From assembly GCA_015521295.1 (NCBI GenBank), contig WAOL01000079.1, positions 1 through 52,074 on the forward strand: a DNA stretch of 52,074 bases, written 5' to 3'. A program made the translations under genes and the position numbers. The notes below the pieces were generated by a model. That model was not told the DNA's origin, did no database searches, and saw only the letters and a list, made by a program, of their open reading frames with translations. The DNA is from Desulfurococcales archaeon. GTDB taxonomy: Archaea; Thermoproteota; Thermoprotei_A; Sulfolobales; NBVN01. Shown piece by piece: positions 1-52,074 of the stretch (position 1 is its first letter; each line of letters begins with the position of its first letter).

Positions 1-156
1 CCGTAAGGGGTAACCGCTGAAAGCATCTAAGCGGGAACCCCTCCCCGAAAAGAGGCGGCCGTTCGCCGGGGGAGACCTCGGCGACGAGGGCTCCCGTAGA
101 AGACGGGGTTGATGGGGCGGGGGTGTATGCCCGCCGCTCCCAATCGCCCGAGGCTG
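1..156 (+). rRNA. 23S ribosomal RNA, 3' end (partial)
   Basis: The first bases carry the highly conserved large-subunit rRNA 3' block (TAACCGCTGAAAGCATCTAA, at 11-30), followed by a GC-rich helix and the closing ATCGCCCGAGG segment that normally pairs with the 23S 5' end. The gene begins outside the window. The mature 3' end is placed near 156 by analogy with other archaeal 23S rRNAs and could be off by about 10 bases. No 5S rRNA or tRNA follows it here, which is usual for crenarchaea with unlinked 5S genes. Confidence 0.93.
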
Positions 157-306
157 ACGCTCGCCCGAGGTGTTGGCTAGTGCGGTGCTGGTAGGGCCTA
201 TGCGTGGCGCGATTGATGCCCGTTGTATAGTTCTCGTCCTCTCTTGCTTAACACGCTTAGTTAACCTCATTTTCCTTGAGTACGTACTCTAAGCGGGTGT
301 CACGGC
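157..306 (+). other. 23S rRNA 3' flank / spacer
   Basis: This 150-base non-coding stretch begins with GC-rich sequence that may form the 3' strand of the 23S processing stem. It then turns pyrimidine-rich (CTCATTTTCCTT near 267-278), compatible with rRNA transcript termination. A TATA-like TTAGTTAAC (about 258-266) could serve the downstream dehydrogenase. No tRNA or 5S gene is seen. Confidence 0.5.
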
Positions 307-1470
307 TTGGGCAGTCCCGAGTCATTCACGCTTAGGTACGCATCCACGAAGCTCTTCTTTGGGGAGGGCTCCGTTAAGGGCCTAGCGAAGTACCTTAGCA
401 AGCATTCCTTAGTGGCGGTAGTCACGGGTAGGTCCTCAGCTAAGGTCAGCGGCGCCCTAGACGACGTCCTAGACGTCATTAAGGAGATCGGCACTAATTA
501 CTTCGTGGTTTCAGGCGTGCCTCCCAACCCCTGGGCAAGTAGCGCTGATGACATAGCTGAGCGTATATGGCGTGAGGGCGCTGACGCCGTAGTGGCTATT
601 GGCGGGGGAAGCGTGATAGACACGGCTAAGGTAGCGGCAGCCATAGTTGCTGGGGGTGGTAGGGCGACTGACTACGTCACGTTCAGGAGGCGTGTTAAGT
701 CCACCCTACCACTGTACGCTGTCAACTTAACGCACGGAACGGGCTCCGAGGTGGACAGGTACGCGGTACTAACGATCGACGGGACCGGTGAGAAGCGCGG
801 GGCGTCGGTCACGTACCCGGTGGTCGGGGTTGACGATCCCAAGTACACGGTGACGTTACCGCGTGACCACACGATCTACACGTCCTTAGACGCACTGTAT
901 CACGCCTACGAAGCAAGCACTGCTAAGGATCTCTCCTCACCTTACGTAACCCTACTCAGCAAGGAAGCTATCGCAAGGATTAAGGAGTGGCTCAGCACGG
1001 CGGTCGCTGACCCCAAGAACATCGAGGCACGGGGCTGGCTACTCTACGCCTCAATGCTCGCCGGGATAGCGATAGACACGTCATCCACGCACGTGGTCCA
1101 CGGCGTGGAGCACGCATTAAGCGGCATCAACCCCAAACTACCTCACGGTGCGGGCCTAGCGATAGTGGGTCCCGAACTAATCAAACACACCCATAAGGTG
1201 TCCCCAGCGAAGTCAGCGGAAGTGCTCAGAACGCTGAACCCCAAGCTAAGACCAACCCCCGACGACGCTATGAAGGCGGCGGAAACCGTGCGGGAATTCC
1301 AGAGTAGCGTGGGATTCGATAGGAAGCTCTCAGACTACGGCTTCAGCAGGGACGACATCAGGGAGGCGCTGAACCTCATCTTCGGCCCGCTGAAATACTT
1401 ATGGGATAGGGTCACGCCCTTCAAGTTAAGCAAGGAGTTAATCAGGGAGGTTCTAGAGGAAAGCCTATGA
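307..1470 (+). CDS. iron-containing (group III) alcohol dehydrogenase
   Basis: The 387-residue product has the family layout: an N-terminal nucleotide-binding half with GGGSVIDTAK (about residues 98-107) and a C-terminal helical metal-binding half. Candidate metal ligands are the Asp and His of LDALYHAYE, the His of HGVEHAL and the His of LPHGAGLA, so the site looks intact. The family uses NAD(P)H to interconvert alcohols or polyols with aldehydes or ketones in the cytoplasm. The substrate cannot be read from sequence. Translation probably starts at TTG 307. It is distinct from the G1P dehydrogenase at 26813, a distant member of the same fold. It stands alone between the rRNA and a convergent minus-strand pair. 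Confidence 0.88.
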   Translation: MGSPESFTLRYASTKLFFGEGSVKGLAKYLSKHSLVAVVTGRSSAKVSGALDDVLDVIKEIGTNYFVVSGVPPNPWASSADDIAERIWREGADAVVAIGGGSVIDTAKVAAAIVAGGGRATDYVTFRRRVKSTLPLYAVNLTHGTGSEVDRYAVLTIDGTGEKRGASVTYPVVGVDDPKYTVTLPRDHTIYTSLDALYHAYEASTAKDLSSPYVTLLSKEAIARIKEWLSTAVADPKNIEARGWLLYASMLAGIAIDTSSTHVVHGVEHALSGINPKLPHGAGLAIVGPELIKHTHKVSPAKSAEVLRTLNPKLRPTPDDAMKAAETVREFQSSVGFDRKLSDYGFSRDDIREALNLIFGPLKYLWDRVTPFKLSKELIREVLEESL

Positions 1471-1492
1471 GTGAGGGGGTGCTGGGAACACA

Positions 1493-2089
1493 TCACACCT
1501 TAAACTTCCTCTCCCTAGCCTCAGTCCCGCCCCTCAAATACCAGCCAACATCAAACACGTTCTCAGCAACAACGTCAACATTCCTCAACCCCTCAATCCC
1601 CCGGCAGGAGTCAATAACAGATAAACCAACGCCATACACGAACCCATCCTCACCCACGATCCCCACGACCTCACCCTTACTCAGCGGTTCAAAACACTCA
1701 AGCACTGACGCCTTCAGCACGTCCTTACCGTAGAGGAATGGTTTAAGCCCACGCTCACCTACAACCAGAGCCCTCCTAAAGCCACCCAAGCCCGAGTAAA
1801 GGAACGAGAGGAAATCAACTGAAGGCACGAACGTCGGGCGGGACTTCCTAAGCCTACCAACATACAACCCCGCAGCGTAGGGAACCCTACCGGAACCCAG
1901 CAAACCCTTAACGAGGTCAGCCACCTCACCCCTAAGGAGATACGCCTCCGCGAACTCCCCCCTACAGACAAGCAGTGAGAAACCCTCGAACACCTTAACG
2001 GTGTCCTCACCAAACAACCTAGCCACAACGCCCTCCATGAATTGGGCGGTGTCCTCAAAGGAACATCGAATACCGGCACACATCCTCAA
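1493..2089 (-). CDS. PUA-domain RNA-binding protein, Nip7-like
   Basis: In this 198-residue protein the C-terminal half is a PUA domain (LKPFLYGKDVLKASVLE followed by GEVVGIVGEDGFVYGVGLS). The N-terminal half has the Nip7-type pattern GLYVGRLRKSRPTFVPSVDFL. Archaeal Nip7-like proteins bind RNA and are linked to large-subunit ribosome assembly. Its ATG overlaps the stop of the NSUN-type methyltransferase by 4 bases (ATGA), so the two are translationally coupled. This suggests that the PUA protein assists the methyltransferase or acts on the same RNA. That pairing is an inference from context. Confidence 0.75.
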   Translation of the reverse strand: MRMCAGIRCSFEDTAQFMEGVVARLFGEDTVKVFEGFSLLVCRGEFAEAYLLRGEVADLVKGLLGSGRVPYAAGLYVGRLRKSRPTFVPSVDFLSFLYSGLGGFRRALVVGERGLKPFLYGKDVLKASVLECFEPLSKGEVVGIVGEDGFVYGVGLSVIDSCRGIEGLRNVDVVAENVFDVGWYLRGGTEARERKFKV

Positions 2090-3132
2090 TCAACCCTCCT
2101 AAGCAAGCACATGAAGAAACCCTCCATCCCGTGAATGTGGGGCCAGACCCTAACGCACAGCCGCACGTAGTCAGGTAATTCAAGCCCGAAGTACTCCTCA
2201 ACACCCTCACTCAACCTTAACGGGGCATCAACCCTCTCAACCCTCACGTCCTCCCTCCTCTCAACAACCTCAGCAATAACGAACTCGTCCTCCTCAGGAG
2301 CTATCGAGCACGTCGAGTAAAGCACTAAACCACCAGGCCTAACGGAGTCCAGTGCGGCGTTAAGTAACTCGACCTGCAACTCATGCATCCTAACTAAATC
2401 ACGCATACTTGTCTTAACCTTACGTGAAGGGTCAAGCATTATCAAGCCCTCACCACTGCAGGGAGCGTCAAGCAACACCCTATCAAAGTGAGACGGGAAG
2501 ATATCAGGGACGATACGCCCATCAATCCTAAGAAGCACGGCGTTCCTAATGCCCAACCTCTCAACATTACTCCTCAACGCCCGCATCCTAGACCTACTCA
2601 CGTCACACGCAAGCAAGACACCCTCATTACGCATCAACTGAGCCATATGGGTCGCCTTACCGCCGGGGGCGGCGGCCAAGTCACACACTCGTTCCCCAGC
2701 AACGGGGGATAGCGTGAGTGGAGGTAATAGCGATGCCCTCCCCCTATAAAGGTAGTACATGCCAATAAGGAACTCATGTGTAGCCCCTAAAGTCGAGACC
2801 GTGTTAACGCCCCCGACAACCTCGAAGCAATGCTCAGCCCATTCAATAGGCTTAACCTCAAATCCCAAACGCTCAAGCCTTTCAACAAGAAGCCCGCAGT
2901 CCCTAACCTTCAACGTATTACACCTAACAGAGGGACTAACACTTAGCTCGAAGGACTGAAGAAGCCTACCAACCTCAGCCCACGAACCAAGAATATTCAA
3001 GTACCTCTCAACCATGTACGGCCTATAACCCCACCTACTCGCAACTGCCTTGGATCTCCTACCCGGCCTAACCCTACTCACCACCCACTCAAGGGGGTCA
3101 GAAACATCACTGAATCTCGGTAAGTCACCCAC
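2086..3132 (-). CDS. RNA cytosine-C5 methyltransferase (NSUN/RsmB/NOP2 family)
   Basis: This 348-residue SAM-dependent RNA methyltransferase carries the SAM-binding motif DLAAAPGGKATHM, motif IV LLDAPCSGEG with the release Cys, and motif VI YSTCSIAPEEDEF with the catalytic Cys. It makes m5C in tRNA or rRNA. Which nucleotide it modifies cannot be assigned. No PUA domain is fused, but a separate PUA protein overlaps its 3' end in the same operon. The start is GTG 3132. A second family member lies at 20501. Confidence 0.92.
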   Translation of the reverse strand: MGDLPRFSDVSDPLEWVVSRVRPGRRSKAVASRWGYRPYMVERYLNILGSWAEVGRLLQSFELSVSPSVRCNTLKVRDCGLLVERLERLGFEVKPIEWAEHCFEVVGGVNTVSTLGATHEFLIGMYYLYRGRASLLPPLTLSPVAGERVCDLAAAPGGKATHMAQLMRNEGVLLACDVSRSRMRALRSNVERLGIRNAVLLRIDGRIVPDIFPSHFDRVLLDAPCSGEGLIMLDPSRKVKTSMRDLVRMHELQVELLNAALDSVRPGGLVLYSTCSIAPEEDEFVIAEVVERREDVRVERVDAPLRLSEGVEEYFGLELPDYVRLCVRVWPHIHGMEGFFMCLLRRVD

Positions 3133-3180
3133 CTCAAACTTACATTACCTCACCCACCATAAATCATTGGAGGTGAAGAT

Positions 3181-3486
3181 ATGGACAGTGAGCAAGGAAA
3201 GGAGATGGTGAGGGCCCACCTAAGGATATACGGCCTAGTTCAAGGAGTGTTCTTCAGATCCACTATGAGGTCAGTGGCGTACAGGCTAGGCGTCACGGGC
3301 TGGGTGAGGAACTTACCCGACGGAAGCGTCGAGGCCGTGGTTGAAGGACCCAAGGAAGCCGTCGAGGAAATCATAAGGTGGGCCCATAGAGGCCCGCCAG
3401 CAGCCCGTGTGGAGAGGGTTGAGGTGAAGTGGGAGCCGTATAGGGGTGAGTTCAAAGGATTCAAGATAAAGTACGCGTGGTGGTGA
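3181..3486 (+). CDS. acyP: acylphosphatase
   Basis: This 101-residue protein spans the whole acylphosphatase fold. The phosphate-binding loop GLVQGVFFR holds the catalytic Arg, and the catalytic Asn lies in [14 protein letters not shown]. It hydrolyses acyl phosphates such as carbamoyl phosphate or 1,3-bisphosphoglycerate. A textbook Shine-Dalgarno (GGAGGTGA) ends 4 bases before the ATG and fixes the start. It diverges from the NSUN gene and heads a run of plus-strand genes. Confidence 0.94.
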
Positions 3487-3522
3487 GACACGAACGAGGG
3501 TAATCAAGGCAAAGCAGGGAAT

Positions 3523-4077
3523 ATGGAGTACGAGGTTAAGATACCTATCGACGACCTGAGTAAGGTGGAGAACGCCTTAAGGAGAGTGGGTGCGGAGCTA
3601 GAAGCCCACTTAAAGGAAACGGACTACTACGTAGACCTAAGGCAGTGCCCCGGAGTGCCCAAGGATTCAGCCCTAAGGGTAAGGAAGACGGTGAATCTGA
3701 CGACGGGGGAGATCAAAGGCAAGATCACGTGCAAGACAACACCTCCGGGGACACCGGGCGGAGTGAAGGTAAGGGAGGAGATAGAGAGTGGGGTAAGTGA
3801 TCCCGACGCCCTCGTCAGGGCATTCACGAAGTTAGGGTTCCTAGTAATCAAGGTAAGCAAGGAAAGGAAAGTGTACGCGGGTGTGGAAGGCGCAACAATA
3901 ACGCTGGATAAGGTCGAGGGGCTAGGGAACTTCGTTGAGGTGGAAGTAATGAATCCAAAGGGACCGGAAGACTACGTTAAAAGGCTCAACCGTGTAGTTA
4001 ATTTACTGGGCCTCCAGGGGAGGCCCACCATAACCAAGCCCTACATACAATTACTTCGCAAGAGGTTAGGAAAATGA
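3523..4077 (+). CDS. CYTH-domain protein (CyaB/ThTPase-like triphosphate enzyme)
   Basis: The 184-residue protein starts with the CYTH signature ExExK (EYEVK, residues 2-6). Charged strands typical of the triphosphate tunnel follow (ALRVRKT, GKITCKT, VREEIESG, TITLDKVEGLGNFVEVEV). The family includes class IV adenylate cyclases, thiamine triphosphatases and tripolyphosphatases. In archaea the usual activity is triphosphate hydrolysis, so cyclase activity should not be assumed. Its stop overlaps the next gene's ATG (ATGA, 4074-4077). Confidence 0.85.
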   Translation: MEYEVKIPIDDLSKVENALRRVGAELEAHLKETDYYVDLRQCPGVPKDSALRVRKTVNLTTGEIKGKITCKTTPPGTPGGVKVREEIESGVSDPDALVRAFTKLGFLVIKVSKERKVYAGVEGATITLDKVEGLGNFVEVEVMNPKGPEDYVKRLNRVVNLLGLQGRPTITKPYIQLLRKRLGK

Positions 4078-4919
4078 GGCCATTAATAGCCCTCCTAACA
4101 GATTTCGGCTTAAGCGACCCATACGTCGGCATGATGAAGGCAGTAATAAAGACTATAAACCCGGAAGCAGACATCATCGACATCACGCATGAGGTGCCGA
4201 AGTATAACATCAGGCTGGGAGCCCACATCCTCAAAGTGGCGTCCAAGTACGTGCCTCCCGGAGCAATCATAGTTGGTGTGGTGGATCCTGGCGTAGGCAG
4301 TGAACGCAGATCCGTGGTAATAGTCAGCAAGAAACATGTCTACGTAGGGCCAGACAACGGACTACTCATACCCGCGGCAACGGGGGAAGGCCTTATCGAA
4401 GCATACGTCATTAAGGAGGAAGTTGCGGGCCTTCCTAATCCCTCACCAACGTTCCACGGACGCGACATATTCGCACCGACAGCCGCATGGATCTCTAAGG
4501 GCGTAAAGCCCGAGTCTTTAGGTACACGCGTAGATCCCAACGAGTTGGTGAGGGTGGACACGCTACCTAAACCAGTCACCAGTAAAGGCAACATAGCTGG
4601 CGTCGAGGTCGTCCACGTAGACGGCTTCGGAAACATCATCACGTCAGCAACACTCAAACAGATAATGGATGCCCTTTCACTAACCTACGGCTCCCGAGTC
4701 GACGTGAGCGCTGATGGCGTTAAGTGGTATGCAGCAGAAGTAGTTAAATCGTTCTCCCACGTCAGCAGAGGTTCCTTCGCGGTGTACCAAGGCTCCTACG
4801 AGTTAGCTGAGGTAGCTGTATTCATGGGTTCAGCCGCTGAAGTACTGAGGCCGGCTGGCCGCATACTCTTCAGGAACCCAGCCCTAAGTAATACTGAAAG
4901 CAATAATACTTCCACATAA
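4074..4919 (+). CDS. SAM hydroxide adenosyltransferase (DUF62 family)
   Basis: The 281-residue protein begins LIALLTDFGLSDPYVGMMK and continues with the family blocks DITHEVPKYNI, GVVDPGVGSERR, GPDNGLL and TFHGRDIFAP. The Asp of the first block and the Arg/His of the later ones are the residues expected for SAM hydrolysis to adenosine and methionine by activated water. This is a cytoplasmic trimeric family widespread in archaea. Coupling to the CYTH gene through a 4-base overlap suggests an operon of small nucleotide-metabolism enzymes. Confidence 0.92.
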   Translation: MRPLIALLTDFGLSDPYVGMMKAVIKTINPEADIIDITHEVPKYNIRLGAHILKVASKYVPPGAIIVGVVDPGVGSERRSVVIVSKKHVYVGPDNGLLIPAATGEGLIEAYVIKEEVAGLPNPSPTFHGRDIFAPTAAWISKGVKPESLGTRVDPNELVRVDTLPKPVTSKGNIAGVEVVHVDGFGNIITSATLKQIMDALSLTYGSRVDVSADGVKWYAAEVVKSFSHVSRGSFAVYQGSYELAEVAVFMGSAAEVLRPAGRILFRNPALSNTESNNTST

Positions 4920-4955
4920 CCAAGCAAGAGGTGGTCGACACTGGTCTGGAGTGAT

Positions 4956-5477
4956 GTGAGGAGAGCCCTCTACCCAGGGAGGTTCCAGCCGGTACACTGG
5001 GGGCACGTTAAGGTGATGCAGTGGGTACTTGAGAGGGTAGACGAGCTCATAATTGGTATAGGGACAGCCCAGGAATCACATACCGTTGTCAACCCATTTA
5101 CGTCAGGCGAGCGCGTCATAATGATTCGCGAGGCGCTGAAGGACGCCGGCGTGGACTTGAGTAGAGTGCACATAATCCCAATACCGGACATACTCATGAA
5201 TTCCGTGTGGCCCTACTACGTGCAGATGTACGTCCCGAAGTTCCAGTACGGTGTTGCGAGGAACCCGCTAGTCCTGAGGCTCTTCAAGGACGCAGGAATA
5301 GAGGTACTAGTACCTCCACCCTATGATAGAGGCAAGTATTCATCAACGAAGATTAGGAAGCTAATGATCGTAGGCAGTGACGCGTGGCGCGAACTAGTCC
5401 CGCCCTCAGTGGCGAAGTTCATCGATGAGATTGATGGGGTTGGGAGGCTAAGGGAAGTAACAGGGGTTGACGAGTGA
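4956..5477 (+). CDS. nadM: nicotinamide-nucleotide adenylyltransferase
   Basis: This 173-residue nucleotidyltransferase has the HxGH motif in PGRFQPVHWGHVK, and SSTKIRKL near residue 130 is the ISSTxxR equivalent. These are hallmarks of archaeal NMNAT, which joins NMN and ATP to NAD. The start is GTG 4956, preceded by GGAGTGAT. Its stop overlaps the GTG of the RNA cyclase gene in a GTGA arrangement. Confidence 0.93.
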   Translation: MRRALYPGRFQPVHWGHVKVMQWVLERVDELIIGIGTAQESHTVVNPFTSGERVIMIREALKDAGVDLSRVHIIPIPDILMNSVWPYYVQMYVPKFQYGVARNPLVLRLFKDAGIEVLVPPPYDRGKYSSTKIRKLMIVGSDAWRELVPPSVAKFIDEIDGVGRLREVTGVDE

Positions 5478-6538
5478 AGGTAGTGGACGGCTCCTACGGT
5501 GAGGGCGGAGGTCAGATATTAAGGGCGACAGTAGCTATATCCTGCGTAACCGGCGAGCCCGTTAAGATAGTTAACATTAGGGCTAAACGTCCACAACCAG
5601 GCCTCAAGAGACAGCACATGACCGCAATTAAGGCTGCGGCAACCCTCTGCAGCGCTGAGGTAGAGGGGCTAGAGTTAGGCTCACGTACGCTAACCTTCAA
5701 GCCAAGAAGCATTAAGGGCGGCAGCTACAGGTTCGACATAGGCACCGCAGGCTCAATAACCTTAGTGCTCCAAACAATAACCCCCATAATGGCTTACTCC
5801 CCACAACCGGTGAAGGTAACGATAACCGGTGGGACGGATGTCCCCTGGTCACCACCGATAGACTACTTCAGGAACGTCATAGAGTGGCACCTTAGGACCA
5901 TGGGGTACGAACTAAGCACGGAGTTACTTAGGAGAGGTCATTACCCGCGAGGGGGTGGCATGGTAAGGGTTCACGTCCCCAAACCTCCACGCTTACTAAC
6001 CCCTATTAATAGGGTGATGAGGGATGAGGTAAGGATCATTAAGGGCATATCACACTGTGTCAGACTACCTAAACACGTAGCGGAAAGGCAAGCGAAGTCA
6101 GCTAAGGCAACACTAATCCGGGGCGGCGTGAAAGCACCCATAGAGATTCAGTTAGAGTACTATGAACCGCGGCGCGACCCCCACCTAGGGCCTGGGTCAG
6201 GGATCGTGCTCTGGGCAGAAGCAGGCAATACTGTGATCGGTGCAGACGCTCTCGGCGCTAAGGGCAAGCGGGCAGAGGTGGTTGGTTCCGAGGCAGCTCA
6301 AAAGCTACTCAAAGAACTGGCGACGGGAGCGGCGCTAGATAGACACATGTCAGACAACATCCTAATCTACGCGGCATTAGCAGAGGGAGAGAGTAGAATT
6401 GGGGGATCCGAATTAACAATGCATGCACACACGGTGATCTGGCTCATAAAGCAACTCCTTGGTATTGACATAGAATTAAGCGGAAGTTTAGGTAAACCCT
6501 TTACAGCAACAATTAAGGGCGCGGGCATCACGGCTTGA
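5474..6538 (+). CDS. rtcA: RNA 3'-terminal phosphate cyclase
   Basis: This 354-residue protein begins with the family N-terminus VVDGSYGEGGGQILRA. The central signature includes PRGGGMVRV, and the C-terminal block TGAALDRHMSDNILIYAAL carries the nucleotidylated His. It converts RNA 3'-phosphates to 2',3'-cyclic phosphates through an RNA-AMP intermediate, in RNA repair or processing. The GTG start overlaps the NMNAT stop. Confidence 0.95.
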   Translation: MKVVDGSYGEGGGQILRATVAISCVTGEPVKIVNIRAKRPQPGLKRQHMTAIKAAATLCSAEVEGLELGSRTLTFKPRSIKGGSYRFDIGTAGSITLVLQTITPIMAYSPQPVKVTITGGTDVPWSPPIDYFRNVIEWHLRTMGYELSTELLRRGHYPRGGGMVRVHVPKPPRLLTPINRVMRDEVRIIKGISHCVRLPKHVAERQAKSAKATLIRGGVKAPIEIQLEYYEPRRDPHLGPGSGIVLWAEAGNTVIGADALGAKGKRAEVVGSEAAQKLLKELATGAALDRHMSDNILIYAALAEGESRIGGSELTMHAHTVIWLIKQLLGIDIELSGSLGKPFTATIKGAGITA

Positions 6539-6604
6539 ACTACGCCTACCTACAACTTACCTAAACTTAAAAACGCAGTCCCCATAATGTTGAGGGTGTG
6601 ACGA

Positions 6605-7348
6605 ATGTCCTTCAACGACGGAGACATCGTGTTAGTGGAGTACTCGCTCTTCGTTAAGGAAACGAACGAGTTAGTCGACACGACCAACGAGAGTGTAGCT
6701 AAGCTACATGGCAAGTACTCAGAGGATGAGGTGTACGAGCCCGAGGTAGTGGTGGTGGGTGAAGGTCGCTTTATTCCAGGTGTTGAGGAAGCGATAAAGA
6801 ACGCTGAGGTAGGGAAAGAATATGAGGTCGAGATCCCGCCCGAGAAAGGTTACGGTGAGAGGGACCCAAGCAAAGTTAAGGTATTCCCAAGGAGGATGTT
6901 CGTAAAGAACAACATAATCCCCGAAATAGGGAAGGAAGTGAAGATCAACAACATGACGGGCAGGATAATCGCTGTTGGCGGTGGTAGGGTAACTGTTGAC
7001 TTCAACCACCCGCTAGCAGGTAAGACTCTCCTGTTCAAGTTCAAGGTGCTTAAGAAGATCGAGGACCTAATAGAGAAGGTGAAGTACCTAATCAAGAGAA
7101 GGGCTAAGAGAGTACAGCTAGATGAAATCAAGGTGGAGCACGACCCGCAGGAAGGCAAGGTAACGGTGGAGTTACCCGAGGAGATGAGGTTAGCTGACGG
7201 TGTGCAGCTACTGAAGTTCCTAGCCGCGAGGGATATCACTAAGTTAGTGCCGGAGATTAAGGTAGTTGTCTTCGTTGAGAGATACAGTAGGGAGGACTTC
7301 GGAGGTGGTGCAAGCAGTGAGCGCGGAGAACAAGAAAAGACAGCCTGA
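6605..7348 (+). CDS. FKBP-type peptidyl-prolyl isomerase with insert-in-flap, long archaeal form
   Basis: The 247-residue protein has a SlyD-like FKBP core (residues 1-90 and about 130-152: [52 protein letters not shown]). The insert-in-flap chaperone domain lies between about 95 and 130. A C-terminal archaeal extension (155-247) of charged alpha/beta character follows. It should catalyse prolyl isomerisation and hold unfolded protein. A TATA-like ACTTAAAAACG about 35-45 bases upstream gives it its own promoter. Its 3' end overlaps the likely aIF2 gamma start by 32 bases. Confidence 0.93.
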
Positions 7349-8549
7349 GGTAAACATAGGCGTCGTCGGCCACGTAGACCACGGCAAGACAACCCTCGTC
7401 CAAGCACTGACCGGTATATGGACAGCTAAGCACTCGGAAGAACTAAAGCGAGCGATGACTATAAAGCTTGGTTACGCTGACGGCGACGTATACGAGTGTA
7501 CTAACTTACCGGCCCCCGACAGGTTCTGCACCGAACCAAAAGGCCCTGACTGTGTATACAGGCGAAGCGTCTCTTACGTGGACGCCCCTGGTCACGAAGT
7601 ACTGATGGCGACGATGTTATCTGGTGCGGCTCTAATGGACGGAGCCATACTGGTTGTCGCCGCAAACGAGCCGTGTCCGCAGCCCCAGACCAGGGAGCAC
7701 TTCGCGGCGCTGGAGATTATAGGTGTCAAGAACTTAGTCGTAGTTCAGAATAAGGTTGACGTCGTAAGTAAGGAGGAGGCGCTGAGGCACTGCGAGCAAA
7801 TAAGGAAGTTCCTTGAAGGAACGTGGGCGGAGGACGCTCCCATAATACCCGTAAGCGCTCTCCACAAGGTAAATATTGATGCCCTGCTGATGGCTATAGA
7901 GAAATATATACCCACGCCTGAGAGAGACCTTTACTCCCCACCATTGATGTTTATAGTTAGGTCGTTCGAGGTCAATAGACCCGGCACACCACCTGAAAAA
8001 CTTGTCGGTGGCGTCGTAGGGGGATCACTACTTCAAGGAGTGCTGAGGGTGGGGGACGAGATAGAGATAAAGCCCGGAGCAAGGTTCAGGAAAGGCATGA
8101 AGGAGGAGTACGTCCCGCTATCATCGGAGGTAGTGAGCATACGCTTCGGGAATAGGGAGTACGACGAAGCAAAGCCAGGCGGGCTAGTCGCGATAGGAAC
8201 CAAGCTTGACCCCTCACTAACGCGTGCGGATCGCCTAGTCGGTAACGTGCTAGGGAAGGCCGGCACCCTGCCAGACCCAGTAACGCAGATCACGGTGGAG
8301 TACTCGCTAATGGAGAGGGTGCTCGGCACTAGGGAGTTACTTAAGGTTCAGCCCTTAAGGGTGGGTGAGAGGATAATGATCACTGCCGGTGCGGCAGTAA
8401 CGCTAGCGCTAGTCACTAAACTAAGCAAGGACAGAATGGAATTAACGCTTAGGAGGCCCACGGTCGTTTGGGATGGAATGAGGGTAGCTATAAGTAGGCA
8501 AGTACTAGGTAGGTGGAGGCTCGTAGGCTGGGGCAAGGTAGTAGGGTAG
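7317..8549 (+). CDS. eif2g: translation initiation factor aIF2 subunit gamma
   Basis: This 410-residue GTPase has the P-loop [13 protein letters not shown], switch I containing [10 protein letters not shown], switch II VDAPGHE and the NKVD specificity motif. The insert with Cys pairs ([22 protein letters not shown]) is the zinc-knuckle region of aIF2 gamma. It delivers initiator Met-tRNA to the small subunit as part of the alpha-beta-gamma complex. I choose GTG 7317 because GGAGGTG sits 9 bases upstream and the product then begins like known homologues. The same frame stays open back to TTG 7266. Confidence 0.96.
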
Positions 8550-8558
8550 GCAGGGAAG

Positions 8559-8957
8559 TTGAAGGGGAAGAGGAAGATATTGCTAGACACGTCCGCACTA
8601 TTACTTTTCTTTGAAGGCATTGATGTCCTAGATAAGCTATGGTACGCGTTACAGGAACCCATGGAGTTCTACACGCTCGATATCGTGATTGAGGAGTTAA
8701 GGGAGCTAGCTAAGTCCCCTGGAAGCAGGCGTGGGCGTGCTGCCCGAACGGTGTTGACCTACGTCCTCAATAAACTCAAAGTCATTGAAACACGCGGTAA
8801 TTACGAGACGGCCGATGACGCTATAGTGAAGTTCGTTAAGGAACACCCGGAATTCATCGTCGTAACGCTCGACGAGGAGCTCAGGTCTAGGCTTAAGGAA
8901 CTCAACGCCAAGGTACTCACGTGGTGGGCGAGCCGGAAAAGGTTTTCTAAGGGTTGA
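8559..8957 (+). CDS. PIN-domain ribonuclease-like protein
   Basis: This 132-residue single-domain protein starts ILLDTSALL, has IVIEELREL mid-protein, TADDAIVKFV and VVTLDEELRSRL. These supply the four acidic residues of a PIN nuclease active site. The TTG start follows aIF2 gamma by 9 bases, an arrangement often seen in archaea. Context therefore suggests an rRNA-processing or quality-control role (Fcf1/Utp24-like) rather than a toxin. No antitoxin-like gene is adjacent. Confidence 0.85.
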   Translation: MKGKRKILLDTSALLLFFEGIDVLDKLWYALQEPMEFYTLDIVIEELRELAKSPGSRRGRAARTVLTYVLNKLKVIETRGNYETADDAIVKFVKEHPEFIVVTLDEELRSRLKELNAKVLTWWASRKRFSKG

Positions 8958-9013
8958 GGGAGAGAAATAAGACTTAATAAATCTCTCATAACTCTCGTAG
9001 TCAGGTGTGGACG

Positions 9014-9553
9014 GTGTTCAGGATTATCTCAATAGAGGACATAATTAGAGTGCCCCCCGACAGGTTCGGCGAGGACCTAACAATCATAGCTTACGACCAG
9101 TTAAGGAATAGGTACATAGGTAGGGTAGATCCCTCGCTTGGCTTCGTGATAGAGGTATGGCGAGTTAACGTTAACCCGGAAGGTATGATAGTGCCTGGGG
9201 ATGGTGCCACCTACCACAAGGTTGAGGCGCAGCTACTGACGTACTACCCGCTAAGACATGAGGTAGTGGAGGGCGTCGTAGTAGACGTTAAGAAAATAGG
9301 GATATTTGTGAACATAGGACCTATAGACGCGTTTGTACACATATCGCAAATAGCTGACGACAGGATGATTTACGACGAACTAAACGGTGTCATGCGCGGC
9401 GAGGAAACGAAGCTAGTTCTCAAGCGCGGAGACATAGTGCGCGGGAAGATAGTTAACGTCAGCATGGCTCCGCCGGCCCACATCAGGGTCGGCATGACTA
9501 TGAAGCAACCCGCGCTAGGAAAGATAAAGGAGGGCCCAGGGTATGCCGGTTAG
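9014..9553 (+). CDS. rpo7: RNA polymerase subunit Rpo7 (RpoE')
   Basis: The 179-residue protein matches Rpo7: an N-terminal RNP-like tip domain (FRIISIEDIIRVPPDRF) and a C-terminal S1/OB domain (GVVVDVKKIGIFVNIGPIDA and VHISQI). With Rpo4 it forms the stalk that contacts nascent RNA and aids open-complex formation. GTG 9014 gives the family N-terminus and has AGGTG 6 bases upstream; GTG 9005 is the alternative. The Spt4 gene overlaps its end by 11 bases. Confidence 0.95.
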   Translation: MFRIISIEDIIRVPPDRFGEDLTIIAYDQLRNRYIGRVDPSLGFVIEVWRVNVNPEGMIVPGDGATYHKVEAQLLTYYPLRHEVVEGVVVDVKKIGIFVNIGPIDAFVHISQIADDRMIYDELNGVMRGEETKLVLKRGDIVRGKIVNVSMAPPAHIRVGMTMKQPALGKIKEGPGYAG

Positions 9554-9761
9554 GAGGAAGCATACGAAGCCGTTTAAAGCATGCACGAAGTGCAAGTACT
9601 TAGTACCGCACGACGTGGAGCGTTGTCCCGTATGCGGTAGTGAGTCCTTCACCGAAAACTGGTCGGGAATGATAATAGTTATCGACCTCGAGAACTCGGA
9701 GGTAGCGAAGATACTCGGCATAAAGCACCCTGGACGGTACGCCATAAAGATAGGGATTTAA
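9543..9761 (+). CDS. spt4: transcription elongation factor Spt4 (RpoE'')
   Basis: This 72-residue zinc-ribbon protein has the Cys pairs CTKC and CPVCGS and a short alpha/beta body ending GRYAIKIG. Archaeal Spt4 binds Spt5 NGN and forms the processivity clamp on RNA polymerase. Overlap with rpo7 makes co-translation likely, and this gene pair is conserved in archaea. Confidence 0.95.
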   Translation: MPVRRKHTKPFKACTKCKYLVPHDVERCPVCGSESFTENWSGMIIVIDLENSEVAKILGIKHPGRYAIKIGI

Positions 9762-9822
9762 TCTCAATTAATAGATGAAACAATATAAGGGTTCCCCTTA
9801 AGCATAGGAGGAGGTGACGAGT

Positions 9823-10140
9823 ATGAGTGAGGGGGCGTTAAAAACAGCTACGTTACCTGACGGTTCACTCCTGCAGGTTATCAGAGAAAAGGAGAACAAG
9901 GTTGTTGGGAGAGTAGAGGTTTACTGCGTAGTCACACACGTTGAGAAGGGAACACCATCCAGGAAAGATGTGCGTGCGGCACTAGCTAAGCTCTACGGAA
10001 AGAGCGAGGACTTAGTAGTGATAAAGTACATAAAGAGCGAGTACGGTATCGGGAGGTCCAAGGTACGTGCGAACATTTATAACGACTTGGAGAGGCTGAA
10101 GGCGTTCGAGCCTGAGTACCTGCTTAAGCGGGGTGCTTGA
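9823..10140 (+). CDS. rps24e: ribosomal protein S24e
   Basis: This 105-residue protein has the S24e features EVYCVVTHVEKGTPSRKDV and the YGIGRSKVRANIYND strand. GGAGGTGA at 9810-9817 is ideally spaced from ATG 9823, so that start is preferred over the in-frame GTG 9814. It begins the S24e-S27ae-Kae1 run conserved in archaea. Confidence 0.95.
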   Translation: MSEGALKTATLPDGSLLQVIREKENKVVGRVEVYCVVTHVEKGTPSRKDVRAALAKLYGKSEDLVVIKYIKSEYGIGRSKVRANIYNDLERLKAFEPEYLLKRGA

Positions 10141-10142
10141 GC

Positions 10143-10313
10143 ATGGCTGAGAGGCACAAACTCTATGAGTACGACTATAGCACGGGAAAGATAAGGCTGA
10201 AGAATAAGGTATGCCCTAAGTGCGGGCGCGTAATGGCGTTTCATAAGCACCCGGTGCCAAGGTGGCACTGTGGTTACTGCGGCTACGTTGAGTACGTAAG
10301 GAAGGGTGGTTAG
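10143..10313 (+). CDS. rps27ae: ribosomal protein S27ae
   Basis: A 56-codon gene reads MAERHKLYEYDYSTGKIRLK and continues with a zinc ribbon of the form CPKC-x18-CGYC. This is archaeal S27ae, the form without the ubiquitin fusion seen in eukaryotes. The ATG lies 2 bases after the S24e stop, and the stop lies 9 bases before kae1. The short length and the four Cys match the family. Confidence 0.95.
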   Translation: MAERHKLYEYDYSTGKIRLKNKVCPKCGRVMAFHKHPVPRWHCGYCGYVEYVRKGG

Positions 10314-10322
10314 GGTCAGTAA

Positions 10323-11333
10323 ATGATAATTCTAGGCATTGAATCAACGGCCCATACATTCGGTGTGGGTATAGTTAAGGACGAGCCTGAGTACATACTA
10401 GCTGACGTTAGAGCCAAGTACGTGCCAGAGAAAGGCGGCATACATCCCCGGGAAGCGTCTCTCTACTTTATGCGTGAGGCCCCAAGGGTTATTGCGGAAG
10501 CCCTGCAAACTGCTGGGCTCCGCATGAATGACGTTGATGGTATCGCAGTGGCGTTAGGGCCCGGGATGGGTCCCTGCTTAAGGGTTGGGGCCACTATTGC
10601 CAGGGCATTATCCGTGTATTTTAACAAGCCGTTAATACCGGTTAACCACGCGGTAGCGCATATTGAGATAGGTAAGTTGATAACGGGGGCGAAAGACCCC
10701 CTAATAGTTTACCTATCCGGAGGGAACACAATTATAGCGGCATTCGTTGCCGGGCGCTACAGGATCTTCGGAGAGACCCTTGACATACCGCTCGGTAACT
10801 TCATGGACACGTTCGTTAGGGAGGTTGGCTTAGCCCCGCCATACGTTGTCAAGGGCATGCATCAACTGGATAAGTGCGCCGAGGAAAGCAAAGAGAAGAA
10901 AATACTGAACCTACCGTACGTTGTTAAGGGTCAAGACGTGTCGTTCTCAGGCCTACTAACAGCTGCATTAAGGCTAGTTAGGTCAGGGAAGGCGAAGCTC
11001 GAGGACGTATGCTACACTGTCCGTGAGATAGCGTACTCAGCGATCATAGAAGTCAGCGAGCGCGGATTAGCACATACCGGAAAGAAGGAGGTGCTTCTCG
11101 TGGGCGGGGTAGCAGCTAGTAGCGTACTACGCTCCAAGTTCGAGGCCATGGCGGCGTTAAGGAGGGTTGATGTCAAGGTAGTACCTCCTAAGTACGCCGG
11201 AGATAATGGCGTCATGATAGCATGGACAGGCTTACTGGCACTCAAGCATGGGGTAACCATAGAGCCTGAACGCGCGTATGTTAGGCAGAGGTGGAAGCTT
11301 GACCAAGCCGATGTACCGTGGGGAGACCCCTAA
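10323..11333 (+). CDS. kae1: Kae1, tRNA N6-threonylcarbamoyladenosine transferase (KEOPS)
   Basis: The 336-residue ASKHA-fold enzyme begins [16 protein letters not shown]. The metal-binding HxxxH is [10 protein letters not shown], and the nucleotide loop is seen in YLSGGNT and LLVGGVAAS. It transfers threonylcarbamoyl to A37 of ANN-decoding tRNAs. The C-terminal Bud32 kinase that is fused in some euryarchaea is here a separate overlapping gene. The third KEOPS gene, Pcc1, lies at 14327; Cgi121 was not found in the window. Confidence 0.96.
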
Positions 11334-11976
11334 AATAATTGCATTAGGTGCGGAAGCCGCGTTAATCAAGCACACGTTCCTCGGGATGCCCGCAGTCTAC
11401 AAGGTTAGGTTACCGAAGCCCTACAGAGACCCCAAACTAGACCTAAGGCTAAGATCCGAAAGAACCGCTACTGAAGCTAAGATAATACATGACCTAAGAC
11501 TAGCAGGTTTACCGGTCCCAGCCCTTTACTACGTCTCCTTAAGCGAAGGCCTGATAGTTATGGAGTACGTGGAAGGAGATTTGCTGCGCGACCTCATAAA
11601 CCGGCGGATAAGCGGGTACGTAGACCTCGTACGGGAGCTCGGCAAGGTGATTGCATTAATGCATGGGTTAGGAGTAGTTCATGGAGACATGACTACCTCC
11701 AATGTCGTCGTCAGGGAAGGCACGCCTTACGTGATAGATTTTGGACTGGCTAAGTACAGCAGCGAGTTGGAGGACGTCGGCGTGGACGTGCATCTCTTCA
11801 TACGTGCTGTCGAGAGCACACACTATGACGTGATGGAGGAGGTAACTATAGCGTTCTTCGAGGGCTACGCAAGCATCGCGGGTGAAGAGAGGGTCAAGGA
11901 AATAAAAGAGAAGGTGAAGGAAATAAGGCTAAGGGGCAGATACGTTGAGGAAAGAAGGCAGAAACGAAATAAGTGA
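11311..11976 (+). CDS. bud32: Bud32 atypical protein kinase/ATPase (KEOPS)
   Basis: The roughly 221-residue small kinase has the Bud32 N-terminus [13 protein letters not shown] with VYKVRLPK, the catalytic loop [13 protein letters not shown] and the DFG motif [11 protein letters not shown]. It activates Kae1 in KEOPS. The start is uncertain: ATG 11311 gives the family length, while in-frame TTG 11299 or ATG 11278 would lengthen the overlap with kae1. The 3' end overlaps the XTP pyrophosphatase start by 32 bases. Confidence 0.93.
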
Positions 11977-12562
11977 ACCCGCAAGTAAGCCAGTAATCCA
12001 CGTGCTTACGCAGAATGAGGGTAAGTTCCGGGAATTCCTCGAACTCGGTAAAGAACATGGAGTTGTACTGAAGCAGCTTCCCTCACCTAAGGTTGAGGTA
12101 CAGCTCAGGAGCTTAGAGGATATAGCAACGTATGCAGCATCAGTCGCATTAGTAGAGTGGGGAGTCCCACTATTTGTGGAGGACGCCGGACTCTTCATTG
12201 AGGCGCTAAATGGTTTCCCCGGCCCCTACAGTAGCTATGTATACAAGACCCTAGGCATCGACGGGATACTAAAATTGATGAAGGGCGTGAAGAACAGGAG
12301 AGCTTACTTCAAGTCAGTGATAGCGTTAGCAATCCCCGGAGAGGGCATTAGGATCTTCACAGGAATTGCGAGAGGGAGCATAGCGTTAGAAGCGCGGGGT
12401 ACTGGCGGCTTCGGGTTCGACCCCATCTTCATTGCTGAAGGAATGGAGAGAACGTTCGCTGAGTTAAGCATTAGTGAGAAGAATAAGCTCTCACATAGGG
12501 GTAAGGCCTTCGCATCCATGGTTGAGTGGTTGCGAACAGCTTTTAAAAGCCGGATTTCCTAA
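11945..12562 (+). CDS. XTP/dITP pyrophosphatase (RdgB/HAM1 family)
   Basis: This 205-residue house-cleaning enzyme carries LTQNEGKFREF near the N-terminus, FVEDAGLFIEALNGFPGPYS (active-site Asp and substrate loop), GTGGFGFDPIF and SHRGKA at the end. It removes inosine and xanthosine triphosphates. The only plausible start is TTG 11945, inside the end of bud32. It therefore belongs to the S24e-to-S15 operon. Confidence 0.93.
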   Translation: MRKEGRNEISEPASKPVIHVLTQNEGKFREFLELGKEHGVVLKQLPSPKVEVQLRSLEDIATYAASVALVEWGVPLFVEDAGLFIEALNGFPGPYSSYVYKTLGIDGILKLMKGVKNRRAYFKSVIALAIPGEGIRIFTGIARGSIALEARGTGGFGFDPIFIAEGMERTFAELSISEKNKLSHRGKAFASMVEWLRTAFKSRIS

Positions 12563-12582
12563 GGTGTAGGGGAGAGAGCGTC

Positions 12583-13068
12583 ATGAACAGAGGCAAGGAG
12601 AAAGGTCAGTCACACTCAACGAGGCCGCCCTCAACGGTGGCGCCCAAATGGATACAGTACTCTCCCGAGGAGATAGAGCTAATAATTGTTGAGCTAGCCA
12701 AGAAGGGATACCCACCCTCAATGATAGGTATAATACTGAGGGATCAGTACGGTGTCCCCCTAGTGAAGTCGGTACTAGGTGTGAAGCTTCAGAAAGTCCT
12801 CCAGAAGTACGGTATAAAGCTGGCGATACCGGAGGACCTTTACAACCTAATGAAGAGGGCGGTTAACCTCCGACGCCACCTAGAGGAGCACCCCAAAGAC
12901 ACGCACTCACAGAGAGGTTTAATCGAGATCGAGTCAAAAATCCACAGGCTTGTCAAGTACTACAAGAGGAAGGGTATCCTACCGCCTGATTGGAAGTACA
13001 GGCCTGACCAAGCGAAGATACTGGTCTCTCGTCCCTTAGTAATAGTCCCCGAAGAAACCGCGGAGTAA
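12583..13068 (+). CDS. rps15: ribosomal protein S15 (uS15, archaeal long form)
   Basis: The 161-residue protein has an archaeal/eukaryotic N-terminal extension (WIQYSPEEIELIIVELAKKG, PSMIGIILRDQYGVP). The classic S15 helices follow (RAVNLRRHLEEHPKDTHSQR, IESKIHRLVKYYKR). Its neighbours downstream (RecJ/Cdc45-like, Pcc1, S3Ae) are a well-known archaeal gene order and help identify the next two genes. Confidence 0.96.
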   Translation: MNRGKEKGQSHSTRPPSTVAPKWIQYSPEEIELIIVELAKKGYPPSMIGIILRDQYGVPLVKSVLGVKLQKVLQKYGIKLAIPEDLYNLMKRAVNLRRHLEEHPKDTHSQRGLIEIESKIHRLVKYYKRKGILPPDWKYRPDQAKILVSRPLVIVPEETAE

Positions 13069-13152
13069 AGTAAACCCAACCTTTACATTACCTCCAGCCT
13101 TTACTTTTAGGAGAACGTGTTTACGAGGAGTTATTAAACCATAATCCCCTAT

Positions 13153-14316
13153 TTGACGGGGACGATTTTAGTGCCATTCACGTTTGAGGGTGTTAATGTA
13201 GAGGAAGTCTTCAGGAGAACCGTGTCAAAGGCTCGGACCGACAGGCGCGTAGTAAGGATAGTTATGGCGCATGAACCCGAAGCAGCGGTTACAGCTGGGC
13301 TCCTTGCTAAGGTGCTCAGAGCAAGTGATGTGGAGTTCGAATTCATTACGGATCTGTTTAAGCCTGTTCTCGACGATGCGCAAGTGATTGGAGTGAATAT
13401 GCCAGTAAACCTCTTCGAGGGAAGCGTACTCTTTCAGTCATCAACCTCTACGGTATTCACTAGGGTAGGCTTCAACTACATCTTTAAGTACGCGTCACTT
13501 GCTCTTGGCGTGCTTGATTTGGTTAGTGAATTCGAACTAATAACGAAGGACTTCAAGCTAACCCTAGCTGCCGCTGTACTAGCAGGACACACACCGCGTC
13601 TAGAGAAGGGGGGACTGAACAGTAAGGAGGAGGAATTAATGAATAGGCTGAAAGATGACGGACTAATAGACGTGGTGGAGGGCCCGCCAATAATGGGCTG
13701 GAACAGCGTGGGGCCCGGGAAGGCCGTTAGGACGAGTATTGATGTGCTAGTGCCATCGTTATTCCTCAAAAATGAGCCAAAGGAGGTAAGGCCCGAGGAA
13801 ATTGCGTCGGAACTCGGCATTAAGCCCGAGGAGTTCAAGGACAGGGAATACGTCGTGAAGACGCAGTGGGTTGCTAAGGACTTAATGCTCGCGGCGTACG
13901 CACTAGACTGGATGAGTGACGCAGCAGGGGTGGAGTCCGTAGCCCTATCGATGCTTAACCAATCCTACATCAGGTGGGGTGTAGCTGGGTTACTCTCAAG
14001 CCTCCCAGACTTAAGGAGGATCATCAACAGCCTACCTGAGTACAGGAGAGTGAGGCTCGGTGACCAAACCTGGGTAATTGTAGACGACGTTAACCCACGG
14101 AGATTCTCCGCAGTGGTTGCTTGGAAAGCATTGAGAAGTTCAAAGTTAGTTAAAGATCCTAAGGAGGTGCTGGCGCTCGAACACAATAACGAGTACTTCG
14201 TATCCGCACGTGCCCTCCCACAGACCGCGAGGATTAAGCTAGCGGAACGCGGGATCCCGGTCACTGGCGGCTATTATGTGGTTAAGGATCTAAGGGAAAT
14301 TCAGTCAAGCATATGA
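13153..14316 (+). CDS. RecJ/Cdc45-like protein lacking the DHH metal motifs
   Basis: The 387-residue protein sits between S15 and Pcc1, the position of the RecJ-type (GAN/Cdc45) gene in archaea. It keeps the secondary-structure rhythm of that family (RIVMAHEPEAAVTAGLLAKV where active enzymes have a DxD loop, then FELITKDFKLTLAAAVLAGH), but I see no DHH and no DxD. The region KTQWVAKDLMLAAYALDWMSD and the C-terminal strands are also recognisable. Inference: a nuclease-dead Cdc45-like replisome scaffold that binds GINS/MCM, as described for crenarchaeal homologues. A TTG start near a TATA-like ATTAAAC (25 bases upstream) implies a leaderless transcript. Confidence 0.72.
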   Translation: MTGTILVPFTFEGVNVEEVFRRTVSKARTDRRVVRIVMAHEPEAAVTAGLLAKVLRASDVEFEFITDLFKPVLDDAQVIGVNMPVNLFEGSVLFQSSTSTVFTRVGFNYIFKYASLALGVLDLVSEFELITKDFKLTLAAAVLAGHTPRLEKGGLNSKEEELMNRLKDDGLIDVVEGPPIMGWNSVGPGKAVRTSIDVLVPSLFLKNEPKEVRPEEIASELGIKPEEFKDREYVVKTQWVAKDLMLAAYALDWMSDAAGVESVALSMLNQSYIRWGVAGLLSSLPDLRRIINSLPEYRRVRLGDQTWVIVDDVNPRRFSAVVAWKALRSSKLVKDPKEVLALEHNNEYFVSARALPQTARIKLAERGIPVTGGYYVVKDLREIQSSI

Positions 14317-14326
14317 GGTGAGTATA

Positions 14327-14581
14327 GTGGTTTATGCGGCGCTACGTATACCAATACCTAAACATGAGGCTGAAGCCATCCACAAGGCCATAAAGCCGGA
14401 TGATGAATGCCCCCCTAAGGGGTTCGAGATAAGGTCACAAGCGACTGGGGACTCACTAATGTATGAGGTTCGGTTTAAGTACGGTAATCCCTCAATGCTA
14501 CTGACGTTGCTTTCAGTGCTTGACGAGGTCTCGAGGATCGCGGAAATGATTCACGACATGATCGCATGCTTGGATAGATAA
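14327..14581 (+). CDS. pcc1: KEOPS subunit Pcc1
   Basis: This 84-residue protein has the Pcc1 pattern: an N-terminal strand, then HEAEAIHKAIKPDDE, and central strands (SLMYEVRFKYGNPSMLLTLLS) followed by a helix DEVSRIAEMIHDM. Pcc1 dimers bridge Kae1. GAGGTGA at 14315-14321 is well placed for GTG 14327; GTG 14318 lies inside that Shine-Dalgarno. Gene order S15-RecJ-Pcc1-S3Ae is conserved in archaea. Confidence 0.85.
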   Translation: MVYAALRIPIPKHEAEAIHKAIKPDDECPPKGFEIRSQATGDSLMYEVRFKYGNPSMLLTLLSVLDEVSRIAEMIHDMIACLDR

Positions 14582-14629
14582 TGAATTCTTATAAACCCCG
14601 CACACACATCTTGTGTAGGTTCGGGCGTC

Positions 14630-15253
14630 ATGTCGAGAGTAGCGATAAAGGATAAGTGGAAGCTCAAGAAGTGGTACCGCGTCCTTGCACCACCCCTATT
14701 TGAGAGTGTGCAGATAGGTACTACTCCAGCCGATAAGGACTGGAAGTTACTTGGTAGGGTCTTTGAGGTCACGTTATTCGACCTCACAGGAGACTTCAGC
14801 AAGCACCACATCCACCTATACTTCCAGGTGTACGACGTTAAGGACGATGTCGCGTACACTAGGTTCAAGGGACATGAGCTGGCTAGGGACTACATGAAAT
14901 CAATAATCAGAAGGAAGTCCAGCAAGATCGCGGCGATAGTGGACGTCCAGACTAAGGACGGCTACGTCCTCAGGGTGCAGGGCGTTGCCTTAACTGCCTA
15001 CAGGTGCAAGACCAGCCAAAAGAAAGCAATACGCAAGGAAATGGTGAGAATCCTAAAGGAGAGAGCGGCTGAAATGACGTTGGATGAGTACATAAAGGCC
15101 ATGATATTCGGCCAGCTAGCCAACGAAATATTCGAAGCAGGAAAGAAGATATACCCACTACGCAAGACTGAGATCTACAAATCGAAGCTCCTCTACATAC
15201 CCACGCCAGAGGGACTCAAGAAGGCAGTCATCGTAGTAACGCCACCGCACTAA
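14630..15253 (+). CDS. rps3ae: ribosomal protein S3Ae (eS1)
   Basis: The 207-residue protein starts DKWKLKKWYRVLAPPLFES and contains GRVFEVTLFDLTGDFSKHH and FKGHELARDYMKSIIRRK, all S3Ae signatures. A strong TATA-like TTCTTATAAACC lies about 35-45 bases before ATG 14630. After the stop a short pyrimidine tract (CTTTTCTTC, about 15281-15289) may help terminate the transcript. Confidence 0.96.
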   Translation: MSRVAIKDKWKLKKWYRVLAPPLFESVQIGTTPADKDWKLLGRVFEVTLFDLTGDFSKHHIHLYFQVYDVKDDVAYTRFKGHELARDYMKSIIRRKSSKIAAIVDVQTKDGYVLRVQGVALTAYRCKTSQKKAIRKEMVRILKERAAEMTLDEYIKAMIFGQLANEIFEAGKKIYPLRKTEIYKSKLLYIPTPEGLKKAVIVVTPPH

Positions 15254-15353
15254 GGATCAACCCCGCAGCCACCCACTCGCTTTTCTTCAGCCCCAACCCG
15301 GGTCCTCGGTTAGCTTAATAGACACCAACGCAGACTTACTCTTGGTATGCTCA

Positions 15354-16640
15354 ATGCCTGACGCTGTGATACTAGCAGCCGGTTACGGGAAAGGACTTGA
15401 ACCAATAACGCATACCAGGCATAAGGTTCTCGTGCCAGTACTTGATAAAACACTCCTCGAGCATAACGTTAAGTCCCTTGTCAGAGCAGGTGTTAAGTCA
15501 ATAGTGATCGTAGTGAATTACCTTAAGGAACAGGTAGTTAAGGAGGCATCTAGGCTCGCTAAAGTGTATGATGCTGAGTTAAGGGTTGTAGATCAAGGCG
15601 AGCCGTTGGGGACGGGACACGCGCTACTGAAGGCACTCTCGAGCATATCAACTGAGGACTTCATAGTGCTTTACGGCGACGTCTACGTGGAACCTGAGGA
15701 TGTAGCTAAGGTCATAAGCGGAGGAAAGCCAGCCATTGCGGGTTACGGTGTGGAGGACCCCAAACGCTACGGAGTACTAATAACTGACGGCGGCATCCTT
15801 AGGGAGATAATCGAGAAGCCCGAAACCCCTCCCAGCAACCTAGTCAACGCTGGCCTATACTACCTGGACAGGAGGATCGAGAAATACCTTGAGAACCTCC
15901 CATTGAGCTCGCGGGGCGAGTACGAGTTAACGGACGCTATCAACTCATACTGTTCCGAGGTAAGTGTTCAGGTCGTGGAACTCTCATACTGGCTCGATAT
16001 CGGGAGACCATGGAAACTCCTTGACCTCTCAAAACACTTACTCCGACGCATAGAGGGTCAGACAATCTTAGGGCATGTCGAGGGAGGGGTCAGGATCCGC
16101 GGACCCGTGGTAATTGAGGAAGGTGCTGAGGTACTCTCAGGGACGTACATCTGGGGGCCAGCCTACATAGGCAGGGAAGCGGTAGTTGGTCCAAACGCCT
16201 TCATAAGACCGTACTCGGTCGTGTTGCGCGGTGCTCGGGTGGGCTTCAACGTCGAGGTTAAGGCAAGCATAGTGATGGAGGACGCACATGCCGCGCATCA
16301 AGCATACATAGGGGATTCCGTGGTCTGCGAACACGCGAACTTAGGTGCAGGGACGATACTTGCTAACCTCCGCTTCGATGACGGCAACGTCAAGTATAGG
16401 GTGAAGGGGGTTGTGGAGGACACGGGTAGGAGGAAGTTAGGGGCGATAATAGGCGGCTATGTCAAGACAGGTGTGAACGTGTCAACCGTGCCTGGAGTTA
16501 AGATAGGGGCTTACTCCTGGATAAACCCTGGTGTCACGGTCTATAGGGACGTCCCTCCATGCACTCACGTAATATCTGAGAACGAGAGTAGGCCCGTGAA
16601 AGGAGAGTGCTGTGTAGATCTCAGCGTCTGGAGGCCCTAG
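15354..16640 (+). CDS. bifunctional sugar-1-phosphate nucleotidylyl-/acetyltransferase (GlmU-like)
   Basis: The 428-residue protein has two domains. Residues 1-225 form a nucleotidyltransferase (DAVILAAGYGKGLEP, HKVLVPV, VLYGDVYVEPEDV, NAGLYYLD). Residues about 240-420 form a left-handed beta-helix of hexapeptide repeats (GGVRIRGPVVIEEGAEV, ending with GAIIGGYVKTGVNVSTVPGVK). It likely makes UDP- or dTDP-activated sugars such as UDP-GlcNAc for glycan synthesis. The P-loop is GYGKGLEP rather than the usual GxGxRLxPLT, an unusual substitution. The start is ATG 15354; TTG 15342 is possible. Its last 20 bases overlap the convergent YchF-type gene. Confidence 0.88.
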   Translation: MPDAVILAAGYGKGLEPITHTRHKVLVPVLDKTLLEHNVKSLVRAGVKSIVIVVNYLKEQVVKEASRLAKVYDAELRVVDQGEPLGTGHALLKALSSISTEDFIVLYGDVYVEPEDVAKVISGGKPAIAGYGVEDPKRYGVLITDGGILREIIEKPETPPSNLVNAGLYYLDRRIEKYLENLPLSSRGEYELTDAINSYCSEVSVQVVELSYWLDIGRPWKLLDLSKHLLRRIEGQTILGHVEGGVRIRGPVVIEEGAEVLSGTYIWGPAYIGREAVVGPNAFIRPYSVVLRGARVGFNVEVKASIVMEDAHAAHQAYIGDSVVCEHANLGAGTILANLRFDDGNVKYRVKGVVEDTGRRKLGAIIGGYVKTGVNVSTVPGVKIGAYSWINPGVTVYRDVPPCTHVISENESRPVKGECCVDLSVWRP

Positions 16641-17853
16641 CTGAAACCACCTTAACGACGTCACCGTCGCTCAATACGTACGAACCTCCAACTCTCTTAT
16701 TCTCCTTCGCTAGTATGGCGTAGAGGAAGCCCTTGCCCAGATCTGTGTGTATTAGGTACGCGAGTTCCTGAGCTGTCGTCCCTTTCCTAACTAGGTACGC
16801 GTCCGGCAACACGTTCCCGTACCCGTCCGTGTACTTGTGCGGGTCCTCGACTGGATAGACAACGATCATCTGCAGAACCTCGAAGACAGCCTTGTTTATG
16901 GCTTGCTGAACCCCCGTACCGCCGTACTTACGCATAAAGCCCCGTATGATTTCGAGGGCCTTTAACTGCTTCGGGTTCAACTTCGATTCGTCAATGATTT
17001 TGAAGTCAGGGTCGCCGGGGAGGTACTCTATTAGCCCGGCTTTCTCGGCTTTCCTGAGCGCTAGCTCGAAGACAGCGCTCGTAGGCACGATTACCCTGCC
17101 CTTAAGCTCCTTCGATGCGCGCCTGAAGTTATCCTCAGCTTCCGGGATGTCCATCTTATTAGCTATGACAACGATCGGCTTAGCTATCTCCCTTAACCTC
17201 GTCATGAATGACCTTAACTCGTCCTCACTCCACGTGCTCGGCTTCTTACTTTCGAGACCAACTTCGCGCAGGGCTAGGGCTACGTGCTCACGGCGGATGG
17301 AGAGCCCAGACACTCTCTTAGCTATGGAGTCAATTACCTGGTCGAGCGGGAGATTATCTAATCCCCTAGCGAACCTCTCCCAATCTCTCCTGATTATGTT
17401 GTAGAACCACTCGTTAATCTCGAACTCAATGTTCCTTATATCTTCTAACGGGTCATGAGTACCCGGCCTCACGGGATTACCCTCCTCATCGGTCGACCCA
17501 GCCATGTCGACTACGTGTAGCAGTACGTCAGCCTGTCTTAGGTCGTCCATGAATTTATTCCCAAGTCCCCTACCCTTATGCGCGTCCCTGACAAGGCCAG
17601 CAACATCCATCAACTTAACCGGGATGAACCTCTCGCCTCTCACGCATAGTGAGTTACGAGGATTGCAGCCGGGGAGACCTAGGTCAACATGAGCGCATCT
17701 CCTCCTAACGTACCCTACACCTATGTTCGGCTCTATCGTTACGAAGGGTCTATTCTCTATCCTAGCAGGAACCATCGTTGCCGCTTCGAAGAACGTTGAC
17801 TTACCTACGTTCGTTTTACCCACGACACCAACTAACGGCGGTGACGGCGGCAC
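16621..17853 (-). CDS. YchF/OLA1-type GTPase/ATPase with TGS domain (archaeal form)
   Basis: The 410-residue protein has G1 GVVGKTNVGKSTFF, G3 LMDVAGLVRDAHKGRG and NKMD as G4. A helical insert lies mid-protein, and the C-terminal TGS-like region includes ARKGTTAQ-equivalent residues VRKGTTAQELAYLIHTDLGKGF. It is a ribosome-associated translation factor family that often prefers ATP. The start is GTG 17853. It is convergent with the GlmU-like gene (20-base overlap) and divergent from L15e. Confidence 0.92.
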   Translation of the reverse strand: MPPSPPLVGVVGKTNVGKSTFFEAATMVPARIENRPFVTIEPNIGVGYVRRRCAHVDLGLPGCNPRNSLCVRGERFIPVKLMDVAGLVRDAHKGRGLGNKFMDDLRQADVLLHVVDMAGSTDEEGNPVRPGTHDPLEDIRNIEFEINEWFYNIIRRDWERFARGLDNLPLDQVIDSIAKRVSGLSIRREHVALALREVGLESKKPSTWSEDELRSFMTRLREIAKPIVVIANKMDIPEAEDNFRRASKELKGRVIVPTSAVFELALRKAEKAGLIEYLPGDPDFKIIDESKLNPKQLKALEIIRGFMRKYGGTGVQQAINKAVFEVLQMIVVYPVEDPHKYTDGYGNVLPDAYLVRKGTTAQELAYLIHTDLGKGFLYAILAKENKRVGGSYVLSDGDVVKVVSARASRR

Positions 17854-17884
17854 CTCGTGAACCCATTACCTCATTGTGGTCGCT

Positions 17885-17945
17885 ACTTAAATAGTGGTTG
17901 TGTTAACGTGTTGGGGGAGGAAATAACTTATAACCTCCATACTTA
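17885..17945. promoter_or_regulatory. divergent promoter region, YchF-type GTPase and L15e
   Basis: The intergenic stretch holds TACTTAAATAG (about 17885-17895), a TATA element for the leftward GTPase gene when read on the minus strand. It also holds AACTTATAACC (about 17927-17937), a TATA element for rps/rpl genes to the right. Spacing to the two starts is compatible with short leaders. Confidence 0.5.
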
Positions 17946-17976
17946 AAGAGTGTAGCAGGCTAGGAAGGTGTCAGTC

Positions 17977-18648
17977 ATGGCGAAGTCCGCGTACCACTAC
18001 ATCGCGGAGCTCTGGAAGAGGCCCTACGAGGGCGAAATGCTCCAGATAATGAGAGCTAGGTTCATAAAGTGGAGGAGGCAACCTGCGATAGTTCGCGTCG
18101 AGCACCCCACGAGGCTCGACAGGGCTAGGGCAATAGGCTACAAGGCAAAGCAGGGATTCGTGGTCGTTAGGGTCCGTGTAAGGAAGGGCGGCATGAGGAA
18201 GCAGAGACCGCGCTCAGGCAGGAGGCCGAAGCGCATGGGTGTTTACGGCTTCGCTCCCGCTAAGTCAATACAGCTAATAGCTGAGGAGAGAGCTGCTAGG
18301 AAGTACCCCAACCTCGAGGTGCTGGGCTCATACTACGTAGGGGAGGACGGTCTCTACAAGTACTACGAAGTAATACTAGTTGATCCGGCCCACCCAGTGA
18401 TAAAGGCAGACAAGGACATCAACTGGATAACACAGCCATCGCAGAAAGGACGCGTCTTCAGAGGAAAGACAGCCGCCGGCAGGAGGATGAGGGGCTTACT
18501 GAAGAGCAGAGGGCTAAGAGGAACCCACAAGTGGAAGTGGAAGAAGAAGGCTAAGGAGAGGAAGCTGAAGAAGAGGCACGAGGCGTCAAGAGGCGCCAGG
18601 TTAATAGTTCCTGAGGACCTAGCGAAGGAGTTAGGTATTGAGAAGTAA
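17977..18648 (+). CDS. rpl15e: ribosomal protein L15e
   Basis: This 223-residue basic protein begins [20 protein letters not shown] and ends in a very Lys/Arg-rich helix ([16 protein letters not shown]), as in archaeal L15e. ATG 17977 is preferred over GTG 17968 because GGAAGGTG at 17963-17970 is its ribosome site. It heads a conserved archaeal group with COG1325 and RNase P genes. Confidence 0.96.
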
Positions 18649-18661
18649 GGATAGACCAGGG

Positions 18662-19135
18662 ATGAAGGCATCACCTAATGTCAGGGTAAGTAGGTTATCG
18701 TTAAGCGTTTTCTATCACTCCACAGAAAACCCTGCTAAGGTCAGAAAGGCTGTTTTGAACCTAATCCCTCCTGAACTCCGAGAAAGGGTAAGTATGGATG
18801 AAGTAGTGACTCAGGGGCATTACGGCAACGAGATAGGGATAATTACGGTCACGCTAAAAGGGAAGAACGCTTTCAAAACACTGAAATTCATAGTCTGCTC
18901 TATGGAACGCGTGGACAGGAACATACTAGTAGCTACCGTAAGCAACCGCGCTGGTCATAGGCCCTCCCACCTATACTTCAGAGTCAGCAAGCAGGAAGCT
19001 TACTTAGGTAAGGTTGAGCTAATGGACGGTGACGACGTGATTAAAGTCTCCGTAACAGTGAATGGTGTGAGGTCCGTGGGTCAGCTGAAGCGGTTCCTCG
19101 AGGTGCTAACTAGTGAGTGCATTAACTCTCGTTGA
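18662..19135 (+). CDS. RNA-binding protein of the COG1325 (exosome-associated) family
   Basis: The 157-residue protein has the pattern VSRLSLSVFYHSTENPAKVR, then VVTQGHYGNEIGIITVTLKG and DRNILVATVSNRAGHRPSHLYFRV. It matches the archaeal family regularly encoded beside RNase P/exosome genes. A role in RNA processing is inferred from context. ATG 18662 is the natural start; TTG 18638 would overlap L15e by 11 bases. Confidence 0.82.
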   Translation: MKASPNVRVSRLSLSVFYHSTENPAKVRKAVLNLIPPELRERVSMDEVVTQGHYGNEIGIITVTLKGKNAFKTLKFIVCSMERVDRNILVATVSNRAGHRPSHLYFRVSKQEAYLGKVELMDGDDVIKVSVTVNGVRSVGQLKRFLEVLTSECINSR

Positions 19136-19724
19136 CGTGGCCTTCATGGGAGATACCAGCCCCGAGGAAATAGCTAAGGCGGCGCGGCTCATGGGCTTCA
19201 AAGCTGTCGCTGTTGATGGATTGAGAGACTACCTGAGAGTTAACGGGGTTTCCTTAATCCCAAGGCACACCTTCACCGACCCGAACGAGGGTATGTTACC
19301 TAGGGGTAACGTACTCCGTGTCTTCAGGTGCGTGGATCCCGAGGCGTTTAAACTCACCAACAGAGTGATGACGTACGCTCACGCCGTGGAGCTGGGTGGT
19401 AAGATGCTTGGTAGGCTCGGCAGGAAGAACGCCAAGAAATTAGCTAATACCGCAATCCCGGTAATAATTAGGGCTAGCGAGGTGTACGACGCGTTGGTTC
19501 GTGGGAGGAGCTTATCTGGCCTGGCGACGCTACTTAAACTCTACGAAGCCGGAAAGATTATGCTGAGCATGGGTTCAGGTGCCAAGGTACTTGAGGAGGT
19601 AAGGCACGGAATAACGCTAATCGCCCTCCTCACGACCCTGGGTTTAAGTGAGGCTAAGGCGTTAGCAGCCCTCACAACGAACCCCAAAACACTGGTGGAG
19701 CGTGCAGGGTATGTCATTAAGTGA
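19113..19724 (+). CDS. rnp3: RNase P protein component 3 (Rpp30)
   Basis: The 203-residue protein has a TIM-barrel-like Rpp30 layout: VDVAFMGDTSPEEIAKAARLMGF, mid segments with RVMTYAHAVELG and the closing ALAALTTNPKTLVERAGYV. It supports tRNA 5'-end processing together with Pop5. GAGGTG at 19101-19106 positions GTG 19113, giving a 23-base overlap with the preceding gene. Confidence 0.87.
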   Translation: MSALTLVDVAFMGDTSPEEIAKAARLMGFKAVAVDGLRDYLRVNGVSLIPRHTFTDPNEGMLPRGNVLRVFRCVDPEAFKLTNRVMTYAHAVELGGKMLGRLGRKNAKKLANTAIPVIIRASEVYDALVRGRSLSGLATLLKLYEAGKIMLSMGSGAKVLEEVRHGITLIALLTTLGLSEAKALAALTTNPKTLVERAGYVIK

Positions 19725-20238
19725 AGGGCAACTAGCAATCATCCTAGCACTCACGTCACTGATACTCTCGGTTGTTTCCCTCATTGTAGTTGCCTTTCTT
19801 TACAGGCATTACAGAGCCGTTAACTCCAAAGTAACGCTCCTAGCATCAGCTCTAGGCAGTAGGACGGTTAAGGCATACGTGAAGACGGTGGAGGCCAGAG
19901 AAGAAAGAAGGGAGCGCAGGAGGTACTTGATAGTTAGGCTCGTATACTCTGGCAAGTTAAGTAAGGCGGAACTGGAATCACTCCTACTCAACGCTTACGG
20001 AAAGCTCTACGGGTCTAGCAGATCATCAACAGCGGGACTCAAAGTAATGGATCTAGATGAGAGAACGGGTACAGCCACAATTAGGTTCAAGGCTCCACGA
20101 AAGTGGGAAGTACTAGCCGCTTTAGGTGCCGTGGAGAATCTGAGTGAAGGTAGGGTGGTAGTAATTCCATTGAGGGTTTCAGGGACCTTAAGGAAAGCTA
20201 AGGAGTATGTAAGGAGACTGACACGTTCGGTGAAGTAG
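19711..20238 (+). CDS. rnp2: RNase P protein Pop5 (Rnp2) with an N-terminal transmembrane helix
   Basis: Residues about 65-175 match Pop5: RRYLIVRLVYSGKLSKAELES, KVMDLDERTGTATIRF and the closing VVIPLRVSGTLRKAKEYVRR. This assignment is supported by the adjacent Rpp30 gene. Residues 7-31 form one long hydrophobic helix (QLAIILALTSLILSVVSLIV onward) followed by basic residues and a charged linker. Typical Pop5 proteins are about 110-120 residues and soluble. ATG 19711 overlaps the Rpp30 stop. Internal GTG codons at 19879 and 19888 could yield a soluble form. A sequencing error is unlikely because the frame is uninterrupted. Confidence 0.8.
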   Translation: MSLSEGQLAIILALTSLILSVVSLIVVAFLYRHYRAVNSKVTLLASALGSRTVKAYVKTVEAREERRERRRYLIVRLVYSGKLSKAELESLLLNAYGKLYGSSRSSTAGLKVMDLDERTGTATIRFKAPRKWEVLAALGAVENLSEGRVVVIPLRVSGTLRKAKEYVRRLTRSVK

Positions 20239-20424
20239 GTTTCATGCCGAATTAAATACAGAACTTAAGTTAAGTGGCGGTCAGATCGTCGCGAGGCATT
20301 CATCCCTGCCCAATCCTTTTGGAGCGGCATCATCATTCCACCACGTACTAAGTTACTATCTTAATAAGGTTGGTACCTTCACCTCCATGAGTAACGTTAT
20401 TAGGTGAGTAAACCTTTAGCCATA

Positions 20425-20480
20425 GTGAATGATGGCACCGTCAGTGGCTGAAACGTGATGAGTGGGACCCTCTCTGACAC
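20425..20480 (+). ncRNA. C/D box guide sRNA (2'-O-methylation guide)
   Basis: The elements are C box ATGATGG (20429-20435), D' CTGA (20448-20451), C' GTGATGA (20455-20461) and D CTGA (20474-20477). Both guide segments are exactly 12 bases, with a 3-base D'-C' spacer, the canonical archaeal symmetric architecture. GTG before the C box can pair with CAC after the D box as the terminal stem. A TATA-like TTAATAAGG lies at about 20361-20369. The RNA lies in the leader of the downstream methyltransferase gene. Its target sites would be complementary to caccgtcagtgg and gtgggaccctct. Confidence 0.85.
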
Positions 20481-20500
20481 ATTGCATTGGTGAGGCATTC

Positions 20501-21664
20501 ATGAGGCGCGATAAGCTCATCGTGAAGGTGCTCTCATCAGTGCTTTATGAAGTCCTCAACCACAAGGTCTCAGTTGACGTGGCCTTCAAGAGGGCGTGTA
20601 AGGGGAGATGCGCTGATAGTCTTGAGGAAAGGGAGAAACTCTACAACATGGCGAGGGAACTTGTTTCCGATTACCTCAAGGTTCTATGCGTGAACACTAG
20701 ATTAAGAAGCTACGGGAAGATCGTGAGGTTCTGGCTAAGTAAGCAGTGGGACGACACTAACCTTCCGCCTTGGTGCCACTTATCCTATCAAAGGTGGTTT
20801 TACGAGAAGCTAGCATCGTTAGTAGGGGATGAGGTGGAGGAGTTACTGAGTGAAATGAACCGCAGGCGCTGGTGGTTAAGGATAAACACGCTGAAAGCTC
20901 CCGAGGAGAAAGTGCTTCGTCAGCTTGAGGATGAAGGCGTTGAATACGAGGTAGATAGGCACTTCCCCTACATGGTGTTCGTGAGGCACTCACCGAAACC
21001 CGTGAGGTTACTCAAGCCCGTCAAGGAATTTACGGCCATCCCTCAGGACAAGGCCTCAGCGGCGGTCGTTAACGCGCTCGATCCCGAACCAGGCGACGTC
21101 ATCTTAGACATGGCTGCAGCACCAGGAATGAAGACGTCACTGATAATGATGCTCACTGAGAACCGGGCACGAGTCGTCGCCGTAGACATTAGCTATAGGC
21201 GCCTACTAATGTGTGCCAACCTGCTCATGAAGCTTGGCGTTGATTTAAGTAAGGTACACTTAGTGGCAGCGGACTCAAGAGACGTGTTTCTCCGCAGCGT
21301 GTTCGACAAGGTACTGCTTGATGCCCCATGCAGCAACAGTGGGGCGGTGAGCAAGGATCCGGGAGTGAAGATCCACTTAACACCCTCGAAGGTAAGGTAT
21401 TACTCTGAGATTCAGAAGGACCTAATCAGTAGGGCAGTCAAGTGCGCCAGTAACCTAGTGGTGTACTCGACATGCTCAATAATGCCGGAGGAGGGGGAGG
21501 AAGTTATCGTAACGGTGCGTGATGCCGTTAGGCTTGTTAGGAAGTATCCTTGGTCCTCTCCAGGGTATAGGGTAGTGGACTTCCATGATAAGGTAATGCG
21601 TTTCTTCCCGCATAAGCACTTAACGGAGGCATTCTTCCTCGCCGTAATGGAAGTTACTGGATAG
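20501..21664 (+). CDS. RNA cytosine-C5 methyltransferase (NSUN/RsmB family), second copy
   Basis: The 387-residue protein has an N-terminal helical NusB-like region (residues 1-110, including DVAFKRACKGRC). A methyltransferase domain follows with DMAAAPGMKTSLIMML, the motif IV Cys in LLDAPCSNSG and the catalytic Cys in YSTCSIMPEEGEEV. It probably forms m5C in rRNA or tRNA. ATG 20501 has GGTGAGG 5 bases upstream. An in-frame GTG at 20462 falls inside the sRNA guide and is rejected as the start. Confidence 0.92.
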   Translation: MRRDKLIVKVLSSVLYEVLNHKVSVDVAFKRACKGRCADSLEEREKLYNMARELVSDYLKVLCVNTRLRSYGKIVRFWLSKQWDDTNLPPWCHLSYQRWFYEKLASLVGDEVEELLSEMNRRRWWLRINTLKAPEEKVLRQLEDEGVEYEVDRHFPYMVFVRHSPKPVRLLKPVKEFTAIPQDKASAAVVNALDPEPGDVILDMAAAPGMKTSLIMMLTENRARVVAVDISYRRLLMCANLLMKLGVDLSKVHLVAADSRDVFLRSVFDKVLLDAPCSNSGAVSKDPGVKIHLTPSKVRYYSEIQKDLISRAVKCASNLVVYSTCSIMPEEGEEVIVTVRDAVRLVRKYPWSSPGYRVVDFHDKVMRFFPHKHLTEAFFLAVMEVTG

Positions 21665-21725
21665 CCTATCCATTAAGGGTAAGTATAAGATTTCCCACGC
21701 AGAAAAAGCTTAAGGGTAAGCCTGC

Positions 21726-22166
21726 ATGAGCGTAAACACCCTAGATGCGACTTCAGAGGGAAAGAACATCAAGCGTAGACGCAGGGTTCTGGTTGCCAAG
21801 CTAGGTCTTGATGGTCATGACAGGGGAGCTAAGGTCGTAGCTAGGGCGCTTAGGGACGCGGGGTTTGAGGTGATTTACTTAGGCGTCCATCAAGCCCCGG
21901 AAGACGTTGTTGAGGCAGCAATAGAGGAGGACGTAGGGGTCGTCGGTGTTTCCATCCTTTCAGGCTCGCACATGGAGCTCGTTTCCGACCTACTGAAGCT
22001 GATGAGAGAGAAAGGATTAAACGTCCCCGTAGTCGTAGGCGGCATAATTCCGCCAGATGACGCTAAGGAACTCAAGAAAATGGGTGTTTTCGAGGTTCTA
22101 GGTCCTGGAACCCCGCTCCGCAAGGTTGTCGAGGTTTACGAGAAGGCGTTGGAGGTGAATAACTGA
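21726..22166 (+). CDS. methylmalonyl-CoA mutase, cobalamin-binding small subunit
   Basis: The 146-residue B12-binding domain shows the DxHxxG motif (LGLDGHDRGAK, about residues 27-36), VGVSILSGSH and VVVGGIIPPDD with GPGTPL. It supplies the cobalamin to the separate catalytic subunit at 22572. A separately encoded small subunit is the archaeal arrangement. TTAAGG-type TATA sequence (AAAAGCTTAAGG, about 21703-21714) lies just upstream of ATG 21726. The stop overlaps the epimerase start (TGATG). Confidence 0.95.
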   Translation: MSVNTLDATSEGKNIKRRRRVLVAKLGLDGHDRGAKVVARALRDAGFEVIYLGVHQAPEDVVEAAIEEDVGVVGVSILSGSHMELVSDLLKLMREKGLNVPVVVGGIIPPDDAKELKKMGVFEVLGPGTPLRKVVEVYEKALEVNN

Positions 22167-22570
22167 TGAGGGAGCTTGATCACATAGGTATAGCCGTAAA
22201 GAACCTAGACGAAGCCATAAAGTTCTACCGTGACATACTGGGTCTCGAGCTAGTCGAGGTTGAGGAGGTTCCGGAGGAGAAGGTTAAGATCGCAATGTTT
22301 AAGGTGGGGTCCGTGTACATAGAGCTACTTCAAGGACTCAGCGAGGACTCAGCAATATCAAAATACATAGCTAAGCGCGGTGAAGGAATCCACCACATAG
22401 CGATTAGAGTGGAGAATGTCGACGCACTAACCAAGGAGTTGAAGGAGAAGGGCGTACGCGTAGTGTACGAGGAGCCGAAGTTAGTGTCCGGCGGTAAGAG
22501 GAAGATAAACTTCATACACCCAAAGGCAACACACGGCGTCCTCCTAGAAATCCTCGAGAGGTATGGGTGA
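22166..22570 (+). CDS. mce: methylmalonyl-CoA epimerase
   Basis: This 134-residue VOC-fold protein has the metal ligands in LDHIGIAVKNLDEAI (His), YIELLQ (Glu), HHIAIRVENVD (His) and LLEILER (Glu). It racemises (S)- and (R)-methylmalonyl-CoA. It is encoded between the two mutase subunits with overlapping stops and starts, so stoichiometric co-translation is likely. Confidence 0.94.
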   Translation: MRELDHIGIAVKNLDEAIKFYRDILGLELVEVEEVPEEKVKIAMFKVGSVYIELLQGLSEDSAISKYIAKRGEGIHHIAIRVENVDALTKELKEKGVRVVYEEPKLVSGGKRKINFIHPKATHGVLLEILERYG

Positions 22571-22571
22571 G

Positions 22572-24251
22572 ATGACAGACCTAGAGAAGATAAGGGAACG
22601 GATGAAGGAATGGAGCAAGGAGGTGCTGGAGCCAGTACTGAAGAAATTCCCTGAAAGGAAAGCAAAGTTTCTGACCGAGGAGGGCTTTGAGGTTCGGAGG
22701 GTTTACACGCCCCTAGACACAGAGGGTGTGGGATGGGAGTACCTCGAGAAGCTAGGGTTCCCAGGTGACTACCCATTCACACGCGGTGTTTACCCGACGA
22801 TGTACAGAGGGAGGCCATGGACGATAAGGCAGTACGCTGGCTTCGGGTCAGCAGAGGATACTAACGCTAGGTACCGCTACCTGCTAAGCATAGGTCAAAC
22901 AGGACTGAGTATGGCGTTCGACCTACCCACCCAATTAGGTCTAGACCCAGACCATAAACTAGCGTGGTATGAGGTCGGTAAAGTAGGCGTCTCAATGCCC
23001 TCAGTTAAGGAAATGGACTTAGTATTCAACGGCATCCCAATGGATAAGGTCTCAACGTCAATGACCATAAACGCGACCGCCATAGAGGTACTGTCAATGT
23101 ACGTCGCGGTCGCGGAGTCCAGAGGAATAGATAAGTCGATCCTCAGGGGAACGGTACAGAATGACATCCTCAAGGAATACATAGCGAGGAATAACTACAT
23201 CTACCCACCCCAACCATCAATGAGGTACGCCACAGACCTCATAATATACGCAGCGCAGAACATGCCTAAATGGAACTCCATAAGCATATCCGGGTACCAC
23301 TTCGAGGAGGCCGGAGCCACGCCCGCCATGGAGATAGCGTTCACGCTTGCGGACGCCATAGAGTACGTCAAGTACGTGCTCGAGCGCGGAGTCATGGACG
23401 TCGACAAGTTCGCTCCCAGACTCTCCTTCTTCTTCGCCGCAAGAACGAACCTCTTCGAGCAGGTAGCGAAGTTTAGAGCGGCTAGGAGGATGTGGGCTAA
23501 GATAATGAAGGAGAGGTTCGGCGCGAAGTCCAGGCGCTCAATGATGCTTAGGTTCCACACGCAGACGGCCGGCGTGTTGTTGACAGCCCAGCAACCACTA
23601 GTTAACCTGATAAGAACGACGATTCAGGCTCTCGCCGCCGTGCTGGGTGGCACGCAGTCACTGCACGTTAACTCCTACGATGAGGCATTATCGCTACCAA
23701 CGGAGGAATCGGTGAAGCTTTCGGTAAGGGTACAGCAGGTACTGCTCTACGAATCCGGCGTGATAGACACGGTGGATCCGTTAGGCGGCGCATACTACAT
23801 TGAGTGGTTAACGGATCAAATAGAGGAGAAAGCCTGGAAAATAATAGATGAGATAGAGAAGCTCGGGGGTATGGTGAGGGCCATAGAGGTCGGGTACCCG
23901 CAGCGTGAGATAGCTAAGGCAGCGTATGAGTGGCAGTTGAAGGTCGAGAAAGGAGAGATACCGTTCATAGGCATAAACATGTTCGTCGAGGAGGAAGAGC
24001 CGAAGATCAAGGTACTTAAGGTTGACCCAGAGGTCCGTGAGAGGGTAGTGAGTAGGTTACGCAAACTCAGGGAAGAGCGTGACCCCATCAAGGTGCGTGA
24101 CGCGCTAGATAAGGTAAGGCGCGTAGCAGAGGGTGAGGGCAACCTCTTCCCACCAATACTCGAGGCAGTCAAGGTTAAAGCCACCCTAGGCGAGATCTCC
24201 GGCGTACTAAGGGATGTTTGGGGAGAGTGGAGAGCGCCTGAAGTCTACTGA
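22572..24251 (+). CDS. methylmalonyl-CoA mutase, catalytic large subunit
   Basis: The roughly 559-residue TIM-barrel subunit has FPGDYPFTRGVYPTMYRGRP near residue 55, RQYAGFGSAEDTNARYRYLL, and the C-terminal block with HVNSYDEALSLPTEES and DPLGGAYYIEWLTD. It interconverts methylmalonyl-CoA and succinyl-CoA with B12. ATG 22572 has GAGGT 9 bases upstream; ATG 22563 is less well spaced. The MeaB/ArgK GTPase chaperone often encoded next to it was not found here. The operon could serve propionyl-CoA use or a hydroxypropionate/hydroxybutyrate-type cycle; sequence does not decide. Confidence 0.95.
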   Translation: MTDLEKIRERMKEWSKEVLEPVLKKFPERKAKFLTEEGFEVRRVYTPLDTEGVGWEYLEKLGFPGDYPFTRGVYPTMYRGRPWTIRQYAGFGSAEDTNARYRYLLSIGQTGLSMAFDLPTQLGLDPDHKLAWYEVGKVGVSMPSVKEMDLVFNGIPMDKVSTSMTINATAIEVLSMYVAVAESRGIDKSILRGTVQNDILKEYIARNNYIYPPQPSMRYATDLIIYAAQNMPKWNSISISGYHFEEAGATPAMEIAFTLADAIEYVKYVLERGVMDVDKFAPRLSFFFAARTNLFEQVAKFRAARRMWAKIMKERFGAKSRRSMMLRFHTQTAGVLLTAQQPLVNLIRTTIQALAAVLGGTQSLHVNSYDEALSLPTEESVKLSVRVQQVLLYESGVIDTVDPLGGAYYIEWLTDQIEEKAWKIIDEIEKLGGMVRAIEVGYPQREIAKAAYEWQLKVEKGEIPFIGINMFVEEEEPKIKVLKVDPEVRERVVSRLRKLREERDPIKVRDALDKVRRVAEGEGNLFPPILEAVKVKATLGEISGVLRDVWGEWRAPEVY

Positions 24252-24267
24252 AATCAGTTTCACCACA

Positions 24268-24786
24268 TTAAAACTTCAGCAACCCACCCTCAATACCTGC
24301 CAAAATTTCGGGAGTTTCCCTCAACTCCTCAACTTTCTTCCCAATAACTATGAACACTGCTAACCCTCTGCACTCTTCTCTCAACGCCTCCACTAGTGAC
24401 CTACTAAGGTCCTTAGCTGCCTTACTCGCCCGCACCATGACCGTGTTGGGCGCCACGTAACTGGATTTCCTGATTATGATCCTATTAGGATCATCCAAGC
24501 TCAGCCCAGGGTCTCCAGAGCCCTTAATGACGTCGACGTCTCCATGTTCCGTGAGTATTAAAGCGATAACTAACGCTCCGGGAACCCTAATCGTTTCCTT
24601 AAACCTAGGGCTGAAGTGCTTGAGTCCCTTATCTGCGGATACGCCGATTATGCAGTCGCCGCGAGGCGTTAACTCCGGTTCCCGGGTGATTTCCACGGTG
24701 GTTCTGTGCGTGGCCCTTACGTTTTTATGTCCCTTGAACCTCACGACCTCTATGCAGAACCAGTCACCGCACCAGCCCGTAACCAT
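24268..24786 (-). CDS. DUF371 family protein
   Basis: The family block runs from FKGHKNVRATHRTTVEITRE to LTPRGDCIIGVSADKG, and a second conserved part VALILTEHGDVDVIKGSGDPG-like region precedes MVRASKAAKDLSR. This archaeal/fungal family has no established function. The start is uncertain: ATG 24786 is listed, ATG 24819 or GTG 24744 are possible, and the conserved domain begins only after GTG 24744. It diverges from pcm across a short promoter gap. Confidence 0.78.
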   Translation of the reverse strand: MVTGWCGDWFCIEVVRFKGHKNVRATHRTTVEITREPELTPRGDCIIGVSADKGLKHFSPRFKETIRVPGALVIALILTEHGDVDVIKGSGDPGLSLDDPNRIIIRKSSYVAPNTVMVRASKAAKDLSRSLVEALREECRGLAVFIVIGKKVEELRETPEILAGIEGGLLKF

Positions 24787-24839
24787 GGCTGAACACAAAT
24801 TACTGATCGTAAACCACAATATAATGGTGTACTTCGGGG

Positions 24840-25520
24840 TTGGATGCAGAATCCCGAGACTACAGCGCGGAGCGCAGGAGGCTTGTGGAATCGCTGATTG
24901 CTGAAGGGATACTTAGGACGCCCGAGGTAATTCAGGCATTCCTCAAGGTTCCGCGCGAGGAGTTCGTTCCTCCTGAGCTTAGGGACTACGCGTACGATGA
25001 TAGGCCATTGCCCATAGGGTATGGGCAGACCATTAGCGCTCCTCACATGGTAGCGATAATGACTGAGGAGCTAAGCCCTAGACGTGGTGATAAGGTGCTT
25101 GAGGTAGGTACGGGGAGTGGTTACCAAGCAGCAATACTGGCGGAGATCGTAAAGCCCGAGGGACACGTGTGGACTATAGAGCGTGTCAGAGAACTTGTTG
25201 AGTTCGCACGCAATAACTTGCGGAGAGTAGGCTACGACAGGTACGTTACGGTGGTTCACGGAGACGGCTCTTTAGGCCTGCCAGAACACGCGCCATATGA
25301 CAGGATAATAGTTACGGCCGCCGCCCCCTCAATACCTGAGAGCTTAGTGAAGCAGTTGAAACCCAGAGGGAGGATGGTCATCCCTGTTGGGGGACGATAC
25401 TATCAAGTCCTCAAGATCGTTAATAAGGATGAAAGCGGTAACATCAAAGTAAGTAATTCCGTACCATGTATATTCGTACCGCTGATAGGTAGGAACGGGT
25501 TCAGCGAATACGAGTTCTGA
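24840..25520 (+). CDS. pcm: protein-L-isoaspartate O-methyltransferase
   Basis: The 226-residue repair enzyme has FLKVPREEFVPPELRDYAY, GYGQTISAPHMVAIM, the SAM motif KVLEVGTGSGYQAAILAEI and the downstream RIIVTAAAPSIPESL block. It methylates isoaspartyl residues so that damaged proteins can be repaired, useful at high temperature. The start is TTG 24840, shortly after a TATA-like ATATAATGG. Confidence 0.95.
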   Translation: MDAESRDYSAERRRLVESLIAEGILRTPEVIQAFLKVPREEFVPPELRDYAYDDRPLPIGYGQTISAPHMVAIMTEELSPRRGDKVLEVGTGSGYQAAILAEIVKPEGHVWTIERVRELVEFARNNLRRVGYDRYVTVVHGDGSLGLPEHAPYDRIIVTAAAPSIPESLVKQLKPRGRMVIPVGGRYYQVLKIVNKDESGNIKVSNSVPCIFVPLIGRNGFSEYEF

Positions 25521-25571
25521 ACGCTCAAAGCTTTTAAATTGCGTACTGCTCTATCCTTAGCAGGTGGTGTG

Positions 25572-26231
25572 ATGCCGGAGTTCAAGGTAGTGGTTAACGA
25601 TCCGGAAGCTGGTGATCCGAGACCTATTCTAGTTAAGGTTGTCGGGTCAGACGACCTAAAGTACGATGAGAAGCATAAGGAAGGTAAGGCAATGATCGAA
25701 GGAAAGATGAACCCGAAAACCTTCGAACTACTCAAGGCACCGTACAAGATAATAACGCTACGGATATGGAAGGACAGGTCCAAAGGAGAAAAAGTAAACT
25801 TCACCATCCGCGTAACCACGGACGACTCAGTCCCTGAATTCACCTTACTTGTCCCCTCAGCCCTACTGGCGGAGAAGGTAGGTGAGGAGGAAGTACTTGG
25901 CGAAGTGTTCAGGGCTAAGGCATTCCAAGTAACCGTAACTGGCGACAAGGCCGCGGCATTCCTAGAGAAACGCATAGGCGATTACGTTGACTCCTCCGTA
26001 GTTGGGATACCCGGCATGAAGCTCCTCATAACCGGCGGTTCAGACAACACGGGGTTCCCGATGCTAAAGACGCTACCGGGAGGCGTTAAGAAAGCACTAC
26101 TACTCTCTGGACCTCCAGGATTCCACCCGAAGAACAAGGGCGAGCGCAGGAGGAAGTACGTTAGAGGCAATACGATAACGGAGGACATAGTGCAGATAAA
26201 CACGAAGCTCGTTAAGGAGGCCGAGGCGTAA
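25572..26231 (+). CDS. rps6e: ribosomal protein S6e (long crenarchaeal form)
   Basis: The 219-residue protein begins PEFKVVVNDPEAGDPRPI and ends with the S6e core KLLITGGSDNTGFPM, GGVKKALLLSGPPGF, GERRRKYVRGNTITEDIVQ. About 90-100 residues (roughly 25-115) are inserted between the first strand and the core compared with euryarchaeal S6e. The same long form is known in other crenarchaea, so it supports the lineage. ATG 25572 follows GGTGGTG; the upstream in-frame TTG at 25539 lies in the promoter (CTTTTAAATTGC) and is rejected. Confidence 0.92.
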   Translation: MPEFKVVVNDPEAGDPRPILVKVVGSDDLKYDEKHKEGKAMIEGKMNPKTFELLKAPYKIITLRIWKDRSKGEKVNFTIRVTTDDSVPEFTLLVPSALLAEKVGEEEVLGEVFRAKAFQVTVTGDKAAAFLEKRIGDYVDSSVVGIPGMKLLITGGSDNTGFPMLKTLPGGVKKALLLSGPPGFHPKNKGERRRKYVRGNTITEDIVQINTKLVKEAEA

Positions 26232-26253
26232 AGGAGGACAGAGTTAGCGGTGA

Positions 26254-26694
26254 TTAATCAACAACCATTATTTCAGCCTTAACCAGTGACTCACCCCTTG
26301 GACACTTTAACTTCTCCCTCACGCTAACGACCTTAACCTTACCCTCATCAGGAAGTAGGTCAGGTCGGCACAGCTTAAAGAACTCACACTCAGTATTGCT
26401 GCAATCAACTTTCCTGTACCTGAAAATCATCCCCTCGACAGCATACCTCTTCGGTATTGCTGCCGGTACAGCTACTTCCTCGACAGCGACAGTGATTACA
26501 TACTTGTTTATTGGGCAGCGATTCTTTATTCCTAAGACCCTCACCACTCTATACGTGTGGCCCTCCTTCAGCTTATCCACGCATACCTTCCTAAACCTGC
26601 AGTTCATGCATTCCGGTGAGGGTCCTGTGAATAAGAACGTGTATCCCTCCCGGGCTACGAGGTAACTGACGAGCGTTATGGTTCCCGAACCCAT
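26254..26694 (-). CDS. UPF0179 family Cys-rich protein
   Basis: The 146-residue protein has two Cys clusters, CMNCRFRKVC (about residues 29-38) and DCSNTECEFFKLC (about 97-109), plus single Cys in NRCPI and LKCPRGES. This matches the archaeal UPF0179 family, of unknown function. Metal or Fe-S binding is likely from the Cys spacing. A TATA element TTTATAGACC (minus strand, about 26731-26740) lies upstream. Confidence 0.85.
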   Translation of the reverse strand: MGSGTITLVSYLVAREGYTFLFTGPSPECMNCRFRKVCVDKLKEGHTYRVVRVLGIKNRCPINKYVITVAVEEVAVPAAIPKRYAVEGMIFRYRKVDCSNTECEFFKLCRPDLLPDEGKVKVVSVREKLKCPRGESLVKAEIMVVD

Positions 26695-26812
26695 AGTGCG
26701 TCGACCTAAGGTCTTCTAGGAATGAGGTCTATAAACAATTGTGAGGTAATCATTAGTAATTAAAGTAAGCATCACATTACACGACTTCCCAGCTGATATT
26801 CTTAGATTAACA

Positions 26813-27853
26813 TTAGTCTATGACGCCAGTGTGCTTGGCAAGCCTCTCGGCTGCCTCCCACGTCAGGCCTGACTCGCCGAGTATCGTGTACCTCTCTGGC
26901 CTAATCCTATGTGCTTTCGTGAGTGCCTCTATAATGTCAACGTCCCTAACGCCTAGTTCCTTAGCCGTTGTTGGTAAGCCCATCTTCTTTATCAGTGACC
27001 TTATTTTCCTCCAATTCCTGCCGTGTAGATACGCCATCATGATCGTGCCTAGCGCTACCTGCTCGCCGTGCAGTGCTGGGTACTTAGCGACAATATCTAG
27101 GGCGTGACTGAAGAGATGCTCCGAACCACTGGCCGGTCTAGTGGATCCGGCTATGCACATAGCGACTGATGCGCTAGTCAACCCCTCAAGCACTATCCTC
27201 ACGGCTTCGGGCTTCATGAGGGATATGAGGTTAGCGGCGCTCAGAACGTGCTTCGCGGAAAGCAGCGAGAGTGAGGCGGCGTACTCGCCGTAGTACTCTC
27301 CCTTCAGCCTATGGGCTAACCTCCAGTCAAGAACAGCGGTGAACTTCCCTACAAGGTCCCCAGCACCTGCCTTGAGGAGTCTGGGAGGTGCCTTCATTAT
27401 GACTTTCACGTCAGCTATTATCGCTAGTGGCGGTGACGCCTTAACCGACGTTACCCTCCCTAACCCCCTAATGGATGCGAACGGCGATGCTATCCCGTCA
27501 TGCGATGCGGCCGTCGGAACGCTAATGAAGGGCACCTTCGTCCTAGAGGAAACGAATTTCGCGGCATCTATCGCTTTCCCGCCGCCTAATCCTACTAGCA
27601 CGGTGGGCCTGAATTCCGTGATGTAATCTAGGAGGGCCTCCACGTCCCCTATGTTTGAGGTCTTGACTATTCCTACCTCATAGTTCAGGTCCTGTTCGCC
27701 AATAATCCGCTCGACCCTAGTCCCCACAATGGATCTGACCCTAGGACCCGTTATTATGTATACTCTATCCCCAAGACCTAGTTCCTTAATTACCGCGGGG
27801 ATAGTATCAATGGTGTCATTACCTATCACGATTTTCTTCGGCAGATCAATCAC
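26813..27853 (-). CDS. egsA: sn-glycerol-1-phosphate dehydrogenase
   Basis: The 346-residue enzyme has GLGGGKAIDAAKFVS (nucleotide binding), PTAASHDGIASPFAS and zinc ligands in GAGDLVGKF (Asp), GSEHLFSHAL (His) and LHGEQVALG (His). It reduces DHAP to G1P, the first committed step of archaeal ether lipid synthesis, and by itself marks the genome as archaeal. The start is GTG 27853. It diverges from the proteasome gene. Confidence 0.96.
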   Translation of the reverse strand: MIDLPKKIVIGNDTIDTIPAVIKELGLGDRVYIITGPRVRSIVGTRVERIIGEQDLNYEVGIVKTSNIGDVEALLDYITEFRPTVLVGLGGGKAIDAAKFVSSRTKVPFISVPTAASHDGIASPFASIRGLGRVTSVKASPPLAIIADVKVIMKAPPRLLKAGAGDLVGKFTAVLDWRLAHRLKGEYYGEYAASLSLLSAKHVLSAANLISLMKPEAVRIVLEGLTSASVAMCIAGSTRPASGSEHLFSHALDIVAKYPALHGEQVALGTIMMAYLHGRNWRKIRSLIKKMGLPTTAKELGVRDVDIIEALTKAHRIRPERYTILGESGLTWEAAERLAKHTGVID

Positions 27854-27972
27854 GTGCAGCGATGACTCTTGAATACTTTGCAGCCCGCAACACCTTCATA
27901 CCAGTAACCTTTATTTTACTAATTAAGGTTTACACCGTAGCAGGTAAGTAACGAGTTAGTGGGTGTTTAACC

Positions 27973-28566
27973 GTGGCTAGAGTTATTCATGGAACAACTA
28001 CGGTCGGGCTGAAGGTAAAGGATGGCGTAATCCTGGCCGCCGACAAAAGGGCGAGCACAGGCTACTACATAGCCCACAAGAAAGTAAGAAAGATCGTCAA
28101 AATAGATGATCACGTAGTCATGACTACGGCGGGCCTAGTAGCGGATGCCCAGATGCTTGCATCTCAGCTCCAGTATATCGCTAGGCAGCATAAGATGGAG
28201 ACGGGCAAGCCAATAAGTATAAAGTCACTTGCATCGTACCTTGGCCTCCTCCTAAACTCATACAAGTACTACCCATTCATAGTTCAGCTCCTCCTCGGCG
28301 GCTACGACGACGAGCCACACCTATACGCGATCGAGTGGTTCGGGGATTACGTTGAGGAGGACTACGCGGTAACTGGTTCGGGATCGCCTGTGGCCGTGGG
28401 TATTCTTGAGGCGGAGTACAGTAAAGATTTAAGCATTGATGACGCAATTAACTTAGCCGTTAAGGCCGTTAGGTCAGCTATACGGAGAGACGTGTTCACC
28501 GGTGAAGCAGTTGATGTAGCAGTGGTCACTAGGGATTATGTGAAGATATACTCTTTTCCGAGGTAA
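27973..28566 (+). CDS. psmB: proteasome beta subunit (active type)
   Basis: The 197-residue precursor has a 7-residue propeptide ending in Gly before the nucleophile Thr (VIHG then TTTVGL). Counting from that Thr, Asp17 and Lys33 are present (LAADKRAS, KVRKIVK), so the subunit should be proteolytically active. GSGSPVAVGILE and RDVFTGEAVDVAVV complete the family pattern. A TATA-like TAATTAAGG is upstream of GTG 27973. It is followed 8 bases later by aCPSF1. Confidence 0.95.
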   Translation: MARVIHGTTTVGLKVKDGVILAADKRASTGYYIAHKKVRKIVKIDDHVVMTTAGLVADAQMLASQLQYIARQHKMETGKPISIKSLASYLGLLLNSYKYYPFIVQLLLGGYDDEPHLYAIEWFGDYVEEDYAVTGSGSPVAVGILEAEYSKDLSIDDAINLAVKAVRSAIRRDVFTGEAVDVAVVTRDYVKIYSFPR

Positions 28567-28574
28567 GGACCGTC

Positions 28575-30536
28575 ATGGGGCTTGTGGATAGGGTTCGTAA
28601 GAGGATAGTTGAGGAAATATTCAAAAGAATTCCACCTGAAGCCCAGCTAACTAGGGTGGAGTTCGAAGGGCCAGTGATAGCTATCTACGTCAAAAACGTC
28701 AGGTTCATTGTCGAGAATGAGGGAATCATAAAGACCCTTGCCAAGACCCTCAGAAAGAGGATAGTCATAAGGGTCGATGAAAGCGCTAGGTTGCCTGAGA
28801 AGGAAGCAAAGAAAAGAATACTGCAGCTCCTCCCCGAAAGCGTTGGTGTCAAGCCAGAAAACATATCGTTCGACAAGGTATTAGGCGAAGTTATCATCAG
28901 GGCACGGAACTCCGAGATATTCTTCCACGACAGGAAGCTACTCTACAACATAATATTTGTAGAGACTGGGTGGAGACCATCCATAGTCCGTGAACCACCG
29001 CTTCGCTCGAAGATTCTCGAGGCGGCGCTCAATTACATGATAGCGCAATCAGACTACAGGAGAGATGTCCTGAGAACGATTGGTGAGAGGATACATAGAG
29101 AAACAATATTCAAGGACCAGTACCTAAGGATAACAGCGCTCGGCGGTTTCAGGGAGGTAGGGCGCTCAGCAATTTTAGTGGAGACTGCGGAGTCTAAGGT
29201 GCTGCTGGACTTCGGTTTTAATCCAAGCGCACCTTCGGCGAAACAAATGATGCCGAGGCTCGACGCTTTAGGCATAAATCCAGAAGAAATAGATGCTGTC
29301 GTGCTAACGCATGCCCACTTAGATCACTGCGGCCTGATACCTTTTCTATTCAAATACGGCTATCAGGGACCCGTGTACGCAACGAGAGCGACTAGGGACC
29401 TCATGGTACTGCTTCAGCTGGACCTCTTAGACATTTCTAAGCGGGAGGGCAAGCCACTTCCCTACGACATAAAGGACGTGCATAAGGCGTTACTACACAC
29501 GATACCGCTGAAGTATGGTGAAGTGACGGATATCACGCCAGACATCAGGATAACGCTGTACAACGCTGGTCACATACTGGGCTCGGCAATGGTGCATATG
29601 CACGTGGGATCAGGCCTACACAACATAGTCTACACAGGTGACTTCAAGTTCGGCCGGACAAGGTTGCTTAACAAGGCACACACGGAATTCCCCAGAGTAG
29701 ACACGCTGATCATGGAGTCAACGTACGGTGGCGTGGTGCAGAAGCCCAGAAAGGAGGCTGAGGAGGAGTTCATAACCCTCATAAAGAAAACCATAGAGCG
29801 CAAAGGAAAAGTTCTAATACCCGCCTTAGCCGTGGGTAGGGCACAGGAGGTAATGGTCATAATAGCGTTCGCTATGCAGTCTGGGGCCCTGCCGGAAGTA
29901 CCGGTCTACATAGAGGGCATGATTAATGAAGTAACAGCTATACACACAGCTTACCCAGAACTCCTCTCAAGGGAGGTTAGGGAGAAGATATACTCTGCGG
30001 AGAACCCGTTCACCTACAAGACGTTTAAGGTGCTTGAGGGTAAGACAGCGAGGGCAGACATCGTCGAGTCGGAAGAACCATGCATAATAATCGCCACGTC
30101 TGGTATGCTGACGGGCGGGCCAGCGGTCGAGTACTTCAGGCTCATGGCGCCCAACCCGAAGAACACCTTAATCTTCGTGAACTACCAAGTGGAAGGCACT
30201 CTAGGCAGGAAAATAAAGGACAGGATGGAGTCAGACTCACCGATAAAGGAAGTCAACGTCGTAGTTGGAGATAAGATAGAGACCATAAGGATAAACATGG
30301 AGGTACATTCAGTAGAGGGTTTCTCAGGACACTCAGACCATAGGCAGTTACTGGCGTACCTAGCCAACATAAACCCCAAGCCGAAGAGAATCATACTGAA
30401 TCATGGTGAGCCAGAAGCGATACGTGCCTTAGCAAACTCGATAAGCAAGAAGATACAGAAGAAGACACTCCCACTGCCGCAGGACGTAGAGCTATACGCG
30501 CCGAGAGTGCTCGATTCCCTCTCCCTGGTGATATAA
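28575..30536 (+). CDS. aCPSF1/FttA, KH-domain beta-CASP ribonuclease and transcription termination factor
   Basis: The 653-residue protein has N-terminal KH domains (residues 1-150), a metallo-beta-lactamase domain with HAHLDH at 246-251, an intact further metal set (NAGHILGSAMVH, YTGDFKFG), then the beta-CASP part (MESTYGG, IIATSGMLTGGPAVEYF) and the closing EGFSGHSDHRQLL. It cleaves nascent RNA at U-rich sites and terminates transcription in archaea. Pairing with proteasome beta is a common archaeal order. Confidence 0.96.
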   Translation: MGLVDRVRKRIVEEIFKRIPPEAQLTRVEFEGPVIAIYVKNVRFIVENEGIIKTLAKTLRKRIVIRVDESARLPEKEAKKRILQLLPESVGVKPENISFDKVLGEVIIRARNSEIFFHDRKLLYNIIFVETGWRPSIVREPPLRSKILEAALNYMIAQSDYRRDVLRTIGERIHRETIFKDQYLRITALGGFREVGRSAILVETAESKVLLDFGFNPSAPSAKQMMPRLDALGINPEEIDAVVLTHAHLDHCGLIPFLFKYGYQGPVYATRATRDLMVLLQLDLLDISKREGKPLPYDIKDVHKALLHTIPLKYGEVTDITPDIRITLYNAGHILGSAMVHMHVGSGLHNIVYTGDFKFGRTRLLNKAHTEFPRVDTLIMESTYGGVVQKPRKEAEEEFITLIKKTIERKGKVLIPALAVGRAQEVMVIIAFAMQSGALPEVPVYIEGMINEVTAIHTAYPELLSREVREKIYSAENPFTYKTFKVLEGKTARADIVESEEPCIIIATSGMLTGGPAVEYFRLMAPNPKNTLIFVNYQVEGTLGRKIKDRMESDSPIKEVNVVVGDKIETIRINMEVHSVEGFSGHSDHRQLLAYLANINPKPKRIILNHGEPEAIRALANSISKKIQKKTLPLPQDVELYAPRVLDSLSLVI

Positions 30537-30874
30537 GGTTTAGTTAGCGATTTAGCGATTTCAGCAAAGAGCTAGCGCGTATAGAAGGTCGGAGATATGC
30601 TTCGTATTTTATCACTACCGCAGTATCGTAAGTACTTATTAGGCCACCCTCTCCTATCTTATAGGACTATTATTGAATGATCCACAATGAGTAAATTCCA
30701 TGCCAGCATTTACCGATTTCAGAACCTTCATCAACAATGTTCACCTTTACACTTGCTTCTCTTAAAATCGTCGCCAGTAAGTACTGAGGGTATGTTATCG
30801 GGCATACCTCTACAGGCTTAGACGCCTAATGCATTATGTTGTGGATAAATTGATGGAAAAGATCAAAGACGGTG
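30537..30874. other. non-coding gap, aCPSF1 to tRNA-Ala
   Basis: This AT-rich stretch of 338 bases has no convincing ORF. Visible structure is limited to a tandem pair of the 8-mer TTAGCGAT (30544-30559), an inverted repeat GGTATG/CATACC with an 8-base loop (30789-30808) and a small AGGC/GCCT hairpin next to it. The two hairpins lie downstream of the leftward tRNA and might be involved in its 3' end. No sRNA box set held up on inspection. Confidence 0.4.
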
Positions 30875-30951
30875 TGGTGGACCGGCCGGGATTTGAACCC
30901 GGGGCCTCTCGGATGCCAACCGAGCGCTCTTCCAGGCTGAGCTACCGGCCC
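30875..30951 (-). tRNA. tRNA-Ala (anticodon GGC)
   Basis: On the minus strand the RNA reads GGGCCGGTAGCTCAG at the 5' end. The anticodon arm is CTCGG-TTGGCAT-CCGAG (anticodon GGC, plus-strand positions 30915-30917), the T arm contains GGTTCAAATCC, and the acceptor strand is CCGGTCC followed by A and an encoded CCA (30875-30877). Acceptor pair 3:70 is the G-U that defines alanine identity. There is no intron. A TATA box AGTTATAAACC lies about 25 bases upstream on the same strand. Confidence 0.97.
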
Positions 30952-30980
30952 ATTAGCACTTGTTTGTCGGTGGTTTATAA

Positions 30981-31496
30981 CTATTTCTTGGCTCTCCGTA
31001 AATACTCTAAGCAGAGTTCCCATATGTCGTCTCCGGCGTAGTGAAGGTTCTTGATGGCCCTTCCCCTCCTTACCTCCATTATTTCCTTGGAGTTCATGAG
31101 AGCTTCGCCAACAACTAACGGTGCTTTCTTGCTGGGGTTCCATACGGCAACTACTTCACCCTTGCTGAAGTCGCTTACCTCAGTTATGCCTGGGGCCATT
31201 ACGTTTGCTCCGTTCAGAAGGTGTTTTACTGCTCCCTCATCGACTACGGCGTAGTGCATTGAATTAACCCCCGCGATCTTAACTAGGACTAGGGTAGGGT
31301 AAGTAGCGTCTTCGTCGCCATACCTGAAGAGCGCCGGGATGTTGTTAAGCACTATGACCTCGAAGTCATCACCCTCAAGCCTGAATCCTTCCTTCCCCTC
31401 ACCTAAGTGCTTGCAGAGCCCGGGGTACTTCTCACAGGCTTTACCCCGAATCCGCACTACGTCCTTCCTCCTCAGCGGAAGCATTCTCACGAACAT
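30981..31496 (-). CDS. PUA-domain translation-associated protein (MCT-1/Tma20-like, COG2016)
   Basis: The roughly 171-residue protein has an N-terminal domain (KDVVRIRGKACEKYPGLCKHL) and a C-terminal PUA domain (VDEGAVKHLLNGANVMAPGI then FSKGEVVAVWNPSKKAPLVVG). This is the arrangement of archaeal homologues of eukaryotic MCT-1/Tma20, involved in translation or ribosome recycling. GAGGTG lies immediately upstream. GTG 31490 is better spaced from it than ATG 31496, so the first residues are uncertain. Confidence 0.85.
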   Translation of the reverse strand: MFVRMLPLRRKDVVRIRGKACEKYPGLCKHLGEGKEGFRLEGDDFEVIVLNNIPALFRYGDEDATYPTLVLVKIAGVNSMHYAVVDEGAVKHLLNGANVMAPGITEVSDFSKGEVVAVWNPSKKAPLVVGEALMNSKEIMEVRRGRAIKNLHYAGDDIWELCLEYLRRAKK

Positions 31497-31609
31497 CACA
31501 CCTCACTATAAACTCAGGTTAACATACTTCAAATACCTACCTTAACCCACCGTACTGAGAAACGTATAGCTTTTAAATCAAGAGTGCCCTAGGTGTTGGG
31601 GATAACTGG

Positions 31610-31828
31610 ATGAGTGACGCAGCACAAAGACTACTCAGTGAGAACCTAGGTAAGATTGTGCTGGTTAAGTTAAGGGGTAATAGATTACTGCGCGGTTCCT
31701 TAAGGAGTTTCGACCAGCACCTAAACATAGTCCTTGAAAATGCCGAGGAGGTCCTTGAGAATGGCACGAGGAGATTAGGCACAGTCATAATAAGAGGGGA
31801 GAACGTAATATTCGTGTCGCCCGCATAG
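31610..31828 (+). CDS. Sm-like archaeal RNA-binding protein (SmAP)
   Basis: The 72-residue protein spans the Sm fold: Sm1 (GKIVLVKLRGNRLLRGSLRSF) with DQHLNIVLENAEEV and Sm2 (LGTVIIRGENVIFVS). Archaeal SmAPs form heptameric rings that bind U-rich RNA. A TATA box TTTTAAATC lies about 35-40 bases upstream. It is followed by L37e, a pairing conserved across archaea. Confidence 0.96.
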   Translation: MSDAAQRLLSENLGKIVLVKLRGNRLLRGSLRSFDQHLNIVLENAEEVLENGTRRLGTVIIRGENVIFVSPA

Positions 31829-31843
31829 GCAAGGTGCTGAAAA

Positions 31844-32029
31844 ATGAAGGGAACACCGTCTATGGGTAAGAGGAGTAAGGGCAAAACCCACATCAGGTGC
31901 AGGCGCTGCGGGAGGCACGCGTACAACGTAGCGAAAGGATACTGCGCAGCCTGCGGCTTCGGCCGCTCCAAGAGAATAAGGAGGTACTCGTGGGCAGCCA
32001 AGAAAGTGAATAGAGTGAGGATAAAGTAA
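31844..32029 (+). CDS. rpl37e: ribosomal protein L37e
   Basis: The 61-residue basic zinc protein has [11 protein letters not shown] and [20 protein letters not shown], the two CxxC knuckles of L37e. It starts at ATG 31844; an internal ATG 31862 (GKRSKGKTH) would give the commonly annotated shorter N-terminus. It is co-transcribed with the Sm protein. Confidence 0.95.
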
Positions 32030-32109
32030 CGCTTAATTCAAGAATAAACAATAATACCTTAGCTTAACTACACACAGATCAGTCCCTGATATCGGTAGGT
32101 GGTGGGTAG

Positions 32110-32376
32110 GTGGCCTTAAAGAAGGTCGTACTCGATGTTTTGAAACCGCTGAAAGGCCCTTCAATAGTTGAACTTGCTCAATCCCTCTCAGACGTGGATG
32201 GCGTTAAGAGAGTCATGGTCGTGGTAAATGAAATAGACGTGGAGACAGTTACGCTAACAATAACGGTTGAGGGTCCAGACATAGATTTCGACGACCTGAG
32301 ATCATGTGTTGAGAGGCTTGGCGGCGTCATCCACAGTGTGGATCAAGTAATCGCAGAGAACGAGGAGGAGGGATAA
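32110..32376 (+). CDS. DUF211 family protein
   Basis: The 88-residue protein has the DUF211 pattern KKVVLDVLKPLKGPSIVELA, VDGVKRVMVVVNEIDVETVTL and GGVIHSVDQVIAE, a ferredoxin-like fold that forms oligomers. Archaeal members are small proteins of unsettled function, possibly metal binding. The GTG start is 10 bases after GGTGGG. Here it immediately precedes an antiporter-like gene, so a link to ion homeostasis is possible but unproven. Confidence 0.85.
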   Translation: MALKKVVLDVLKPLKGPSIVELAQSLSDVDGVKRVMVVVNEIDVETVTLTITVEGPDIDFDDLRSCVERLGGVIHSVDQVIAENEEEG

Positions 32377-32385
32377 GAGTAAGTA

Positions 32386-33546
32386 ATGAATCTGCTGCAG
32401 TTGGTGCTCTCCCTATTCATCGCTAGGGTACTGGCCCTAGCACTCGATAGGATTAAGGTACCCGGGATAACGGCATACATACTCACAGGTATAGTTCTGG
32501 GACCATCAATGTTTGCAATCATAACGGACGTGAACCCGGATATTGTCGTGAACTTCTCACTAATATTCCTGATATTCTACTCAGGACTAAACGTTGACTT
32601 CAAGGGATTAAGGAGCTACTTGAAGCAGGCGCTCTTCACAACCCTCACTGGCGCAGGCATAACGCTTGCCCTAACCCTCGGGGTGATGCTTTACTTGGGT
32701 TTCTCACCAATAGCGTCCTTGGTCGTCGCGATATCTGTGAGCAACACGGCCACCGAGATAGTCGTGGTGATGCTCGAGCACATCAGAGGAATCAGCGACA
32801 TGTTCAGGAGGGTACTCATAATGGCTTCATTCCTAGATGACCTCATAGCCATAGGCTTCATCGCGGTAATCAAGGGCTCGATACTCGGCAACTACTTGTC
32901 CGTAGGTGTTGAGGTACTTAAATTGACTCTCTTCTTGGGTTTGGTTCTGGGTGTAATGTATGCGTTAGTTAGGAAGTACCCCAAGATTATTTATCCCCTC
33001 ATAGTAAACTGGGACTACCTCCTCCTACTCTCCTCCGCAATGCTCTTCGGGCTAGTATATGTAGCGATGAAGACAGGGATAGGTGAGATCTACGGGGCGT
33101 ATGTCGCCGGCTTATCAATAAGTATGCTTAGGCTCGTTAAGGACCCAACCCTGCTGTATGAGGTGCGTGTCGAGGAACTTGTGAGTAGGATGTCCACAGT
33201 GCTTCAGTTTTTCATAATCCCGATATTCTTCATATATGTTGGTGCGAGGACGGATGCGTCCCTAATGGTGTCCAGCACCACGCTACTGGTACTGACCCTA
33301 GCAATCGTTGGGAAGTTAGTGGGAGCAAGCCTTCCCCTAATCCTAAAAGGTGAGTACGCGGCGGGGTTAAGCATGGGTGTAGCGATGAACGTTAGGGGCT
33401 CCATAGAACCTGCGGTAGTGTTGATAGCGCTTGAGAAGGGATTAATAAGCACTAACATATTCACGGCCGTCGTGTCGGTATCACTCATAACGTCGGCAGC
33501 CGTGCCTTTGGTCTTCAGGGTAATAAGTGAGTATGTTGAGATCTGA
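32386..33546 (+). CDS. CPA2-type cation/proton antiporter-like membrane protein
   Basis: The 386-residue protein has about 11-12 hydrophobic segments and no cytosolic nucleotide-binding domain. VPGITAYILTGIVLGPSMFA near the N-terminus, a mid helix with FLDDLIAIGFI (the Asp pair typical of electrogenic exchangers) and a late SMGVAMNVRGSIEPAVVLIAL segment fit the Na+/H+ exchanger family. It should exchange Na+ or K+ for H+ across the cell membrane. The transported ion is not readable from sequence. Confidence 0.88.
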   Translation: MNLLQLVLSLFIARVLALALDRIKVPGITAYILTGIVLGPSMFAIITDVNPDIVVNFSLIFLIFYSGLNVDFKGLRSYLKQALFTTLTGAGITLALTLGVMLYLGFSPIASLVVAISVSNTATEIVVVMLEHIRGISDMFRRVLIMASFLDDLIAIGFIAVIKGSILGNYLSVGVEVLKLTLFLGLVLGVMYALVRKYPKIIYPLIVNWDYLLLLSSAMLFGLVYVAMKTGIGEIYGAYVAGLSISMLRLVKDPTLLYEVRVEELVSRMSTVLQFFIIPIFFIYVGARTDASLMVSSTTLLVLTLAIVGKLVGASLPLILKGEYAAGLSMGVAMNVRGSIEPAVVLIALEKGLISTNIFTAVVSVSLITSAAVPLVFRVISEYVEI

Positions 33547-33620
33547 TGACGTTCATTTAGGTCAGAACTTTTAACAAGGTACCCACATATCCAGTGAATC
33601 ATTTGGAGGAGGGAACCGTT

Positions 33621-34832
33621 TTGTCAGGCGGCGAAGACATAGTGTTCGAGACCCTAGCCAGAATTTCTTCCAGCATATTCATTAATAGGGAGGTACTGAG
33701 GCCGGACTACGTGCCGAACACCCTACCGCACAGGGAGGAGCAGATAAGGAAGCTCACCGAGCACCTGGCCCCTCTACTAAGGAGGGAGCGACCAAGCAAC
33801 ATATTCATCTACGGCTTAACAGGCACGGGTAAGACCGCGGTAACCAAGTACGTACTAAGAAAGGTGGAGGAATTCGGTAGGAGTAAGGGGTTAACGCACT
33901 TCACGTTCTCGTACACGAACTGCAGGCATGACGACACTACCTACAGAGTACTAGCTAACATCGTTGAGTCGCTCGGGCACAGAGTGCCGTTCACGGGTCT
34001 CTCAACGGCTGAAGTATTCAGGAGGTTCAAGAGGGCAGTGGAGGCTTCCGGAAAGATAGTGGTTGCGGTACTTGATGAGATAGACTTCCTAATCAAGAGG
34101 GCAGGAGACGAGTTACTCTACAGGCTCACGAGAATTAATGACGAGCTAAGCAAAGGTAAGGTCAGCGTAATAGGGATAACGAATGACGTCAGGATAATGG
34201 AGAGACTAGACCCTAGGGTCAGGTCAAGCTTAGGAGAGGTCGAAATAGTGTTCCCGCCGTATGACGCCCTCCAATTAACGGACATACTCAAGGAACGTGC
34301 CGCCAAAGCCTTCAGGGAGGGTGTGCTCGAGGAAGGCGTGATAGAGTACTGCGCCTCAATAGCGGCGAAAGAGCACGGCGACGCAAGAAGGGCACTAGAC
34401 TTGCTCAGGGTAGCTGGTGAGATAGCCGAGAGGGCAGGCGATAAACGCGTTACAATAGCTCATGTCCGCATAGCTAGGGAGGAGATAGAGAGGGATATGG
34501 TCGTTGATGTGGTCAGGACCCTGCCGTACCACGGGAAACTAGTGCTCCTCGTCACCGCCCTAGCCGGCGGTCGCTTCGATAGCACCGGAGAACTCTACGC
34601 TAACTACCGCGAGGTCGCCATGAGGCTTGGCATCGAACCCGTCACGCAACGCCGAGTAAGCGACATAGTAAGCGAACTCGACATGCTCGGTATAGTAACG
34701 GCCAAGATAATCAACCGTGGCAGGTACGGTAAAACCAGGCAAATAATCCTAACCGTAGACCCTAACACCATACTCAAGGCGTTCGAAGATGACCCGAGAA
34801 TCGGGTGGTTCATTAAACACGGCCGGGATTGA
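33621..34832 (+). CDS. orc1: Orc1/Cdc6 replication initiator
   Basis: The 403-residue AAA+ protein has NTLPHREEQIRKL, Walker A FIYGLTGTGKTAV (about residues 63-75), Walker B VVAVLDEIDFL, sensor 1 GITNDV and sensor 2 GDARRALDLLRVAGE. A C-terminal winged helix follows (VTQRRVSDIVSELDMLGIV). It binds origins and loads MCM. TTG 33621 is 7 bases after GGAGGAGGG, better than the in-frame GTG 33594. I found no clear origin-recognition boxes beside the gene. Confidence 0.95.
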   Translation: MSGGEDIVFETLARISSSIFINREVLRPDYVPNTLPHREEQIRKLTEHLAPLLRRERPSNIFIYGLTGTGKTAVTKYVLRKVEEFGRSKGLTHFTFSYTNCRHDDTTYRVLANIVESLGHRVPFTGLSTAEVFRRFKRAVEASGKIVVAVLDEIDFLIKRAGDELLYRLTRINDELSKGKVSVIGITNDVRIMERLDPRVRSSLGEVEIVFPPYDALQLTDILKERAAKAFREGVLEEGVIEYCASIAAKEHGDARRALDLLRVAGEIAERAGDKRVTIAHVRIAREEIERDMVVDVVRTLPYHGKLVLLVTALAGGRFDSTGELYANYREVAMRLGIEPVTQRRVSDIVSELDMLGIVTAKIINRGRYGKTRQIILTVDPNTILKAFEDDPRIGWFIKHGRD

Positions 34833-35433
34833 TGACGGATTCTTCCCAATAGAATGTAAGGAACTCCGATGCCGTACACTCTTAGTTTCGGTCCTCTGCA
34901 CAGACATGCTAATAGCTGACGTTAGGGTTGAGCCAGTAACCGTTGACAGCTTAGACGGTACATGCGTTGCTTTTAAACTAGTCAAGAGCTTGAGTGGGGC
35001 GCCAGAAGTGATATTCACGGATGGCGTGACCATAGCGGGATTTAACGTAGTGGATCCGGAGGAATTATACGCAATGGCCGGCATACCAGTAGTTGCTGTA
35101 TTCAAGCATGAGTTAAACTTAAGGAAGATAAGGGAGGCGCTAGTGAAGCATTTCCCAGACTGGAGTGTTAGGTATGGCGTGATCGAGAAGGTCTATAAGC
35201 ACTCCAAGTATGTGCAGACGCCCTGGAGACCTCTCCGAATATCGGCTTACGGGATACCGCCCTACCGAGCAATGGACTACATAATAAGGCTGCAGAATAT
35301 CTCACCCATACCAGAGCCTTTGCGGCTGGCTGACATCATAGCTTCCGGACTAACGGGAAGTGACGTACTGATGCTGACGATAAACAAGGACGTACTTAGT
35401 AAGTGGAAGTCGAAGCAATTACGCCATGGATGA
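34789..35433 (+). CDS. DUF99 family protein (UPF0215, endonuclease V-like fold)
   Basis: The 214-residue protein has AGIDDGFF near the N-terminus, VEPVTVDSLDGT, VIFTDGVTIAGFNVVDPEELY and PVVAVF, matching archaeal DUF99, which is distantly related to endonuclease V. A nuclease or DNA-repair role is only inferred. ATG 34789 lies 44 bases inside orc1, and no in-frame start occurs before the conserved GIDDG. It overlaps the convergent DUF58 gene by 15 bases. Confidence 0.82.
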   Translation: MTRESGGSLNTAGIDDGFFPIECKELRCRTLLVSVLCTDMLIADVRVEPVTVDSLDGTCVAFKLVKSLSGAPEVIFTDGVTIAGFNVVDPEELYAMAGIPVVAVFKHELNLRKIREALVKHFPDWSVRYGVIEKVYKHSKYVQTPWRPLRISAYGIPPYRAMDYIIRLQNISPIPEPLRLADIIASGLTGSDVLMLTINKDVLSKWKSKQLRHG

Positions 35434-36753
35434 CCTTATGCTCTCGAGCCTAGCCACCACTATGTCCGTTATCTCGCTAGGTAACGCAGTAACCGTAGGT
35501 ATTCCGTGCCTCAGAAGTAGCCTGATCCCCTCCATCTTACTCTTGAGCGTGCCCAAACTCCGTAACCTATAGACGGCAGCCTCAATACCCTCCAACGTTT
35601 TGGCCTCAAAAGCCTCAACCATAGGAACAATCACCATAACGGTGTTCCCTAAAGCCTTCAGCTTAGAGGCAACCTCAACGATTTCTTTCGCCTCATCAAC
35701 GCCCCCGTAAAGAATAGTGAACATTATTATCACGTTACGCTCCCTAGGTAAGGTAGGCATTAACTTCCTCAGAACTAGGTCCCTTAACCTAATGTCCGGC
35801 GACGCAAGTATTGTGTCCCACGGAAGCCTCGACACGTCATCAATAACCCGCGACAAGGACTTACGGCCACGCACCAGCGCCGGCCTATCAACAAACCTAT
35901 GTATCACCGCTACGGAATCCCCGCGCCTTAACGCGTAAGCAGCTATTGATGCCGCGGCCTTAACGCTGTACTCCAGCGGGGTCCTACCCCACCCACCGGA
36001 TAACATGAAGAGTGAGGTCTCGAGAACCAAGAAAATGTTGAGAGAAACTTCATGCTCGAATTCCTTCACGAAGAGTCTTCTCATACCATGACGCGCGGAC
36101 GCCTTCCATTCTATACGGCGGTACTCGTCACCGGGAACATACTCCCTTATTCCGTAGAACTCAACACCATGTCCTTTCCTCCGTGTCCTAGAGAGCTCAC
36201 CTGGTCTGGACGCATAAGTAACTCCAAGCGCTTTAACCCCCTCCAAGGCAGGCAATACGCGAACTACTTTCTTACCCGTCACGTTAGCCTCAAACTTAAA
36301 CAGCCCTAACGCATCCCTAAGCACTAACTTAACAGGCTCAAACACATGCTCCCCCACCCGCGGTATTAACTCTAGGCTAATCTCCACAGAGGACTTCGGA
36401 GGGACCGTAATTAAAGTCGTTGAACTACCTTTAACCCTCCTGAACACCCTAGGGTACGGAATAAACACCTCAACAAGTTCTAAGGGGATTAATGAATTAT
36501 TCCTTAACACCACCTCAACAGTGGCTGGTTTACCGCCGATTAACGGCTTACTAATAATTCGCTCAACCCTAAGGGATCCGATAACGCCCACTTGCGTGTT
36601 TAACGAGGCTCTCGAAACAACAATGAGTAAAACTAGGAAAACGGCGGTTGCTGCCGGAATGGGGGCCGCACCAGCCGGGGTTATGAATGCGGCCGCAACT
36701 AGGGTTGCGGCGACGACAAGCATCGCTCTGGTTCTGTTGGTTGCTCTAATCAC
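35419..36753 (-). CDS. DUF58 protein, MoxR-associated, membrane-anchored
   Basis: The 444-residue protein has two N-terminal hydrophobic helices (residues about 10-45), a beta-rich CARDB-like region (VEVVLRNNSLIPLELVEVFI), then the DUF58 block GHGVEFYGIREYVPGDEYRRIEWKASA (about residues 195-221) and a von Willebrand A-like tail (VFLVLETS-type strand, NVIIMFTILYGGVDEAKEI). DUF58 proteins work with MoxR ATPases in envelope biogenesis or protein-complex assembly. It follows moxR by 31 bases on the same strand. Confidence 0.9.
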   Translation of the reverse strand: MIRATNRTRAMLVVAATLVAAAFITPAGAAPIPAATAVFLVLLIVVSRASLNTQVGVIGSLRVERIISKPLIGGKPATVEVVLRNNSLIPLELVEVFIPYPRVFRRVKGSSTTLITVPPKSSVEISLELIPRVGEHVFEPVKLVLRDALGLFKFEANVTGKKVVRVLPALEGVKALGVTYASRPGELSRTRRKGHGVEFYGIREYVPGDEYRRIEWKASARHGMRRLFVKEFEHEVSLNIFLVLETSLFMLSGGWGRTPLEYSVKAAASIAAYALRRGDSVAVIHRFVDRPALVRGRKSLSRVIDDVSRLPWDTILASPDIRLRDLVLRKLMPTLPRERNVIIMFTILYGGVDEAKEIVEVASKLKALGNTVMVIVPMVEAFEAKTLEGIEAAVYRLRSLGTLKSKMEGIRLLLRHGIPTVTALPSEITDIVVARLESIRSSMA

Positions 36754-36784
36754 GTATCACACCTTGATGGCGGTCTAAGTGATT

Positions 36785-37705
36785 TTATGGGCGCGGGACC
36801 TCGACTGACTTAAGCACCTCATCAACAACTTTTGAGGCTGTCATGCCCTCGAACTCGTACTCAGGTTTGAGTATTATCCTATGTATGAGGGAGGGCTTAG
36901 CCACGGCCTTAACGTCGTCGGGCACGACGTAATTCCGACCCTCCATAACTGCCCAAGCTTTAGCGAGCTTCAGCATCGCTATCCCGCCCCTAGGTGAGGC
37001 ACCTAAACGTACTGCCGGGTGTTCGTGAGTTGCTCGCACTATAGCGACAATGTAGTCGTATATAGCGTCATCAACCCTAACAGCCTTCACCTCCTCCCTA
37101 GCTATGAATATGTCCCGCGCTGAGGCTACTGGGCGCAACTCCTTAAGCGCGGCTTCAATTCTATCTATCTTTTTCAGTATCTCACGCAACCCCGCATCAC
37201 TGGGGTAATCAACCTCTAACTTAACGAGGAACCTGTCTAACTGTGCTTCAGGCAGGGGAAACACGCCCTCCATCTCTATGGGGTTCTGAGTCGCGATAAC
37301 TATGAATGGATCTGGCAGTGGTTTTGTCTCCCCCTCTATGGTTACTTGTTTTTCCTGCATTGCTTCCAGTAGTGCTGACTGTGTTCTTGGTGACGCGCGA
37401 TTTATTTCATCGGCTAGGATAATGTTGGCGAATATGGGTCCCTCGCGAACAACGAAGACGCCGCGAGACGGATCAAAAACACGCGTACCAACAATATCAG
37501 CAGGCAACAAATCAGGAGTAAACTGAATACGCCTAAAAGAAAGCTTAAACAAGCGCGCCACGACCCTAGCGGTTAAGGTCTTAGCTATCCCGGGAACCCC
37601 CTCGAGGAGGATGTGCCCCCCAACGATCATTGAGGCCACGATGAAGCGGATCTCGTTCTCCCTCTCAATAAGTATGTCTGCCGTGCTCGCAAGCACGTTA
37701 CTCAT
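36785..37705 (-). CDS. MoxR-family AAA+ ATPase
   Basis: The 306-residue ATPase has Walker A HILLEGVPGIAKTLTA, FTPDLLPADIVG, Walker B NIILADEINRASPRTQSALLEAMQE, sensor ATQNPIEMEGVFPLPEAQLDRF and the C-terminal lid RLGASPRGGIAMLKLAKAWA. It is a chaperone-like ATPase acting with DUF58/VWA partners. ATG 37705 gives the family length; longer in-frame extension to 37948 runs antisense into the divergent gene and is rejected. Confidence 0.94.
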   Translation of the reverse strand: MSNVLASTADILIERENEIRFIVASMIVGGHILLEGVPGIAKTLTARVVARLFKLSFRRIQFTPDLLPADIVGTRVFDPSRGVFVVREGPIFANIILADEINRASPRTQSALLEAMQEKQVTIEGETKPLPDPFIVIATQNPIEMEGVFPLPEAQLDRFLVKLEVDYPSDAGLREILKKIDRIEAALKELRPVASARDIFIAREEVKAVRVDDAIYDYIVAIVRATHEHPAVRLGASPRGGIAMLKLAKAWAVMEGRNYVVPDDVKAVAKPSLIHRIILKPEYEFEGMTASKVVDEVLKSVEVPRP

Positions 37706-37763
37706 CACTGCTGAAAACCTCGTTACCGTATAAATCACCGAAACGCTATTGAATGTAAGGTAT
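37706..37763. promoter_or_regulatory. divergent promoter between moxR and the DUF4129-type gene
   Basis: The 58-base gap contains a single obvious TATA element, GTATAAATC (37728-37736), whose reverse reading GATTTATAC is also TATA-like. It lies about 25-30 bases from both start codons, as expected for leaderless transcripts in both directions. This would tie expression of the two halves of the cluster together. Confidence 0.5.
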
Positions 37764-39170
37764 ATGAGTTTTAACAACGATGAGTCAACGGAAGCGATGT
37801 TAATGAAGGTGAATGCTGGCGTGACCGTGTTTAAGGGTGTGGCGGCACTGCTGACAGTGTTCATGCTATTCATGATTATACATAACATCGTTACCGTGAA
37901 TGCGCAGGAAGAATCTACTAGCGGAATAATAAGGCATTCGCCCGACATAATAACTAAGATCCTGACATCTAACTTAAGCCTTCAGCAAATAAGCGAATTA
38001 CTCAATTCAACGAATATCGACGCCCTTCTAGGCGATGAGGGATTAAGGAATGGCGTGCTAAACGTAACTAACGTAGTGAATTCTCTCGCGAATAATCCTA
38101 AGGCGGCAGCCCAGCTAACAAGCGATGACGTGGCGAAACTATCGGCCCTAACAACGCAGGGTAACGGGCAGATGCCCTCAGACCTAAGGATAGACCTAAG
38201 CCTGCTCGCAAGCCTCGCGAAGGATCCCGCGTTACGAGAGGTTCTGAAGGAATGGGCACTAACGGGTAACGTAGACCTACAGGAACTTAGGAATAAGGTA
38301 GACATAAGCTCACTCAGCCCGGAGGATCTAGCAATACTTAAGTCAGCACTAGGCTTAGCAGCCAAGTACGGCTTAGTCAACCCAACCGACGTTAAGGAAC
38401 TGGGGTTAAGCAACCTCACCCCAGAGGACTTAAGAGCGATTGCCGACATAGCCCAGAGACTAGCGAACCTAAGCAAAGATCCCCGAACAACGGAGTTGCT
38501 CAAGGAGTTAGCGAAGAGGAGTTCAGAGTTGTCGCTCTCAGGTAACTTAACGCCCAAGTTACTATCGGAGCTAATGTCTGGTTTAGGGAACAACGCGTCC
38601 TTACCATACGTAATTAAATCAATAACTGACGGGCTAAAGGAACTCACCCAAATACCAAAGGCCGGGGCTACCCCCACAATCCCTGAAATACCTAAGCTTA
38701 ACTTACCTAATATACAGCCGCAGGTGCCTAGCCCTCAAGTGAGCATAGCTAACGCATTCTCCTTCTTGAGGATAGTCCTAGCAAGCATTATAGGCATGTT
38801 ACTTCTGTACCTGGCGTCCAAGTTACTTAGAGAGAGGGCACGGTACGTAGTACTTAGCATGCGTAAGGGTAAAGCAATACCCCAAATTAAGGGTGTGGGC
38901 GGGGTTAACGCGTCAGTAATTCGGGCATACTGGGATGCTGTTGCGTTTCTATCCACCTTAGTGCCGCTGAGTCCGTCGGAAACCCATAGGGAGTATCTGC
39001 GTAAGGCAAGAAGCGTGGCCGGCACGGCTTTCGAGCAACTCACTAAAATATATGAGCTCGCCCGATGGTCCGGTCAAAAACTGGATAAGAGGTACGCAGT
39101 TACAGCTTCGAGGCTTGTGGAAGCGGTGAGGTACGCGATTCGCAGAGGTGTAGGAGGGGGTGGTTGTTGA
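37764..39170 (+). CDS. membrane protein with large helical ectodomain and C-terminal DUF4129
   Basis: The roughly 468-residue protein has an N-terminal signal anchor (residues about 20-45, ending VNAQEES), about 290 residues of predicted extracellular helical repeats (LTPEDLRAIADIAQRLANLS, ISSLSPEDLAILKSALGLAA) with many NxS/T sequons, a Pro-rich stretch, a second membrane helix (FSFLRIVLASIIGMLLLYLA) and a cytoplasmic DUF4129-like tail (SETHREYLRKARS, LTKIYELARWSGQ). DUF4129 is typical of MoxR/DUF58 clusters. ATG 37764 is preferred over TTG 37749. The ectodomain has no recognisable homologue in my reading. Confidence 0.78.
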   Translation: MSFNNDESTEAMLMKVNAGVTVFKGVAALLTVFMLFMIIHNIVTVNAQEESTSGIIRHSPDIITKILTSNLSLQQISELLNSTNIDALLGDEGLRNGVLNVTNVVNSLANNPKAAAQLTSDDVAKLSALTTQGNGQMPSDLRIDLSLLASLAKDPALREVLKEWALTGNVDLQELRNKVDISSLSPEDLAILKSALGLAAKYGLVNPTDVKELGLSNLTPEDLRAIADIAQRLANLSKDPRTTELLKELAKRSSELSLSGNLTPKLLSELMSGLGNNASLPYVIKSITDGLKELTQIPKAGATPTIPEIPKLNLPNIQPQVPSPQVSIANAFSFLRIVLASIIGMLLLYLASKLLRERARYVVLSMRKGKAIPQIKGVGGVNASVIRAYWDAVAFLSTLVPLSPSETHREYLRKARSVAGTAFEQLTKIYELARWSGQKLDKRYAVTASRLVEAVRYAIRRGVGGGGC

Positions 39171-40333
39171 GGTTACGTGGCCCCGAATCAAGACTGGTTA
39201 CGTACTTATCTAGGGCAGGAAGAGTCATAGCTGTAATTCCGGTGACGTGGTTCCTGGTGCAGACGACAACGTCGTCGATTAGGGAGTTGATGGGCTTAGT
39301 GAACGTGGTTGTCGGTTTCCTGCAGATCGTTCAGGCCCTCGTTACGGCGATAATTAGCGTCGTGGGGGTGGTGGGTGCTTTATTCGCCATGATGGGTAAC
39401 CCTGTCGGGTTAGCCATAGCGTACGTCGCGTACGTGATAATGGTCTGTAGTGGCGCGCCTCCATCACTAACGTTAACAGTGTTTGTCGTGTTGGGCTTCA
39501 TAACGTACTTACCGCTTGACGTGATATCTGGGGTGTGGCGCCCAAGTAGAGTGAGGACTGAGGTAAGCGCCCGGGGCGCTCTTTCCTTCCTGGTTTTCGA
39601 GACCGTAAAGGTCGGCTTGCCCGTGATCCTGGCGTGGTTCATCTACGGGTTTTACGTGTCGCTACTTAGGGTAGGTTCCACGCCCTCACCCGGGCTGTCA
39701 ATGCTATGGGATATATTTGCCCACACGTTAGTGGGTAGGCTCTTCGTATTCATCTTCGTAATAGGGCTCGGGACGTACCTTTCGAGTGCAGTGATGGATA
39801 TACTCACAAGCTACGCTGTCCCCAACCCTATCCGGGTAAGGAGTTACGCTGAGGAATGGCTAAGGAGCTTGAAGTCATTTTTAACTGCTGGGGGTTTCCC
39901 ATCAAGGTTCGTCGTTGGTTGGATGGCTTTCATGGGTTCCATACTGTTCTACCCGTTCATCATGATACCTATACGGGAGGCGATAAGCCGGTACTTGGGT
40001 GGCGTGACCACCTCATTGAATGTCCCTGTAGCAATCATTAACGTGGGTGTAGGCATCGCAGTGCTGGTGGTGTCGTATATAGTGATACGTCTCCTGCTAA
40101 CACATATTCTAACCGGGGGTAGGGGATGGGTGTCCTTAGCTGTGATAGCCGCAATAACGCTTGCAATATCGGCGTACTTAGTTGCCTTCAAAGGGGTCTC
40201 TCCACCTTGGGCAGCAGGGACCGCCTCACCGACGAGTATTGATGAGACCGTAATGCAGAGTTATTACTCTTTTTACTCCTCCTTACTAACAGTCTTGAGG
40301 TACGTGCTTTACTTGCTGGGGGTAACACCATGA
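39164..40333 (+). CDS. polytopic membrane protein of the MoxR cluster
   Basis: The 389-residue protein has about 8-9 membrane helices (for example VVVGFLQIVQALVTAIISVV, LFVFIFVIGLGTYLSSAVM, VPVAIINVGVGIAVLVVSYI). No catalytic motif is visible. GGAGGGGGTG just upstream points to TTG 39164 or 39167 as start, overlapping the previous stop. Its place between DUF4129 and DUF4350-like genes suggests it is the membrane core of the same system. The function is unknown. Confidence 0.7.
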   Translation: MLRLRGPESRLVTYLSRAGRVIAVIPVTWFLVQTTTSSIRELMGLVNVVVGFLQIVQALVTAIISVVGVVGALFAMMGNPVGLAIAYVAYVIMVCSGAPPSLTLTVFVVLGFITYLPLDVISGVWRPSRVRTEVSARGALSFLVFETVKVGLPVILAWFIYGFYVSLLRVGSTPSPGLSMLWDIFAHTLVGRLFVFIFVIGLGTYLSSAVMDILTSYAVPNPIRVRSYAEEWLRSLKSFLTAGGFPSRFVVGWMAFMGSILFYPFIMIPIREAISRYLGGVTTSLNVPVAIINVGVGIAVLVVSYIVIRLLLTHILTGGRGWVSLAVIAAITLAISAYLVAFKGVSPPWAAGTASPTSIDETVMQSYYSFYSSLLTVLRYVLYLLGVTP

Positions 40334-40578
40334 CGGTGCGCGCGCGATACGCGAGGATTAGGGAGTTCATATATCTTGGGTTAGGCATAGCGTTACTGGT
40401 CGTAGCGTACCAGTTCTTCACTATGGCGGTCGCGTACATGGGCAGGGCCTTAGTGGCTACGTCAGCTATGTCCGCGCTCATAGGATTCACATTCATTGTC
40501 GCTGCCTTGCAGCTCTTCAAGTTAAGCGCCTTGGCATGGTCGGTTGAGGAGTTAAGGAAGGAGGAGGGTAAGTCTTAA
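40330..40578 (+). CDS. small two-helix membrane protein of the MoxR cluster
   Basis: The 82-residue protein has two membrane helices (FIYLGLGIALLVVAYQFFTM and SAMSALIGFTFIVAALQLF) and a charged C-terminal tail (WSVEELRKEEGKS). It overlaps both neighbours (ATGA at 40330, TAATG at 40576-40580), so it is made in step with them. I do not recognise a family. Confidence 0.75.
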   Translation: MTVRARYARIREFIYLGLGIALLVVAYQFFTMAVAYMGRALVATSAMSALIGFTFIVAALQLFKLSALAWSVEELRKEEGKS

Positions 40579-41996
40579 TGCGTGGCAGGTACTTCCTGTA
40601 TGCCGTGATCTTCATAATATTCATAGCGCTACTTGAGTACCCACCGCGCACACCAGTCGTTACTTCCGGTGCGTCCCCAGCCAATACAGGCTGGGACGGG
40701 ACGTCTGGCTTAATGAGCATGCTTAAGTCCCGCGGGTACCGGGTTTACGCGGTAACCGACTGGTGCAGTGTTGCTGACTCGCTAAGCAGCTTAAACTCGC
40801 CTGTGATGGCGGTATTCATATCGCCGGAAGAACCCTACAGCTCAGGCGAGGTACGGTGCGTAAGTAAAGTTCTGAGCTGGTCTATGCATAGGTACGGGAA
40901 CGCGTCCCTCCTCGTTGCTGATGAAGGGCCTTACACGGATCCTATACTTAAGGCACTTAACGTGAGTGTATTCATACTTTACGGCGTGACGCTGAAGTCC
41001 GTGAAGGGAGATCCCTACCCGTTAGCGTTCCTTAAAGTCCCTGGCGGTCCTGGCGCGGGGACTTACAAGCTGTATCTTGATTACGCTGCTAGATTGAGCG
41101 TGAGTGATGGCGCGGTCGTCGCTGGTAGAACTTTAAAGGGTGACGCTGTTGCCGCGTACGTGGTTAGGGGAGGGTTTAAGGCGTATGTGATTTCCGACGG
41201 CTCCATATTCATCAATGAGGTTCTTGGGCTCAGTAGCGCGCAGTACAACTACAGTGGCTTCGCTAACGCATTATTCGCATGGTTAGGTAGCCCAGGTAAG
41301 TACGTCGTGTTGATGGAGTCCGGGAAGTACACGCCGCCAGTGAATGGGTTGCCTAACCTAATTACGCGTGCATTGGAGAGTGTCGGTGCCGGAAGCCTCT
41401 CAGCCATAGTCACCTTGTTGCACCCGATGGTGTGGTTCCCGCTGCTGCATACCCTCATACTGATGGCTGACAATGAATTACGTGCTTTGCTTGCCTTAAG
41501 CGTGTTCGCTAGGTTAGCCTCGCTAGCAATAGGTACGCTAGCAACGATCTTCTTAATGCGTATGGCCGTGTCCTTCGGTAAAGTAGAGACGGATAAGGCC
41601 CTCCCTCAAGTGTCTGAGGTGCAGGTGATGGTTGACACCCCGGTGAGGAGGGAGGTCATAGGCAAGAAGCTCAAGCTCGGTAAGGAGGACCTGGTGGCAC
41701 TCTACGAGTTAGTCGACTCAGTACTCAAGAAGACCATAGGCAAGGGACTGAGAGAGCCGGGGGTCGTACAGACACTCAGCAGCATTTCCGGGATTGACGT
41801 GCGTAGAGTGGAGAAGTACGTGCGTGACATGAACGCCCTCTACGCTAAGGCAACGCGGGGCGGTTTAAGGCCCTTAGTCCTTTCATGGAACCGCAGGGTT
41901 AGGTCACTGATAAGGGAGTCCGATGAAGTGCTGAGCAAGTTAGGTGCGGCCCTAACCAAGGGTGAGGGCGTGGAGAAGGCTTTAAGGAAAGTATAG
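40578..41996 (+). CDS. DUF4350-like membrane protein of the MoxR cluster
   Basis: The 472-residue protein has an N-terminal membrane helix (YAVIFIIFIALLEY) and an extracellular region resembling DUF4350 (NTGWDGTSGLMSMLKSRGYRVYAVTDW, then VMAVFISPEEPYSSGE, LLVADEGPYTDP). A second membrane region lies around residues 275-335 and a cytoplasmic helical tail of about 140 residues follows. DUF4350 domains are found with MoxR/DUF58 systems and resemble glutamine-amidotransferase-like folds. The active-site residues are not evident. It is the last gene of the rightward operon. Confidence 0.75.
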   Translation: MRGRYFLYAVIFIIFIALLEYPPRTPVVTSGASPANTGWDGTSGLMSMLKSRGYRVYAVTDWCSVADSLSSLNSPVMAVFISPEEPYSSGEVRCVSKVLSWSMHRYGNASLLVADEGPYTDPILKALNVSVFILYGVTLKSVKGDPYPLAFLKVPGGPGAGTYKLYLDYAARLSVSDGAVVAGRTLKGDAVAAYVVRGGFKAYVISDGSIFINEVLGLSSAQYNYSGFANALFAWLGSPGKYVVLMESGKYTPPVNGLPNLITRALESVGAGSLSAIVTLLHPMVWFPLLHTLILMADNELRALLALSVFARLASLAIGTLATIFLMRMAVSFGKVETDKALPQVSEVQVMVDTPVRREVIGKKLKLGKEDLVALYELVDSVLKKTIGKGLREPGVVQTLSSISGIDVRRVEKYVRDMNALYAKATRGGLRPLVLSWNRRVRSLIRESDEVLSKLGAALTKGEGVEKALRKV

Positions 41997-42053
41997 ACCG
42001 TAAGCAATTCCAATTAAAGGAAACCATTAAGTGTTATGAGGACGTGATCAGTC

Positions 42054-42791
42054 ATGAAGCAATTCACTGCGAGCACAGCGTGTCAAACCAATACGCGCCC
42101 AACTAACAAACTACTCGAGTCCCTGGAAGGTGTGTCCGTCGTTACAACAACGTATAATGAGGTCAACTACGTCGAGCCCTTCACCGAGCGGGTCAGGGCA
42201 GCACTAGCGGGGATCCCTCACGAGATAATCATCGTTGATGACAGCTCACCCGACGGGACCTACGACCTCGCGGTGAGGTACGCAGATAAAGCAATAAAGA
42301 AGGTGAGGGAAGGGCAGACCAAGGGCTTACTGGTAGGCATAGAGAACGCGAAGTACCCAATCGTAGTTACCCTCGACATAGACCTAGAGAATCCACCCGA
42401 AATGATCCCCACGCTAATTCAGGAGTTCCTGAGCAAGAAATGTGGCGTCCTAGTCGCGTGCCGCACGCTAATACCTAGGTTCTCCGAAAGACTAAGCTCC
42501 AAGCTAATAGGCCGCGACATAGGCGCTAGGGACGTCTACTCCAACTTCAGGGTATACTCAAAGGACTGTGTCGCCGGCGCCAAACTACGCCTAGGGGAAA
42601 CCTTCGGCGCCGAACTACTGTTAATAGCTAAGGAAAGAGGATGCAGGATCTGCGAATACATCTACGATCCACCACCCAGAAGAAAGAAACCAAGAGTGGG
42701 CGGAACCATCAAAGCCAACCTCAGAGTACTGCACGTACTAGCAAAGCTAAAAATAGCTATGATGAGAGGATACGGAACCACTAAACGCTAA
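42054..42791 (+). CDS. family 2 glycosyltransferase (polyprenyl-phosphate mannosyltransferase-like)
   Basis: The 245-residue GT-A enzyme has SVVTTTYNEVNYVEPF, EIIIVDDSSPDGTYDLAVRY, and the metal-binding VTLDIDLENPPEMIP. GRDIGARDVYSNFRVYSKDC is an acceptor-side motif seen in dolichol-phosphate mannose synthases. No C-terminal membrane domain is present. It probably loads a sugar onto a lipid phosphate for surface glycosylation. An N-terminal extension of about 25 residues precedes the domain. Confidence 0.88.
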   Translation: MKQFTASTACQTNTRPTNKLLESLEGVSVVTTTYNEVNYVEPFTERVRAALAGIPHEIIIVDDSSPDGTYDLAVRYADKAIKKVREGQTKGLLVGIENAKYPIVVTLDIDLENPPEMIPTLIQEFLSKKCGVLVACRTLIPRFSERLSSKLIGRDIGARDVYSNFRVYSKDCVAGAKLRLGETFGAELLLIAKERGCRICEYIYDPPPRRKKPRVGGTIKANLRVLHVLAKLKIAMMRGYGTTKR

Positions 42792-42828
42792 AAGCATTAA
42801 AACCCGTTATCACTAACATAGGTCTTGG

Positions 42829-42916
42829 GCGGGGGTGCCCGAGCCAGGTCAAAGGGGTCGGGCTGAGGCCCCGATGGCGGAGGCCTGCGTGGGTTCGAAT
42901 CCCACCCCCCGCACCA
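42829..42916 (+). tRNA. tRNA-Leu (anticodon GAG)
   Basis: The 85-nt body has acceptor GCGGGGG/CCCCCGC and an anticodon arm TCGGG-CTGAGGC-CCCGA with GAG at 42865-42867. A long variable arm (TGGCGGAGGCCTGC region) is typical of class II tRNAs, and the T arm is GTGGG-TTCGAAT-CCCAC. Discriminator A is followed by an encoded CCA (42914-42916). A TATA-like GCATTAAAACC at 42794-42804 is correctly placed. tRNA-Leu genes are frequent integration sites in archaea. Confidence 0.97.
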
Positions 42917-42939
42917 ATCCGTGTTCTCACCCACATCAT

Positions 42940-42980
42940 CAGGTAGCGTTAATGGAGATTAGCATTAAAATGGCTACCTG
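42940..42980. repeat. inverted repeat CAGGTAGC / GCTACCTG with inner arms
   Basis: Perfect 8-base arms lie at 42940-42947 and 42973-42980. Within the 25-base spacer a second pair TTAAT/ATTAA continues the hairpin. It lies 24 bases downstream of the tRNA-Leu CCA end. It may act as a terminator or processing hairpin, or may be part of an integration scar. Confidence 0.6.
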
Positions 42981-43000
42981 TAATTCTTCAGAGTACTCAA

Positions 43001-43030
43001 TCATTATGATAATGAGGTAGGAGATCCTAC
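43001..43030. repeat. two adjacent perfect palindromes
   Basis: TCATTAT-G-ATAATGA spans 43001-43015, and GTAGGA-GA-TCCTAC spans 43017-43030, one base apart. Both have no mismatch. They sit 75-105 bases upstream of the surface-protein gene, and operator function is a reasonable guess. Confidence 0.6.
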
Positions 43031-43061
43031 TGCAGGTTAACGACGCTGTAATATTTTTTGA

Positions 43062-43088
43062 ACATGTTTAAATAGTGAATAAACATGT
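43062..43088. promoter_or_regulatory. operator-like inverted repeat overlapping a TATA box
   Basis: ACATGTTTA (43062-43070) and TAAACATGT (43080-43088) form perfect 9-base arms around a 9-base spacer. The left arm runs into GTTTAAATAG, a TATA-like element placed about 40 bases before the ATG at 43107. A dimeric repressor binding here would block TBP/TFB access. Confidence 0.6.
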
Positions 43089-43106
43089 GGCTAGGGTAAA
43101 ATAATA

Positions 43107-44045
43107 ATGAGGAAGGCGTTTTTCTTAGTTCTAATTGTGGTGCCTGCATGTACGCCCCTAGTTTGCTTTGCGTATAGTGAGTACGACGTGATTAGTCTTA
43201 ATAAGGCATGCATGTTTCTCAGAAATCAGTACATTCCAGAAGCTGGTCTGCTCAGGGCAGCCTACAGTCATTGGGTCACGGATTATAACAGAAGTTATGT
43301 GAACGACAATGTACTAGCAGCTAGAGCTTTAGCCGTCTGCGGGGAAAACAAGCTAGCTAATGCGATACTGGCAACTTTAATGAACAAGTATAGTAATTAC
43401 CTGAGAACAGGAAGGTATGAGGTGCTAACAGGGACAGCGATTCCCGACGTACCTTCAGCTAGGGTGAACATAATCATAGGACGTGTTGGGAACGTGACGA
43501 TCATAGCTGAGGTTGCAGATAATCAGACACTAAGTGACTGGAAAGAGTATGCTGATTGGTTACTTCTGGAGTCAATCAATAGCTTGATAAAAGGAGATAA
43601 AGCTAGGGCGGAGGACCTATTCAAGCAAGCCATGAAAATGTGGGACGGCAACGGCATAAACGATAAAGCAACAAAGGAGTCAGGACAATACAGCGTATAT
43701 AAGCTAGCCTTAGCCGTATATGCGTTTAAAGCCCTCGGCAAACCCGCGAAGTACTGGCCAATAATAAAAGAGATGCTATCCGTAATAGCAAAGGCTCAAG
43801 ACCTCGCCAGCGGAGGAATACACACAAACTACGTCGTGCGAAACGGCACACTAGACTTTAGCATAAGTGACAGAAACGTTGAAACAACGTCAATAGTGAT
43901 CCTAGCGCTATACAGCAACTACCCACACCTAATTAACGCTAACAGTACTGCAAATAATCAAGTGCCTTTATACACCTACGTAGTGTTTTTTGCAGTGATA
44001 GCAGGGGCGATTCTAGTGGTTAAGAAAGCAAAGAGAATAAGGTAA
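43107..44045 (+). CDS. secreted, membrane-anchored alpha-helical protein of unknown function
   Basis: The 312-residue protein has an N-terminal signal sequence (KAFFLVLIVVPACTPLVCFA), a helical body with regular helix pairs (VNDNVLAARALAVCGENKLANAIL, YSVYKLALAVYAFKALGK, NVETTSIVILALYSNYP) and several NxS/T sequons, then a C-terminal membrane anchor (YVVFFAVIAGAILVV) with a basic tail. The pattern recalls alpha/alpha-toroid proteins such as glycoside-processing or prenyltransferase-like barrels, but no catalytic residues are recognised. The gene is visibly more A/T-rich than its neighbours and follows a cluster of palindromes. Confidence 0.75.
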   Translation: MRKAFFLVLIVVPACTPLVCFAYSEYDVISLNKACMFLRNQYIPEAGLLRAAYSHWVTDYNRSYVNDNVLAARALAVCGENKLANAILATLMNKYSNYLRTGRYEVLTGTAIPDVPSARVNIIIGRVGNVTIIAEVADNQTLSDWKEYADWLLLESINSLIKGDKARAEDLFKQAMKMWDGNGINDKATKESGQYSVYKLALAVYAFKALGKPAKYWPIIKEMLSVIAKAQDLASGGIHTNYVVRNGTLDFSISDRNVETTSIVILALYSNYPHLINANSTANNQVPLYTYVVFFAVIAGAILVVKKAKRIR

Positions 44046-44124
44046 GGTTATCGTGGGGGACGTGGAGCTTTCGTTGCCGAGATGCGATGCTAGTGAGGAC
44101 ACCCCCATTATCGGGAGGGGATGG

Positions 44125-44144
44125 GTAGAGAAGCGTTTTTCTAC
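44125..44144. terminator. hairpin between convergent genes
   Basis: GTAGAGAA, GCGT loop and TTTTCTAC form an 8-pair stem with one G-T wobble, and a T run lies within the 3' arm on the plus strand. It sits in the gap between the rightward gene ending at 44045 and the leftward gene ending at 44185, where it could stop transcription from either side. Confidence 0.45.
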
Positions 44145-44184
44145 TCATAAAACACTTGGTGGTTATTATCTTATCTTAGCTTAG

Positions 44185-45057
44185 TTAGGGGTTGAGCTCT
44201 ATTTCGTCGACTTTAAAGGATGCCGTACCGCCGTTCTTTAGTTCTAGGTTGATATAGCTGTAGTACCAGAGGCTCGGGCTTAACCTAGCTATCCCTACCT
44301 CCATTATCTTGGCGGAGGAGTTTGTGTCGTTTATGTTTTTGAGTGTGATTACGTAGCCTTCGTAGAGGTTCCCACTAACTTCAAGGGTGGTGTGTTTCAC
44401 GTTAGTTACTTCCCAGCCGTTTAGTGAGGTTGCGTATTTTCCGTTGGTGTCGAGGGTTATTGTGAGGTGCCCTAGGTTTCCAGTAGTTAGTAGATATGCG
44501 TTTAGTTGCTGCAGTATCATCATGCCGTACATGTTTGCCTGTGGTCCGACTAGGGTCTCACCGTTAGGCATCTGTAGCTTCAGCACACTGCTGTAGTTCT
44601 TGCTTATCCACAGTATCCCTGTTTCTGTTTCATTCTCTGATGATACGTTGAGTATCAGCTTCAAGGTATTTTCATTATTTATTGTTTCGCCGGGAACTAT
44701 GCTGAAGGATATTGAGACGTGGGTTCTTCCACCTGAAGAGTTCATCACGTCGACAGAGATCTTAACGTGCTTGAAGGTTGATAGGAGCTTATCAGGTGTG
44801 GAAAGATCTGTTAGGGATATTCTCTTACCTCCCTCCTCAGCAGTGCTGGCGGCTGCGGATGTTGTGTGTGTTTGTGTGGATGTGGTTGTTGACGTGGTGG
44901 GTGTTGCGGGCTGGGTTTGCGGGGTACTTGTTGTTGACGTTGAGGTGGTGGTTGCCGGTTTCCTCAGGATCAGTGGTTGATAATAGAGCGCGGCGGCGAT
45001 TGCCGCGCAGAGTGCTAACACAGCTATGATGAATATCGCTTTTCTCGTTCTAAACAC
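44185..45057 (-). CDS. membrane-anchored extracellular protein with Thr/Ser-rich stalk
   Basis: The 290-residue protein has one N-terminal membrane helix (AIFIIAVLALCAAIAAALYY), a stalk of about 40 residues made almost only of Thr, Ser, Pro and Ala (residues about 35-75), then a beta-rich domain of about 210 residues with many NxS/T sequons (LILNVSSENETETG, NDTNSSAKIMEV). The stalk is probably O-glycosylated. The beta domain loosely resembles lipoprotein-carrier folds, but I cannot assign it. It is probably a cell-surface substrate-binding or structural protein. Confidence 0.75.
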   Translation of the reverse strand: MFRTRKAIFIIAVLALCAAIAAALYYQPLILRKPATTTSTSTTSTPQTQPATPTTSTTTSTQTHTTSAAASTAEEGGKRISLTDLSTPDKLLSTFKHVKISVDVMNSSGGRTHVSISFSIVPGETINNENTLKLILNVSSENETETGILWISKNYSSVLKLQMPNGETLVGPQANMYGMMILQQLNAYLLTTGNLGHLTITLDTNGKYATSLNGWEVTNVKHTTLEVSGNLYEGYVITLKNINDTNSSAKIMEVGIARLSPSLWYYSYINLELKNGGTASFKVDEIELNP

Positions 45058-45121
45058 CTTGCTTTGGTCTTCGCGAGCGCGTTTAAAAACTTACGTACTT
45101 ACTTGTTTACGAGGTTGCACA

Positions 45122-46600
45122 TTAACTTCTCTTCATGAATCTGAGTAAGCCGCCATCATGTTTGCTGGGTTTGCTCTCCTCCCTCTCGGGCTCCTCTCTT
45201 TGCTCTTCTTCCTTCTCCTCACCTTTATCTTTGCTCTCGTTAAGGACCTCCAGTACGGCGTTGAAGTTGTCCCTCACAGGCTTGTAGACCTTCTCGTAGA
45301 ATTTCCTTGGGTCAAGCAATACGTGCTTGGGGAACTTTCTGAGGTACTTTAGAGCTGCTTCCCACGCCTTCTCGTAAGGAACGACGCCCTCGATCTTCTC
45401 AGCGATCTGTCTGTCATAGTCTTCAGGCCTCTGCTCCTCCCCGCCCATTGTGAAGAACCCTGACGGTGCTTGAAACGCTTCTTCACCAGCCGCCTCGACG
45501 AGCTTAACGCCCTCCCTACCCTTAGAGGATGTCCTAGCACGTACTGAGGGGCTGACGCCGTAGGCTTTTCTCGCCGCGACCTGCCCTCTCTTCTTTGCCC
45601 ACGCGTAGAATATCGCCCTATTCAAGCCAAAGGATTTCGCCTTCTCTAAGTCGCCGTAGAGTAGGTAGTAACGTGCTGCCTGAAGTAGGCCCATGACCTG
45701 AAACCTCCCCACCCTCCTAGGTACGGGTCGAGGCTGAGGGGCTTTACGTGCCTTCCTAACGACAGCTTCAGGACTCGTAGCTATGGCGGCATGCCTCTTT
45801 GCTTTCAAGTCAATTTCTCTCAGTGCCTTCCTTAAGAGGTCATCCAGCTCGCCAACGTAGTGCTTGCCCCAGCATGGGTTATGCTTGAAGGAGCTCGGAT
45901 TAGTCCACTCCAACGTGAATGAGCTTAACTCGTCAGGCGTGAAGCATACGGCAACGCGATCCAGTTCCCTATGTAGTGAAAGTGGGGCGGTGAAGACCCG
46001 CTTAGCATCAACTAAGTTCTCAACCTTAACCTCACCCCCTGAACGCTTCGCGGCACCCTTTATGGTTTCGGAGCCTTTGCGGAGCACGTACTCAACTATC
46101 GCGAATGCCGCATCGACGGGTGTGATGCCCAGCTCCTCAAGAAGGTCATTACTTAACGCGTTTTCATTCACTCGAACATGCACACCCCTCCCACTCCACA
46201 GCAGGTACACGCTCTCAGAAACGCCTTCGCCCTCAAGAACCTTCACCACAGCCTCAGCCGCTGCTAGGGCAGCCCTCCACTCACCACTGACTAAGTCAAC
46301 GTCCCAGAAGGGTGTGTACTTCACGATGTTTCCCTCATGCTCAACGTCACCCTTGCTCCTAAGGGACCTCCATACAGCAGCCGTCACGTAAATGGTCCTA
46401 ACACCTATCCCGGAGTACCTAATGACCGTTGAAGAAACGTCCTCGGGCGATGTGAAGTGGAGGGGAACGTTATTCCTATACCTGATGAACACTCTCCCGC
46501 TCCCTAAGCGTCCCTCGAGCGCAGCCCACCTCATCCTAGAGTACCTGAATATCTCCTCTGCGACTTCACGCCTGAAGTAATGTTTCTTAACGTCAACCAT
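45122..46600 (-). CDS. archaeo-eukaryotic primase (AEP)-like protein
   Basis: The 492-residue protein shows in its first 225 residues the three AEP motifs: WDVDL (Asp100, Asp102), SGRGVHVRV (Ser136-His141) and VDAKRVFTAPLSLH (Asp198, Lys200, Arg201, His210), followed by VAVCFTPDELSSF as in primase small subunits. It lacks the zinc stem of canonical PriS. The C-terminal half is helical and charged, with a strongly acidic/basic tail (EEKEEEQREEPEREES). Inference: an active nucleotidyltransferase or a primase paralogue. The neighbouring genes are not replicative. GAGGT precedes the ATG. Confidence 0.68.
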   Translation of the reverse strand: MVDVKKHYFRREVAEEIFRYSRMRWAALEGRLGSGRVFIRYRNNVPLHFTSPEDVSSTVIRYSGIGVRTIYVTAAVWRSLRSKGDVEHEGNIVKYTPFWDVDLVSGEWRAALAAAEAVVKVLEGEGVSESVYLLWSGRGVHVRVNENALSNDLLEELGITPVDAAFAIVEYVLRKGSETIKGAAKRSGGEVKVENLVDAKRVFTAPLSLHRELDRVAVCFTPDELSSFTLEWTNPSSFKHNPCWGKHYVGELDDLLRKALREIDLKAKRHAAIATSPEAVVRKARKAPQPRPVPRRVGRFQVMGLLQAARYYLLYGDLEKAKSFGLNRAIFYAWAKKRGQVAARKAYGVSPSVRARTSSKGREGVKLVEAAGEEAFQAPSGFFTMGGEEQRPEDYDRQIAEKIEGVVPYEKAWEAALKYLRKFPKHVLLDPRKFYEKVYKPVRDNFNAVLEVLNESKDKGEEKEEEQREEPEREESKPSKHDGGLLRFMKRS

Positions 46601-46746
46601 ACCTCATCCCCTAAGGAAAAAGCTGTACTCAGCATATAGGGAAAAATCGTGAGGCCCTTCCCCTAAGGGTATGGTAGCAGTTTCTGTTTTGTGGGTCTTT
46701 TAAGGTGTCTGTAGGTTTATTCTTGTTCTGAGGGTTATGTGGTGTG
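46601..46746. other. non-coding region with repeated CCCCTAAGG and a G/T-rich tract
   Basis: CCCCTAAGG occurs at 46607-46615 and again at 46670-46678. A segment TAGGGAA ... TTCCCCTA (46637-46676 area) can fold on itself. From about 46676 to 46750 the plus strand is markedly rich in G and T (for example GTTTCTGTTTTGTGGGTCTT). These lie upstream of the leftward AEP-like gene and could carry its control sites. Confidence 0.45.
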
Positions 46747-46755
46747 TTTATAAGC
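46747..46755 (+). promoter_or_regulatory. TATA box for structured RNA candidate
   Basis: TTTATAAGC is one of the strongest TATA elements in the window. No open reading frame begins within 150 bases downstream, but a GC-rich foldable segment starts about 25 bases further on. This is the spacing expected for transcription of a non-coding RNA. Confidence 0.6.
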
Positions 46756-46778
46756 TTTAACTGCTTATGGCTTTATTA

Positions 46779-46893
46779 GTGACCCCCTAGTTCCCGAGAC
46801 CTGCTCTCTGGTGGGCGGGGAGGGGCTAGGGGAAACCGTGATGAACCGACCTGCAGAGACCTAAAAGACCGTAGGCGGGGAACGGTAGGGAAC
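46779..46893 (+). ncRNA. candidate structured non-coding RNA
   Basis: The GC-rich segment starts about 25 bases after a strong TATA box and ends before the separate promoter of mtnP. CCCCTAG (46784-46790) pairs with CTAGGGG (46826-46832). GTTCCC (46790-46795) can alternatively pair with GGGAAC (46888-46893), enclosing the whole unit. ACCGT/ACGGT forms a 3' hairpin. GTGATGAACC lies centrally but no D box follows. It does not match tRNA, 5S, SRP or RNase P conserved blocks that I know. It could be an H/ACA-type or novel RNA. Confidence 0.5.
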
Positions 46894-46898
46894 ATTGG

Positions 46899-46905
46899 TT
46901 AAATA
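46899..46905 (+). promoter_or_regulatory. TATA box of mtnP
   Basis: TTAAATA within GGTTAAATAGG lies 33-39 bases before ATG 46938 and gives the MTA phosphorylase operon its own promoter. This separates it from the RNA candidate upstream. Confidence 0.5.
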
Positions 46906-46937
46906 GGTTAGAGAGGAAGGAAGCGTGGGTGCGTTAA

Positions 46938-47756
46938 ATGCTTGTTGAGCCTCCTGTCAAAGGTGTTGAGATAGGTATCATAGGTGGTAGTGGGCTTTAT
47001 GATCCTGAAGTAATTGAGGACGCTAAGGAATACAAGGTTTACACGCCCTATGGGCTTCCATCAGATAACCTCATAGTGGGTTGGCTCGCTGGAAGGAAAG
47101 TAGCTTTCCTACCAAGGCATGGGAGAGGGCATAAGATACCTCCCCACAGGATAAACTACAGGGCTAACATCTGGGCTCTCAAGAGCTTAGGCGTCAAGTG
47201 GGTCATAGCGGTCAGCGCGGTAGGGTCTCTAAGGGAAGATTACAGACCGGGGGACGTGGTGTTCCCTGATCAATTCATCGACATGACTAAGTCAAGGGAG
47301 TACACGTTCTTTGACGGTCCGGTAGTCGCGCACGTGAGTATGGCCGACCCCTTCTGCCTAACGTTAAGATCGATCCTAGCTAAGTCGGCGGAGTCGCTGG
47401 GCATAAGGTATCATGGTAAGGGCACGTACGTATGTATAGAGGGACCAAGGTTCTCTACCCGGGCCGAGTCGAGGATTTGGAAGGAGGTCTTTAAGGCAGA
47501 CATAATAGGGATGACGTTAGTGCCTGAGATAAACTTAGCTAGGGAAGCTGGCATGCACTACGCCACAATAGCGTTGGTGACGGACTACGATGTATGGGCA
47601 GACCACCCAGTAACGGCTGAGGAGGTTGCCCGGGTAATGGCAGAGAACGTAGCTAAGGCTAAGAAACTAATCCTTGACGCAGTACCGAAAATCCCAAGGG
47701 AAGGAGAGAAGGTGGGATGCGCTTGCGAGGAGAGTCTGAAGAACGCGCTGGTGTAG
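46938..47756 (+). CDS. mtnP: S-methyl-5'-thioadenosine phosphorylase
   Basis: The 272-residue enzyme has [16 protein letters not shown], the phosphate-binding [49 protein letters not shown] and [16 protein letters not shown] with [11 protein letters not shown]. It cleaves MTA to adenine and methylthioribose-1-phosphate. Near the C-terminus, Cys-Ala-Cys (residues about 262-264) is the CxC pair known to stabilise hyperthermophilic MTAP II by disulfide bonding. It heads a three-gene operon. Confidence 0.95.
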
Positions 47757-48643
47757 TGACACAGGTAGAGAGGAAGGTTAGCAGGGCCCTTGACACGATA
47801 CGTGATGAGGCGGTTCAAGAGCTGGAGACCTTCATTAAGGAGGTAAGTCAGAAACTAATACTAACCTACGCGGGCCCGTACAGCTCTCCTGCCAGATACG
47901 CTTCCCTAGTACTGAGCAGCTTAACAGCAGTGAATAGTGACTGGATGCACCCACAGGATCTAATGTACTACACCGCGCCCTACGATGAGGGTCATGAGGC
48001 AGGGGTAATAATCTTCGCGTCAGATGCAGGGTTAAACACCCTAGCAATGCTAATTGAGCAACTCGTGTGGACGGGACATAAGGTAATGATAGTTACTCAA
48101 CATGAGTTACCTGACATAATATCCTTCAGAATACCCGAAAACACAGCAATCGTCAACCTAAATACCGATGACTGGTTACTGACCACGCATGTCCTGATCG
48201 CGAGAGCGATAGCGGAGTTCGGCGAGCCCAAAGGGATAAGGTTAGAAAGACTCGGCAGGGAAGCCTCGAACGTAAGACCCGTAATCAAGGACCTCCTAGA
48301 GGAGTATGCGGACACCCTAAACCATGTGCGGGAGTTCGTAAGGACCCCGACCATAGTTACCGCGTCACCAACTATGTGGGGGGCAGCCGAAGCAATAGCA
48401 TACTCCAACCACGCACGCGCCGGCAGATACCTCGTGGAGCCGGAAGCAGTGCCGCAGGTCTCCATATTCACGGGGAAAGTGCTAATAATCAGCACGGACG
48501 TCGAGGAATACTCACTGAAGCAAATAAAGTCACTACCACTCACAACATCAGTTAAGGTGCAGGAAGTAAGGTTACACACCGACCCATTAACAGCGCCCAT
48601 ATACGGCATAATACTCGTTAGGGCCCTCGAGTATATGCGGTGA
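47717..48643 (+). CDS. SIS-like (sugar isomerase fold) protein
   Basis: The protein of up to 308 residues shows two SIS-like halves. The first has [15 protein letters not shown] and [33 protein letters not shown] (a stretch starting near residue 95), where bacterial SIS domains have the SxSGxT phosphosugar loop. The second has [31 protein letters not shown]. It may bind a phosphosugar made by or related to the MTA pathway. ATG 47717 overlaps mtnP by 40 bases after AAGGTGGG; GTG 47756 in a TAGTG arrangement is the alternative start. The catalytic role is unassigned. Confidence 0.6.
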
Positions 48644-48652
48644 GCCTATGGT

Positions 48653-49375
48653 ATGAAGGGGCCGGTGCTAATAGTGGGTGCGTCAGGGAAGATCGGGCGG
48701 GCAATAGCAAAGAGATTAGCCAGCATGGGGTATGACCTAATACTTCAATGTAATAAGAACTGTGACGTGCTGAAAGAGGTGGGGGAGTCGCCACCTAGGT
48801 CAAAAACCTACATAGTGAAACACGACTTCCTCAAGGAAGGTATAGATGCCTTCATAAACAAGGTAAGGGCTATAGCAAAGAGAGCTCCCAGTACAGTAAT
48901 AATCAGTGTCGGCATTTACGACGACACTAGATCTAGTGAGTCGACCGAGCAGAACGTGTTGTCGGTACTCACACTCAACCTCGCTGTCCATATACGCATT
49001 ATTGAGGCGCTCGCCACATGGATGGGGGAGGATGGAGGCACAATAGTAGTACTGACTGACGCCACACCACTTCGAGGGCCCGACGTTTACTGCAGGCTGA
49101 AACCATCCTTACCATACCTAGCGGCATCAGCTGGCGTGCACGCACTGATTCGCTCAGCCCCAAGCAGGTTACCGAATAACGTACACGTTGTTGGGATAGC
49201 GTTAGGGTGGGTTGAAGGAGATCACATACCGCGGAGGCTTCGGGCCTGCATAGAGGAAAGCGTGCCTGCAGGAAGGACGATACCCGTGCAGGACGTGGTT
49301 GGTGTGGTGTTAAGTGTCGCTGAGATGGCGGAGCTTCTTAACGGGGAAATAGTTGAAGTCACGGGAGGTTTGTGA
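48653..49375 (+). CDS. short-chain dehydrogenase/reductase-like protein
   Basis: The 240-residue Rossmann protein has VLIVGASGKIGRAIAKRLA for NAD(P) binding. The motif where SDR enzymes have YxxxK reads PYLAASAGVHAL, so the catalytic Lys is replaced. The C-terminal part (VHVVGIALGWVEGDH, GEIVEVTGGL) is typical of SDR. It may be a reductase with an altered mechanism or a non-catalytic NAD(P)-binding protein. It is the third gene after mtnP and the SIS-like gene, with a 9-base gap. Confidence 0.8.
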   Translation: MKGPVLIVGASGKIGRAIAKRLASMGYDLILQCNKNCDVLKEVGESPPRSKTYIVKHDFLKEGIDAFINKVRAIAKRAPSTVIISVGIYDDTRSSESTEQNVLSVLTLNLAVHIRIIEALATWMGEDGGTIVVLTDATPLRGPDVYCRLKPSLPYLAASAGVHALIRSAPSRLPNNVHVVGIALGWVEGDHIPRRLRACIEESVPAGRTIPVQDVVGVVLSVAEMAELLNGEIVEVTGGL

Positions 49376-49380
49376 AGGAA

Positions 49381-49435
49381 TGGTCAGCCGCGGGTTCTGC
49401 GTTCATCGCTCACCCCTTGTAAGCTACATCATCCA
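49381..49435 (-). ncRNA. possible C/D box sRNA (weak)
   Basis: On the minus strand: C-like ATGATGT (49432-49426), a 12-base guide, D'-like GTGA (49413-49410), C'-like GCGATGA (49409-49403), a 15-base guide and D box CTGA (49387-49384). TGG before C can pair with CCA after D. GAATTAAATC lies about 25 bases upstream. Three of four boxes are imperfect and the second guide is long, so this is tentative. Confidence 0.35.
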
Positions 49436-49492
49436 AGCAAATTACAGATAAACCTGATTTAATTCCTTACTCACATAATATGAGGGTAGTCA

Positions 49493-50242
49493 ATGGAGTT
49501 ACTGCCGGGCGTCGAGGTGGTTGCTGAGCTACCAGTGATTTACTTGAGGAAGCTAAAAGTGCTAGTCCTAGCAGACACCCACATAGGTTTCGAGGAGGAG
49601 ATGGCTGAGAAAGGAGTCTTCATACCGGCGTTCCAGTTAAGGAGGGTCCTAGGGATACTTGAAGAGTCCCTCAACTTAGTTGATGTGGACAAGGTAGTCA
49701 TAGCTGGAGACTTCAAACATAGATTCTCGGGTTTAGGAAGAGCTGAGAGAAGAGAATTAAGCGAGGTACTCACATACCTCCTTCCTAAGGTGAATGAAGT
49801 TATAGTCGTTAGGGGGAACCACGACAACTACTTGCCCTTACTGAAGAGGAGATTTCCCTTCGAGATAGTTAACGAGTTGCTGCTGGGGAAGTATCTGATA
49901 GTTCATGGACATAGACCCCTTAACGAGGTTCAGAGCGATGAGTGGGAGGTACTGATATTCGGGCATGAGCACCCCAGCATAACACTCAGGGACTCTATAG
50001 GTACTATAGGCAAGTTTTCATGCTTCCTGGTAGGCAAGTTAGAGGATAGTAGGGACTTCCTAACTCTCCCGGCTGTCGGTGCGTACCAGACAGGGTCGAG
50101 AATAACGCTTGACCGGAGCACCTACCTTTCACCAATACTCAAGGAAAATGCCGACCTTGAGAGCGTGAGGCCTGTGATAGTTGACGAGGAGGTCGGATTA
50201 TTTGAGTTGCCCCCGCTTCCAGAGTTCCTGGATTTCATGTAG
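49493..50242 (+). CDS. ICC-like metallophosphoesterase (COG1407 family)
   Basis: The 249-residue protein carries the full calcineurin-type metal set: LVLADTHIGFEEEMA, VVIAGDFKHRF, VVRGNHDNYLPLL, IVHGHRP and IFGHEHPSITLRD. Archaeal members of this group are predicted phosphoesterases or nucleases of unknown substrate. A TATA-like GATTTAATTCC sits about 25-35 bases before ATG 49493, so the leader is very short. Confidence 0.88.
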   Translation: MELLPGVEVVAELPVIYLRKLKVLVLADTHIGFEEEMAEKGVFIPAFQLRRVLGILEESLNLVDVDKVVIAGDFKHRFSGLGRAERRELSEVLTYLLPKVNEVIVVRGNHDNYLPLLKRRFPFEIVNELLLGKYLIVHGHRPLNEVQSDEWEVLIFGHEHPSITLRDSIGTIGKFSCFLVGKLEDSRDFLTLPAVGAYQTGSRITLDRSTYLSPILKENADLESVRPVIVDEEVGLFELPPLPEFLDFM

Positions 50243-50266
50243 ACGTGCGTTACCAAACTAAAAATT

Positions 50267-50300
50267 ACTTAAAAACCCCTCTGCCCCCTTTAAAAGGGGG
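50267..50300 (+). promoter_or_regulatory. tbp promoter with a 17-base palindrome
   Basis: ACTTAAAAA (50267-50275) is a TATA box about 30-38 bases before the GTG start. Between it and the start lies CCCCCTTT-A-AAAGGGGG (50284-50300), a perfect palindrome around the expected transcription start that itself contains TTTAAAAGG. It is placed to act as an operator or as a second TBP site. Confidence 0.65.
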
Positions 50301-50305
50301 TTTAG

Positions 50306-50881
50306 GTGGAGATTAAACCAATAATTAAGATTGAGAATATAGTAGCAACAGTCACACTTGACCAGAAACTAGACTTAAACGCCATAGCCCGCTCCGTGCC
50401 TAACATAGAGTATGACCCGGAGGAATTCCCGGGCCTCATACTCAGGCTTGAAAGCCCTAGGCTCACGGCCCTAATATTTAACTCAGGCAAGATGGTCGTC
50501 ACGGGTGCCAAGAGCACTCAGATGCTAATCAAGGGCTTCAAACACATTATGAGGATATTCGTCAGGCACGGCATAATAATAGTGGGTAAGCCCAAGATAC
50601 AGATCCAGAACATTGTGGCTTCCGCGAATCTAGGTGTGGAGATAGATCTTGAAAAGGCCGCATACCTCCTCCCCAACACAATGTACGAACCTGAGCAGTT
50701 CCCCGGGCTAATTCACCGCATGAAGGAACCGAAGGTTGTGCTACTAATATTTAGTAGTGGTAAGATGGTAATAACCGGTGCTAAAAGCGAAGAGGACGTA
50801 CAGAAAGCAGTCTACAGCATTTACGAGAAACTAAAGGAATTAGGATGTGTTAGGGAATCACCGCAGAGCTCGCCTTGGTAA
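50306..50881 (+). CDS. tbp: TATA-box binding protein
   Basis: The 191-residue saddle has two direct repeats, the first with [33 protein letters not shown] and [16 protein letters not shown]. The second has [33 protein letters not shown] and [16 protein letters not shown]. It nucleates all archaeal promoters with TFB. The start is GTG 50306. The C-terminus is a short Ser-rich tail without the long acidic stretch seen in some archaea. Confidence 0.97.
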
Positions 50882-51064
50882 TAAGGATAAATAACGACTT
50901 AGTTTTCATTTAAAAAATCAAGCCCCTTAATGGAAGTACATAACTTCATTTACCTTCAGCTTTGTCTATCCGCTTACCTCCGTATGCCTTGATATAATTC
51001 AAAATTTTTAGTAAGATACGTCTGAGGCCCAGAGTAGAAATAAGGCTGAAGGCAGTCTCTGGAG
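50882..51064. other. non-coding gap downstream of tbp
   Basis: This AT-rich stretch has T-runs (TTAGTTTTCATTT at about 50898-50910 and AATTTTTAG at about 51003-51011) that could terminate tbp transcription. A loose inverted repeat CCAGAG ... CTCTGG lies near 51030-51063. No ORF or convincing RNA was identified. Confidence 0.4.
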
Positions 51065-51131
51065 TGCTGTCAGAGTGAACTGGTGGTCTTCATCCTTAGC
51101 CGTCTAAGGCTGCCCACCTCATCATCCAGCA
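51065..51131 (-). ncRNA. possible C/D-box-like RNA with internal hairpin
   Basis: On the minus strand TGCTG (51131-51127) pairs with CAGCA (51069-51065) as a terminal stem flanking a perfect C box ATGATGA (51125-51119) and a D box CTGA (51073-51070), a kink-turn arrangement. Inside, CCTTAG-ACGG-CTAAGG forms a hairpin in place of the D' box, and AGGATGA resembles C'. The 16-base distance to D is longer than usual. Terminal elements are good, internal ones are irregular. Confidence 0.45.
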
Positions 51132-51178
51132 TAATATATGGGTAAGGGGCAGAAATGTTTTGATGTTTAGTGGAAACG

Positions 51179-51187
51179 TTTTATATG
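51179..51187 (+). promoter_or_regulatory. TATA box for structured RNA candidate
   Basis: TTTTATATG, preceded by the purine-rich GTGGAAACG, is a strong TATA/BRE combination. No ORF follows on the plus strand. The GC-rich foldable region starts about 25 bases after it. Confidence 0.6.
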
Positions 51188-51210
51188 GGTTAGTGACTGG
51201 GCTATTTATT

Positions 51211-51370
51211 GATTAGGGGCGATGGGAGCCGTGCTCCAACCCCATGGGATATAATCTCCTAGATGGAGGCCCCGGCCGTTGGGCTCGATAGTCACCCATG
51301 ACCTTAAGGGGATGAACCTCTGCGGAGTGAGCCCTCTGGGCGAGGTGGAACTCCCTAGGCGCGACCACGA
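51211..51370 (+). ncRNA. candidate structured non-coding RNA
   Basis: Transcription is expected near 51211. GGGG (51216-51219) and CCCC can pair around GGAGC-CGT-GCTCC. CTCC-TAGAT-GGAG forms a second hairpin. GGAGT ... ACTCC encloses GCCC-TCT-GGGC with facing GA dinucleotides, resembling a kink-turn, the L7Ae-binding fold of archaeal guide RNAs. The sequence has no reading frame and does not show conserved SRP, RNase P or tRNA blocks. ACA occurs at the 3' side (CCAACATAA), so an H/ACA-type RNA is one option. The 3' end is uncertain. Confidence 0.5.
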
Positions 51371-51410
51371 ACCAACATAATAAAACGAAATGGAATGAAC
51401 ACCTAGGGAG
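51351..51410. repeat. 9-base inverted repeat CTCCCTAGG / CCTAGGGAG
   Basis: The perfect arms at 51351-51359 and 51402-51410 enclose 42 bases of AT-richer sequence. The left arm lies at the end of the structured RNA candidate, so the pair could extend its fold or mark a processing site. Confidence 0.5.
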
Positions 51411-51444
51411 AAACGACTAATTAATGAAGCATTACATTACGGCT

Positions 51445-52074
51445 TTAAAGATACTTTTCTTCAGCCTTCATCAGGTGTCTTTGCTTTATGAAGAGTATTG
51501 TACCGAGCACACCCGTAACAGCCCCCGCAGCCGAGGTAAGGGCGGAGACGAATGCTAATGCGGAGTATGGTCTGCTTAACTTAATTATTACGTAAGTATA
51601 CGTGATGTTACATTCCTCGGGTACGGTAACGTTAAGGAATTCAGCACCAGGTACTGTGATGGATGCCGCACCTTGACGTACCTCGGCAATGAAGCTCTTG
51701 TTCGTGCCATATATCGCTACATTAATGTACCTCAAGTTACAGCCAGACACCTTAAGCGTTAAGTTAGTCACGAACGTTTCCACGCCCGCCAATACATCAG
51801 CAGGGGGCATGTTCTTAGGTATTCTTTCTCCGGTAACGATGGGACCTTGTTCTACGAACTTCGTCGTGTATCTTATTTCAGTGGACATAATCGCTAGGGG
51901 TATGGTAATCACTAATAGCGTAAGCCCTATCACCACGAGCTTCTTCCAGTATATGTATGGCGGCTTATTGGATTTCCTTATTGGATACAAAATCTTTGCC
52001 TCAAATGAATAGTGAATTAACAACAATATAAAGAGTATTGGAATCAACGCGACAATTTTATGCTTGCTCAATAA
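51445..52074 (-). CDS. membrane protein with extracellular domain (possibly partial at window edge)
   Basis: The protein has two N-terminal membrane helices (IVALIPILFILLLIHYSF and LVVIGLTLLVITIPLAIM), an extracellular region of about 100 residues with NxS/T sequons (NLTLKVSGC, NVTVPEECNITYTY) and two Cys that may pair, and a C-terminal helix (ALTSAAGAVTGVLGTILFI). TTG 52071 is the only in-window start, but the frame stays open to the edge, so the gene may begin outside. No family is recognised. Confidence 0.6.
   Translation of the reverse strand, partial: LLSKHKIVALIPILFILLLIHYSFEAKILYPIRKSNKPPYIYWKKLVVIGLTLLVITIPLAIMSTEIRYTTKFVEQGPIVTGERIPKNMPPADVLAGVETFVTNLTLKVSGCNLRYINVAIYGTNKSFIAEVRQGAASITVPGAEFLNVTVPEECNITYTYVIIKLSRPYSALAFVSALTSAAGAVTGVLGTILFIKQRHLMKAEEKYL

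Follow-up and report, generated by a model that had tools for sequence, protein, structure and literature searches.

In contig WAOL01000079.1 of a Desulfurococcales archaeon, which was analysed over a window of 52,074 nucleotides, the TBP gene is adjoined by a short mini-element whose features are collected in Table 1. The contig starts with the 3′ end of a 23S rRNA (window positions 1-163). Downstream of the TBP gene, the minus strand displays a block (51064-51128) that is about 83-87% conserved between genera (L091-L095), with a C box (GATGATGA) and a D box (CTGA). This block is probably a C/D box sRNA; its Rfam hits, to sR30 and sR42, were sub-threshold only. The initial annotation had placed a structured, kink-turn-bearing RNA at 51179-51410, coordinates that proved slightly off, the mobile unit spanning 51150-51414 and the predicted guide extending to about 51436. 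It had also described the stretch as non-coding, and there is no long ORF in it. Likewise, no tnpA-type ORF of the kind expected in an autonomous IS607 element lies within 51150-51414.

Table 1. Features of the mini-element and its edges in the window
Feature	Position	Strand	Basis
GGG target-adjacent motif / GG crossover of the insertion site	51147-51149	+	Empty-site sequence; GGG before CAG/CTG in other copies
Whole mini-element, very probably non-autonomous IS607-type	51150-51414	+	About 265 bp; empty site in sisters G001 and G004
Element left end, with BRE-like GGAAACG at 51172-51178	51150-51178	+	Homologous left ends elsewhere
TATA box TTTTATAT	51179-51186	+	Sequence; purine-rich BRE-like GGAAACG directly before (51172-51178)
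Predicted omega-RNA (reRNA) scaffold	51204-51416	+	Full-length match to covariance model R1, plus covariation
Helix 2, GGAGC/GCTCC hairpin	51225-51237	+	Paired in 98% of cells, almost invariant
Helix 3, hairpin around CCGTTGGGCTC	51267-51286	+	Compensatory changes in 5/6 pairs
Kink-turn, ACC-CAU-GA (51294-51301) facing GA-GGU (51342-51346), variable stem between	51294-51346	+	Conservation, covariation
Terminal hairpin, helix 6: CTCCCTAGG (51351-51359) / CCTAGGGAG (51402-51410)	51351-51410	+	Covariation, right end
Right GG crossover dinucleotide, GA here (decayed)	51415-51416	+	Comparison with collected copies
Predicted guide CTAATTAATGAAGCATTACA, host flank	51417-51436	+	Flank varies between independent insertions

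Comparison with two sister species (G001 and G004) revealed the empty site, in which GTAGGGGG is followed directly by CTAATTAATG. The sister alignment, at about 88% identity, stops at window position 51150 and restarts at 51417 with contiguous subject coordinates. Because it resumes without a gap, 51150-51414 is a clean insertion, placed precisely after ...AGGGG, between a left GG (51148-51149) and a right GG that is now GA (51415-51416). The right edge reads CGG in 79 of the 81 collected copies and CGA in two, including the window copy. Meanwhile, the genome G036 contained three solo copies (that is, copies without tnpB) that were 100% identical over 242 nt and occupied unrelated sites with different flanks. 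All three are preceded by GGG, begin with CAG and end in AAACGG. These edges and the three identical copies fit GG-crossover IS607 transposition with a GGG target motif; IS607 recombination is known to occur at GG (PMC10711439). As is the case for IS607 elements, the insertion at GG took place with neither target duplication nor terminal inverted repeats, as judged from the empty site and the edges of the identical copies.

The gene content of linked copies provided insights into the nature of the RNA. In 19 of the 81 collected copies, the RNA starts within the 3′ end of a tnpB gene (L005, L013, L042, L044, L045 and L067, among others), where the tnpB frame reads ..WNLLLKALRGDGSxAP... The encoded TnpB matches Pfam Cas12f1-like_TNB and NCBIfam TnpB, and its RuvC candidates D193, E281 and D367 are conserved, D193 and D367 being the first and third invariant columns. 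Directly upstream of tnpB, copies L060, L061, L063, L065-L069 and L071 encode an IS607-type tnpA (HTH plus serine recombinase), an assignment made by sequence reading and not by HMM. Because complete copies display both the overlap with the 3′ end of tnpB and the upstream serine-recombinase tnpA, we interpret the RNA as the omega-RNA (reRNA) of an IS607-type TnpB, present in the window without tnpB and tnpA. Other properties of omega-RNAs are also found: the conserved RNA at the tnpB 3′ end terminates at the transposon right end, the sequence after AAACGG is variable between independent insertions, and the conserved structure comprises six covarying helices, with helix 6 subterminal near the 3′ end. 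An IS200/IS605 origin was dropped, since complete copies show a serine recombinase and GG edges. In L044, L045 and L013, the omega-RNA lies inside the tnpB frame, and hence the last ~60 TnpB residues are written in the RNA gene. In L062, L064 and L070, tnpB is present and tnpA is cut down to its HTH part or less; these are intermediate stages of element decay.

The stretch had no Rfam match at gathering score, and E values up to 10 yielded only unrelated chance hits. Its plus strand, folded as a single sequence, was no better than shuffles (z -0.11), and therefore homologues were needed to judge the structure. An alignment of 36 homologues, in which solo and linked copies are mixed, supported 38 pairs in six helices: 93.7% of cells were standard-paired (81.4% in shuffles), compensatory double changes occurred in 22 of the 38 pairs, and the covariation score reached 0.381 (0.160 in shuffles). 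None of 500 shuffles attained any of these values. Sliding the partners by one column halved the pairing, a control somewhat flattered by the derivation of the structure from the same alignment. The window copy matched model R1 along its full length (positions 1-198 of 198) with 151.4 bits and an E value of 2.3e-41; the model was built from sequences that include this copy, and homology was established independently by BLAST.

The nested hairpins proposed in the initial annotation, invisible in the single-sequence fold, are thus backed by covariation, and the TATA/BRE pair proposed ahead of them is present. In linked copies, helix 2 includes the tnpB codons for GDGS, and helix 3 of the window copy displays a single A-C mismatch at its base. 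The kink-turn-like element is real, but its pairing differs from the one first drawn: the conserved form is that given in Table 1, and of the two GA dinucleotides thought to face each other, the 3′ one forms half of the kink-turn, while the 5′ one, after GGAGT, is not its partner. Of the 36 aligned homologues, 34 retain CAUGA and 31 retain the two GA dinucleotides, and helices 4 and 5, which belong to this region, covary. The downstream 9-base inverted repeat corresponds to covarying helix 6, which is 94% paired and has compensatory changes in 4 of 7 pairs. Hence, the suggestion of an atypical guide RNA was right in the broad sense of a structured, promoter-headed, kink-turn-bearing non-coding RNA. 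We infer that it would guide a DNA nuclease, TnpB, and not a complex that modifies rRNA.

Related DNA was detected by BLAST in 45 of 60 relatives and 27 of 32 genera at a permissive threshold (E<=1). Many relatives are multicopy, with E values far below 1e-10 and sharp edges at 51216-51415 in the DNA search. Covariance-model matches occurred in at least 39 of the 60 relatives, with at least about 40 in the richest genome, and in at least 121 of 229 genomes of the class at E<=1e-10. Among 57 copies sampled from the match list and inspected with 1 kb upstream each, 51 were without tnpB, five were linked to it and one carried a remnant. In these thermophilic archaea, solo copies are mobile and greatly outnumber complete ones. 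They also differ in what precedes the RNA: a TATA-like box stands upstream of 51/62 solo copies versus 1/19 tnpB-linked copies (40% in shuffled upstream sequence), and the boxes of solo copies cluster roughly 45 nt upstream of the conserved core. Meanwhile, the tnpB frame of solo copies is broken, with a mean of 3.1 stops versus 1.1 in linked copies. Left ends of the form GGGC[A/T]G... recur among other solo copies and also precede tnpA in autonomous ones. Because left ends of the solo type stand before tnpA as well (e.g., L062), an internal deletion appears to have brought the tnpA promoter next to the RNA in the mini-element. One solo omega-RNA is found at an identical site, and with an identical guide, in both sister species (G001:C147 and G004:C30, copies L004 and L034), with 96.8% identity across the region; this shared copy is an older, vertically inherited insertion. 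We conclude with high confidence that the window carries a non-autonomous mini-IS607, composed of a left end, an archaeal promoter, a TnpB omega-RNA gene and a right end, from which tnpA and tnpB were lost by internal deletion.

The host assembly contains three full copies (C79, C91 and C63) and two weak ones. No tnpB of the IS607-type family was found in this assembly, by a search that was positive in other genomes of the same genus, and no match to tnpA, by a search that had no positive-control genome; the assembly is fragmented (99 contigs), and repeats are easily lost from it. Cas12f1-like_TNB also had no match over the cut-off in this genome, and the weak matches below it were discarded as short and similar to the background seen at that threshold in each of the 14 control genomes. 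Stronger evidence that solo copies occur without tnpB comes from G036 (two contigs, 99% complete), in which TnpB-profile matches were confined to a stop-containing tail that overlaps the reRNA. Because its right GG is mutated to GA and no partner was found, the window copy is probably decaying; it is probably either a decaying relic or dependent on an outside partner.

These observations suggest how such an element might persist. RNA polymerase would start near 51205-51215, transcribe the scaffold and continue past the right end, and through this read-through the first 16-20 nt of the host flank would become the guide. TnpB produced elsewhere in the cell or population could bind the solo RNA in trans and cut GGG plus guide, a combination present only in uninserted DNA, be it a sister copy after excision or a homologous chromosome without the insertion. 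Repair of the cut would then copy the element in, as proposed for TnpB elements generally (PMC10278001), and serine TnpA supplied in trans would move the mini-element. The TnpB of ISXfa1 works with a GGG motif, and its reRNA scaffold includes the nucleotide that flanks the element on the right (PMC10711439). The last scaffold G, needed by ISXfa1 TnpB, is A in the window copy, which counts against guide activity of this copy. We tentatively propose that guide-RNA-only IS607 elements may be order-wide RNA-guided satellites, in which a promoter-driven omega-RNA with its own flank enlists a shared TnpB in trans, secures its site, and outlives and outnumbers the nuclease-encoding transposon.

It is somewhat unlikely, in our judgement, that these elements are mobile relics only, with ends recognised by TnpA and an RNA conserved merely as right-end DNA and through recent common descent, devoid of guide function. 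The lack of a detected partner in the host, the mutated right GG of the window copy and the identical solo copies of G036, a genome in which tnpB of this family is represented by the reRNA overlap alone, would all suit such relics. However, compensatory changes far above shuffles, in the set of solo and linked copies, reach helices up to ~190 nt from the right end, and solo copies retain a TATA box at the RNA start while the protein frame decays.

An exapted regulatory guide RNA, domesticated together with a nuclease-dead TnpB-like protein and repressing a host gene, is improbable. The solo copy with identical flank and guide in G001 and G004 might hint at it, but the flanks of these genomes are about equally conserved, and the shared copy thus shows descent and not selection. 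Moreover, the host genome encodes no TnpB-like protein over the cut-off, the window insertion is species-specific, and the window guide lacks a convincing second target in its own genome (no second site with fewer than 3 mismatches to its first 19 nt).

A divergent universal or rRNA-modification RNA, as which the initial annotation had alternatively described the stretch, can be dismissed with near certainty: despite its kink-turn and nested hairpins, the RNA is multicopy and mobile, overlaps tnpB in relatives and is absent from this site in the sisters, and this empty site and the tnpB linkage refute a universal RNA. The covariance searches then suggested, for SRP, RNase P and H/ACA RNAs, returned no model matching the stretch; the C/D models also gave no match, and an ordinary H/ACA or C/D guide was rejected accordingly. 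RNase P RNA is encoded elsewhere in the host genome (204 bits at G000:C67), and Rfam gives the stretch itself no more than those chance hits. The Rfam archaeal SRP model had no match at E<=0.001 in the host assembly (G000, 98% complete), which would favour such a reading; the SRP RNA of this genome probably lies in an assembly gap or is divergent.

Stand-alone omega-RNAs are reported for IscB. The family to which the mini-IS607 belongs resembles the ISXfa1/IS607 system (PMC10711439) in serine recombinase TnpA, TnpB, GG crossover, GGG motif, right-flank nucleotide in the RNA and host-flank guide; unlike it, the window element is archaeal, lacks both genes, has an RNA with its own promoter and is absent from Rfam. 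RAGATH-18 reRNAs are likewise IS607 TnpB guide RNAs of ~190 nt with a kink-turn (PMC11061315; kink-turn, PMC8191799), and 36% of them are not adjacent to an IS607 TnpB gene (PMC11061315). The TnpBs that use them recognise AGGAG or GAGGG (PMC11061315). Unlike the RNA analysed here, which in complete copies extends over the 3′ end of tnpB, their reRNA is located outside the coding sequence, and the RAGATH-18 covariance model had no match to the stretch at E up to 10. Haloarchaeal PATEs (PMC3119063) are also transposase-free derivatives of TnpB transposons, some formed by core deletion, that outnumber complete elements. However, they have an IS605-type parent and near-terminal palindromes, in contrast to the IS607 ends and the retained promoter and full omega-RNA found here; with a serine-recombinase parent instead of an IS605-type (Y1) one, the mini-element is not a PATE. 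Finally, the Sulfolobus MITEs SMN1 and SM3A (PMC3718332) are short non-autonomous elements of related archaea that are mobilised in trans, but they were described with terminal inverted repeats, with ISC1733 and ISC1058 as parents, and with no guide RNA. In the literature we found partial precedents only, and no archaeal promoter-driven guide-RNA-only IS607 element as an order-wide majority form, although a prior description is possible.

Based on these findings, an unknown archaeal RNA can be renamed as a putative TnpB guide RNA, which throughout an archaeal order moves in most cases without the gene for the nuclease. The analysis yields a covariance model of an RNA family that Rfam lacks, together with a predicted GGG target motif, as well as many thermophilic TnpB/RNA pairs in which the RNAs have natural stand-alone promoters. 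It also makes testable a question on OMEGA systems, namely whether a guide RNA alone can act as a selfish element that borrows TnpB.
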